DNA of 36,937 bases, from the NCBI GenBank assembly GCA_017644185.1, contig JAEPMA010000019.1, forward strand, positions 1 to 36,937, given 5' to 3'. The position numbers and the translations under genes are program-made. The stretch comes from Rhodospirillales bacterium (GTDB taxonomy: Bacteria; Pseudomonadota; Alphaproteobacteria; Rhodospirillales; Casp-alpha2). The notes under the pieces are model-generated. The model was not told the DNA's origin. It saw nothing but the letters and a program-made list of their open reading frames with translations, and ran no database searches. Every line of letters starts with the position of its first letter. The first letter of the stretch is position 1. Positions 1-36,937 of the stretch are shown piece by piece.

Positions 1-21
1 TTTGTGTCGTTTGGTTGCCAT
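1..21 (-). CDS. Transposase OrfA, first seven codons only (partial)
   Basis: Only the start of the gene is in the window. It encodes MATKRHK after a consensus ribosome binding site (GGAGGATCAAAG directly before ATG). IS3-family OrfA proteins commonly begin this way, carrying a helix-turn-helix that binds the element ends. The remainder lies beyond the left edge, so nothing can be said about integrity or activity. Confidence 0.45.
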
Positions 22-119
22 CTTTGATCCTCCGTTTCCTATCATAGCCGGTGGACCAATTCAGTGGGGGAGGATCACTCAAACGCGTCCGTGAGTTTTT
101 CGAAGGTAAATTGTCCACC
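1..119 (-). mobile_element. Edge of an IS3-family-like insertion sequence (partial)
   Basis: The window begins inside what looks like an insertion sequence reading leftward. A minus-strand ATG at 21-19, preceded by a strong GGAGGATC ribosome site, opens MATKRHK, which matches the usual N-terminus of IS3-family OrfA proteins. Between it and the first gene lie two arms of an imperfect inverted repeat, GGTGGACCAATT at 50-61 and AATTGTCCACC at 109-119; the outer arm may be the element terminus. The family call rests on seven residues and the exact end is not proven. Confidence 0.45.
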
Positions 120-133
120 TGAGCCGCTTGCCA

Positions 134-718
134 ATGGATACGTTCGACCAATCCGACAAACGTGACTTTTTCCGAAGGCAACGGCGCAACCTTATTGGTG
201 TATCCATTGTCACCGCGTTCTACGAAGCGGCAGACCTAAAGTTCCCGGAGATCAATCTTCTCGGAAATCGGATTGAAATCGATAACCCGGAAATCGTAAC
301 CACGGCGATTACCATCACTTTCATTTATTTTCTCTGGCGTTATTACACCGCCTGCAAGGAAGTAGAGGGCATATCTCGATTTCTAGGCGCTTGTCACAAT
401 TGGGCGGTCGAACGCTCTCGTGCTTATGTCACGCGCGCCCACGTAAATCCCAACCACCACAAATACCAAAGCGCCGAGGTCATCCAAGGTGGCAAGGTAG
501 AGTTAGTTTTTCGACTTAGGTTGAATAATGACGTTGGACCGGCACCCAACGTTACGGTGCGCGAGCGTTTCTGGGTTTATCAGATAATCTCCTTCGTACC
601 CACCAGCTTGAATACCTCGCATTTCACCGAATACGTCCTACCGTATCTGGTAGCTCTGATTGCGGGAGCCGAGCTTCTCGGTATTGGTGCTATCGACCAG
701 CTTACGAATCTATTCTAG
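134..718 (+). CDS. Hypothetical membrane protein, 194 aa
   Basis: I do not recognise this family. From ATG 134 (an in-frame TTG lies six bases upstream) it encodes 194 residues with a charged N-terminus rich in Arg and Asp, one clear membrane segment near residues 52-70 and a second close to the C-terminus around 165-188, separated by a soluble stretch with basic and His residues. The frame is open throughout and composition resembles coding DNA. The ribosome site is weak, only GAGC upstream. It begins just after the presumed insertion-sequence edge, so its promoter or its true N-terminus may have been altered by that insertion. No functional link to the metal genes is visible. Confidence 0.5.
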   Translation: MDTFDQSDKRDFFRRQRRNLIGVSIVTAFYEAADLKFPEINLLGNRIEIDNPEIVTTAITITFIYFLWRYYTACKEVEGISRFLGACHNWAVERSRAYVTRAHVNPNHHKYQSAEVIQGGKVELVFRLRLNNDVGPAPNVTVRERFWVYQIISFVPTSLNTSHFTEYVLPYLVALIAGAELLGIGAIDQLTNLF

Positions 719-1226
719 TGGCCTTCGGCTCATCGTCGATTGCACGTTCTTGGCGGTTTCTAATCCTTAATTTTGGACGGAGACGCATGACGACAACCCA
801 GGTCACAGCCCCCAGTGTCACTAGAATTTAAGTCACCTCCTACTAGATCTGTACTTTGGACAATAAGTGAATGTGACTTCTTGATCTTGCCAAACTGCCC
901 CAACGAAGTGCTCGTGCGAAGTCGAATATTTTGCTCCGCGCGGCCCCGATTCCGCTCCCTCTCTGAGAACTTTGAACTACTTCCGATTACTTCGAACGTT
1001 CCCGTTTGGTTTCTTGAAGTCGCATAACGTATCTTCACTCAAGGCTGCTAGCGATAGGCGAAGTTCGCCATCTTTACGGTTTCAGGCATTCTGTTGCATC
1101 GATTGAAATGTTTACTTCTGGCCCGATACGGTCCTGGGCGCTCATGCTAAATGAGGTCCGCTTGCGAAAGTGACGCGGAAGTACAGTCCTGCTTTTTAAA
1201 CATTCGCACGGCTTCGAAAGCGACCA
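719..1226. other. Intergenic stretch with no supported gene
   Basis: About 500 bases separate the orphan membrane protein from the end of merA. The open frames present are short, lack ribosome sites and encode low-quality, Ser/Arg-rich sequence on both strands. No tRNA, clear terminator or insertion-sequence end was recognised. It may be residue of older rearrangement. Confidence 0.4.
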
Positions 1227-2657
1227 TTACCCAGCACAGCAAGAGAGTTTGCTGACATCCTTGTTGAAGGTTTGTGCGGCTAATTTGAGCCCTTCGACTG
1301 TTGTCAGATAAGGAAACAGCGTATCTGCCAGGTCGGTCACGGTCATGCCGCATTTGATTGCCAGGGCAGCGGTCTGAATACTGTCAGCTCCCTCAGGGGC
1401 AAGTATTTGAGCGCCTAGAAGCCGGTCCGTTTTCTTGTCAGCTATCAGCTTGATCAGTCCCCTCGTGTCACGCGCGGCTAGCGCACGAGGGACGTGATCG
1501 AGTGAAATGGTCGACGTGATCACATCATACCTATTGTCCTTGGCAGCGGCCTCCGTAAATCCGACACCCGCTACCTGTGGATCGGAGAATACCACCCAGG
1601 GCATGGCGGAGTTGTCGTACACCAAGCTGTCAAAATTCAAAGCGTTCTTTGCGGCTAGCTTTGCGCCGTATGCCGCCATGTAGACGAACTGGTCGCGATT
1701 GGTCACATCGCCCGCCGCATAGACACCAGGCCTAGATGTGCGCATCCGGTCATCAACGACAATCGCACCGCGTTTGTCCAAGTCGATGCCTGCTTCAGCC
1801 AACCCCAGCCCCTCAGTGTTAGGAGTACGCCCGGTAGCAACCAGCAACTGCTCAGCCTTGAGTTCTAGGAGTGTATCGCCTTCCTTGACGCAGACGGTCA
1901 CGCCCGTCTCATCTTCACGGCAAGCATCATAGGCAATGCCGCAATAGAGCTTCATGCCTTCAGCGCGGAATGCATCTGCCAGCGCGTCCGATATCTCCGG
2001 TTCCACCTGTGGCAGCAAGCGCGAGCGGCAGACCACTGTCACCTGAACACCCATACGGGCCATCATTTGGGCAATCTCCGCACCAATATAGCCACCGCCG
2101 ATGACGATCAGGCTTTCGGGCAGGGTTTCCAACTCCAGTACGGAAGTGCTGGTTAGGTAGTTCACCTCTTCGAGGCCGGGTATCGGCGGCACGGAAGGCC
2201 GTCCACCAGTTGTGATGATGGTCTTTCCTGCGGCAATCGGTGTGTCATTGAGGATGACACCTGCGCCGTTCAGCCGTGCCGCGCCTTCCAGATAGGTGAT
2301 ATTGTTATATTCAGGCAGTAGATCGGCGTACTTCTTCTGCCGCAATGTCATGACGAGGTCGTCCTTGGCGGCGATCAGCTTCCTCCAATCATCCACCCCC
2401 GCTTCTCCGGACAGGCCTGGGAACCGTCCTGCCGCCCTCGCGCCGTGCAACGCTTCGGCTGCACGGATCATCGTCTTGGACGGTACGCAGCCCACATTGA
2501 CGCAAGTGCCACCAATGGTGCCATGACCTATCAGCGCCACATTGGCTCCTTCTTCAGCAGCGGTAATAGCAGCCGAAAAGCCTGCCGACCCCGCGCCGAT
2601 TACAGCGATGTCGTTGGTTGACGTTGATCGTGAGCCCGCGTCGCAGCATTCCGTCAT
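1227..2657 (-). CDS. merA: Mercuric reductase MerA, 476 aa
   Basis: Cytoplasmic flavoprotein disulfide reductase that uses NADPH to reduce Hg(II) to volatile Hg(0). Seen: the FAD-binding GAGSAGF near residues 21-27, the redox-active motif CVNVGCVPSK with C52 and C57, an NADPH-binding GGGYIGAE, and the C-terminal vicinal pair C473-C474 that passes Hg(II) to the active site. It lacks the N-terminal HMA (NmerA) domain found in longer MerA proteins, though a CC pair sits at residues 4-5. The start is ATG 2657, not the longer frame: AGGAGAAC lies just upstream and the ATG overlaps the merF stop as ATGA. Last gene of merTPFA; no merD or merB follows. Confidence 0.96.
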   Translation of the reverse strand: MTECCDAGSRSTSTNDIAVIGAGSAGFSAAITAAEEGANVALIGHGTIGGTCVNVGCVPSKTMIRAAEALHGARAAGRFPGLSGEAGVDDWRKLIAAKDDLVMTLRQKKYADLLPEYNNITYLEGAARLNGAGVILNDTPIAAGKTIITTGGRPSVPPIPGLEEVNYLTSTSVLELETLPESLIVIGGGYIGAEIAQMMARMGVQVTVVCRSRLLPQVEPEISDALADAFRAEGMKLYCGIAYDACREDETGVTVCVKEGDTLLELKAEQLLVATGRTPNTEGLGLAEAGIDLDKRGAIVVDDRMRTSRPGVYAAGDVTNRDQFVYMAAYGAKLAAKNALNFDSLVYDNSAMPWVVFSDPQVAGVGFTEAAAKDNRYDVITSTISLDHVPRALAARDTRGLIKLIADKKTDRLLGAQILAPEGADSIQTAALAIKCGMTVTDLADTLFPYLTTVEGLKLAAQTFNKDVSKLSCCAG

Positions 2658-2905
2658 TTTAAGTTCTCCTCGTTTGTTTGAATATCCGGCTCGCAACAGG
2701 CCACCGCGCGCTGTCGTCGCCACAGACCGTAGACCGTCATGCCCAGGAATGCGGCAAGCGCGGGAAAAAGAACATAGTCCAGCCCGCCGACCCATGCGGA
2801 AAGACCGATCGCGCCGAGCGCAACGACAAGCACAGGCGTGGCACAGCAGATCGCCGCAATGACTGTGCCGACGATGCCTGCCTTGACGATTGTTGCGTCC
2901 TTCAC
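2654..2905 (-). CDS. merF: Mercury transporter MerF, 83 aa
   Basis: Small inner-membrane protein that carries Hg(II) to the cytoplasm for MerA. Two membrane helices are visible, roughly residues 8-36 and 42-62, with the vicinal pair C20-C21 in the first helix (ICCATPVLV) and a second pair C70-C71 near the C-terminus, which is the MerF signature. I chose GTG 2905: it lies five bases after the merP stop, has AAGGA upstream, and gives a length close to the usual 81 residues; the longer ATG frame would overlap merP by 50-odd bases. Its stop overlaps the merA start. Confidence 0.88.
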   Translation of the reverse strand: MKDATIVKAGIVGTVIAAICCATPVLVVALGAIGLSAWVGGLDYVLFPALAAFLGMTVYGLWRRQRAVACCEPDIQTNEENLK

Positions 2906-2909
2906 TGGG

Positions 2910-3242
2910 TCATCCTTGGACCGATGCCGGATAGCCAACATTTGTGGACGCTGCGGCGATGGCATCGGAAGTTGTGATGGATGGGTCGAAAACGACTATC
3001 GCCGTTTTAGTATCGAAGTCGACGGTTACCGACTTGACACCGGGAACACCTTCCATTGCCTTCTTGACGGTGACCGGGCACAGCGCGCAGGTCATGTTTT
3101 CAATCGAAAATGTGGCAGTTTGGGCGGCAGCAACTTGCATAGTCACATACTGTGCCGTAGCAGGTGTAACGCCATTGCCGGTCATCCAGGCAAGCCCGCC
3201 AAGGGTCAGCAAGGCCACTGCCAAAATAGGCAATCGTTTCAT
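2910..3242 (-). CDS. merP: Periplasmic mercury-binding protein MerP, 110 aa
   Basis: Periplasmic HMA-fold protein that captures Hg(II) and hands it to MerT. A signal peptide occupies about residues 1-30; the metal site is NMTCALC with C52 and C55, followed by a normal HMA fold ending near residue 108. Start ATG 3242 is preceded by GGAGAACCTC. At 110 residues it is longer than the classical 91-residue MerP because of an extended linker after the signal sequence. It sits between merT and merF with gaps of 23 and 4 bases. Confidence 0.93.
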   Translation of the reverse strand: MKRLPILAVALLTLGGLAWMTGNGVTPATAQYVTMQVAAAQTATFSIENMTCALCPVTVKKAMEGVPGVKSVTVDFDTKTAIVVFDPSITTSDAIAAASTNVGYPASVQG

Positions 3243-3265
3243 GAGAGGTTCTCCGTAGATTGCAG

Positions 3266-3664
3266 TTAGTATAGGAATGGCGCCCACCAATCGATGGTCA
3301 GTGCGAGCAGGACCACGACCGTCGAGATCCAGAGCGCTGTCTTGGTGATGGTGGACGATTGCGGCTTGGCGCAGTAACCGTCGACATCACATGCAGAACC
3401 GGCCTTAAAGTAAACTTGCCGGAAACCGAGACCTATAAAGACGAGCGCGAGACTGGCGAAAACAGGTTTGTATGGCTCAAGCGCGGTTAAGCTGCCGATC
3501 CACGCACCAGAGATACCCAGCATCACAAATAGCAGCGGCACGATGCAGCAACTCGAGGCAAGAATGGCACCGATCACGCCGCCAGACGTGAAGATTGACT
3601 GCTTGCGATCGCCCTGCGCCTCACGGGCCTGTAAGGCACGGGTTTCTGTTTCCGTAGTGCTCAC
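3266..3664 (-). CDS. merT: Mercuric transport protein MerT, 132 aa
   Basis: Inner-membrane Hg(II) importer. Three membrane segments are visible near residues 28-48, 65-85 and 108-125. C39-C40 lie in the first helix (SSCCIVPLL) and C92/C98 lie in the loop after helix two; these are the cysteines that relay Hg(II) in the family. The start is GTG 3664 with GAGGAC upstream. The N-terminal 22 residues are longer and more polar than in Tn21 MerT. First gene of the operon, reading from the divergent MerR-controlled promoter. Confidence 0.93.
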   Translation of the reverse strand: MSTTETETRALQAREAQGDRKQSIFTSGGVIGAILASSCCIVPLLFVMLGISGAWIGSLTALEPYKPVFASLALVFIGLGFRQVYFKAGSACDVDGYCAKPQSSTITKTALWISTVVVLLALTIDWWAPFLY

Positions 3665-3695
3665 GAATTAACGTCCTCGCTTTTGTTCCAGTAAC

Positions 3696-3726
3696 AAGGT
3701 AAGGTCTGTAGTAACTACAGACTCAA
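3696..3726 (-). promoter_or_regulatory. MerR operator/promoter for merTPFA
   Basis: On the minus strand a -35 TTGAGT (3726-3721) and a -10 TACCTT (3701-3696) are separated by 19 bp, the over-long spacer typical of MerR-activated promoters. A perfect 9+1+9 palindrome, GTCTGTAGT-A-ACTACAGAC, fills 3704-3722. It lies between merT and merR, so MerR should repress its own gene and activate merT in Hg(II). Confidence 0.85.
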
Positions 3727-3739
3727 GAGAGTTTTTTCG

Positions 3740-4153
3740 ATGAGTGATCACAGATCTGCGAAGGGAATGAAACGCGCCGAACTCGCGCGGCAAACTGGCT
3801 GCAACCTGGAGACGATCCGGTACTACGAGAAGATCGGCATGATGCCCGACCCGCCACGCATGGCGTCCGGCTACCGTGTATATGATGAAACCCATGTGGC
3901 ACGCCTGCGCTTTATTCTGCGTGGCCGCGAGCTGGGGTTCTCCATCGAAGAAATACGCGGTCTCTTGAGCTTGGTTGACCGAGGCACCCAGACTTGCGCC
4001 GAGGTACAAGCGTTAACCGAACGGCACCTTGCTGACGTACGGACCAAGATTGCTGATCTCAAGCGCATAGAAAAAGTGCTGGCCGATACGGCAGCGCAAT
4101 GCTCGGGTGCGGAGGTGCCGGAGTGTCCCGTGTTGGAGGCGCTGGCATCGTGA
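3740..4153 (+). CDS. merR: Mercury-responsive regulator MerR, 137 aa
   Basis: Dimeric DNA-binding activator/repressor of the divergent merTPFA operon. The N-terminal winged helix-turn-helix includes [10 protein letters not shown] (residues 24-33), followed by a long dimerisation helix. The three Hg(II)-binding cysteines are present as C86, C121 and C129; the first interval of 35 residues equals that of Tn501 MerR and the second is one residue shorter. Start ATG 3740 follows AGAGAG. Its stop overlaps the GTG of the ynfA-like pseudogene, so the two formed one short operon. Confidence 0.93.
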
Positions 4154-4479
4154 TTGGTACGGTTTCCGTCTACGTCGGGGCTGCCATCGCGGAAATTGCC
4201 GGTTGCTTCGCTTTCTGGGCCTGGCTGCGCTTAGGTAAGTCGCCATGGTGGCTCGTGCCCGGCATGGTCAGTCTGGCTCTGTTCGCGTTCCTTCTGACCC
4301 GCGTTGACAGTGACCTTGCTGGGCGTGCTTACGCCGCCTAAGGCGGAATTTACATTGCCGCGTCAATTCTGTGGCTCTGGTTAGTAGAAACGCGAACACC
4401 CGATCGATGGGATCTAGTCGGCGCGACTATCTGTCTCCTGGGAGCAGCGATTATCCTTTGGGGGCCGCGGGGAACTTAG
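4150..4479 (+). pseudogene. YnfA-family (UPF0060) membrane protein gene broken by one in-frame stop
   Basis: Read from GTG 4150 (overlapping the merR stop as GTGA), the frame gives a YnfA-like protein of 109 codons, matching the family's usual 108 residues. It has four membrane segments, [16 protein letters not shown] near the start and [11 protein letters not shown] in the second. The frame is interrupted by TAA at 4339-4341, exactly where the conserved Tyr of the family's AAYGG motif belongs; afterwards GGIYIAAS and ILWLWLVE continue in the same frame to TAG 4477. A single substitution of TAC or TAT explains it. YnfA proteins are small SMR-like membrane proteins of unclear role. Either a recent inactivation or a sequencing error. 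Confidence 0.82.
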
Positions 4480-4997
4480 CTGTAATGTTTTTCAATCTCC
4501 CACTCCCATTTGCCATCGCACCACGTCGGCTAATCGATCTTAGAGTTGGAACCACTTATTAGCAGCGAAGAGATTGGGTTATGGCGAGAGGAAGAGCATC
4601 TAACAATACCCAATTAACATCAGCGTTAGGGCAAGTGAGTGACCAACAACCCCTCTGAAGTCAGACGACGCATCTTTTTCACAAGGTCATGAAAATTGGG
4701 CTAATTCCGCCACGATGGTTGTTTCAGGCGTTCGATTGTATTTACTCAAATCTCTGTTCGTAGCGCGAGGGAAGCTACTCTCAACAGATACTCTCGTATC
4801 CGTTCTGCCGCTCGGTGCGTGCACGTATAATAGCTTCTTCGACATCGATAGGTTTGATTGCTTGCTCACCTCAAACGGACTTCTATCTTTCTGCTCTCAT
4901 ATGGCGACCAAAAACCGAGAACGACCATTTGTCGCGTTGTAAGCAACTCGGATACTGGATCATCCAATGCGGACCCAGTTTTGCCAATGCATGTTGG
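4480..4997. other. Intergenic stretch with no supported gene
   Basis: Roughly 500 bases between the ynfA-like pseudogene and the convergent small membrane-protein gene. Short frames on both strands have no ribosome sites and no recognisable motifs. No terminator with a U-tract or insertion-sequence end was found. Confidence 0.4.
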
Positions 4998-5351
4998 TTA
5001 AGCGGCTTTTTGTTTAATTTGAATTTGAATATTCGCAGCTATTATGAGCGTAACGAAATGAATAGCGGCCTTGCTCCAAAATGAAATGATCAACCCTTCC
5101 ACCAAGTGAAACGTAGCGAAAACTATGATGACAGGCATGATGATAGGAACTCGAGCAACAAGGCCCCATATAAGGGCAGCAACAATGAGAATTGAGACAT
5201 AGATATTAAAGGCTCGGTAAGAACCCCACTCAAACGAAATTACATCAGGCGCCCATCCAAAAGCGTTGTAAACCAGAACGCTTGATGCGCACGCGGCAAA
5301 CATGGCCTGCAGGATTATAAGGGATACAAGTTGCCATCTCTTGATGATCAT
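4998..5351 (-). CDS. Small integral membrane protein of unknown function, 117 aa
   Basis: I do not recognise a named family. Four membrane segments are visible at about residues 7-29, 50-66, 69-90 and 94-110, with a short basic N-terminus and a Lys-rich tail. Possible metal ligands are sparse: C21 in the first helix, H82 and H98. Start ATG 5351 has AGAGG about ten bases upstream. It lies 55 bases downstream of the YPC-type ATPase in the same direction, so it probably ends that operon, perhaps as an accessory subunit. Codon use and composition are somewhat more AT-rich than in the ATPase. Confidence 0.65.
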   Translation of the reverse strand: MIIKRWQLVSLIILQAMFAACASSVLVYNAFGWAPDVISFEWGSYRAFNIYVSILIVAALIWGLVARVPIIMPVIIVFATFHLVEGLIISFWSKAAIHFVTLIIAANIQIQIKQKAA

Positions 5352-5406
5352 AGCGCGTCTACCTCTCTAAATCGGACAATCAATTTTCCAACTATCCGGA
5401 TGTTCA

Positions 5407-7854
5407 TTACGTGTTGCCTGTTCTTGAAACCGGTTTCCCAACGCTAAGTATCGCGTCGATGAACAGTCTCGGCTTGCCCCAGAGCGAGTTGACGAAAATG
5501 GTCGTCACACTTGCGGCCATGGCGACCATAGCCCAGACAGGGTAAAGCAATCCCGTCGCGGCGACGGGGACGCCAACGCCATTGAACAGGAAGGCGAGCG
5601 ACACGTTCTGCAGCATCTTGCGGTACCCTTGCCGACTGATTTCCCGCGCTTCGACGACGTTCGAGATGTCGTTGTTGAGAATGATGATATCGGCAGCGTC
5701 GATGGCGATGTCGGTGCCCGCGCCCATGGCGATGCCCACATCCGCCTGCATGAGCGCAGGTGCATCGTTGATGCCGTCACCGACCATGGCGGTTCGGCCT
5801 TGCCGCTGAAGATCGCGGATCAGTTCGGCTTTCTCGCCGGGCAGCACTTCTGCGTGAACGACGTCGATGCCGAGTTCCTTGGCGATATTATACCCTGCGC
5901 GTTCGTTGTCGCCGGTAATCAGAACCGTTCTTATACCCGCGTCACGTAATTTGGCGATCGTCGTTCCGGCTTCCCGCCGCGGCAAGTCTCCCAAGGCAAC
6001 GATCCCGAGAAGTACACCGCCATGAGCGACTGCGATTACCGTCCGTCCCAGCTCCTGTAAGGCTTCGATCCGGTGGGCGAGCGAAGCAAGATCGATGTCA
6101 TTCTGCGAGAGGAACCGTGGGCTTCCCACGATCACGTCTTTGCCGTCGACTGCGGCGATCACACCCTTACCGGGAACCGCTTCGAACGTATCGGTGTCCG
6201 GCGGCGTCACTCCTGCATCGAAGGCCGCTTCCACGATGGCTTCGCCGAGTGGGTGCTCCGAGACCGATTCCGCCGCGGCAGCATATATCAGAACTTGATT
6301 TGCATCTCCCGATACGGCTTCCACCTCGTGAACCCGGGGGCGGCCCTCGGTCAGCGTGCCGGTTTTGTCGAAGGCAATCTGCCGGACCAGACGGTAACCC
6401 TGGAACGCTTCTCCCGTCCGCATCAGGATGCCTTTTTCCGCCGCCTCGCCTGCACCCCTAACAATTGACAATGGTGCGGAGATGCCGACTGCGCAGGGAT
6501 AGCCCATGACGAGTACGCTAAGGCCCGCGAAAACCGCACGTTGCAGGTCGGGTGTGAAACCGAACACTTGCGGCAATGCCGCCCAGCCGATGAAAGAGAG
6601 GATCGAGATCGTCAGGACGGCCGGTGTGTAAACCTGTAGAACGCGGTCAACCAGATGCAAAAGACCGGGTTTGAGGGCACGGGCATCTTCGACCTCGCGC
6701 GCAACACGGCGGAGAAAACTCTGATCGCCGACAGCAGTGACCCGGACCAGCAAAGTCCCGTTGCCATTAATCGTGCCGCCGATCACGGCATCGCCGATCT
6801 TTCGTTCAACGGGCATCGGTTCGCCGGTAACGAGGGATTGATCCACGGTAGAACGGCCGTCGATGATTTCACCATCCACCGGCAGGCGGTCGCCAGGCCG
6901 CACCCTCACCAGATCGTCTTCGACAATCTCGCTTGTCGGGATTTCGATTTCGGCACCGTCGCGTTGCACGCGCGCGATATCCGGCTGCAGATCGAGCAGT
7001 CTTTTGACGGCCTGTGACGACCGTGTTTTGACGATCAGCGACAGCCATTCTGAAAAAATGTGATACGTCGCGACCATGACGGCAACGGCGAAGAAGGGCG
7101 CCGTCGGATAATCGGATTGGCCGAGGATCAAACCGATAGTACCTCCGGCCAGCCCGGCAAATGCCCCGGCCTCAAGCAGTACGTGCTGGTTCAATATCCC
7201 CCGTCGAAGGGCCTGAACAGCCATAATCAGAATGTGACGGGCAATACCGAAAACAAGAACGACGGCAAGCATCCCTACGATCCATGGCGTGAAGGCGGTC
7301 AGTGCTCCGGTATCTTTCAGTACGAGTAACCCGGTCACCAAGACGCCGAGGCCCCCGGCGCCGATGAGTGCTGGCCATAACCCGCGCGCCCGAAGAACGA
7401 GAAAAACGAAGGCGATCAAACTGAGCGTTGCTATCGTGGGAAGGATCAGCGAGAGCGGCCCGGCCGGCTCGGTAATCAATGCGACGGATAGAAGGCTGAA
7501 TACGGTAGCTGTCAGGAAGCGGCGGCCCTCGACGACGAGTTCACGCTCTTCCTCTTCAAAAGGCCGCAATTTGTTTGGGTCGTGAACGGTGTAACCGATG
7601 TCGCGTAAAATCTGCAATAACCCCTCCGGCGTGGTCGCCGACGGGTCAAATTCGACAAGCGCCTGTTCGTGGGTCAGGCTAACCGCGACTTTATCCACGC
7701 CGGTTTGCTTGCCGAGTGCTTTCTCGATCGTGCCCGTGCAAAGCGAGCAATGGAGGCCGCCGATACGCGCACGAATACGTGCCCGGCCGGGGCGCTCCGC
7801 CGGTTCTTCCTTCCAGTACGTCGATGTCGGTTCGTCGGCGGTTATCGCGGTCAT
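5407..7854 (-). CDS. Heavy-metal P1B-type ATPase with atypical YPC motif, 815 aa
   Basis: Metal-exporting ATPase of the inner membrane. Domains in order: an HMA domain at about 25-95 with GLHCSLC (C36, C39); a membrane region with about six hydrophobic stretches (112-275); actuator domain with TGEP at 343-346; the transport-site helix with GYPCAVGIS, Y452-P453-C454 replacing the usual CPC; phosphorylation motif DKTGT with D496; SEHPLGEA in the nucleotide-binding domain; GDGINDAP hinge; and two C-terminal helices. Typical P1B enzymes have four helices before the actuator, so two extra are likely. Start ATG 7854 follows GGAG. Cargo is uncertain; the HMA-bearing MerR regulator upstream suggests a thiophilic ion such as Hg, Cd or Pb. 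Confidence 0.88.
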   Translation of the reverse strand: MTAITADEPTSTYWKEEPAERPGRARIRARIGGLHCSLCTGTIEKALGKQTGVDKVAVSLTHEQALVEFDPSATTPEGLLQILRDIGYTVHDPNKLRPFEEEERELVVEGRRFLTATVFSLLSVALITEPAGPLSLILPTIATLSLIAFVFLVLRARGLWPALIGAGGLGVLVTGLLVLKDTGALTAFTPWIVGMLAVVLVFGIARHILIMAVQALRRGILNQHVLLEAGAFAGLAGGTIGLILGQSDYPTAPFFAVAVMVATYHIFSEWLSLIVKTRSSQAVKRLLDLQPDIARVQRDGAEIEIPTSEIVEDDLVRVRPGDRLPVDGEIIDGRSTVDQSLVTGEPMPVERKIGDAVIGGTINGNGTLLVRVTAVGDQSFLRRVAREVEDARALKPGLLHLVDRVLQVYTPAVLTISILSFIGWAALPQVFGFTPDLQRAVFAGLSVLVMGYPCAVGISAPLSIVRGAGEAAEKGILMRTGEAFQGYRLVRQIAFDKTGTLTEGRPRVHEVEAVSGDANQVLIYAAAAESVSEHPLGEAIVEAAFDAGVTPPDTDTFEAVPGKGVIAAVDGKDVIVGSPRFLSQNDIDLASLAHRIEALQELGRTVIAVAHGGVLLGIVALGDLPRREAGTTIAKLRDAGIRTVLITGDNERAGYNIAKELGIDVVHAEVLPGEKAELIRDLQRQGRTAMVGDGINDAPALMQADVGIAMGAGTDIAIDAADIIILNNDISNVVEAREISRQGYRKMLQNVSLAFLFNGVGVPVAATGLLYPVWAMVAMAASVTTIFVNSLWGKPRLFIDAILSVGKPVSRTGNT

Positions 7855-7884
7855 GATATATACTCCGTAAAAATCTCAAACCGA

Positions 7885-8568
7885 TCAGCCGGCGGAAGTG
7901 CCCGCTTTCAGATCGGCAAACAGGCCGAACCAGATCGACCATCCGCCGAGTGCAATGAGGACCAGACCGGCTAATGCTGGATATCGGCCGGAGAGAGTTG
8001 CAATACGCTCAAGCCAGCCACGTGCGCGTGGGACGAGAACGGCCACCACCAACGGGATGCTTAATCCAAGGCCGAAAACAGCGAGCGCGATGAAGCCCTT
8101 TGCTACCGTCGCGCCGGAGGAAGCGGCGGCTGCTGCCAACAATGCGAGCAACAACGGTGCCGCGCAGGCAGGGATGTTGAATCCGAACAGGAGGCCGAGG
8201 CCAACGGATCCACGGTATCCGCTAAGTCGACGAAGTCCTGGCCCGATTGAACGCGTGAAAAAGCGTAACTGTCCGGTCGCGAGCAATATCCCGAGAAGAA
8301 CATACAATGTCCCTAAACCCAGCCATGCATGTCGCTGCAGGTCGAGAAACATGTCTCCGATGAGCACGGCGAGAACCCCGAGCAAACCGATGAATACCGA
8401 CCGGGTCGCGGCGAAAACGGCTGTCTCTAAGACCTTCACCGACGGATCTTTGCCTTCAAGGTATTTTATGAAGACGAGGCTGGAGCCGATCGTGCACGGT
8501 TCAATGAACCCAAAAAGGCCCAACCCGGCAGGAATAGCGACCAGTCCAATAAACCCGGTTTCGATCAT
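7885..8568 (-). CDS. CcdA/DsbD-like membrane thiol-reductant carrier, 227 aa
   Basis: Polytopic membrane protein of the CcdA/DsbD beta-domain superfamily, which moves electrons from cytoplasmic thioredoxin across the membrane through two cysteines. Seen: about six hydrophobic helices, and the two hallmark sites FIEPCTIGSS with C25 and NIPACAAPLL with C135, arranged as an internal pseudo-repeat. Start ATG 8568 overlaps the stop of the MerR-HMA gene (ATGA) and the ATPase gene follows after 30 bases, so the three are one operon. It is not beside any cytochrome gene here. It may keep the HMA cysteines reduced or act as a metal permease; both are inference. Confidence 0.82.
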   Translation of the reverse strand: MIETGFIGLVAIPAGLGLFGFIEPCTIGSSLVFIKYLEGKDPSVKVLETAVFAATRSVFIGLLGVLAVLIGDMFLDLQRHAWLGLGTLYVLLGILLATGQLRFFTRSIGPGLRRLSGYRGSVGLGLLFGFNIPACAAPLLLALLAAAAASSGATVAKGFIALAVFGLGLSIPLVVAVLVPRARGWLERIATLSGRYPALAGLVLIALGGWSIWFGLFADLKAGTSAG

Positions 8569-9236
8569 TGATCATTGATTGCGGCAACGAACCCGCCCTT
8601 GTCGATTGCCGTAACCAGATCTTCCTTCGAGGCCGTATCGGGATCGTGCAGAACACGAGCCTGGCGCTCGGCATAGGAGGCATCGACCTTGCGGACACCC
8701 GGCACTCGGGTGAGCAATAGTTCGATCGTGTGGGCGCAGCCGTCACAGTGCATACCTTCGATATTCAGGAGAGTGGTTTTCATGTCTGGCGCATCCTTTC
8801 CTTCAGGCTGTGCTTCATTGCGGGTCACGCCGCTGTGTAAAGCGCGGTTGTTCATGGCGTCGATGATGGTGCAGGCGGTAATTTCGCCGCCACCAGGACA
8901 ACTTGCGACGAGATCATCTAGCGCGTCGAGAATGAGCCGCATGTGGTTAATCTTCGACTGGACTTGGTCTCGTTTCTGGACTGCGCGGGCCCTGATGTCC
9001 GCGCAATCCGCCTTGGGGTCAGCCTGTAGGGATAGAAGCTCGGAAATTTCCCGAAGTGAAAAGCCGATTTCCTGTGCTTGGCGTACAAAGCGTATGCGGT
9101 CCACCGTCGCCATCGGATAATCGCGAAATCCGCCGCCTTGTGGTTTACGCGGTTGATCGATTAGTCCCTTGGACTCGTAAAACCGGATCGTTTCGACGCT
9201 GACTCCGGCGCGTGTGGCGGCTTCACCAATTCGCAT
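8565..9236 (-). CDS. MerR-family regulator fused to a C-terminal HMA domain, 223 aa
   Basis: Transcription factor with an N-terminal winged helix (ETIRFYESKG, 15-24), a dimer helix and the metal-loop cysteines C78, C113 and C122. Their 35- and 9-residue spacing equals that of Tn501 MerR, pointing to Hg or a similar soft metal. After a linker at about 130-151 comes a complete HMA domain (152-220) with GMHCDGC, C164 and C167. MerR proteins normally end near 135-145 residues, so the HMA is an added sensor or metal-delivery domain. It is first in an operon with the CcdA-like protein and the ATPase, behind its own MerR-type promoter. Confidence 0.9.
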   Translation of the reverse strand: MRIGEAATRAGVSVETIRFYESKGLIDQPRKPQGGGFRDYPMATVDRIRFVRQAQEIGFSLREISELLSLQADPKADCADIRARAVQKRDQVQSKINHMRLILDALDDLVASCPGGGEITACTIIDAMNNRALHSGVTRNEAQPEGKDAPDMKTTLLNIEGMHCDGCAHTIELLLTRVPGVRKVDASYAERQARVLHDPDTASKEDLVTAIDKGGFVAAINDQ

Positions 9237-9257
9237 GTCCGAACCTCCTAAGTGAAA

Positions 9258-9289
9258 AGGCTAGCAGCCGTAGTATACTACGGAGTCAA
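9258..9289 (-). promoter_or_regulatory. MerR-type operator/promoter of the MerR-HMA operon
   Basis: On the minus strand a consensus -35 TTGACT (9289-9284) is followed after 20 bp by -10 TAGCCT (9263-9258). The spacer begins with the perfect 16-base palindrome CCGTAGTATACTACGG (9268-9283), very close to the mer operator core. It lies just upstream of the MerR-HMA gene, so this regulator probably controls its own operon rather than a divergent one. Confidence 0.82.
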
Positions 9290-9538
9290 TTATAAGATTT
9301 TGGAATATGCACATATGTGCGGAGGACACGTTGGTTCACCTTAGGATTCGGATTCTACAAACGGACCGTCGTTAAATGCCTCGTTGATGTCCACGATACA
9401 GCAACTCAGCAGCAACAAAATATCTCTTAAAGTGGCCTAACGTATCGAACGAACAGGCCTCAGATCCGTCTCATCTTGAGATACTTGCCTCATTCTTAGG
9501 CCGGCAGAATAAATGTTTCTTACCCGAATTCATCAAAT
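9290..9538. other. Intergenic stretch with no supported gene
   Basis: About 250 bases between the promoter of the MerR-HMA operon and the end of the CadR-like gene. The sequence is AT-richer than the flanking genes. No frame of useful length, tRNA or clear hairpin terminator was seen. Confidence 0.4.
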
Positions 9539-9982
9539 TCACCGTTCCTTCGGTGTTGAATGATCATCCGTTTCGCAAAGACTGTGATCACTCAGCACCT
9601 CTAAAACGCGGCAATCTGCGATCCGTCCGCCCCGGCACTGCTCGATCATGCGTTCCAGTTCATGGCGAAGTGCATGCAATCGATGGATACGGCGGTCTAC
9701 CTCGCTGAGTTGCGCCTTCGCAATTGCGTCCGCGGCATCGCACGGCTGATTAGGGTCGTCCGAGAGACTGATCAAGTCTCGGATTGCCTGCAGTGGGAAC
9801 CCGAGCTCTCGGGCATGACGAATGAACGTCAAACGGTGGATGGCTGAGTCATCGTAAACGCGCTGGTTTCCACTTGAGCGGGGCGGTGCCGGGATGAGGC
9901 CGATCTGCTCGTAGTATCGGACCGTCTGCACCTTGCAACCAGCGGCCTCGGCAATGCGGCCAATCGTCAAATCGTGGGCCAA
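9539..9982 (-). CDS. MerR-family metal regulator (CadR/ZntR/PbrR type), 147 aa
   Basis: Metal-responsive activator with winged helix QTVRYYEQIG (19-28), dimer helix, and three metal-site cysteines C81, C116 and C124. The short CRGGRIADC loop is like those of Cd/Pb/Zn-sensing members; an extra C136 followed by a His/Asp-containing tail (HSTPKER end) resembles CadR-type C-terminal extensions. It is transcribed away from the CDF transporter, and the operator between them (9996-10026) has the expected 19 bp spacer. Substrate cannot be fixed from sequence; Cd, Pb or Zn are likely. Confidence 0.86.
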   Translation of the reverse strand: MAHDLTIGRIAEAAGCKVQTVRYYEQIGLIPAPPRSSGNQRVYDDSAIHRLTFIRHARELGFPLQAIRDLISLSDDPNQPCDAADAIAKAQLSEVDRRIHRLHALRHELERMIEQCRGGRIADCRVLEVLSDHSLCETDDHSTPKER

Positions 9983-9995
9983 AGCAAATTACCTC

Positions 9996-10026
9996 TTGAA
10001 CCTATAGTTACTGTAGACATTACGTT
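9996..10026 (+). promoter_or_regulatory. MerR-type operator/promoter of the CDF-lspA-dsb-sco operon
   Basis: A -35 TTGAAC (9996-10001) and -10 TACGTT (10021-10026) are 19 bp apart. Between them CTATAGT and ACTGTAG (10002-10015) form a dyad with one mismatch per arm. Its position means the longer open frame beginning at 9974 cannot be the true start of the transporter gene. Confidence 0.8.
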
Positions 10027-10066
10027 TAGCACATCTGAGATGAACCGCGGAATAAAAGGGTGTGCC

Positions 10067-10705
10067 ATGGCCGGAGGATGTTGCAGTCACGAACCGAAGT
10101 TCGATGGGATGTCGAAAGGCTTCAAACGCGCTCTATGGGCAGTAATCGCGATTAACGGTACCATGTTTTTCGTCGAAATGGCCGCAGGTGCGTTAGCCGG
10201 GTCTCAGGCGTTGAAGGCGGATGCTCTGGATTTCCTGGGCGACACGGTCACGTATGCCATTAGTCTTATGGTAATCGGCATGTCGCTTAAAGTCCGCGCC
10301 ACGGCGGCTTTGGCCAAAGGAATCAGCCTTGCGGCCATGGGGTTCTGGGTCTTCGGCATGACTGCTTATCAGGTTTTGATCCTCGGTGTACCGAGTGCAC
10401 CGATAATGGGCGGCATCGGCGTACTTGCCCTCGCTGCCAACCTATTGAGCGTTCTTATCCTGATGCGTTTCAAGGACGGAGACGCGAACGTTCGCTCCGT
10501 ATGGCTGTGTAGCCGTAACGACGCGATTGGCAACGTCGCCGTAATCGTGGCAGCTGGCGGGGTATATCTGACCGGGACCGCGTGGCCCGACCTGATCGTG
10601 GCCGGATTGATGGCGGGTCTGTTTCTCTGGTCATCTTTGCAGATCATCAAACAGGCTTTGGATGAGCGGCGCCATGTCGGGGCGCATGGTATCGCTGCTG
10701 AATAA
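10067..10705 (+). CDS. Cation diffusion facilitator (CDF) family transporter, 212 aa
   Basis: Inner-membrane proton-driven divalent metal exporter. Six membrane helices fill most of the chain. Transport-site acidic residues appear in helix two as DFLGD (D55, D59) and in helix five as NDAIGN (D152, N156). The N-terminus carries a GGCCSH metal-ligand cluster. The usual cytoplasmic C-terminal domain is absent; the chain ends soon after helix six, as in short CDF proteins paired with MerR regulators. I chose ATG 10067 because AAAAGGG lies six bases before it; ATG 10040 is possible. First gene of the operon, 27 bases before lspA. Confidence 0.85.
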   Translation: MAGGCCSHEPKFDGMSKGFKRALWAVIAINGTMFFVEMAAGALAGSQALKADALDFLGDTVTYAISLMVIGMSLKVRATAALAKGISLAAMGFWVFGMTAYQVLILGVPSAPIMGGIGVLALAANLLSVLILMRFKDGDANVRSVWLCSRNDAIGNVAVIVAAGGVYLTGTAWPDLIVAGLMAGLFLWSSLQIIKQALDERRHVGAHGIAAE

Positions 10706-10732
10706 CAACCCTGGAGCCGAGGAAATTCGTTA

Positions 10733-11293
10733 GTGACGTACGGAGTGCCCCCTTTGCGTCGGAATAAAGCGGCATCAGATTTGTTCTCGCAAACGTGTGC
10801 GCGCTCAACCTCGATAGTTGTTGTCTCGTCGGTCATGGTGGCCGCGATCGTGTTCGACCAGGCAACCAAATGGGCTGCACTTACGTTCCTATCAACACCG
10901 TCCTATAAAGTGGAGGTTACCCCATTTTTTGATCTCAGTTTAGGCTTCAATACAGGAGTCAGTTTTGGTGTTTTTGCCGATATTTTCGGCGATCAGCAAT
11001 GGCCGTTGATTGCGATTACCTTTGCCATCGCTTCAGCCCTCGCCGTTTGGGCGTTACGTTCGGACCGCCTACTCGAAGCAGGGGCGATTGCACTCATGGC
11101 AGGCGGTGCATTCGGGAACATCATTGATCGAGTACGACAAGGCGCGGTTACAGATTTCCTCGACTTTCATGCGATGGGATTTCATTGGCCCGCTTTCAAC
11201 TTTGCGGACGTGTTTATTTGCGCTGGCGCTGCATCGCTCGTTGCCATTTCCGTCACGTCAACAGCGGGCGTAGGCACCAAAGATGACGAGTGA
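10733..11293 (+). CDS. lspA: Lipoprotein signal peptidase LspA, 186 aa
   Basis: Inner-membrane aspartyl protease that removes signal peptides from prolipoproteins. Four membrane helices are visible. Family landmarks are FDQATKWAA near 41-49, GFNTGVSFG at 71-79, GNIIDR with catalytic D132 and FNFADVFI with catalytic D159. Start is GTG 10733 with GAGGA upstream; the N-terminal 25 residues are longer and more polar than in housekeeping LspA. LspA copies within metal-resistance operons, next to cadmium/zinc exporters and MerR regulators, are common; the lipoprotein substrate here is not known. Overlaps the next gene by 11 bases. Confidence 0.93.
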   Translation: MTYGVPPLRRNKAASDLFSQTCARSTSIVVVSSVMVAAIVFDQATKWAALTFLSTPSYKVEVTPFFDLSLGFNTGVSFGVFADIFGDQQWPLIAITFAIASALAVWALRSDRLLEAGAIALMAGGAFGNIIDRVRQGAVTDFLDFHAMGFHWPAFNFADVFICAGAASLVAISVTSTAGVGTKDDE

Positions 11294-11741
11294 GGAGATG
11301 TTCCGTAAGCGGGCCACGACAATGATATCGCCGGACAATGCATTGATCGGCGCCTGGCTGATCGCCCTGGCGGCCACCTTGGGTGCTTTGTTCATCGGGG
11401 AGGTCATGGGACGCCCCCCATGCGTTCTATGTTGGTACCAGAGGATCGCAATGTTCCCCTTAGCCGTTGTTCTCGGTATTGCGTGTTATCAGTCGGACCT
11501 CAATGTGCGCCGCTATGCACTCCCATTAGCCATTGCGGGAGGCTCAATAGCGTTTTGGCACAGTCTGCTTTTTGCCGGGTTTATCGCGGAGGCGATACAA
11601 CCTTGCACGCAGCATGGCCCCTCCTGCTCCGGAGAAGACCAGGTCGTTTTCGGATATTTACCGCTTCCGTATCTCTCGTTGGCCGCATTCTGTTTGATTT
11701 CACTCTTGTTGTTTCTGTCTACGGAAAAGGGACGAAAATGA
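11283..11741 (+). CDS. DsbB/BdbC-type disulfide bond oxidoreductase, 152 aa
   Basis: Four-helix membrane protein that re-oxidises a periplasmic DsbA partner and passes electrons to quinone. Active-site pairs are C47/C50 in RPPCVLCWYQR and C108/C115 in the second periplasmic loop (QPCTQHGPSC). Length and spacing fit the BdbC branch better than enteric DsbB. Start is uncertain: ATG 11283 overlaps lspA; ATG 11298 and 11322 are alternatives. Its stop overlaps the start of the DsbA-like gene, supporting a DsbB-DsbA pair. Confidence 0.9.
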   Translation: MTSEEMFRKRATTMISPDNALIGAWLIALAATLGALFIGEVMGRPPCVLCWYQRIAMFPLAVVLGIACYQSDLNVRRYALPLAIAGGSIAFWHSLLFAGFIAEAIQPCTQHGPSCSGEDQVVFGYLPLPYLSLAAFCLISLLLFLSTEKGRK

Positions 11742-12382
11742 ATCGTCGTCATTTTATCGCACAAATTGGGATAGCGATTTTGGGCATTTTTGGGTTCGGC
11801 GTATACCTCTATCAACCCTTAGTCGAGAATATGAGAAAGGTAGCACCAGTTACAAATGCCGCCCAATTGGTCCGCGACCATTCACCTGTATTTGGCCCTA
11901 AAGATGCCCCGGTCACCATTGTTGAGTTTTTTGACCCGGCGTGCGAATCGTGCCGCGCCTTTCATCCGATCGTCAAAAACATAATGGCAACGTACCCTGA
12001 CAAGGTCCGCGTGGTAATCCGATATGCCGCATTCCACCCCCCGTCAGAGGACGCAGTGCGACTTCTCGAGGCCGCTCGCTTGCAAGGGAAATTCGAACCC
12101 GCCCTTGAGCGTCTTTTGGAAACGCAACCGAAGTGGGCACCGCACGGACGTGCCCCAGAAGACATATGGAGTTTGCTCGACGGGACTGGAGTGGACATAG
12201 AACGCGCGCAACGTGAAAGCCGGATGCCGCACATCGTCGGCGTGCTCAATCAAGACGCCGAAGACATCAAGGCGTTTGGGGTACGCGGAACGCCAACGTT
12301 TTTCGTTAACGGAAAAGCACTGGACTCTTTTGGTGAGGCGCAGTTGCGCGATCTCGTCCGATCCGAAGTGGAGGCATTGTGA
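11738..12382 (+). CDS. DsbA-family thiol:disulfide oxidoreductase, 214 aa
   Basis: Periplasmic thioredoxin-fold protein held by an N-terminal membrane anchor (residues 7-26). The active site is PACESC with C69 and C72, within a DsbA/DsbG-like chain that starts VFGPKDAPVTIVEFFD; the cis-proline region is RGTPTFFVNG near the C-terminus. Start ATG 11738 overlaps the DsbB-like stop (ATGA) after AAAAGGGACG, and its own stop overlaps the next gene (GTGA). It likely oxidises or isomerises Cys-rich secreted proteins encoded nearby, such as Sco. Confidence 0.9.
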   Translation: MNRRHFIAQIGIAILGIFGFGVYLYQPLVENMRKVAPVTNAAQLVRDHSPVFGPKDAPVTIVEFFDPACESCRAFHPIVKNIMATYPDKVRVVIRYAAFHPPSEDAVRLLEAARLQGKFEPALERLLETQPKWAPHGRAPEDIWSLLDGTGVDIERAQRESRMPHIVGVLNQDAEDIKAFGVRGTPTFFVNGKALDSFGEAQLRDLVRSEVEAL

Positions 12383-12966
12383 AAACGGTTCGGTATATCC
12401 TCTGGGGACTAGCCCTCCTCGCCCTGGTTATTGTTGCAGGCCATCAACTTTCACATTTCCTGGGCACCGACGCGGAAAACGTTGATGGATTCCAGCCCGC
12501 CTTCACCCTTGTGAACCATCAAGGTGATACAGTTAGTGAAGCGACCTATCGAGGCAACTGGGCACTGGTGTTCTTCGGGTTTACGAACTGCCCCGACATT
12601 TGCCCGACAACCCTGGCGGAATTGGCAGATGTAATGGATGGTCTTGGTAATTCAGCCGCGAAAGTGACGCCGCTTTTCATCACTATTGATCCTGAGCGGG
12701 ACCGCGTCGAAACCGTGGCGGAATACGTTTCCGCGTTTCATCCATCCATTGTCGGCTTGACGGGAACGGACAAACAAGTCACCGAAGCGGCAGATTCGTT
12801 CAAGGCTTACTTTGAGCGAGTGCCTCAGGATTCGGCGCCGGACGGATACACAATGGGGCATACCTCGGCCGTCTACTTGATTTCCCCCGAAGGCCATTTT
12901 GTCCGCACCTTTCAATTCCGCACGCCGCCAGAGATGATTATCGAAGATTTGAAAGAGAGAATATGA
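12379..12966 (+). CDS. Sco1/SenC-family copper chaperone, 195 aa (first copy)
   Basis: Membrane-anchored periplasmic copper chaperone that serves the CuA site of cytochrome oxidase, or thiol redox control. N-terminal anchor at 5-28, thioredoxin fold, copper motif TNCPDICPTTL with C71 and C75, and H161 in MGHTSAVYL complete the Cys-Cys-His site. GTG 12379 overlaps the DsbA-like stop. It is followed by PCu(A)C, the usual functional partner in CuA assembly. One of three Sco homologues in the window. Confidence 0.93.
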   Translation: MKTVRYILWGLALLALVIVAGHQLSHFLGTDAENVDGFQPAFTLVNHQGDTVSEATYRGNWALVFFGFTNCPDICPTTLAELADVMDGLGNSAAKVTPLFITIDPERDRVETVAEYVSAFHPSIVGLTGTDKQVTEAADSFKAYFERVPQDSAPDGYTMGHTSAVYLISPEGHFVRTFQFRTPPEMIIEDLKERI

Positions 12967-13442
12967 GCAGCATCAAATTTCTGGGCGCTGTCATTTCTCT
13001 AACCTTTTTGATGGCCGTTGGTTTTATCTCACCGGCCGTCCCAGACACGGCACGAAACGACGAGGTGATTGTTGAAGCCGCGTGGGCACGAGCCTCAATC
13101 GGAACATCGCGCCCGTCTGCGGCCTATCTAACGATACGCAACGAGGGAGACGAAACGGACGTATTGACCAGCCTAAAAGCTTCGGTTTCGGAAGTGGCCG
13201 AAGTCCATGCGATGACGATGACAGATGGTGTCGCGCGAATGGGACCAGCTGGCGCAGTGAAACTCCCGGCCGGGCATGAGGTGGTGCTGAAACCGGGCGG
13301 ACTACACGTCATGTTGATGAACCTGAAACAACCGCTCAAGGAAGGGGAGAAATTCACCCTGACATTGACTTTTAAGGGCGCAGGGCCGATCGACGTGTCG
13401 GTGCCGGTCCTGGGAATTGGAGCCTCAGGTCCTGTACAATGA
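12963..13442 (+). CDS. PCu(A)C periplasmic copper chaperone, 159 aa
   Basis: Secreted cupredoxin-like chaperone that carries Cu(I) to Sco or directly to cytochrome oxidase. A signal peptide covers about residues 1-30. The copper site matches the family pattern H(M)X10MX21HXM exactly: H82, M93, H115 and M117, with M84 near the first His. Overlaps the preceding sco gene (ATGA) and the following peptidase gene (ATGA). The sco-PCuAC pairing supports a role in copper delivery or periplasmic Cu(I) sequestration. Confidence 0.93.
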   Translation: MSSIKFLGAVISLTFLMAVGFISPAVPDTARNDEVIVEAAWARASIGTSRPSAAYLTIRNEGDETDVLTSLKASVSEVAEVHAMTMTDGVARMGPAGAVKLPAGHEVVLKPGGLHVMLMNLKQPLKEGEKFTLTLTFKGAGPIDVSVPVLGIGASGPVQ

Positions 13443-14797
13443 CCAAGATGCAGCGAATTTTGCTCTATAGCGCCGGCGCTATCAGCGGTGTCATCGCAAT
13501 AGCCTTCGTCGCCGGTCTGGCTCTGGATAGAGGAAAGGCTGAAAATCTTGAAATCGCTCCACGGGTGCCAAGAACTGACCCCGATAAAATAGCAATGGCA
13601 CCGCCAGTCGGAAATGCCGAGACCATCCCCGGAGAAGATGACCGCCAGGGCGCATCTGTTGTTCTCCGTCCAGGTGACACGTTGATCGATGCGCTCAGGA
13701 ATGCCGGGGTTTCTTTTGGTGAATCATTTGCCGCGAGTGACGCTTTAAGAGGCGTATTTGATCCACGTGACCTGAAAGCAGGGCAGAGACTTTCAATCGT
13801 GGTGAGATCCGACGGAGACACCCAGAATAGTCAGCGCCTTGATCACCTCTCTTTCATACCGGAAACGGATAGTCGAGTAGTTGTCGAACATGAAAATGAC
13901 GATGCTTTTGTGGCAAGGGTTGAACCCATTGAACACGACATGCGTCTGGTTCGGTCATTTGGGACAATTTCGCAGAGCTTCTTCGAGTCCGCACGCGGGG
14001 TAGGAGTGCCAACTCCTATCCTGATTGAGGCATATCGGGTGCTCGGCCAAGCCGTCGATTTCCAACGCGACGTCGCTGATGGCGACAAGTTCGCATTCGG
14101 GTATGAGATTTACGTAGATAAAGGGAACGTCGGGACGCATGCCGGCAATCTCGTTTATATCTCGCTCGATATAACGGATAGATCGCTTACCTACTTCCGG
14201 CATGAAACGAACGACGGCTTTGTGTCGTACTTCGATGAAGCAGGAAATAGCATTGCATCAGGATTGATGAGAACCCCGGTATCGTCCGGGCGATTATCGT
14301 CATCGTACGGCAAGAGAGAGCACCCTGTTCTTGGCTACACGAGAATGCACAAAGGTCTGGATTTTAAGACCGTGCGCGGCACGCCGGTTTTGGCGGCAGG
14401 TGACGGTACGGTTGTTCAGCGTCGCCGTAACGGCAGTTTCGGTAATTACATTCGAATCCGGCACAATGGCGAACTCTCCACGGCTTACGCCCATCTCGAC
14501 CGATATAAGGACACCTTAGCATCCGGGGACCGCGTCCGGCGTGGAGAGGTGATCGGTTATGTTGGCGAGACAGGCCTGACAACTGGACCGAATTTGCACT
14601 TCGAGGTCTTGAAAGAGGGACGGCAAGTGAACCCGGCAAGGGTTGCCGCGCCGCCGCAACGAAAGCTTGAAGGCGAAGCATTGTCGCGTTTTCAGCAAGA
14701 AACCGCAGAGATAAAGGCGATGTTGGATATTTCAACACCTACCGAGAATGCTCGCGGAGAGCCTGAGACAGACGTCTTTTCGCGCGACAAAAGCTAG
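13439..14797 (+). CDS. M23-family (LytM/Gly-Gly endopeptidase-like) murein peptidase, 452 aa
   Basis: Zinc metallopeptidase of the cell envelope that cuts peptidoglycan cross-links. An N-terminal anchor (10-28) is followed by a LysM/OapA-like segment (RPGDTLIDALRNAG, 77-90), a long middle region and the catalytic domain at about 285-410. Zinc and catalytic residues are visible: H304 and D308 in HKGLD, H352 in AHLD and H387 in HFEV, so it looks active. It is unusual inside a metal-homeostasis operon; its ATGA overlap with PCu(A)C shows it is part of the transcript. It may open the wall for envelope-assembled metal machinery (inference). Confidence 0.93.
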   Translation: MTKMQRILLYSAGAISGVIAIAFVAGLALDRGKAENLEIAPRVPRTDPDKIAMAPPVGNAETIPGEDDRQGASVVLRPGDTLIDALRNAGVSFGESFAASDALRGVFDPRDLKAGQRLSIVVRSDGDTQNSQRLDHLSFIPETDSRVVVEHENDDAFVARVEPIEHDMRLVRSFGTISQSFFESARGVGVPTPILIEAYRVLGQAVDFQRDVADGDKFAFGYEIYVDKGNVGTHAGNLVYISLDITDRSLTYFRHETNDGFVSYFDEAGNSIASGLMRTPVSSGRLSSSYGKREHPVLGYTRMHKGLDFKTVRGTPVLAAGDGTVVQRRRNGSFGNYIRIRHNGELSTAYAHLDRYKDTLASGDRVRRGEVIGYVGETGLTTGPNLHFEVLKEGRQVNPARVAAPPQRKLEGEALSRFQQETAEIKAMLDISTPTENARGEPETDVFSRDKS

Positions 14798-14803
14798 TAC
14801 GGA

Positions 14804-15430
14804 ATGATATTGGGGATGCCTACTTGGAAGCTGTTACTCATCGGTTGCGGGCTGGCGTTGGCAATTAGCACCTCACTCCTGTTCGGCTGGTGGCAGGTTG
14901 ACGGCCCCGGTGCGCCGGAAAGAAAAGCTCGTGAAAGCAAGTTACCTCTTCCGATTGGCCAAATGGACTTCGCATTGACCGATCACAAAGGGAACCGAGT
15001 TCAGGCAACGGACTGGCTCGGTGAACCGTTGCTCGTGTTTTTCGGCTTTACGTATTGCCCGGATATTTGCCCGACGACCTTGGCCGATATTACAGGCTGG
15101 CTTGAATCGTTAGGTGACGACACAAAGCACATCAATGTCGCGTTTATTACCGTCGACCCCGAGCGCGATACTGCTGAGGCGATGGCGGTATACATTGAGA
15201 ACTTTCATCCGGCCATCGCTGGCTATACGGGTTCGTCCCAAGATATCGCCGATGCGGCTGCTGGATTTAAGGTTAAATACGAGAGAATCGTAACCGGTCA
15301 GACCTATACGATGAATCACACCGCCGGAGTGTTCGTATATGATGCTGAAGGTCGCTTCGTCAGCATTATCGATTTTCACGAATCGAGGGAAAACGCCGTC
15401 CCAAAAATTCGCCGCGCATTAGAGCGTTAG
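14804..15430 (+). CDS. Sco1/SenC-family copper chaperone, 208 aa (second copy)
   Basis: Same fold and role as the first Sco copy. Membrane anchor at 8-28, copper motif TYCPDICPTTL with C85 and C89, distal H172 in MNHTAGVFV. It shares several segments with the first copy, such as FHP and the VDPERD loop, but the two differ enough to be old paralogues. It lies six bases after the peptidase gene and ends the operon. ATG 14816 is an alternative start. Confidence 0.92.
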   Translation: MILGMPTWKLLLIGCGLALAISTSLLFGWWQVDGPGAPERKARESKLPLPIGQMDFALTDHKGNRVQATDWLGEPLLVFFGFTYCPDICPTTLADITGWLESLGDDTKHINVAFITVDPERDTAEAMAVYIENFHPAIAGYTGSSQDIADAAAGFKVKYERIVTGQTYTMNHTAGVFVYDAEGRFVSIIDFHESRENAVPKIRRALER

Positions 15431-15582
15431 ATGTGAATTATTTTGCTAATGAATGAGTGTCGTGGTGGCATGGACACCCCTTTTCCAGGTCGAGTAAATT
15501 GCCACGTTTTTGAAGCCTACCATCTGCTATCTGTTTCTGGCACTATAACTGCGCGCTGATGATCCGAGGGGAGTAGCAAGTC

Positions 15583-16248
15583 ATGAGTGCGTGGAAAACA
15601 TTCGTTTGTATGATCGCCGCCGCGTTTACAGTATCAATGCCGGTCCGGGCCGATCGCCATACGCCACTGCTACCTGCGGCAAAAATGGCCGACAACGGCA
15701 TGCATGCTCAGACTTGGCTGTACGGGAGTTCATTAGACCTTCGGCAAGATCTGACGGCAACCGCAAAGCAGGGCAAGCGGCTGGTGATTTTTTGGGAACA
15801 GAAGGATTGCGCTTATTGCAAGCCCATGTACGACGTCAATCTACGCATTCCGAGAATCGTCGAAAAAGTCACGAGTAACTTCAACGTCATCAAACTCGAC
15901 ATACAGGGGGAGCGTGCGGTCACTGATCTGGACGGCGCGATCCTGACCGAAGGGCAACTGGCGCGGAAATTCAGGATCATGTACACGCCGACCCTTCAGT
16001 TCCTTCCGGAATCCATGGAAAAGGCGGCCGGCCGAAACATCGCGGACTCCGAAGTTTTCCGCGCAGAAACCTATTTCAAGCCCTTCCACTTCAATTTCAT
16101 ACTCCATTACGTTCAGACCAAGGGCTACGAAAGCGAGCCCAATTTTCAACGTTGGCTGGGCGACATCGGGAGAGGCTTGGACGCGAACGGCATTGAATAT
16201 GACCTCTGGGCCGACGCGCTTCCGCCGCATCTTCCAGACAAATATTAG
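15583..16248 (+). CDS. SoxW-like periplasmic thioredoxin-fold protein, 221 aa
   Basis: Secreted thioredoxin-family protein. Signal peptide to about residue 23, then a fold with active site DCAYCK (C76, C79) preceded by VIFWEQ, as in SoxW and similar heme/sulfur-pathway reductases. The long C-terminal half (about 110-221) carries extra helices. Start ATG 15583 has the strong ribosome site GAGGGGAG. It is separated from the sco operon by 150 bases without a clear terminator and is followed ten bases on by the DUF411 gene. It could reduce the Cys cluster of that neighbour or of the Sco proteins (inference). Confidence 0.82.
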   Translation: MSAWKTFVCMIAAAFTVSMPVRADRHTPLLPAAKMADNGMHAQTWLYGSSLDLRQDLTATAKQGKRLVIFWEQKDCAYCKPMYDVNLRIPRIVEKVTSNFNVIKLDIQGERAVTDLDGAILTEGQLARKFRIMYTPTLQFLPESMEKAAGRNIADSEVFRAETYFKPFHFNFILHYVQTKGYESEPNFQRWLGDIGRGLDANGIEYDLWADALPPHLPDKY

Positions 16249-16258
16249 TGAGCGGGTG

Positions 16259-16771
16259 ATGGGCAGGAATTCCCCCATGCTTTTCAATGGCCACACGATC
16301 AGGCCAGCAGGCAAACGGATTGGCGGCGCTCTGCTGATCGTATTGTTTTGTTTACACTGGCGCCCGTCTATTGCATCGGAAGAACACTCGGTTTACGTCG
16401 CGAAAACGAGCGGGTGCGGCTGTTGTGTCGCCTGGATTGAACATCTGGAGAGTAACGGATTGCCGGTAAGAAGCGAAAACATGGCTATGGGCAGGCTGAT
16501 GCAGTTCAAAGTGCAAAGTGGAATCAATGCCGAACTGGCTTCGTGTCACACGGCCCGGATAGGTAGATACACGATCGAAGGCCATGTACCGGTGCGCGAC
16601 ATTCGAAGGCTGCGAACAGAGCAACCAGATGCCGTCGGCTTGACCGTGCCTGGCATGCCTCTCGGGTCCCCCGGGATGGACCAAGGCTCGGAACGGGAAA
16701 CCTACGATGTTCTGTTGATTCGCTCGGACGGCTCAACCGTGGTTTACGCTACCTATCCGTCATCAGATTAA
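16259..16771 (+). CDS. DUF411 secreted metal-binding protein, 170 aa (first copy)
   Basis: DUF411 proteins are small secreted proteins found with copper genes and are thought to bind metal. Seen: signal anchor at about 20-40, SGCGCC with C53, C55 and C56, ASCHTA with C96 and H97, GHVP with H109, and the family motif PGMPLGSPGM at 131-140. I chose ATG 16259, ten bases after the SoxW-like stop; ATG 16277 is possible. A second DUF411 gene lies at 32307-32747. Confidence 0.88.
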   Translation: MGRNSPMLFNGHTIRPAGKRIGGALLIVLFCLHWRPSIASEEHSVYVAKTSGCGCCVAWIEHLESNGLPVRSENMAMGRLMQFKVQSGINAELASCHTARIGRYTIEGHVPVRDIRRLRTEQPDAVGLTVPGMPLGSPGMDQGSERETYDVLLIRSDGSTVVYATYPSSD

Positions 16772-16976
16772 AAACCTTATCTGGTCTCGATCACAGCATC
16801 GTTTCTGGTTATTTCCTTATCGGCGCTTCCCTTCCGGACACCACCACGCAACAGCTATGAGCCATTTTTGTCGGCATCCAGGCAGATCACTTACCGTACT
16901 CATCGGCAAGTCCAAATGCGACGATTACAGCGCCATGTATATGATATTGGGTATTCGCGTTGTCGCATCTGATTAG

Positions 16977-17129
16977 ACCGTCCCTTCTACCATCAAACGC
17001 GCCAAAGAAATCGGCGTTCAATCAGTACCGGCCGTCGCGATCGACGGCGTTTTGGCCTCCTACTGCGCCGGACGCGGCGTCGATGAAAATTCACTGCGCG
17101 CAGCCAGACTAGGTCTAACCGGCGCGTGA
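16977..17129 (+). pseudogene. C-terminal remnant of a thioredoxin-like protein
   Basis: A 50-codon open stretch ending at TGA 17127 reads IGVQSVPAVAIDG and AGRGVDEN, the C-terminal half of a small thioredoxin/glutaredoxin-like protein seen with mercury and cadmium genes. There is no start codon with a ribosome site; the same frame is closed by TAG 16974-16976 just upstream, though a possible N-terminal part (LTVLIGKSKC, around 16890-16919) precedes that stop. It therefore looks like a decayed gene. The region back to 16772 otherwise holds nothing recognised. Confidence 0.45.
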
Positions 17130-17162
17130 GTATAGTCGGTATTGAAGGCAGTTGGATCGTGA

Positions 17163-18479
17163 TTATTGATCCTTCAGACGCAGAAAGAACCTCTCTCCGA
17201 CAAAAACGACCACTATGCCGACAGCTGCGGCATAGACGACGGTCATGTCGCTTGACGCCTTGATCATCAGCAGTGCGACAAGCACGGCGGCATCGAGCGC
17301 GATCGCCGTGACCAGCACCCACGCCGATGCGTTAACTTCCTCTCGAAGATGGCGCAGGATGCCCCAGTGAACGGCAATATCCATGACGATGTAGAAGATT
17401 GCGCCGAGTGCAGCGATCCGTCCCAGATCGAAGAACACGGTCAGGAACATCGCGATAACGATCGTATAGACCAACGTATGTTTTTGGATGTCCCCCGGCA
17501 TGCCGAAGTGGCTGTGCGGCACCAGTTTCATATCGGTCAGCATCGCCAGCATGCGCGAGACCGCGAACACACTGGCGATCACGCCCGACACCGTGGCGAC
17601 GATGGCGAACGCCACGGTGAACCACAGTCCGACATCGCCGAACGCGGGTTCCGCCGCGTCGGCCAGTGCATAATCGCGTGCCGAAACGATCTCGGCTAAC
17701 GAGAGGTTGGCGCCGACCGCCAGCGCGACAAGCACGTAAATGACGACGCAGATCGCGATGGCGATAATGATGGCGCGGCCCACGTTGCGGTGCGGATCAA
17801 CGATCTCGCCACCGCTGTTGGTGATCGTCGTGAAACCCTTGTACGCGAGAATGCCCAATGCGACCGCGCCGAGAAATCCGCCCAGCGTGGTTTCGGCGGG
17901 GTCGACGGAGACACTTTCAAGGCTCATCCCGGACGCCGCCAGTCCGGCGATCGCGAACACGGCGATACCCCCGATCTTCAGAAACGCCATGACGAACGAC
18001 AGGGTCTGGATCAGTTTGTTGCCGAGGATGTTGACGACGAAGGCGAAGGTCAGGAGACCGACACCGAGCACCGGCACGGCCCAGCCCGGCGGCGTGCCGT
18101 CGTAAAGCCGCATGACGTAGCTGCCGAACGTACGCGCCACCAGGCTCTCGTTGATGACCATGGAGAGGTACATCAGCAGCGCGCATGCCGCCGTCATGGT
18201 GCCGCGACCGTAGGCCTTCTCGAGGAACATCGCGATGCCGCCTGCCGACGGGTAGGCATTGGAAAGCTTCACGTAGGAATACGCGCTGAAAGCGACGACG
18301 ACGGCAGCCGCGATGAACGCCAATGGAAACCACTCTCCGGCCAGTTGCGCGACCTGTCCGGTCAGCGCGAAGATACCGGCGCCGATCATCACGCCGGTGC
18401 CGAGCGCGACCGCACCCGTGAGCGTCAGGCTATCCTTGGCGTAACGCGCCGTCCGGTCGCCGTGGTCGTGCCCCGTCAT
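17163..18479 (-). CDS. APC-superfamily amino acid permease, 438 aa
   Basis: Twelve-helix inner-membrane secondary transporter of the APC superfamily. The N-terminal half opens with GVMIGAGIFALTG (29-41), the APC substrate-binding signature, and later shows YKGFTTITNSGGE, the conserved helix-six region. The substrate (amino acid or polyamine) is not evident. Start ATG 18479 overlaps the DUF2933 stop, so it is co-transcribed with that gene and probably the copper ATPase. Composition is more GC-rich than the genes to its left. Confidence 0.9.
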   Translation of the reverse strand: MTGHDHGDRTARYAKDSLTLTGAVALGTGVMIGAGIFALTGQVAQLAGEWFPLAFIAAAVVVAFSAYSYVKLSNAYPSAGGIAMFLEKAYGRGTMTAACALLMYLSMVINESLVARTFGSYVMRLYDGTPPGWAVPVLGVGLLTFAFVVNILGNKLIQTLSFVMAFLKIGGIAVFAIAGLAASGMSLESVSVDPAETTLGGFLGAVALGILAYKGFTTITNSGGEIVDPHRNVGRAIIIAIAICVVIYVLVALAVGANLSLAEIVSARDYALADAAEPAFGDVGLWFTVAFAIVATVSGVIASVFAVSRMLAMLTDMKLVPHSHFGMPGDIQKHTLVYTIVIAMFLTVFFDLGRIAALGAIFYIVMDIAVHWGILRHLREEVNASAWVLVTAIALDAAVLVALLMIKASSDMTVVYAAAVGIVVVFVGERFFLRLKDQ

Positions 18480-18727
18480 TCGTCCCGGTCACGGGTGTGG
18501 CCACCGTGCCGTTTATGCATGAACAGGTGCATCAACGGACACAGCGCGATAAGTAATATAGGCAGCCAACCCGACAGCCCTGAGCCCTCTTGGCCGGGTG
18601 TCCGGTAGATGAAGTATGCGGCGGAAAGGGCAAAGGCGGCCAGCGCGACGCAGCACCAGACGGCCCAGGTGCGAAAGGGTTTCTTCTCACCCTGTTCCTT
18701 CGACATCGGTGACGACTGAGTTTCCAT
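18476..18727 (-). CDS. DUF2933 small membrane protein, 83 aa
   Basis: Small protein with two membrane segments (about 20-40 and 54-71) and the DUF2933 hallmark LCPLMHLFMHKRHGGH, a Cys/Met/His-rich end that could bind copper. I chose ATG 18727 because GGAGG lies six bases upstream; an in-frame ATG two codons earlier has poorer spacing. DUF2933 genes are frequent companions of copper ATPases and here the gene follows the ATPase by 51 bases. Confidence 0.85.
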   Translation of the reverse strand: METQSSPMSKEQGEKKPFRTWAVWCCVALAAFALSAAYFIYRTPGQEGSGLSGWLPILLIALCPLMHLFMHKRHGGHTRDRDE

Positions 18728-18778
18728 GTTCATCCTCCGTTGTGAGGCGGAAATCATCTTTCACGCCTTGCTCAGTGA

Positions 18779-21247
18779 TTAGATACGTGCCGTCCTCAGG
18801 CGCAGCGCGTTGCCGATGACGGAAACCGACGACAGGCTCATCGCTGCCGCCGCGAACATCGGTGAAATCAACAGGCCGAGGAACGGATAAAGCACGCCCG
18901 CCGCCACCGGCACACCAGCAGCGTTGTAGACGAGCGCGAAGAACAGGTTCTGCTTGATGTTGCGCATGGTCGCCGTCGCCAGCCGGCGGGCCCGGACGAT
19001 ACCGTTCAGGTCGCCCTTCACCAGCGTGAACCCGGCACTTTCGATGGCAACATCGGCGCCGGTGCCCATGGCGATACCGACGTCGGCCTGGGCCAGCGCC
19101 GGGGCGTCGTTGACGCCGTCACCCGCCATCGCGACCTTGCGGCCTTCGTCCTGCAGTTCCCTGATGATCCGCGCCTTGTCGGCGGGCAGAACGTCGGCGC
19201 GGATCTCGTCGATGCCGAGCCGTGCCGCCACCGCCTTCGCCGTGCGTTCGTTGTCGCCGGTCGCCATAACGATCCTGAAGCCGAGCGCGTGCAGTTCCTT
19301 GAGCGCATCGGGCGTCGTTTCCTTGACCGGGTCAGCAACGGCGACGATGCCGGCGATTTTTTTCTTGACGATGACAAACATTACCGTTTCGCCCTGATCG
19401 CGCCGCGCATTGGCCGTGTCCGTCAGCGCGCCGGCATCGAGACCGAGGTCGTCGACGAGTTTGGCGTTGCCGAGTGCGACCGCCTTGCCGTCGACGGTGC
19501 CTTTGACGCCCTTGCCGGTGACCGCTTCGAAGTCCGATGCGTCGGCAAGCTCGACGCCGCGCTCACGAGCGCCGGTGACGATCGCCTCTGCCAGAGGGTG
19601 CTCCGAACCGCGTTCGAGGCTCGCCGCCAGACGCAGCACGTCGTTTTCGTCATGGCCGCCCTCGGCCTCGACGGCAACCAGCTTCGGTTTCCCCTCGGTC
19701 AACGTGCCGGTCTTGTCGACGATGAGGGTGTCGACCTTGGCGAACCGTTCCAGCGCTTCGGCGTTCTTGATCAGCACGCCGGCCTGCGCGCCACGTCCGG
19801 TCGCGGTCATGATCGAAACCGGCGTTGCCAGCCCAAGCGCGCATGGGCATGCGATGATCAGCACGGCAATCGCCGCGACGAGCGCATACGCGAACGCCGG
19901 CGACGGTCCCCAAATCGACCAGGCGATGAAGGCAAGGACGGCAACGCCGATCACCGCCGGCACGAACATGCCGGCGACGCTGTCGGCGAGCTTCTGGATC
20001 GGCGCGCGGGAACGTTGCGCGTTGGCGACCATCTCGACGATCTGCGACAGCATGGTGTCGCTGCCGACGCGCCTGGCCTCCATGATAAGACTGCCTGTGC
20101 CGTTGATGGTGGCGCCGGTGACCGAGTCGCCCGGCACTTTCTCGACCGGCACCGGTTCGCCGGTAATCATCGATTCTTCCACCGACGACCGCCCTTCGAC
20201 CACCTCGCCGTCGACGGCGATCTTCTCGCCCGGCCTGACCCTGAGCTTGTCGCCGACCTGGACATCCTCGATGGGGATTTCCTCCTCGGTGCCGTCGGGA
20301 CGGATGACACGCGCCGTCTTGGCGGCCATGTCCAACAGGGCGCGGATCGCGGCGCCGGTGCGTTCGCGCGCGCCGAGTTCCAAGATCTGCCCCAACAGAA
20401 CGAGCACCACGATGACGGCGCCGGCCTCGAAATAGACACCGACATGGCCGTCGGCGTCGCGGAAGCCGTCGGGGAAGATGTCCGGCATCAGCACGGCGAC
20501 GACGCTGAACAGGAACGCCGCCGCGACCCCCATGCCGATGAGCGAGAACATGTTGAGGTTCCAGGTGCGGAACGACTGCCAGCCACGCACCAGGAACGGC
20601 CAGCCGGACCACAGGATCACCGGCGTGCCGAGAACGAGTTCGGTCCACAGCGCCGTCCGCTCGCCGAGCCATTCGCGCGCCGGCAGGCCCAGCATTGGCC
20701 CCATGGCCATCACCAGCAGTGGGAGCGTGAGTACCGCGCCGAAGGCGAAGCGGCGTTTGAAATCGACCAGTTCAGGGTTCGGGCCTTCGTCGGCGGAGGG
20801 CACGCCTTTCGGTTCGAGCGCCATGCCGCATTTCGGGCAGGTGCCGGGCCCGACCTGTTCGATCTCGGGATGCATCGGGCAGGTATAGATCGTCCCCTCC
20901 GGCATCGGTTCAGGATCGGGGCGGTCGCCCAGGTAATCGTCCGGCGCGGCGGTAAACTTGTCCTTGCACTTGGCCGAGCAGAAATAGTGCAGCGTCCCTT
21001 CGTGGCGGTGCGTGTGTGCAGCCGTCGCACGGTCGACCGACATGCCGCAGACCGGGTCTTCCGCGCTCACGAAATCGGTGGGCGCGGTCTGGAACTGGTT
21101 CCGGCATCCCTTCGAGCAGAAATGGTAATCATGTCCTTCGTACTCCGCCGTCGGCGTATCTGACTGCAGGTCGACCTCCATCCCGCAGACCGGATCGCGG
21201 ACGACGGTATGCGCGTGATGATGCTGATGCGATGCATGATCGCTCAT
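18779..21247 (-). CDS. Copper-translocating P1B-type ATPase with two YHS domains, 822 aa
   Basis: Inner-membrane Cu(I) or Ag(I) exporter. N-terminal metal region: His cluster (HQHHHAH), YHS domain one (17-60, DPVCGM, C44, C49), YHS domain two (63-105, DPVCGM, FCSAKC), then a heavy-metal-binding domain YTCPMHP...CPKCGM (121-142). Core: TGEP in the actuator, CPC at 467-469 in [10 protein letters not shown]511 in [21 protein letters not shown]. No classical N-terminal HMA domain is present. Start ATG 21247 with GGAGG upstream rather than the longer frame. A CueR-type promoter lies upstream (21280-21310). Clearly higher GC than the neighbouring genes. Confidence 0.94.
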
Positions 21248-21279
21248 GAAAAGAACCTCCAAATTCAATCGATATTGGC

Positions 21280-21310
21280 ATCCTAAACATTCTAGTTACT
21301 GGCAGGTCAA
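21280..21310 (-). promoter_or_regulatory. CueR-type promoter of the copper ATPase operon
   Basis: On the minus strand -35 TTGACC (21310-21305) and -10 TAGGAT (21285-21280) are separated by 19 bp. The spacer carries CCAGTAACTAG, resembling the CueR dyad (ACCTTCC..GGAAGG) with several mismatches. It should be activated by Cu(I) or Ag(I) through a MerR-family CueR, which is not encoded in this window. Confidence 0.7.
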
Positions 21311-21351
21311 GAGATGTTCATCGGGCCTGATTGAAGCTTCCGGGAGGGGCG

Positions 21352-21365
21352 TTGATTTAGATCAA
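21352..21365. promoter_or_regulatory. FNR/FixK/Anr-like binding box
   Basis: The sequence TTGATTTAGATCAA is a perfect TTGAT-N4-ATCAA palindrome, the core recognised by FNR, Anr and FixK regulators of the oxygen response. It lies about 95 bases upstream of the SHOCT gene ATG and about 105 bases upstream of the ATPase ATG on the other strand, so either could be the target. No second box was seen. Confidence 0.6.
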
Positions 21366-21460
21366 TGCGGTGCCTGTCCCGATAATTTAACGGTATGGCA
21401 CGGCTCAAGGGGGATGCTCCCTCAAACTATCGTTATTGTCTCAAGGAAGGAGACTCAGTG

Positions 21461-21796
21461 ATGGAATCGAGAACAACCCTATTGGCATTGACCGTGATCA
21501 GTGCCACGCTTGCAACGGTCGGCGTAGCAGCCGCGGACGCTGGTCCCGGGTACGGCTGGTCCGGTGAACATCCCATGATGTGGAGTGGTATGTTCATGGG
21601 GCCCGTAATGATGATCCTAGTGGTCGTCATCATTGCCGTCGCCATCGTCGTCGTTCTGAGAATGTTCGGATTCGGTGCGCACACAAGTTCGCCGGGGACG
21701 CATGACAGCTCGATAGCCATTCTCAATGAGCGTTTTGCCAAGGGCGAGATCGATAAAGTCGAGTACGAAGAACGGAAAAGATCGCTAGCCGGTTAA
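21461..21796 (+). CDS. Membrane protein with C-terminal SHOCT domain, 111 aa
   Basis: Short protein with signal peptide (1-25), a Gly/Trp/Met segment (WSGEHPMMWSGMFMG), one membrane helix (47-68) and a C-terminal SHOCT motif (AILNERFAKGEIDKVEYEE). The Met/His-rich stretch before the helix could bind copper. Start ATG 21461 after AAGGAAGGAG. SHOCT proteins of this type are common in copper regions but have no proven function. Ends 12 bases before the convergent cytochrome gene. Confidence 0.82.
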   Translation: MESRTTLLALTVISATLATVGVAAADAGPGYGWSGEHPMMWSGMFMGPVMMILVVVIIAVAIVVVLRMFGFGAHTSSPGTHDSSIAILNERFAKGEIDKVEYEERKRSLAG

Positions 21797-21808
21797 TCAC
21801 CCACTTCT

Positions 21809-22207
21809 TCAGAGCACACCGTTCGCCTGTTGAACTGCTCGAACATACAGCAGGATCGATTGGACTTGCGTGTCGCTCACACCCTTGACGGGCGGCATGT
21901 TTCCAAAGCGCCAATGATGAGCACGCACACCTCTCTTTGCCGCGATGAAGAATGCGCCGTCGCTGTGATGTCCCGGATGGTAGATTTTGCTGATGAATGT
22001 GGGCCCTTTATCTGTGCCAGCCGCAGTCTTGCCGTGGCACGATGCGCAGTACGCTTCGTAATTCATTTTGCCCAAGTTTAGCGACGGGGTCATCTCCGGC
22101 TCCCTTGGTTCATTCGAAACTGCGTTCTGTGCCCTCAAACCTGTTGCAAGATTGAGCAGTGCTAAAGCTATCAATACACAGATGACACCCTGAAAAATCA
22201 TCTTCAT
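21809..22207 (-). CDS. Class I c-type cytochrome, 132 aa
   Basis: Secreted mono-heme cytochrome. Signal peptide to about residue 26; heme site CASCH at 54-58; likely axial M104 in GNMPPV. The C-terminal helix carries the typical LLYVRAVQQ. Start ATG 22207 follows GGGAGACTGGA; an in-frame ATG two codons later is possible. It is downstream of the sensor kinase with 76 bases between, so it may be in the same operon or separately transcribed. Confidence 0.9.
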   Translation of the reverse strand: MKMIFQGVICVLIALALLNLATGLRAQNAVSNEPREPEMTPSLNLGKMNYEAYCASCHGKTAAGTDKGPTFISKIYHPGHHSDGAFFIAAKRGVRAHHWRFGNMPPVKGVSDTQVQSILLYVRAVQQANGVL

Positions 22208-22283
22208 TCCAGTCTCCCTTACATTTTATCGTTCAAATATCGTGCCGGCACAAAACGCTGGAACTACGGCCAGAGTTCTCAAG

Positions 22284-23714
22284 CTACTTGAGTTCCAGCA
22301 GCGGCAGATTAATGAGGGCACTTAGCCCGCGTGGCTCGTTCGTTCGGAGCTTTATCGTTCCACCGTGATCTTCGATGACTGATCGCGTCAGGCTAAGCCC
22401 CAATCCTGAGCCCTCTCCCGATCCGGAACGGGCTCGGTCGCATCGATAAAAAGGCTCGAACACTCGCTCCAGTTCATCGGGTGATATGCCGGGCCCATCA
22501 TCATCGACAATAACCGATGCGAGCTTTTGTTCTGCAGTTACGGACACCCTAGCAACGCCGCCATATTTCACGGCATTTCCCACGAGGTTTGAGAATGCAC
22601 GTCGCAGCGCAACCGGATTGCCTTTGACAATCACCCGGTCAGTCGGAACCGCGCACTCAGTTCTCTCCCCAGCCTCGGCAAAATCGTCGCATACCGATTG
22701 AAGTAGAGCCGCCACATCCACGTTCCTTTTCGCTTCTCGTCCAAAAAGCTGTTTGGCGAAGGCCAGAGAATCCTGGATTACCGTCTCCATTGCCTCAATT
22801 GAGTGCAACAGCCGCGTGCGTTCTCGAGACGCAGGTAAGCTCTCAGTCCGCAACTTGATTAGCGTCAGAGGCGTACGGAAGTCATGTGAGATCGCTCCCA
22901 TCATTTCCGTTCTGCTGCGGACGATTGCTTTGATATTGTGCTGCATCTTGTTAAAGGCTGCCGCGACCACACGCGCTTCTGTCGAGCCGCCACCGTACAT
23001 TGGCGCCGCGTTTATATCCTGAGCAAATTCAGTGGCAGCCCGCGTGACATCCGAAAGGGGCCTGAGAATGCGCCGCACGGCCCAACCGGACACGATAATA
23101 AGTGACAACGTAAACAGCCCTACGGGCAGCAAAGATGGGCTCCACAAGTCGGCCGGGTAATCCGGAAGCGGCAGGGAAATGTTCAGCCATTCTTGATTGT
23201 TCATTTGCACCGCCACATTTGCGACCGAGTGCATCGGCAATTCAAAGAATGTTTGCAACAAATGAGGCGACCGGCTCAAAGGCTCTCCCGCAAGATCGGC
23301 TTTTACGGCCGGACTCCTGCTCAGGGAATAGCGCACGCTTTTAAAGTCGTCGCCATGTGCACCCGACTCTAAGAACTCGGCGAACGCAATACTGTAATCA
23401 GTTTGGAATGCCTCCTGCTCAAACGCGGGTGTCTTTGTCAACGAAGCGGTCATTTGCGCGTCATCAACGCGCGCCAGGACACTCTCCCTCCAATCCGGCT
23501 CGGTTACCGCGACTGCATGTGCAAAATGAATAGCCGTGAGCGCAGTGTTCTTAAGGCCCAGATAGGTCAGCGCCTCCAACCGATCCTTCGAATATACGAA
23601 AAGGCTGAACGAATAGGCGAGAATCAAGCTTCCAGCCACGATCAAAACGGTTTGGACCGCGAGGCTCCGGAACGGATTGCCCTTACGAACTAGAAACGTC
23701 GACGGCAAATACAT
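22284..23714 (-). CDS. Sensor histidine kinase, 476 aa
   Basis: Membrane sensor of a two-component pair. Two membrane helices (about 20-41 and 191-215) enclose a periplasmic domain of roughly 150 residues; a HAMP-like linker (about 212-265) follows, then the phospho-acceptor H277 in AISHDFRTPLT. The ATPase domain has N-box N380 in NLVGNAVKYG, G1 DDDGPG (404-409) and G2 GSGLGLS. The periplasmic region holds no obvious Cys/Met/His metal cluster, so the signal is unknown; copper-gene context suggests metal or envelope stress. Overlaps the response regulator by 32 bases. Confidence 0.93.
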   Translation of the reverse strand: MYLPSTFLVRKGNPFRSLAVQTVLIVAGSLILAYSFSLFVYSKDRLEALTYLGLKNTALTAIHFAHAVAVTEPDWRESVLARVDDAQMTASLTKTPAFEQEAFQTDYSIAFAEFLESGAHGDDFKSVRYSLSRSPAVKADLAGEPLSRSPHLLQTFFELPMHSVANVAVQMNNQEWLNISLPLPDYPADLWSPSLLPVGLFTLSLIIVSGWAVRRILRPLSDVTRAATEFAQDINAAPMYGGGSTEARVVAAAFNKMQHNIKAIVRSRTEMMGAISHDFRTPLTLIKLRTESLPASRERTRLLHSIEAMETVIQDSLAFAKQLFGREAKRNVDVAALLQSVCDDFAEAGERTECAVPTDRVIVKGNPVALRRAFSNLVGNAVKYGGVARVSVTAEQKLASVIVDDDGPGISPDELERVFEPFYRCDRARSGSGEGSGLGLSLTRSVIEDHGGTIKLRTNEPRGLSALINLPLLELK

Positions 23715-24402
23715 ATCCTCCTCCCCACACGGTTTTTATTATCTGTGGATGTCGAGAATCCGCCTCTATTTTTCGACGCAATCTGCTGATCTGGGTATCG
23801 ACACTACGGTCGAATACTGTCGCGTCGCGACCGCGCGTGAGATCAAGCAATTGGTCGCGAGACATAACCCGCTGTGGGCGCTCAACAAAAATTCTCAGAA
23901 GTTCGTACTCGCTTGTACTTAATGGGACGACGATGTCGCCTGACTCTATCAACTCCCGTCGATCGACATCGAAGAACCAACGATCGAACCGGTAACCGTC
24001 GACGTCGTCATTCGCGTCTTTAACGCCTCCAAACTCTGTACGCCGCAACACCGCCTCAATACGTGCACTTAACTCGGCCATCGTGAACGGCTTTGTGAGA
24101 TAATCGTCGGCGCCCATTTTCAGACCAAGCACTTTGTCCAGATCATCATCCTTCGCACTTACGAAAATCACCGGGATTGACGACTTCGCACGCAGGTTTC
24201 TGCAGAGAGTGAGTCCGTCCTGGCCAGGCAGCATGATATCCAGGACAACAAGGTCGACCCGGGCTTCATCGAGTTGACGCTGCATCGACTTTCCATCTCC
24301 TGCCTCTGCCACTCGATAACCGTCCTTCTTGAGCGATCTGCAAATCAGGCCGCGCAGTTCCCGGTTATCTTCAACGATCAGGATTTTCGGAACACTTTGC
24401 AT
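23683..24402 (-). CDS. OmpR-family response regulator, 239 aa
   Basis: Transcription factor paired with the sensor kinase. Receiver domain with E11-D12, phospho-acceptor D55 in VVLDIMLPG and K104 in YLTKPF; C-terminal winged helix at about 140-235 (SEYELLRIFVERPQRVMSRDQL region, ISRLRRKIE). Its own upstream region holds two GACAAA-type dyads (24423-24493), plausible binding sites. Likely targets are itself and the small secreted-peptide gene diverging from it. Confidence 0.93.
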   Translation of the reverse strand: MQSVPKILIVEDNRELRGLICRSLKKDGYRVAEAGDGKSMQRQLDEARVDLVVLDIMLPGQDGLTLCRNLRAKSSIPVIFVSAKDDDLDKVLGLKMGADDYLTKPFTMAELSARIEAVLRRTEFGGVKDANDDVDGYRFDRWFFDVDRRELIESGDIVVPLSTSEYELLRIFVERPQRVMSRDQLLDLTRGRDATVFDRSVDTQISRLRRKIEADSRHPQIIKTVWGGGYVFAVDVSSS

Positions 24403-24422
24403 ACCATTTCCAAAAAAGTTGC

Positions 24423-24493
24423 GACAAAGTTTGTCAGACGTGAGAGCCGTAAAAAGCTGTTACAAAACCAGCTAATCGGGACAAACTTTCGTC
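24423..24493. promoter_or_regulatory. Two related GACAAA..TTTGTC dyads between divergent genes
   Basis: GACAAAGTTTGTC at 24423-24435 is a perfect 6+1+6 palindrome. A close variant, GACAAACTTTCGTC, lies at 24480-24493, 57 bases on. Both sit between the response-regulator start and the small secreted-peptide gene. Paired near-identical dyads before a response regulator suggest its own operators; this is inference. Confidence 0.5.
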
Positions 24494-24544
24494 ACCCTCG
24501 TGTGGTCAATTCCTTTCATCAACATCAACGAAAGGAGCAAGACA

Positions 24545-24751
24545 TTGCGTAAACTTATTTCGAACATGACTGGCATCAAATCCATCATTGCTGCGGCATC
24601 GCTTGCCGCTGTCATCGGCATGGCATCTGCCGGCGCCGTATTCGCCGATGGCGCCAATCACGGCACGAACAATCTCGACCAGCCCCACGTGGATAAGGCA
24701 TGCCATACCCACGATCAAAAACCCGATATTTGGGTCAACGACAGAAACTAA
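24545..24751 (+). CDS. Small secreted His-containing peptide, 68 aa
   Basis: From TTG 24545, with the ribosome site AAAGGAG seven bases upstream, the frame encodes a classic signal peptide ending AGAVFADG near residue 35. The mature part is only about 34 residues, with four His and one Cys (ANHGTN, PHVDKACHTHDQ). I do not recognise a family. A longer GTG frame exists but lacks a ribosome site. It diverges from the response-regulator gene and ends in a strong terminator 24 bases downstream, so it is a self-contained unit. A metal-binding role is only a guess. Confidence 0.65.
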   Translation: MRKLISNMTGIKSIIAAASLAAVIGMASAGAVFADGANHGTNNLDQPHVDKACHTHDQKPDIWVNDRN

Positions 24752-24774
24752 TCTCCTGCATCCCTGACCCCCTG

Positions 24775-24805
24775 GGAGGGCCTGTTCAACAGGCCCTCCT
24801 TTTTT
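24775..24805 (+). terminator. Strong rho-independent terminator
   Basis: GGAGGGCCTGTT (24775-24786) and AACAGGCCCTCC (24788-24799) are perfect complements with a one-base centre, followed by six T residues. It ends the small secreted-peptide transcript and is the clearest intrinsic terminator in the window. Confidence 0.93.
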
Positions 24806-24877
24806 GTGCCAGGGGTCATTCAATAAATATCCGGCCCGACGAATGGCACGCGGCATCGACAAAGCCGGATATCACCG

Positions 24878-25600
24878 TCAGAACATCAGCCGAAGACCAG
24901 CAACGAAAAACAGGCCGTCGCCCTCTTCACCTTCCTCTTGTCTCAAATCCAAGGTATCGCCGAAGACCCGTTCGTAATGCACACCGATGTACGGCGCGAC
25001 GGAGCGGTCTACGAGATCGTAGCTGAGGCGGGCGCCCACTTCCAATTTCGGCCCCCATGCCTTGACTTCGGCATCGAGGTTATCTCGGAGAGGCACATCC
25101 AGCTCGATACTCGGCGTCAGGATCAGGTAGTTCGTGATCAGGGCTTCGTATTCGACCTCAAACCTGGCCGATGGCCGGTCCGAAACAAAGAGATCCGCAT
25201 CGACCTCGAACCACTGCGGGGCCAGGCCGTGCAGGCCTACCACGCCATGAACACGGTCTCGGCCATCGGGCGTATCAAACCGAACACCGGCAACGGCATC
25301 AAAGAAAGTGGAGATCGGTTTCTGCAGACGCAACTGCGTCTCCATGGTTTCCAGCCGCTCGCTTCGCGTCTGAAACTCCCCTTCGCTGCGAACGACGAAC
25401 TTCAGTTCGTCTGTTCCGATCAGGGCATCGCCATCCCACGCCATAACGTCTGACTGAGCGTCACCGGTAAACCGGTTCTCGAATTGCTCAACCTGGACAC
25501 CCCAGATCAACTGTTCTTCGGCAGCTATGACTGTCGAAGGCACCATTGCACCAACGGAGCACAGGATAAGAAAACGCGATATTTGGTTCTTCATCTTCAT
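24878..25600 (-). CDS. copB: CopB-like outer-membrane copper resistance protein, 240 aa
   Basis: Outer-membrane beta-barrel of the CopB/PcoB family. Signal peptide at about 1-25 (ending VIAAEE), then WGVQVEQFENRF, and alternating barrel strands ending LFFVAGLRLMF with a terminal aromatic, as expected for a barrel. I chose ATG 25600, which overlaps the copA stop as ATGA. The Met/His-rich N-terminal tract of many CopB proteins is missing, which makes this a short member. Co-transcribed with copA. Confidence 0.9.
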   Translation of the reverse strand: MKMKNQISRFLILCSVGAMVPSTVIAAEEQLIWGVQVEQFENRFTGDAQSDVMAWDGDALIGTDELKFVVRSEGEFQTRSERLETMETQLRLQKPISTFFDAVAGVRFDTPDGRDRVHGVVGLHGLAPQWFEVDADLFVSDRPSARFEVEYEALITNYLILTPSIELDVPLRDNLDAEVKAWGPKLEVGARLSYDLVDRSVAPYIGVHYERVFGDTLDLRQEEGEEGDGLFFVAGLRLMF

Positions 25601-27462
25601 CCCTCTACTGAGCTCGGTTTTGCGGATGTCGACTTCGGACCACCTTCGACAATTACCTTTCGGAACATGCCACCGCCAGCGTGATACGAGAGGTGACAGT
25701 GGAATGCCCATTGTCCCGGCGCATCGACTTCAGTTTCGGTGTAAACGGTGGTTCCCGGTGCAACACTCACCGTGTGCTTGATGGGGTCCCACTTCCCGTT
25801 ACCGTTATCAAGGATCGACCACATTCCGTGAAGATGCATTGGGTGTGTCATCATCGTCTCGTTCACGAATTTGAACCGCACTCGTTCACCGTACTGAAGG
25901 ACAATCGGATCAGCATCTTCGTACTTCACGCCGTTTATTGACCAGATATAACGCTCCATGTTGCCGGTCAGTCGTAATTCTATTTCGCGTGTCGCCTCCC
26001 GGTCTTCGTACAAAGGCTTTTGGGCCTTCAGATCGCTGTATGACAGAAATTTCCCGCCATCGGCAGCCGAAGGCACCAAACCACTACCGGACGCGTAGAA
26101 AGCATCATCCTTCTTCGCCTCACCTGCCATGTTGCTGTGGTCCATGCCGGCCATCTTGCTGTGGTCCATGCCCGCCATCTTACTTTGGTCCGCACCAGCC
26201 ATGTTGCTGTGGTCCATGCCGGCCATCTTACTCTGGTCCGCGCCCGCCATGTTGCTGTGGTCCATGCCGGCCATCTTACTCTGGTCCGCGCCCGCCATGT
26301 TGCTGTGGTCCATACCGGCCATCTTACTCTGGTCCGCGCCAGCCATGTTGCCGTGGTCCATACCAGACATCTTGCCATGGTCCATGCCGGCCATGTTGCC
26401 GTGGTCCATGCCCATATCCGCCATGGTCAACCGCGGAACTTCTCGAAGGTCCGGCTCTTCGGCCACCATTCCCTCTGTTGGGGCGAGAGTTGCCCGCACG
26501 CTCGCGGTCCGACCCATCGACTCAGCAAATACTGCATATGCCTTGTCCTCGTCGGCCTTCACGATCACATCGTAAGTTTCCGCAACGCCGATACGAAACT
26601 CGTCAACTGTAATCGGTTGAACATTGTTCCCGTCAGCCTGCACCACGGTCATCTTGAGACCCGGAATGCGTATATCGAAGTAAGTCATGGCAGATGAATT
26701 GATGAACCGTAGCCTCACACGCTCACCAGGTTTGAAGATGCCGGTCCAGTTTTGTGAGGAAGATTTTCCGTTGATAAGAGGTGTAAAACCCTGCACATCC
26801 TCAATGTCTCTCGGCATCATCCGCATATCGCCCCACATCATGCGGTCATCGATTGTTGCACCGAGGCCTTTCTCTTTCGCCTCTGCAATAAAATCCAAAA
26901 TCGTCTCTTGTTTGCGATTGTAATAATCGGCAGATCTCTTCAGATTTCTCATGATCCGGCTGCCGGAATGCGGGTGTGCATCCGTCAGTTGAACCACGTA
27001 CTCTCTGTCGTAGCGGAACGGTTCGCGTTTTTTCGGCTCGATTATAATCGAGCCGTATGCTCCGTCAGGCTCCTGGAAGCCGGTGTGGCTGTGAAACCAG
27101 TATGTTCCACTCTGCACAATGGGAAACCGGTATGTGAAGGTCTCGCCAGGATCGATCCCGTCATAGCTGATCCCCGGCACGCCGTCCTGCTGATATGGAA
27201 GAATAAGTCCATGCCAATGGATCGAAGTGGACTCATCCAGGTTATTGGTAACATTGATCGTTACGTCTTCACCCTCTTTAAACCGAAGAACCGGTCCGGG
27301 GGTCTTGCCGTTGTACCCGATACCAGTACGGGTGAAGTCACCAGTATCGATCTTAACACGGTCGACGGAGAGAGAGTACTCAGCGGCCCCGGCAGCACCT
27401 GAGCTCAACACGAGTAGGCTCAATCCGACGACGCCAGCATTCAGTAAGCTTAAGCGCAACAT
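25597..27462 (-). CDS. copA: Copper resistance multicopper oxidase CopA, 621 aa
   Basis: Periplasmic multicopper oxidase. Copper sites: HWHGL (H82, H84), FHSHTG (H124, H126), HPMHLH (H540, H543, H545) and HCHLSYHAGGGM (H588, C589, H590, H594, M599). Residues 351-447 form a repeat tract of twelve eight-residue units, mainly GMDHSNMA and GADQSKMA. The signal sequence (1-26) looks Sec-type, without the twin-arginine motif usual for PcoA/CopA. Start ATG 27462 has AGGAG six bases upstream. Overlaps copB. Confidence 0.95.
   Translation of the reverse strand: MLRLSLLNAGVVGLSLLVLSSGAAGAAEYSLSVDRVKIDTGDFTRTGIGYNGKTPGPVLRFKEGEDVTINVTNNLDESTSIHWHGLILPYQQDGVPGISYDGIDPGETFTYRFPIVQSGTYWFHSHTGFQEPDGAYGSIIIEPKKREPFRYDREYVVQLTDAHPHSGSRIMRNLKRSADYYNRKQETILDFIAEAKEKGLGATIDDRMMWGDMRMMPRDIEDVQGFTPLINGKSSSQNWTGIFKPGERVRLRFINSSAMTYFDIRIPGLKMTVVQADGNNVQPITVDEFRIGVAETYDVIVKADEDKAYAVFAESMGRTASVRATLAPTEGMVAEEPDLREVPRLTMADMGMDHGNMAGMDHGKMSGMDHGNMAGADQSKMAGMDHSNMAGADQSKMAGMDHSNMAGADQSKMAGMDHSNMAGADQSKMAGMDHSKMAGMDHSNMAGEAKKDDAFYASGSGLVPSAADGGKFLSYSDLKAQKPLYEDREATREIELRLTGNMERYIWSINGVKYEDADPIVLQYGERVRFKFVNETMMTHPMHLHGMWSILDNGNGKWDPIKHTVSVAPGTTVYTETEVDAPGQWAFHCHLSYHAGGGMFRKVIVEGGPKSTSAKPSSVEG
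26122..26412 (-). repeat. 24-bp tandem repeats coding for a Met/His tract in CopA
   Basis: Twelve units of 24 bp plus one codon encode residues 351-447. Within the tract a 48-bp double unit (one MDH unit and one ADQ unit) recurs about four times with near-identical bases, so the array has grown by recent duplication. Unit number is likely to differ between strains. MDH units offer Met and His ligands; ADQ units lack the His. Confidence 0.92.
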
Positions 27463-27541
27463 AGCGTGCTCCTATTTTTGATAGCCGACGGGGACGGAGC
27501 ACGGAATCCGCGCTTCACGGTCCCTCATCGGCATTCTTCAG

Positions 27542-28084
27542 TTAGTGCGAGAGTTTGATCTTGCCGACCATCCCGGACTCATAATGCCCGGGAACATTGC
27601 AAGCGAATTCCAACTCGGTCTTCTTTGGGAATGTCCAGATGACCTCTCCGGTTTTCCCAGGCTCAAGCAGCACGCTGTTAGGGGCGTCATGAAGCCCGTG
27701 CCCCATAGACGCCTGCATCTTCTTCGCAGCTTCCCGGTTGATTCTATCCGCTTCCAGCACCCCGTGCTCCACCATCATCATCATTTCAGGGGCGTGGGCT
27801 TTGTGCATCTCGGCCGTTGCGATGTTGAACTCATGGACGAACTCACCGGCGTTCTTGACGACGAACCGAACGGTCTCGCCTTCCTTCACAGCGATGCTCT
27901 CAGGTTCGTAGAAATTATCGCTCATTGTCACATTGATTGTGCGCGAGACATCGGATGCTTTTCCCGGTGATCCGGTCTTGCTCGCTTTTGAGTGACCAGC
28001 ATCAGCAAAGACGAGATCGGGGACGGAAGACAAGCTCAGGGCGATCACAGCCGCAGCTGCGTAAAGTGCGTATCGTTTTTTCAT
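27542..28084 (-). CDS. Secreted cupredoxin-domain copper protein, 180 aa
   Basis: Periplasmic blue-copper-like protein. Signal peptide to about residue 27; the cupredoxin domain spans roughly 46-180. Type 1 ligands H84, C162, H167 and M172 are visible (EFVHEFN and FACNVPGHYESGM). An inserted Met/His-rich loop (MHKAHAPEMMMM, 93-104) is typical of copper-resistance cupredoxins such as CopC-associated ones. I chose ATG 28084 because the signal peptide starts there. It is 79 bases upstream of copA on the same strand. Confidence 0.9.
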   Translation of the reverse strand: MKKRYALYAAAAVIALSLSSVPDLVFADAGHSKASKTGSPGKASDVSRTINVTMSDNFYEPESIAVKEGETVRFVVKNAGEFVHEFNIATAEMHKAHAPEMMMMVEHGVLEADRINREAAKKMQASMGHGLHDAPNSVLLEPGKTGEVIWTFPKKTELEFACNVPGHYESGMVGKIKLSH

Positions 28085-28182
28085 AGTCTTTAAACCTTCG
28101 AAGTTAGAAATCATCATAGTTCGAGGGGTTTGCCGGCCAGATTGGCCAACAAAATACACCCGCATTCACAAAGAGATGAAAA

Positions 28183-28518
28183 TCAAACTCGAGGCGGAGG
28201 CGTTTCTGCTTCGAATGTCAATGAAACAAGCAGATCCTGTCTTTCGACGAAGTACGTACTCGACACCAAGGCAGGAGGAACATCCGTCCACACTTCATTG
28301 TAGCTGGACGTTGGCGAGCAGTGTGTAATGGCCTGAGAACAGCACGTTGTCTGCAATCCGGCGTCGCATCCCAATTCGCATTGGCTGGATGCGGTGATCT
28401 GCTGTTCATGAGATGCCGGATTGCTATGGTTATGCATCGCCTCCCCGGTGGCATGATGTGCCATAAACGGACTGACGATCAGCATAAACGCAAATATGGC
28501 GATCAATAAACGTCTCAT
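28183..28518 (-). CDS. Small secreted Cys/His-rich protein, 111 aa
   Basis: No family recognised. Signal peptide (1-20, VSPFMAHH), then a His-rich segment (MHNHSNPASHE) and a Cys cluster (QCELGCDAG, TCCSQAITHC) of five cysteines in about 25 residues, then a plain tail. This is a plausible copper or mercury scavenger but that is inference. A CueR-type promoter (28526-28556) ends within eight bases of the ATG, so the mRNA would be nearly leaderless; an internal ATG at 28485 is the alternative. It heads a group running into the cupredoxin and copA. Confidence 0.68.
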   Translation of the reverse strand: MRRLLIAIFAFMLIVSPFMAHHATGEAMHNHSNPASHEQQITASSQCELGCDAGLQTTCCSQAITHCSPTSSYNEVWTDVPPALVSSTYFVERQDLLVSLTFEAETPPPRV

Positions 28519-28525
28519 TGCGCCA

Positions 28526-28556
28526 TACCTAAACCTAACTGTGACAGGAAGGTCAA
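28526..28556 (-). promoter_or_regulatory. CueR-type promoter of the Cys/His-rich gene and copper group
   Basis: On the minus strand -35 TTGACC (28556-28551) and -10 TAGGTA (28531-28526) are 19 bp apart, with CTGTCACAG as a dyad in the spacer and flanks ACCTTCC and AGGTTTAGG, close to the CueR consensus. This is a better match than the ATPase promoter. Confidence 0.75.
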
Positions 28557-28745
28557 GCTCTAATCGTCAGATCCGCCGCAGATTGATGCAACGAACGCGC
28601 GCGGGTATGGAGCCCCACTAATCACTTTTGGCAAAGACGGATTCCAAAAACGCCACATGATATTTCTAAAAGTTAACTTGACGCCGCAACAAACCATCAT
28701 TTCAACTCGGGGTAACGTGCGCAAATCGTTAAATGGTTGTCAAAA

Positions 28746-29126
28746 ATGCAAAAAGCCAGCGAATTCGAATTAAAAATGTTTGCGGCGTGTCTTTGGGTAG
28801 GATTCGGGCTTGTTGCTCCTCAGTCAGCAACAGGTGCTGAGAGTATTGATGGTCATCGCTTCAAATCTCTCTGTCTGGTTTCAGAGAGTGATTATCAGGG
28901 CGAGAGTCGATTTGCAGAATGTGAACGTTTTATTGCGGATGTTCGGAGCAAGTTAACATTCGGCACGATCCATGACATTCGCGCATGCATTCCCGAAGCG
29001 GTCCCAGACATACAGCTATTGACCGCCGGTCTCTCGAAACTGCAAAACGAGTCAACGCTTCACGAGCGAGAGGCTCACGCCGTATTAGCCGAGATATTTG
29101 CATCTCGATGGCCCTGCCCAGACTGA
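28746..29126 (+). CDS. Secreted protein resembling the Rap1a/Tai family, 126 aa
   Basis: Signal peptide to about residue 30 followed by a domain with four cysteines in the Rap1a/Tai spacing: SLCLVSES near 43, AECERFI, RACIPEAV, and the closing SRWPCPD. Rap1a proteins were first described as immunity partners of type VI secreted amidases, but many distant relatives have no such context, and none is seen here. Start ATG 28746 is uncertain; TTG 28737 is possible and neither has a strong ribosome site. Its role beside copper genes is unknown. Confidence 0.6.
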   Translation: MQKASEFELKMFAACLWVGFGLVAPQSATGAESIDGHRFKSLCLVSESDYQGESRFAECERFIADVRSKLTFGTIHDIRACIPEAVPDIQLLTAGLSKLQNESTLHEREAHAVLAEIFASRWPCPD

Positions 29127-29197
29127 GTGCCGGATTTAATGAACAATTGCTGGCAAGGGTTGACTCTGCGTTTCAATTGGATCAACTATCGATTCTT

Positions 29198-29530
29198 ATG
29201 AAAATGGTACGCGAATTCCTTACTGTCGCTCTAATCGCCCTTTTCGCCATTGGCTCTATGGTGCAGGCTGCGAGCGCGACAACAATGGTAGCGGAGATGG
29301 CCGCGGCAGATGTCCAATCTGGTGGAAACAGCATCTGCCAGGCGTGTCCCGATGATAGCAACGCATCACCGTCGTGTGATCTGATCTGCCTGACGACCGT
29401 TGTGGCTCTTCCGACATCCCTCGAAGTCGAACGTGTATCAACCCACACAAAATTTATGCGAGCCCCCGACAGAGACTCCCTTGGTCAATTTGGCTCTCTA
29501 GACCCCGCACCACCTAAATCCATCATCTAA
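29198..29530 (+). CDS. Small secreted Cys-containing protein, 110 aa
   Basis: No family recognised. Signal peptide to about residue 27 (ALFAIGSMVQAASA), then a short segment with four cysteines (ICQACPDDS, SCDLICL) and a polar tail. I chose ATG 29198; ATG 29204 is possible, and the longer frame overlaps the Rap1a-like gene without merit. It lies 71 bases after that gene and upstream of the multicopper oxidase operon. The CxxC...CxxxC arrangement could bind metal, which is only a guess. Confidence 0.6.
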   Translation: MKMVREFLTVALIALFAIGSMVQAASATTMVAEMAAADVQSGGNSICQACPDDSNASPSCDLICLTTVVALPTSLEVERVSTHTKFMRAPDRDSLGQFGSLDPAPPKSII

Positions 29531-29661
29531 TTTTGATGCCGTAACGGGCGGGGCCCGGCTACGTGCATTTGGTCGACAGAGGCAAGGCTGCCTTCTGCCT
29601 GCCGACGTTCCGTGAGGCTTTCGTTCAGCCTTTCGCATCAACGTCCTTTGGATGATTCACA

Positions 29662-31143
29662 ATGAACTACAAAATAGCACCGGAGTTCACTCGCCGGTTT
29701 TTCCTCAAGTCGTCGTCAATCGCACTTGCAGGCGGATTCACGGGCGCCTTTGCCTGGGATGACGTGCAGGCCGCTGCGATCAAGACGTTTCGCCTACGCG
29801 CCGGAATGTCTCCTGTAGCTCTCATCCCTGATGCAGCCGTAAAGACAAATGCCTGGTGCTTCGACGGCACCGTCCCCGGCCCGGAGATTCGTGTTCGGCA
29901 GGGCGAGCGACTACGCGTCGCCGTCGAGAATGCGCTCGACGAAGAGACGACCGTTCACTGGCACGGGATTCGGCTGCCAAATCCAATGGACGGGGTCCCG
30001 CATTTGACGCAACCACCAATCTCTCCGGGAAGTGCTTTTACATACGAATTCGACACGCTCGACGCGGGCACATTCTGGTACCACCCACATCAACGCAGTT
30101 TCGAACAGGTGGGGCGGGGTCTCTACGGGCCGCTGATCGTCGAAGAGCAGACACCTATTCGCGTCGACCGAGATCTGACCTGGATTCTGGACGATTGGCG
30201 CCTGGCCCGAGACGGTCAGATCAGTGGCGACTTCGGCAATATGCATGACATGAGTCACAACGGCCGCATCGGCAACACGGTGACGATCAACGGCCGTGTA
30301 CCGGAGACGTTTTCCGTCAGACGTGGCGAGCGTATACGGCTTCGCCTCATCAATGCGGCCAACGCCCGTATCTTTGGCATCGATTTCGACAAGCACAAAC
30401 CGGTGATTATCGCGATCGACGGTCAGCCGGTGGCGCCGCACGTACCGCAGGATGAACTTATTGTCCTGGGTCCGGCGATGCGCATTGATGTGGTCATCGA
30501 CATGGTCGGTGACGTCAGCCAGCGTTTCACACTAACCGACCCGTTTTACAGAGGGCTCAAGTATCGCCTTGTCGATCTGGTTTACGCCGACACGCCACTT
30601 CGAGACCGGGTTCCCGACTGGGATATGCAGTTACCAGCCAATCCACTTGCCGAACCTGATCTGAATGACGCCGAACGCCATGATGTCATCTTCAACGGCG
30701 GGATGATGGGCGGCATGGTGATGCAGGAATTGGGTGGATCCATGGGGCACGAGCTTATGGGGGCGATGGGGTCGATGCGCGGCATGATGCACTCCGGCAA
30801 GATCTGGTTCATCAACGGTGTTGCGGCTGAAGGGCACATCATGGAGCCCATGCTCCGACTTGTGCATGGGCGTAGCCACATCGTTTCCATGACGAACGCG
30901 ACGGCCTGGCATCATCCGATTCACTTCCACGGACATTCATTCCGCGTGCTTTCCCGTAATGGCAATCCGACCGCCCACAAAGAATGGCAGGACACGGTTT
31001 TGATGGCGCCGAAGGAACGGATAGAGATTGCCTTTGTTGCCGACAATCCAGGCGACTGGATGTTCCATTGCCACATCCTGGAGCATCAGGCGGCCGGGAT
31101 GATGGGCGTCATCCGTGTTACTCAGCCGGGAGAGCGGACATGA
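29662..31143 (+). CDS. Tat-exported multicopper oxidase, 493 aa
   Basis: Periplasmic laccase-like oxidase, probable Cu(I) oxidase. Twin-arginine signal TRRFFLK at 10-16. Copper sites: HWHGI (H99, H101), HPHQ (H141, H143), HHPIHFHGHS and HCHILEHQAAGMM (H469, C470, H471, H475). A Met-rich loop near 345-382 (GGMMGGMVMQ, MGSMRGMMH) is like the CueO copper-oxidase loop. It shares only the fold with CopA at 25597 and is a separate lineage. First gene of a twelve-gene operon; its stop overlaps the next start. Confidence 0.95.
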   Translation: MNYKIAPEFTRRFFLKSSSIALAGGFTGAFAWDDVQAAAIKTFRLRAGMSPVALIPDAAVKTNAWCFDGTVPGPEIRVRQGERLRVAVENALDEETTVHWHGIRLPNPMDGVPHLTQPPISPGSAFTYEFDTLDAGTFWYHPHQRSFEQVGRGLYGPLIVEEQTPIRVDRDLTWILDDWRLARDGQISGDFGNMHDMSHNGRIGNTVTINGRVPETFSVRRGERIRLRLINAANARIFGIDFDKHKPVIIAIDGQPVAPHVPQDELIVLGPAMRIDVVIDMVGDVSQRFTLTDPFYRGLKYRLVDLVYADTPLRDRVPDWDMQLPANPLAEPDLNDAERHDVIFNGGMMGGMVMQELGGSMGHELMGAMGSMRGMMHSGKIWFINGVAAEGHIMEPMLRLVHGRSHIVSMTNATAWHHPIHFHGHSFRVLSRNGNPTAHKEWQDTVLMAPKERIEIAFVADNPGDWMFHCHILEHQAAGMMGVIRVTQPGERT

Positions 31144-31841
31144 GACGGCTGACCATCTTGGCATTAGCTCTGGCTTTTATCACACCGGGCGCCGTGAAGG
31201 CGGACGGTGACCCCAAGAAGGGAGGACAAGCCTTCCGCGCGTGCGTTGCCTGCCATGCCCTCGAACCTGGCCTGCACCTGAGCGGACCCAGTCTTGGAAA
31301 TTTCCTCGAACGTCCATCGGGCAGCGCGAAGGGCTACGGTCGTTATTCGCCAGAGCTCAAATCGGCAGGGTTTGAGTGGAGCCCAGCTGTCCTGGACGCC
31401 TGGATAGAAGCGCCGGAGAAGATGATCCCCGGAACCTATATGTCATTCCCGGGCATATCCGACCCCGTTGTACGGGCCGATCTCGTTGCCTTCTTGATGA
31501 TCGCCGGTGCCGAAGACGGCGTGAAACGTGTCGTTGCTGAAGGCCTGATCCCGGCGTCCTGGACTCGGTCCGTTGCGCCGGACCCGATTGGCGAAGGTTC
31601 TCCGAGTAATCGGATCGTGTCAATCCGCCACTGTGGCGACAGTTACTTTATCGAAACCGAGGACGGCGCCTCCTATCCGTTTTGGGAGAAAAACGTCCGC
31701 CTCAAGATCGACAGCACCGATACCGGTCCACCGCCGGGGGTCCCGGTTGTTCTTGGGGCAGGCATGCGAGGTGATCGCATTTCCGTAATTTTCAGAAGCA
31801 TCGCCGACCTCTCACGGCTGCTGGTTGAGGAATGCGGTTGA
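31140..31841 (+). CDS. c-type cytochrome with C-terminal extension, 233 aa
   Basis: Secreted mono-heme cytochrome: signal to about 22, heme site CVACH at 35-39, likely axial M101 in GTYMSFPGI, domain ending near 125. A further 105 residues of unknown fold follow, with a single Cys in RHCGDSYF and one near the end (EECG). ATG 31140 overlaps the oxidase stop. It is a natural electron acceptor for the oxidase or a partner cytochrome. Confidence 0.9.
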   Translation: MRRLTILALALAFITPGAVKADGDPKKGGQAFRACVACHALEPGLHLSGPSLGNFLERPSGSAKGYGRYSPELKSAGFEWSPAVLDAWIEAPEKMIPGTYMSFPGISDPVVRADLVAFLMIAGAEDGVKRVVAEGLIPASWTRSVAPDPIGEGSPSNRIVSIRHCGDSYFIETEDGASYPFWEKNVRLKIDSTDTGPPPGVPVVLGAGMRGDRISVIFRSIADLSRLLVEECG

Positions 31842-31869
31842 TGTTTCAACAACCGCACACGGAGAGGAC

Positions 31870-32310
31870 ATGAAATACCTATTCGTCCTTGTTGCCTTGA
31901 TAGCGCCGAACGCCGTACTTGCAGACGGCGACCCGGCGCGTGGGAAGCGAGCATTCCTGCAGTGCGTGATGTGCCATTCCGCAGTGCCGGGCGGGCACAA
32001 ATCGGGCCCAAGCCTGGCCCGAATATGGGGGCGCAATGCGGCAACGGTAGAGGGCTTCTGGAATTATAGCGAAGCTCTTAAACAGGCTGACATCGTATGG
32101 GATGCGGAGACCCTGGATGAATGGCTGACGTCTCCGAAAACCATGGTGCCTGGGACTTCGATGCGGGTTCCGGGCATCAAGGATGCGGAGGAACGCCGAG
32201 ACATTATCGCGTACCTGAAACAGCTCGCCGAAAGCTCGTCAGCCATACTGGAAAACACCGCCCCGCGCATAACTCTAATGAAACCAATCCAAAGGAGCCC
32301 CCAGCAATGA
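31870..32310 (+). CDS. c-type cytochrome, cytochrome c2-like, 146 aa
   Basis: Secreted mono-heme cytochrome: signal to residue 18, heme site CVMCH at 32-36, axial M98 in PGTSMRVPGI. Strongly like the first half of the preceding cytochrome, so the pair may be a duplication. Start ATG 31870 follows GGAGAGGACA. Stop overlaps the DUF411 start. Confidence 0.92.
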   Translation: MKYLFVLVALIAPNAVLADGDPARGKRAFLQCVMCHSAVPGGHKSGPSLARIWGRNAATVEGFWNYSEALKQADIVWDAETLDEWLTSPKTMVPGTSMRVPGIKDAEERRDIIAYLKQLAESSSAILENTAPRITLMKPIQRSPQQ

Positions 32311-32747
32311 TCCGATCAATCGTCACGGCCCTGCTGCTTGCCTTTGCAGCCGTAATATCAACAACCGTGGCGGCGGGCGAGAAGCCTGCTGCGACGCTTT
32401 ATAAGAACCCGCAATGCGGCTGTTGCGAGGGATACGCCGAGTACCTGCGCGCCAACGGCTACTCGGTCGACGTCAAACCGACGCACGAGCTCACGCCCAT
32501 GAGCCGCGCCGCCGGTATCCCCGATGATTTCCAAGGCTGTCATCTTACCTACATCGATAACTACGTGGTTAGCGGCCACGTACCCGTCGAAACGGTAAAC
32601 CGGCTCCTTTCGGAACGGCCTGCCATCAAAGGGATCACCCTACCCGGCATGCCGATGGGATCGCCTGGCATGAACGGCGTCAAACAAGGACCGTTCACGA
32701 TCTACACCATCGGCTCGGACCAGCCCACCGTATACGCGACGGAATGA
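32307..32747 (+). CDS. DUF411 secreted metal-binding protein, 146 aa (second copy)
   Basis: Signal to about 23; metal-ligand sites QCGCC with C37, C39 and C40, GCHLT with C78-H79, GHVP with H91, and PGMPMGSPGM (113-122). Compared with the first copy it lacks the longer N-terminal anchor but keeps every cysteine. ATG 32307 overlaps the cytochrome stop, with AAAGGAG upstream. DUF411 proteins are thought to bind copper; biochemical proof is not seen in sequence. Confidence 0.92.
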   Translation: MIRSIVTALLLAFAAVISTTVAAGEKPAATLYKNPQCGCCEGYAEYLRANGYSVDVKPTHELTPMSRAAGIPDDFQGCHLTYIDNYVVSGHVPVETVNRLLSERPAIKGITLPGMPMGSPGMNGVKQGPFTIYTIGSDQPTVYATE

Positions 32748-32761
32748 AGGAGTACGTTTCA

Positions 32762-32923
32762 ATGAATAATGCGAACACTGGCATGGACATGGGCATGGGC
32801 ATGACGGGCTGCATGGACGGCATGATGTGGGGCATGGGCATCCTCGGGATACTGTTCGCAATCCTGCTCATTCTCGGGATCGCCGCGCTCGGGAAGTATC
32901 TCTTTGCGGGAAAGCGCCAATGA
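32762..32923 (+). CDS. 53-aa Met/Gly-rich membrane peptide
   Basis: A 53-residue frame with AAGGAG upstream and an ATGA overlap with the following cytochrome, so it is a real operon member that falls below usual ORF length limits. The first half is Met/Gly-rich (GMDMGMGMTGCMDG, MMWGMG), the second is one membrane helix (ILGILFAILLILGIAALG) with a basic end. The Met clusters could bind Cu(I). No named family is recognised. Confidence 0.72.
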   Translation: MNNANTGMDMGMGMTGCMDGMMWGMGILGILFAILLILGIAALGKYLFAGKRQ

Positions 32924-33366
32924 AGTTTGTCGCCATGAAAATCGTAGCGCTGATCGCTCTCATCGGTGTCGGCTTCTGGGGATGGAAAATCGTATTCCCT
33001 GATTACCGGGCCGACCCGAATGATATCGCGCAGGTGGAGCGTGGCCGCGTTGTTTACCAGCAATATTGCGCTTCATGTCATGGAGTGAACCTGCAGGGAC
33101 AAGCGGACTGGCGCTACCGAAAATCCGATGGTCGGTTACCGGCGCCGCCTCACGATGAAACCGGTCACACATGGCATCACTCCGATGAACACCTGGTGGG
33201 AATCACCAAGTACGGCCCCGGGGAATTTGTGCCCGGCGGATACGAGTCCGACATGCCTGCGTTCGACGACGTTTTGCCGGATGAAGATATCTGGGCGGCG
33301 ATCGCGTTTATCAAGAGCACCTGGCCATCGGAAGTTCTCGCACGTCAATCGAGGACCAACCAATGA
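32920..33366 (+). CDS. Membrane-anchored c-type cytochrome, 148 aa
   Basis: N-terminal helix at about 8-25 may stay as an anchor; heme site CASCH at 50-54; likely axial Met in YESDMPAF. An insertion after the heme site carries HDETGHTWHHSDEH, five His that could bind a second metal. The ATG overlaps the small Met/Gly-rich gene and the stop overlaps the CcmG-like gene. Confidence 0.9.
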   Translation: MKFVAMKIVALIALIGVGFWGWKIVFPDYRADPNDIAQVERGRVVYQQYCASCHGVNLQGQADWRYRKSDGRLPAPPHDETGHTWHHSDEHLVGITKYGPGEFVPGGYESDMPAFDDVLPDEDIWAAIAFIKSTWPSEVLARQSRTNQ

Positions 33367-33965
33367 CCGGAGGACGGATCGACGCCACAGATCTTGCCGC
33401 ACATACAGAGACGCCACGGCACCGTTGGCGCCCTATGGCGATAGCTCTGGTGCCGTTAATCGTGTTTGCGGGATTGCTTGCTGCCCTTGGGTGGGGGTTA
33501 ACCAATGACCCAAAGAACATTCCATCGCCGCTTGTGGGCAAGCCTGTCCCGTCGTTCGAATTGCCGCCCGTACAAGGCCGAACGCTGGGGCTGTCCGATG
33601 CCGATCTCAGGGGATCGGTGTCGCTGGTAAACGTCTTCGCATCCTGGTGCACCGCATGCGAGCTTGAGCATCCTTTTCTGATGGATCTCGCGGAAACAGG
33701 CGCGGTCCTCATCCATGGCCTGAATTACAAGGACCGCCCTGAAGATGCCGCCACTTGGCTGGACAAACGCGGTGATCCGTATACGCGCACTGGCGCCGAC
33801 GTTTCGGGGCGGGTCGGCATTGAATGGGGTGTTTACGGGGTTCCGGAAACTTTTGTCATCGGGACCGATGGCCGTATTGCCTATAAGCACGTCGGTCCGC
33901 TTACACCGGACACAATCACCGGCACCATTCTCCCTCTTGTCGAACGCCTGCGCCTGGAAAAGTGA
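33363..33965 (+). CDS. CcmG/DsbE-like thioredoxin protein, 200 aa
   Basis: Membrane-anchored periplasmic thioredoxin of the cytochrome-c maturation (CcmG/DsbE) type. Anchor helix at about 25-46; active site SWCTACE with C96 and C99; cis-proline in GVPETFVIG. Family role: keep apocytochrome heme-site cysteines reduced. ATGA overlap with the preceding cytochrome. No ccmABCDEF genes are in the window, so this copy may serve the local cytochromes. Confidence 0.93.
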   Translation: MTGGRIDATDLAAHTETPRHRWRPMAIALVPLIVFAGLLAALGWGLTNDPKNIPSPLVGKPVPSFELPPVQGRTLGLSDADLRGSVSLVNVFASWCTACELEHPFLMDLAETGAVLIHGLNYKDRPEDAATWLDKRGDPYTRTGADVSGRVGIEWGVYGVPETFVIGTDGRIAYKHVGPLTPDTITGTILPLVERLRLEK

Positions 33966-33974
33966 GTGTATGAA

Positions 33975-34502
33975 ATGAGATCGTGTATTCTTGGGTTCGT
34001 GCTTTTGTTGCAGATGATTTCCGTTGCTCATGCGGAATCAAGGCCATTCGTTCCGTTACACGAGACACCACAACTCGTCGCCAACATCAGTTTTCAGGAC
34101 GAGGCCGGCCAATCACTACAACTGTCTGATTGGCGAGGGAAAGTTGTTCTCCTGAACGTCTGGGCGACATGGTGTGGCCCGTGCCGCGAAGAGATGCCGA
34201 CACTCGACCGGCTTCAAGAAAAACTCGGCGGCGAGCGGTTCGACGTTCTGGCACTCTCGATCGATCGCGGTGGCGTTGGCGTCGTACGGGATTTCTACGA
34301 CGAGATCGGCTTACAGCATCTTCAAATCCGGATTGACCAGACGACGAGGGCATCACGGGCCATGAAGGTGTTCGGATTACCGACAACACTTCTGATTGGC
34401 CCTGACGGCAAGGAACTGGGCCGTAAAGTCGGTCCCGCTGAGTGGGACGCGCCCGAGGCAATCGCATTCTTCAAATCAATTCTCGACAAACACTCCAGGT
34501 AA
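33975..34502 (+). CDS. TlpA-like secreted thioredoxin, 175 aa
   Basis: Secreted thiol reductase: signal to about residue 20, active site WATWCGPCREEM with C67 and C70, cis-proline in GLPTTLLIG. TlpA-type proteins reduce Sco and CuA-site thiols; the Sco protein lies two genes downstream. I chose ATG 33975; GTG 33966 is possible. It follows the CcmG-like gene by nine bases. Confidence 0.92.
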   Translation: MRSCILGFVLLLQMISVAHAESRPFVPLHETPQLVANISFQDEAGQSLQLSDWRGKVVLLNVWATWCGPCREEMPTLDRLQEKLGGERFDVLALSIDRGGVGVVRDFYDEIGLQHLQIRIDQTTRASRAMKVFGLPTTLLIGPDGKELGRKVGPAEWDAPEAIAFFKSILDKHSR

Positions 34503-34513
34503 AAGGAAACGAT

Positions 34514-34813
34514 ATGTTACCGCGAACCAACAAGAGCACTCAGATCGTAGCGCCAGGCACCTTGCCGATCTGGACACGGGACAGGAGAGTGTGGGCAGTT
34601 GTCGGCCTGGCCGTTGTCAGCATTGGGCTTGCCCTTAAATGGGATTGGCTGGCCGCCATTGGCGCAGCCCCCATACTCCTGAGTTTGCTTCCATGCGTTG
34701 CGATGTGTGCACTCGGCCTCTGCATGCGCGGTGGGTCCGGGCGATCTTGCCATGATCAGAGCCCCGAAGCACAGCCCACCCCCGGGTCGGAAACAAGATC
34801 GGCCGGGAGCTAA
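34514..34813 (+). CDS. Small Cys-containing membrane protein, 99 aa
   Basis: I do not recognise a named family. Two membrane stretches, about 28-42 and 47-70, the second ending in cysteines C61, C65 and C70 (LLPCVAMCALGLC), then a short polar tail with C79-H80. Start ATG 34514 has AAAAGGAAAC upstream. The cysteine spacing is like small copper-related membrane proteins in cytochrome and copper clusters. It ends four bases before the Sco gene. Confidence 0.68.
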   Translation: MLPRTNKSTQIVAPGTLPIWTRDRRVWAVVGLAVVSIGLALKWDWLAAIGAAPILLSLLPCVAMCALGLCMRGGSGRSCHDQSPEAQPTPGSETRSAGS

Positions 34814-34817
34814 CATC

Positions 34818-35543
34818 GTGAAATTCATGAAGCACGCAAACCTTCGTCACGACATGGCAAGCACATGGGCCGCCTTAGCTGTCGGGCTAACGGTCATTCT
34901 AACGTTCTCGTCCGCGCAGGCCCACCACCCCGGCGCAGAGTTGGATAAAGTGATGGGAGACAAGGAGAGGTTCTTTGAGAAAACCGACAGACCGGCTCCT
35001 TCGTTCGAGCTGATGAACAGGGATGGAGAGATCGTTAACCTCTCTGACTATGCCGACAAAATTCTCATCGTCCATTTCGTCTATACGAGTTGCCCGGATG
35101 TGTGCCCTCTTCACGCAGAGAAAATTCAGGAAATTCAGGAGATGATTAATCAGTCACCCATGAAGGAGGTCGTGCAATTCGTAACGATCACCACAGATCC
35201 GAAAACGGATACGCCGGACGTTTTGAGAACATACGGGGAAGACCATAACCTGAACCCGGAGAACTGGACACTCATGACGGCGGCACCGGATCAGGCCGAG
35301 GACACGACACGCAAACTGGCGGAAGCATTCGGCCACAAATTCGCCAAGGGTGATGACGGTTATCAAACCCACGGCGTCGTTACGCACGTAATCGACCGCA
35401 ACGGTCGTTGGTCTGGAAATTTTCACGGCCTGCGATTCAATTCCGTAAACATGGTTCTGTATACCAACGGCCTGATAAACAAACCGCCTGAACCGAAGAA
35501 GGATCGGGGTTGGCTCGATAAACTCAGAGGGTTCTTCAATTGA
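34818..35543 (+). CDS. Sco1/SenC-family copper chaperone, 241 aa (third copy)
   Basis: Sco-like thioredoxin fold with anchor at 16-34, copper motif TSCPDVCPLHA with C92 and C96, and H185 in QTHGVVTHV aligned to the Sco copper His. It differs from the other two copies: CPDVCPLH instead of CPDICPTT, a longer N-terminal segment, and a C-terminal basic tail. GTG 34818 with GGGAG upstream is preferred over ATG 34827. Its stop overlaps the next gene (TTGA). Confidence 0.9.
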   Translation: MKFMKHANLRHDMASTWAALAVGLTVILTFSSAQAHHPGAELDKVMGDKERFFEKTDRPAPSFELMNRDGEIVNLSDYADKILIVHFVYTSCPDVCPLHAEKIQEIQEMINQSPMKEVVQFVTITTDPKTDTPDVLRTYGEDHNLNPENWTLMTAAPDQAEDTTRKLAEAFGHKFAKGDDGYQTHGVVTHVIDRNGRWSGNFHGLRFNSVNMVLYTNGLINKPPEPKKDRGWLDKLRGFFN

Positions 35544-36022
35544 GACCGCAAGGCAACGTGAACAATTCCATAAAGCCTCTCACCGCGCTTCGCAGATACA
35601 TGACCATGCTCGTGCTCCTGAACCTCATTTGGGAGTTCGCGCATATGCCGCTTTACACGATCTGGGAAGAAGGAACGACCGAAGAGATACTTTTCGCGGC
35701 GTTTCACTGTACCGGCGGAGATGCTCTTATCGGCCTGACCGCTATCATGCTCGCGGTATTCCTGTCTGGTGGAACGCGCTGGCCCGATGAGCGCATACAA
35801 ACCGTGCTGTTTGCGGCGATCTTTATCGGCGTTGGATATACGATCTTCAGTGAATGGCTGAATATTGTCGTCCGAGAGGCATGGGCTTACCGCGACATCA
35901 TGCCGGTTGTCCCCATTCTCAATGTCGGCTTGAGCCCTCTCCTGCAATGGATCGTCATACCGGTTCTGGCATACGTGGTCGCCTTGAAACCAGTCCGACG
36001 CGGCAAGTCGCAACATGCCTGA
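35540..36022 (+). CDS. Multi-spanning membrane protein of unknown function, 160 aa
   Basis: No family recognised. Four membrane segments are visible (about 21-42, 62-76, 86-105 and 133-150), with a conserved-looking LIWEFAHMPLY and AFHCTGGDALIG that put His and Cys within or next to helices. Start is TTG 35540, overlapping the Sco stop; a later GTG 35558 or ATG 35600 is possible. Last-but-one gene of the operon, overlapping ccdA by eight bases. It may be a metal or heme-related membrane subunit, but this is a guess. Confidence 0.7.
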   Translation: MRPQGNVNNSIKPLTALRRYMTMLVLLNLIWEFAHMPLYTIWEEGTTEEILFAAFHCTGGDALIGLTAIMLAVFLSGGTRWPDERIQTVLFAAIFIGVGYTIFSEWLNIVVREAWAYRDIMPVVPILNVGLSPLLQWIVIPVLAYVVALKPVRRGKSQHA

Positions 36023-36755
36023 TTTATCGGCGTTGGGCCTTCTCATTGCCTTTCTAGGCGGCACGGTGTCCTTCGTATCGCCCTGCGTCCTGCCGCTCGT
36101 GCCCGGTTACGTTTCATACGTCGCCGGGCAATCCGCAACCGGGACGTCCGGCCCACGCCCAACACCGGGACAAGCAGCCACGCTTGGTTTCAGCGTAATC
36201 TTTGTCATCGGTTTCACTACCGTATTTGCAATCATGGGGGCGGGCGCCACCGCACTTGGCCAGCTGTTTCTCAACTATCGATATGAGTTGAACATCATTG
36301 GCGGCAGTGTCGTGCTGCTTATGGGTGTTCTCATGCTTGGCCTCGCCTCCATTCCCGGGCTACAACGTGACTTTCGGTTTCATCTTGATATTCCGGGAGG
36401 CAAACCGCTTTCGGCCTATATACTCGGACTTGCATTCGGCTTCGGGTGGACACCATGCATTGGCCCCGTCCTGGGCACAATCCTGACTGTCAGCGCCGCG
36501 CACGCAACCGTCGGCGAAGGCGTATTGATGCTGGTCGTTTATTCTCTCGGCCTTGGACTGCCGTTCATCCTTTCCGCAGCATTCACTTCTCACCTGACGC
36601 GTAATCTGAAAACGATCAAGCGGTTCGGGCGGCGGGTTCAGCAATTTGCAGGCTTGTCTTTGGTCTTTATGGGAATCGCCATGATCACCGGTCAACTGAC
36701 GGTTCTGGCATATTGGTTATTGGACATGTTCCCCGCTCTTGGGAAGGTCGGCTAG
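36015..36755 (+). CDS. ccdA: CcdA-type cytochrome c biogenesis membrane protein, 246 aa
   Basis: Six-helix inner-membrane protein that carries reducing equivalents to periplasmic thioredoxins such as CcmG and TlpA. The paired cysteine sites are SPCVLPLVPGY with C24 and WTPCIGP with C148. The chain is a canonical CcdA, unlike the CcdA-like protein at 7885. Last gene of the operon, downstream of CcmG- and TlpA-like genes that it could reduce. Confidence 0.95.
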   Translation: MPDLSALGLLIAFLGGTVSFVSPCVLPLVPGYVSYVAGQSATGTSGPRPTPGQAATLGFSVIFVIGFTTVFAIMGAGATALGQLFLNYRYELNIIGGSVVLLMGVLMLGLASIPGLQRDFRFHLDIPGGKPLSAYILGLAFGFGWTPCIGPVLGTILTVSAAHATVGEGVLMLVVYSLGLGLPFILSAAFTSHLTRNLKTIKRFGRRVQQFAGLSLVFMGIAMITGQLTVLAYWLLDMFPALGKVG

Positions 36756-36836
36756 ATCAACCGTTTTGCATTGTCACATTCACCGGCGAAACCGACGGTA
36801 TAGACAGCAAGGCGGAGAAGAATCACGCATCAAATG

Positions 36837-36859
36837 CGCTATGTCTTTGCCACATAGCG
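36837..36859. repeat. 8-bp-stem hairpin next to the IS66 end
   Basis: CGCTATGT (36837-36844) and ACATAGCG (36852-36859) are perfect complements with a seven-base loop. There is no T-tract, so it is not a normal rho-independent terminator. The hairpin ends one base before the insertion sequence begins, perhaps as a target feature or transcript end. Confidence 0.55.
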
Positions 36860-36860
36860 A

Positions 36861-36937
36861 GTAATCGTCCGGTTGTAGCACCCTATCAATGCTTGACGGA
36901 ATCGGGGTGCTTCCAGTTCCAGGGAAGAAGGTCATCG
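36861..36937 (-). mobile_element. IS66-family insertion sequence (partial)
   Basis: The plus strand at 36861 begins GTAATCGTCCGG, which matches the IS66-family terminal repeat (GTAAGCG-like), so an element starts here and runs off the right edge. The bases 36853-36860 could be one copy of its 8-bp target duplication. The element contains the end of a transposase gene read on the minus strand. Confidence 0.7.
36886..36937 (-). CDS. IS66 transposase (TnpC), C-terminal end only
   Basis: The last codons before the stop read DDLLPWNWKHPDS, the conserved C-terminal LLPWNW element of IS66-family transposases. The rest of the gene lies past the right edge. Confidence 0.6.
   Translation of the reverse strand, partial: DDLLPWNWKHPDSVKH

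Follow-up and report, generated by a model that had tools for sequence, protein, structure and literature searches.

Which metal is moved by an operon that combines a MerR regulator fused to an HMA domain, a CcdA-like membrane protein and a P1B ATPase with an unusual membrane motif, and what the CcdA-like protein contributes to it, are the questions raised by this locus. The window (the whole stretch of DNA analysed, 36,937 nucleotides) is a dense metal-gene contig, and its island also carries copper, CDF and further metal genes. The three genes form a tight minus-strand operon, with a 4-base overlap between the regulator and CcdA-like frames and 30 bases separating the CcdA-like gene from the ATPase gene. 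All three were found where the first-pass annotation had placed them, with Pfam or profile identities that agreed. The features were as follows (basis of assignment in parentheses):

5407..7854, minus strand: P1B ATPase of the YPC clade, 815 aa, 10 membrane helices in the model (Pfam, NCBIfam, AlphaFold2)
6493..6501, minus strand: Tyr452-Pro453-Cys454 of M4 (pattern search, alignment)
7390..7560, minus strand: two extra N-terminal helices of the ATPase, residues 99-155 (AlphaFold2 model, insert length)
7588..7767, minus strand: HMA domain of the ATPase, residues 30-89, GLHCSLC (Pfam)
7885..8568, minus strand: CcdA-like membrane protein, 227 aa, 'type A' (IEPC...IPAC) (profile match and cysteines)
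8164-8166, minus strand: Cys135 of the CcdA-like protein
8494-8496, minus strand: Cys25 of the CcdA-like protein
8565..9236, minus strand: MerR-family regulator with C-terminal HMA domain, 223 aa (Hg-MerR-like position and spacing of three cysteines)
8589..8768, minus strand: HMA domain of the regulator, residues 157-216, GMHCDGC (Pfam)
9258..9263, minus strand: putative -10 element TAGCCT, giving a 20-bp spacer, like related loci (inferred assignment)
9268..9289, minus strand: mer-type -35 element and operator, TTGACT-CCGTA-GTATAC-TACGG (exact-site search)

A small four-helix protein had been proposed as a further operon member. Its ORF (4998-5351) lies beyond the module (5407-9236), and searches for relatives found none, whether in the plasmid collection, in 288 further genomes from the class or in the ORFs of loci fetched up to that search; as an orphan outside the module it was dropped.

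Pfam recognised HMA, E1-E2_ATPase and Hydrolase domains in the ATPase, which has the general P1B features (HMA domain, DKTGT, x-P-C in M4, heavy-metal HMM match) and scored 542.5 bits against TIGR01525 (cut-off 346.25). The substitution of Y-P-C for CPC that had been reported was borne out by GYPCAVGI at 6482-6510 (0 of 100 shuffles). The two extra N-terminal helices suggested earlier appeared in the AlphaFold2 model (mean pLDDT 84.3) as helices 99-127 and 133-155, ahead of MA, MB, M1 and M2, the total of ten being two above the usual number. The insert between the HMA and A domains was bimodal in length among 96 YPC pumps (at least 182 residues in 57, 135-150 in 39), while a simple hydropathy count was too noisy alone to reveal extra helices.

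Compared with 59 controls (58 CPC, 1 CPD), the 96 YPC pumps, drawn from many phyla, formed one clade ranging from archaea to Pseudomonadota. In place of the CPC, YN and MxxSS motifs of P1B-1 Cu+-ATPases, the clade had Tyr at the first motif position (96/96), FN (Phe in 91/96) and Val for the second Ser (89/96), and YPC stands in M4 where CPH defines P1B-3 (PMC5552934, available part); the ATPase branch departs, in line with the earlier interpretation, from those P1B motifs that are checkable in print. Altogether, five of ten described copper-path positions were replaced in the 96 pumps (M>Q, E>S, CPC>YPC, YN>FN, MxxSS>MxxSV), the columns of C454, N758, M779, S782 and D403 were retained, an invariant His and a further Met were gained, and a single intramembrane cysteine was conserved. 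The pattern V[M/L]GYPCAxG[I/M] served to select loci L030-L146, so that columns 449-458 are fixed by selection and the other signature columns are free. GYPCA was also present in all 11 plasmid pumps that had been retrieved through homology and independently of the pattern, these having been hand-chosen from 626 records (40 by name), ten through the pump query and one (L027) through the CcdA query. The control loci were hand-picked from the best-scoring matches, in Pseudomonadota only; phylum labels were assigned by hand on the basis of record titles; six near-duplicate loci were dropped, and L038, with its pump gene in fragments, was left out. Among 398 genomes, with two candidates scored per genome, at least two YPC pumps were found (in the window's own genome and in G729), and no exact occurrence of the YPC pattern turned up in the viral collection. 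A literature search on the YPC motif of P1B-type ATPases found no description, variant spellings lying outside the search and an earlier description being possible. The branch is apparently widespread and uncharacterised, and the TCDB 'FUPA' families may already include it.

In the regulator, Pfam found MerR_1, MerR-DNA-bind and HMA domains. Its best match among the NCBIfam families listed was MerR(Hg) TIGR02051, at 124.8 bits and below the cut-off of 150.85, and the CadR-PbrR model scored lower (91.3 bits). Aligned to the mercury MerR of L023, it has C82, C117 and C126, with a 9-residue spacing of the last two, which we take to be the functional cysteines of Hg-responsive MerR. The operator CCGTA-N6-TACGG is found, in exact form, nowhere else in the genome (4.16 Mb) and lies, as for Hg-responsive MerR, in an over-long promoter, with a spacer of 20 bp instead of the proteobacterial 19. 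Its palindrome is that of the published proteobacterial MerR signal, TCCGTAC-(4)-GTACGGA, and the CueR, HmrR and ZntR signals given in the available part of the same source differ from it (PMC1526738). Counting both strands, 45 operator sites, some of them the two strands of one palindrome, were found in 27 of 132 YPC loci, versus one in the 59 control loci and three in shuffled bases, the shuffle preserving single-base content only; the sites of L023 and L124 and two of those in L022 serve neighbouring mer genes. Among 54 Pseudomonadota YPC loci, 18 had an operator at most 150 bp ahead of a gene for a regulator, a pump, a CcdA-like protein or an HMA protein (ahead of the pump or CcdA-like gene in seven of these) and 33 had no operator of this kind, with less than 5 kb of flank in 12 of the 54.

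The CcdA-like protein had no Pfam match and just a weak NCBIfam match to TsoB (E=0.00025). Its sequence alone found no CcdA among PDB sequences, and Foldseek on its model gave nothing at E<=0.001, for which reason the family assignment rests on a profile match and on cysteines: a profile of its 15-sequence group matched the solved CcdA 5vkv (E=1e-6), and C25 and C135, invariant in that group, occupy separate broken helices, one cysteine apiece, as in CcdA thiol carriers. Conservation of the trio, which the first-pass annotation had named as the check on a genuine system, was observed, MerR-CcdA-YPC trios recurring and 30 of 50 Pseudomonadota YPC loci (window included) having a CcdA-like gene no more than 6 kb away, versus 2 of 59 controls; total flank was shorter in the YPC loci (5.5 kb vs 11.1 kb), which acts against the enrichment. 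Four of the 54 loci, having entered through the CcdA query, were excluded from this test, and without the seven of the 50 (plasmid and window loci) from which the neighbour HMMs were built the count was 23 of 43. In 126 YPC loci all 47 CcdA-like genes lay on the pump's strand, and in a reciprocal CcdA search 4 of 4 relatives at 61-70% identity adjoined the pump; among non-Pseudomonadota loci a CcdA-like neighbour was found in 9 of 72, with three further weak matches. Genes of the mer type were neighbours in 8 of the 50 Pseudomonadota loci versus 0 of 59 controls (11 of 54 before the CcdA-query loci were left out), and 42 of the 50 had none within 6 kb. A neighbour in L019 was rejected as MerA, scoring below the cut-off (317.2 vs 454.45). 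In L028 and L150 the CcdA type of the window also stands next to merA and merT, the pump being absent from the fetched stretch.

From sequence comparisons, we favour, with a probability of roughly one half (about 0.52), a mer-switched metal-export operon encoding a soft-metal exporter, most likely for Hg(II) or an organomercurial, assisted by a CcdA-like protein with two cysteines. The MerR-HMA dimer would bind the CCGTA-N6-TACGG dyad inside the 20-bp promoter, and a soft metal on its three core cysteines would activate transcription by the established MerR mechanism. The pump may receive metal from its own HMA domain (G[LM][HS]CS[LF]C-like motif), from that of the regulator or from small HMA proteins, pass it along a path comprising C454 and the candidate ligands N758, M776, M779, S782 and H265, and release it outside the cytoplasm, probably backing up MerA, while the CcdA-like protein would most likely transfer reducing equivalents across the membrane and keep metal-handling thiols reduced. 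The operator enrichment and its uniqueness in the genome, the Hg-MerR cysteines, the mer neighbours, the regulator's best match, the YPC signature and clade, the enrichment and co-direction of the CcdA-like gene, and the occurrence of its type beside merA and merT all argue for this reading. Against it count the regulator's score below the MerR cut-off, the single intramembrane cysteine, ill-suited to two-thiolate Hg(II), the many loci missing the operator or mer genes, the copper, CDF and other metal genes of the island, and the scarcity of CcdA-like neighbours outside Pseudomonadota. More tentatively, and at well below even odds, YPC pumps at large might constitute an uncharacterised P1B class dedicated to mercury or organomercury. 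They would give mer resistance an ATP-driven route of export that is switched by MerR-HMA at mer-type promoters, uses a single membrane Cys with a His/Met path and has recruited CcdA-family partners several times.

A different cargo would apply if the pump were a P1B-1 variant exporting Cu(I), Ag(I) or Au(I), with Tyr plus a second Met in M6 taking the place of the first CPC cysteine. ATP7B and CopA are its nearest solved relatives, the NCBIfam Cu subfamily cut-off is passed (443.9 vs 397), five path columns are retained and copper genes share the island; however, the Cd cut-off is likewise passed (378.9 vs 313.5), the other half of the path is replaced clade-wide, mutations of CPC, YN or MxxSS impaired Cu binding in AfCopA (PMC9433437, available part), and the operator differs from the CueR/HmrR signal, all of which leaves copper unlikely. 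A Cd/Zn/Pb exporter, resembling Mesorhizobium CadA with its co-induced downstream ccdA, appears improbable. Three-Cys MerR proteins also sense Pb and Cd, but the regulator scores lower as CadR-PbrR than as MerR. Zn and Cd do induce cadA together with its downstream ccdA in two strains of Mesorhizobium (PMC3668242, available part), yet that CadA is termed a PIB-2 type in a cited title, and the operator does not resemble the signal of ZntR, the one Cd/Zn/Pb-type regulator whose signal was compared (PMC1526738).

The CcdA-like protein might instead be a metal or organometal permease like ArsG, which we regard as possible though doubtful. The type B partner in L021 matches the ArsG model NF040495 at 57.8 bits (cut-off 200) and adjoins a mini-thioredoxin matching the MJ0307 and MTH895/ArsE models below cut-off; two of the CcdA-like types beside YPC pumps are without the first CcdA cysteine and have CPxC later; and, in the available parts of the sources, ArsG is classed among efflux transporters (PMC9144182) and actinomycete CcdA/TrxA proteins are tabulated as 'mercury transporter' (PMC12195606). 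The window type, however, has a CcdA-like Cys in each broken helix and gives no match to the ArsG model. That the genes are functionally unlinked, chance neighbours in a densely packed metal island is very improbable given their overlap and short spacing, the excess and uniform strand of CcdA-like neighbours and the reciprocal search.

If the mer-switched export operon does carry mercury, resistance beyond MerA reduction alone could include ATP-driven efflux, on which the searched mer survey is silent, 'ATPase' being absent from its main text in a term search (PMC8261052). The operator palindrome, the regulator's cysteine pattern and, near some loci, mer genes are common to Tn501-type mer operons (MerR/merOP), whereas the longer spacer, the HMA-fused regulator and the output, a P1B pump with a CcdA-like protein, are not. 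With the CcdA/DsbD family (5vkv) the helper shares two broken helices with one Cys each and a profile match; it differs in its IEPC/IPAC motifs and in being undetected by Pfam and without a significant Foldseek match. The type B clusters resemble ArsEFG in pairing a mini-thioredoxin with a CcdA-like protein, but the cargo of ArsEFG is arsenicals (PMC9144182, available part, citing Chen et al. 2019) and the type B partner falls far below the ArsG cut-off. Adjacency of a P1B pump and ccdA is shared with Mesorhizobium cadA-ccdA, metal co-induced there; that pair, compared by description only, differs in its CadA name, PIB-2 title and Zn/Cd induction (PMC3668242, available part). The pairing makes redox-assisted metal export testable, an idea already raised for Mesorhizobium. 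Finally, the fold, HMA domain, DKTGT, second M4 Cys, M5 N, and M6 M and first S are common to the P1B-1 Cu+-ATPases CopA and ATP7B, from which YPC pumps differ by YPC, FN and MxxSV, by Gln and Ser for the entry Met and Glu, by the extra H224, E228, H265 and M776 and, in the window's subclade, by two further helices; with half of the described copper-path residues replaced, the YPC branch is a natural experiment on P1B metal selectivity.

The window is an entire contig of 36,937 bases. The three genes of the module lie in close succession, and the features of the window that bear on it are listed below in transcription order, followed by the mer genes.

8565-9236, minus strand: MerR-HMA regulator, first gene
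7885-8568, minus strand: CcdA-like protein, second gene, overlapping the first by 4 bases
5407-7854, minus strand: P1B ATPase (YPC pump), third gene, after a 30-base gap
4998-5351, downstream of the ATPase gene: orphan membrane ORF
1227-3664: merA, merP and merT, with their own MerR and an operator differing from that of the YPC operon

The small four-helix protein that the first-pass annotation had counted as a module member (ORF 4998-5351) was dropped, no relative being found in the collections searched. The suggestion that the pump and the CcdA-like gene belong together was supported by a search of the YPC subfamily and tabulation of its neighbours. A CcdA-like neighbour (HMM match of at least 40 bits within 6 kb of the pump) was present in 43 of 126 deduplicated YPC loci, 34 of 54 in Pseudomonadota and 9 of 72 in other groups. 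After exclusion of the four Pseudomonadota loci that had come in via the CcdA query, the gene was found in 30 of 50 YPC loci (window included) versus 2 of 59 control P1B pump loci from Pseudomonadota (Fisher p=3.5e-11), and in 23 of 43 once the loci used for HMM building were also removed. All 47 CcdA-like genes in the 126 loci shared the strand of the pump. Also enriched (YPC loci versus controls) were MFS transporters (15/50 versus 0/59), HMA proteins (37/50 versus 18/59), mini-thioredoxins (10/50 versus 1/59), MerA-like proteins (7/50 versus 0/59, one of the seven, at locus L019, scoring below the MerA cut-off) and MerT (5/50 versus 0/59); MerR genes were without enrichment (36/50 versus 39/59). 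Two haloarchaeal loci and a Deinococcus locus among those fetched had no annotated CcdA, and locus L025 gave a single weak CcdA HMM match (29 bits). A reverse search, run with the CcdA-like protein of the window against 385 genomes of the class, gave relatives in nine, one of them being its own genome; four at 61-70% identity (genomes G380, G135, G053 and G105) all adjoin a YPC pump, and four at 38-43% identity had none within the fetched stretch. In one of the latter (L150), as on a Roseibium plasmid (L028), the CcdA-like gene is located beside merA and merT. Between its CcdA-like gene and pump, L027 (6676-8196) encodes a protein of some 500 aa with no Pfam match, which recurs near YPC pumps in L052/L154, L105/L149 and L111 (6 loci, about four independent).

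The CcdA-like protein of the window carries EPC in its first and PAC in its fourth membrane segment. These two cysteines do not vary among 15 aligned members, and in the model the helices are broken at both sites. Other CcdA-like neighbours of YPC pumps belonged to different branches: one without the first Cys, whose fourth segment carries CPxC and which mostly adjoins a mini-thioredoxin, one with CPC in the first segment and no later motif, and one with only a late CPAC. At L021, the mini-thioredoxin resembled the MJ0307 and ArsE models and the CcdA partner resembled ArsG, all below cut-off. A CcdA-superfamily partner thus seems to have been taken up by YPC pumps more than once, and one shared redox role is not assured. 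A second CcdA of the window, near the contig end (36015-36752), is canonical (SPC/TPC motifs; Pfam DsbD_TM).

The window ATPase scored above the heavy-metal P-type HMM cut-off, and above those of the copper and cadmium subfamilies simultaneously. GYPCA and the HMA motif G[LM][HS]CS[LF]C were present in 11 of 11 plasmid relatives fetched without use of the motif, and an exact pattern scan of genome contigs gave at least 117 stretches which, among the matches listed, came by record title from Actinomycetota, Chloroflexi, Proteobacteria, several archaeal groups and others. We aligned 96 YPC pumps (>=720 aa) with 59 control pumps (58 CPC, 1 CPD) chosen from the best-scoring matches among 398 Pseudomonadota genomes. 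All 96 YPC rows fell on one side of a branch (SH-aLRT 100, quick method; three of four long rows flagged were YPC). The pumps differ from controls in a coherent set of positions (numbering of the window ATPase); the scan pattern itself dictated columns 449-458 and no others. In M4, inside those columns, ACPC is replaced by GYPC (96/96); YN in M5 becomes FN (Phe in 91/96, Tyr in 59/59 controls), Val takes the place of the second Ser in M6 (89/96; Ser in 59/59 controls), and a new Met776 appears in M6 (92/96). Gln223 (95/96) and Ser272 (88/96) occupy columns that hold Met and Glu, respectively, in all 59 controls, His265 (96/96) replaces Ile/Val, and His224 (94/96) and Glu228 (87/96) complete the set; C454, N758, M779, S782 and D403 are retained. 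The Met and Glu columns would, on our reading, correspond to M158 and E205 of AfCopA, a protein outside the alignment; against the ten Cu+-path residues named for AfCopA in PMC9433437, five positions are altered. In G105 the pump gene (L149:11001-12675) appears as two overlapping shorter frames, and is intact in other copies.

An AlphaFold2 model of the window pump (61-sequence alignment, mean pLDDT 84.3, pTM 0.76) has six helices ahead of the A-domain followed by M3 to M6, ten rather than the usual eight, which agrees with the two extra N-terminal helices proposed earlier; M4 is broken at Y452-P453-C454. The top-ranked solved structures were ATP7B and CopA. The distance from HMA to A-domain was 182-329 residues (nearly all about 190) in 57 of 96 YPC pumps and 135-150 in the other 39, compared with 130-155 in controls (two exceptions), and the insert is therefore absent from part of the clade.

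The MerR-HMA promoter contains TTGACT-CCGTAGTATACTACGG (9289 to 9268), a site near the proteobacterial MerR signal TCCGTAC-(4)-GTACGGA and unlike those of CueR, HmrR and ZntR, as given in PMC1526738. It is the sole exact site in its 4.16 Mb genome, where five further sites at two mismatches bring the total to 6, versus 6 for a reversed-pattern control. When the -35 and the palindrome were each allowed one mismatch, 27 of 132 YPC loci held 45 sites between them, versus 1 site across all 59 controls and 3 in shuffled sequence. After deduplication, 19 of 54 Pseudomonadota loci had a site at most 150 bp ahead of a hit gene, or 18 without L124, whose site belongs to merT of a neighbouring mer operon; in seven loci (L022, L033, L046, L061, L129, L135, L148) it precedes the pump or CcdA-like gene. 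On the opposing side, the same scan gave no site in 33 of the 54 loci, and none for the pump in mini-thioredoxin clusters L020, L021 and L023. Among 38 deduplicated sites, the -10 started with TA or CA at spacer 20 in 31 and ended in T in 34; TAnnnT at spacer 19 occurred in two of the 38, which by their sequences are the promoters of the mer genes in L023 and L124. Both distal Hg-MerR cysteines were present in 11 of 11 MerR-HMA proteins (two near-copy pairs among them) and the first in 10, and the top HMM match of the window regulator was MerR(Hg), below cut-off.

Mercury genes (merA, merT or merB within 6 kb) accompany 8 of the 50 YPC loci from Pseudomonadota, namely the window, L020, L021, L066, L081, L098, L122 and L124, versus 0 of 59 controls; when CcdA-query loci are counted, the figure is 11 of 54. 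In a first check of 10 chosen MerA-like neighbours from several phyla, eight scored above the MerA cut-off, and two of the ten were truncated and matched mercury reductase models only (E<=1e-60). Of five more proteins three were above; those below came from L019 and, as its second oxidoreductase, L081. These MerA/glutathione-reductase-like proteins (L019:10180-11520, L081:4835-6172), below both cut-offs, could be another partner of YPC pumps.

Elsewhere in the window, the separate mer cluster (1227-4153, with a divergent MerR) carries a dyad resembling an operator, TCTGTAGT..ACTACAGA, which differs from the mer-type operator of the YPC operon. The mer regulator gene overlaps at its end with a UPF0060/YnfA-like fragment (4099-4341), and YnfA-like genes are likewise found close to YPC pumps in L029 and L146. 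At 9539-12382, LspA, DsbB-like and DsbA-like genes come after a MerR/CDF divergon, another neighbourhood that brings metal and thiol genes together, and a multicopper-oxidase-like ORF, assigned by eye (25597-27462), contains a repeated Met/His-rich MDHSNMAGADQSKMAG stretch.

The gene set, the clade with its signature, the operator sequence and the neighbourhood are direct observations; the cargo, the direction of transport and the part played by the CcdA-like protein are inferred. In the working we consider most likely, MerR-HMA would detect a soft metal and switch on its own operon, HMA domains would pass the metal to the pump, and the pump would probably export it; the CcdA-like protein may give reducing power to metal-handling thiols, or itself pass metal. 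Mercury is the favoured cargo, supported by the regulation and some of the neighbours. More speculatively, a single membrane Cys might better fit a cargo bound by one thiolate, for instance an organomercurial cation, than Hg(II).

In the part of the literature covered, paper listings and passages of some of the papers, neither YPC pumps nor the trio were described, and a term search of the main text of a mer gene survey (PMC8261052) gave neither 'ATPase' nor 'CcdA'. A pump-CcdA pair has already been put forward in print: in Mesorhizobium, according to PMC3668242, Zn and Cd induce a cadA pump gene together with the ccdA behind it, for which the authors suggested metal binding or a supply of reducing power to the pump. 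The likeness of the present module to that system is one of gene pairing.
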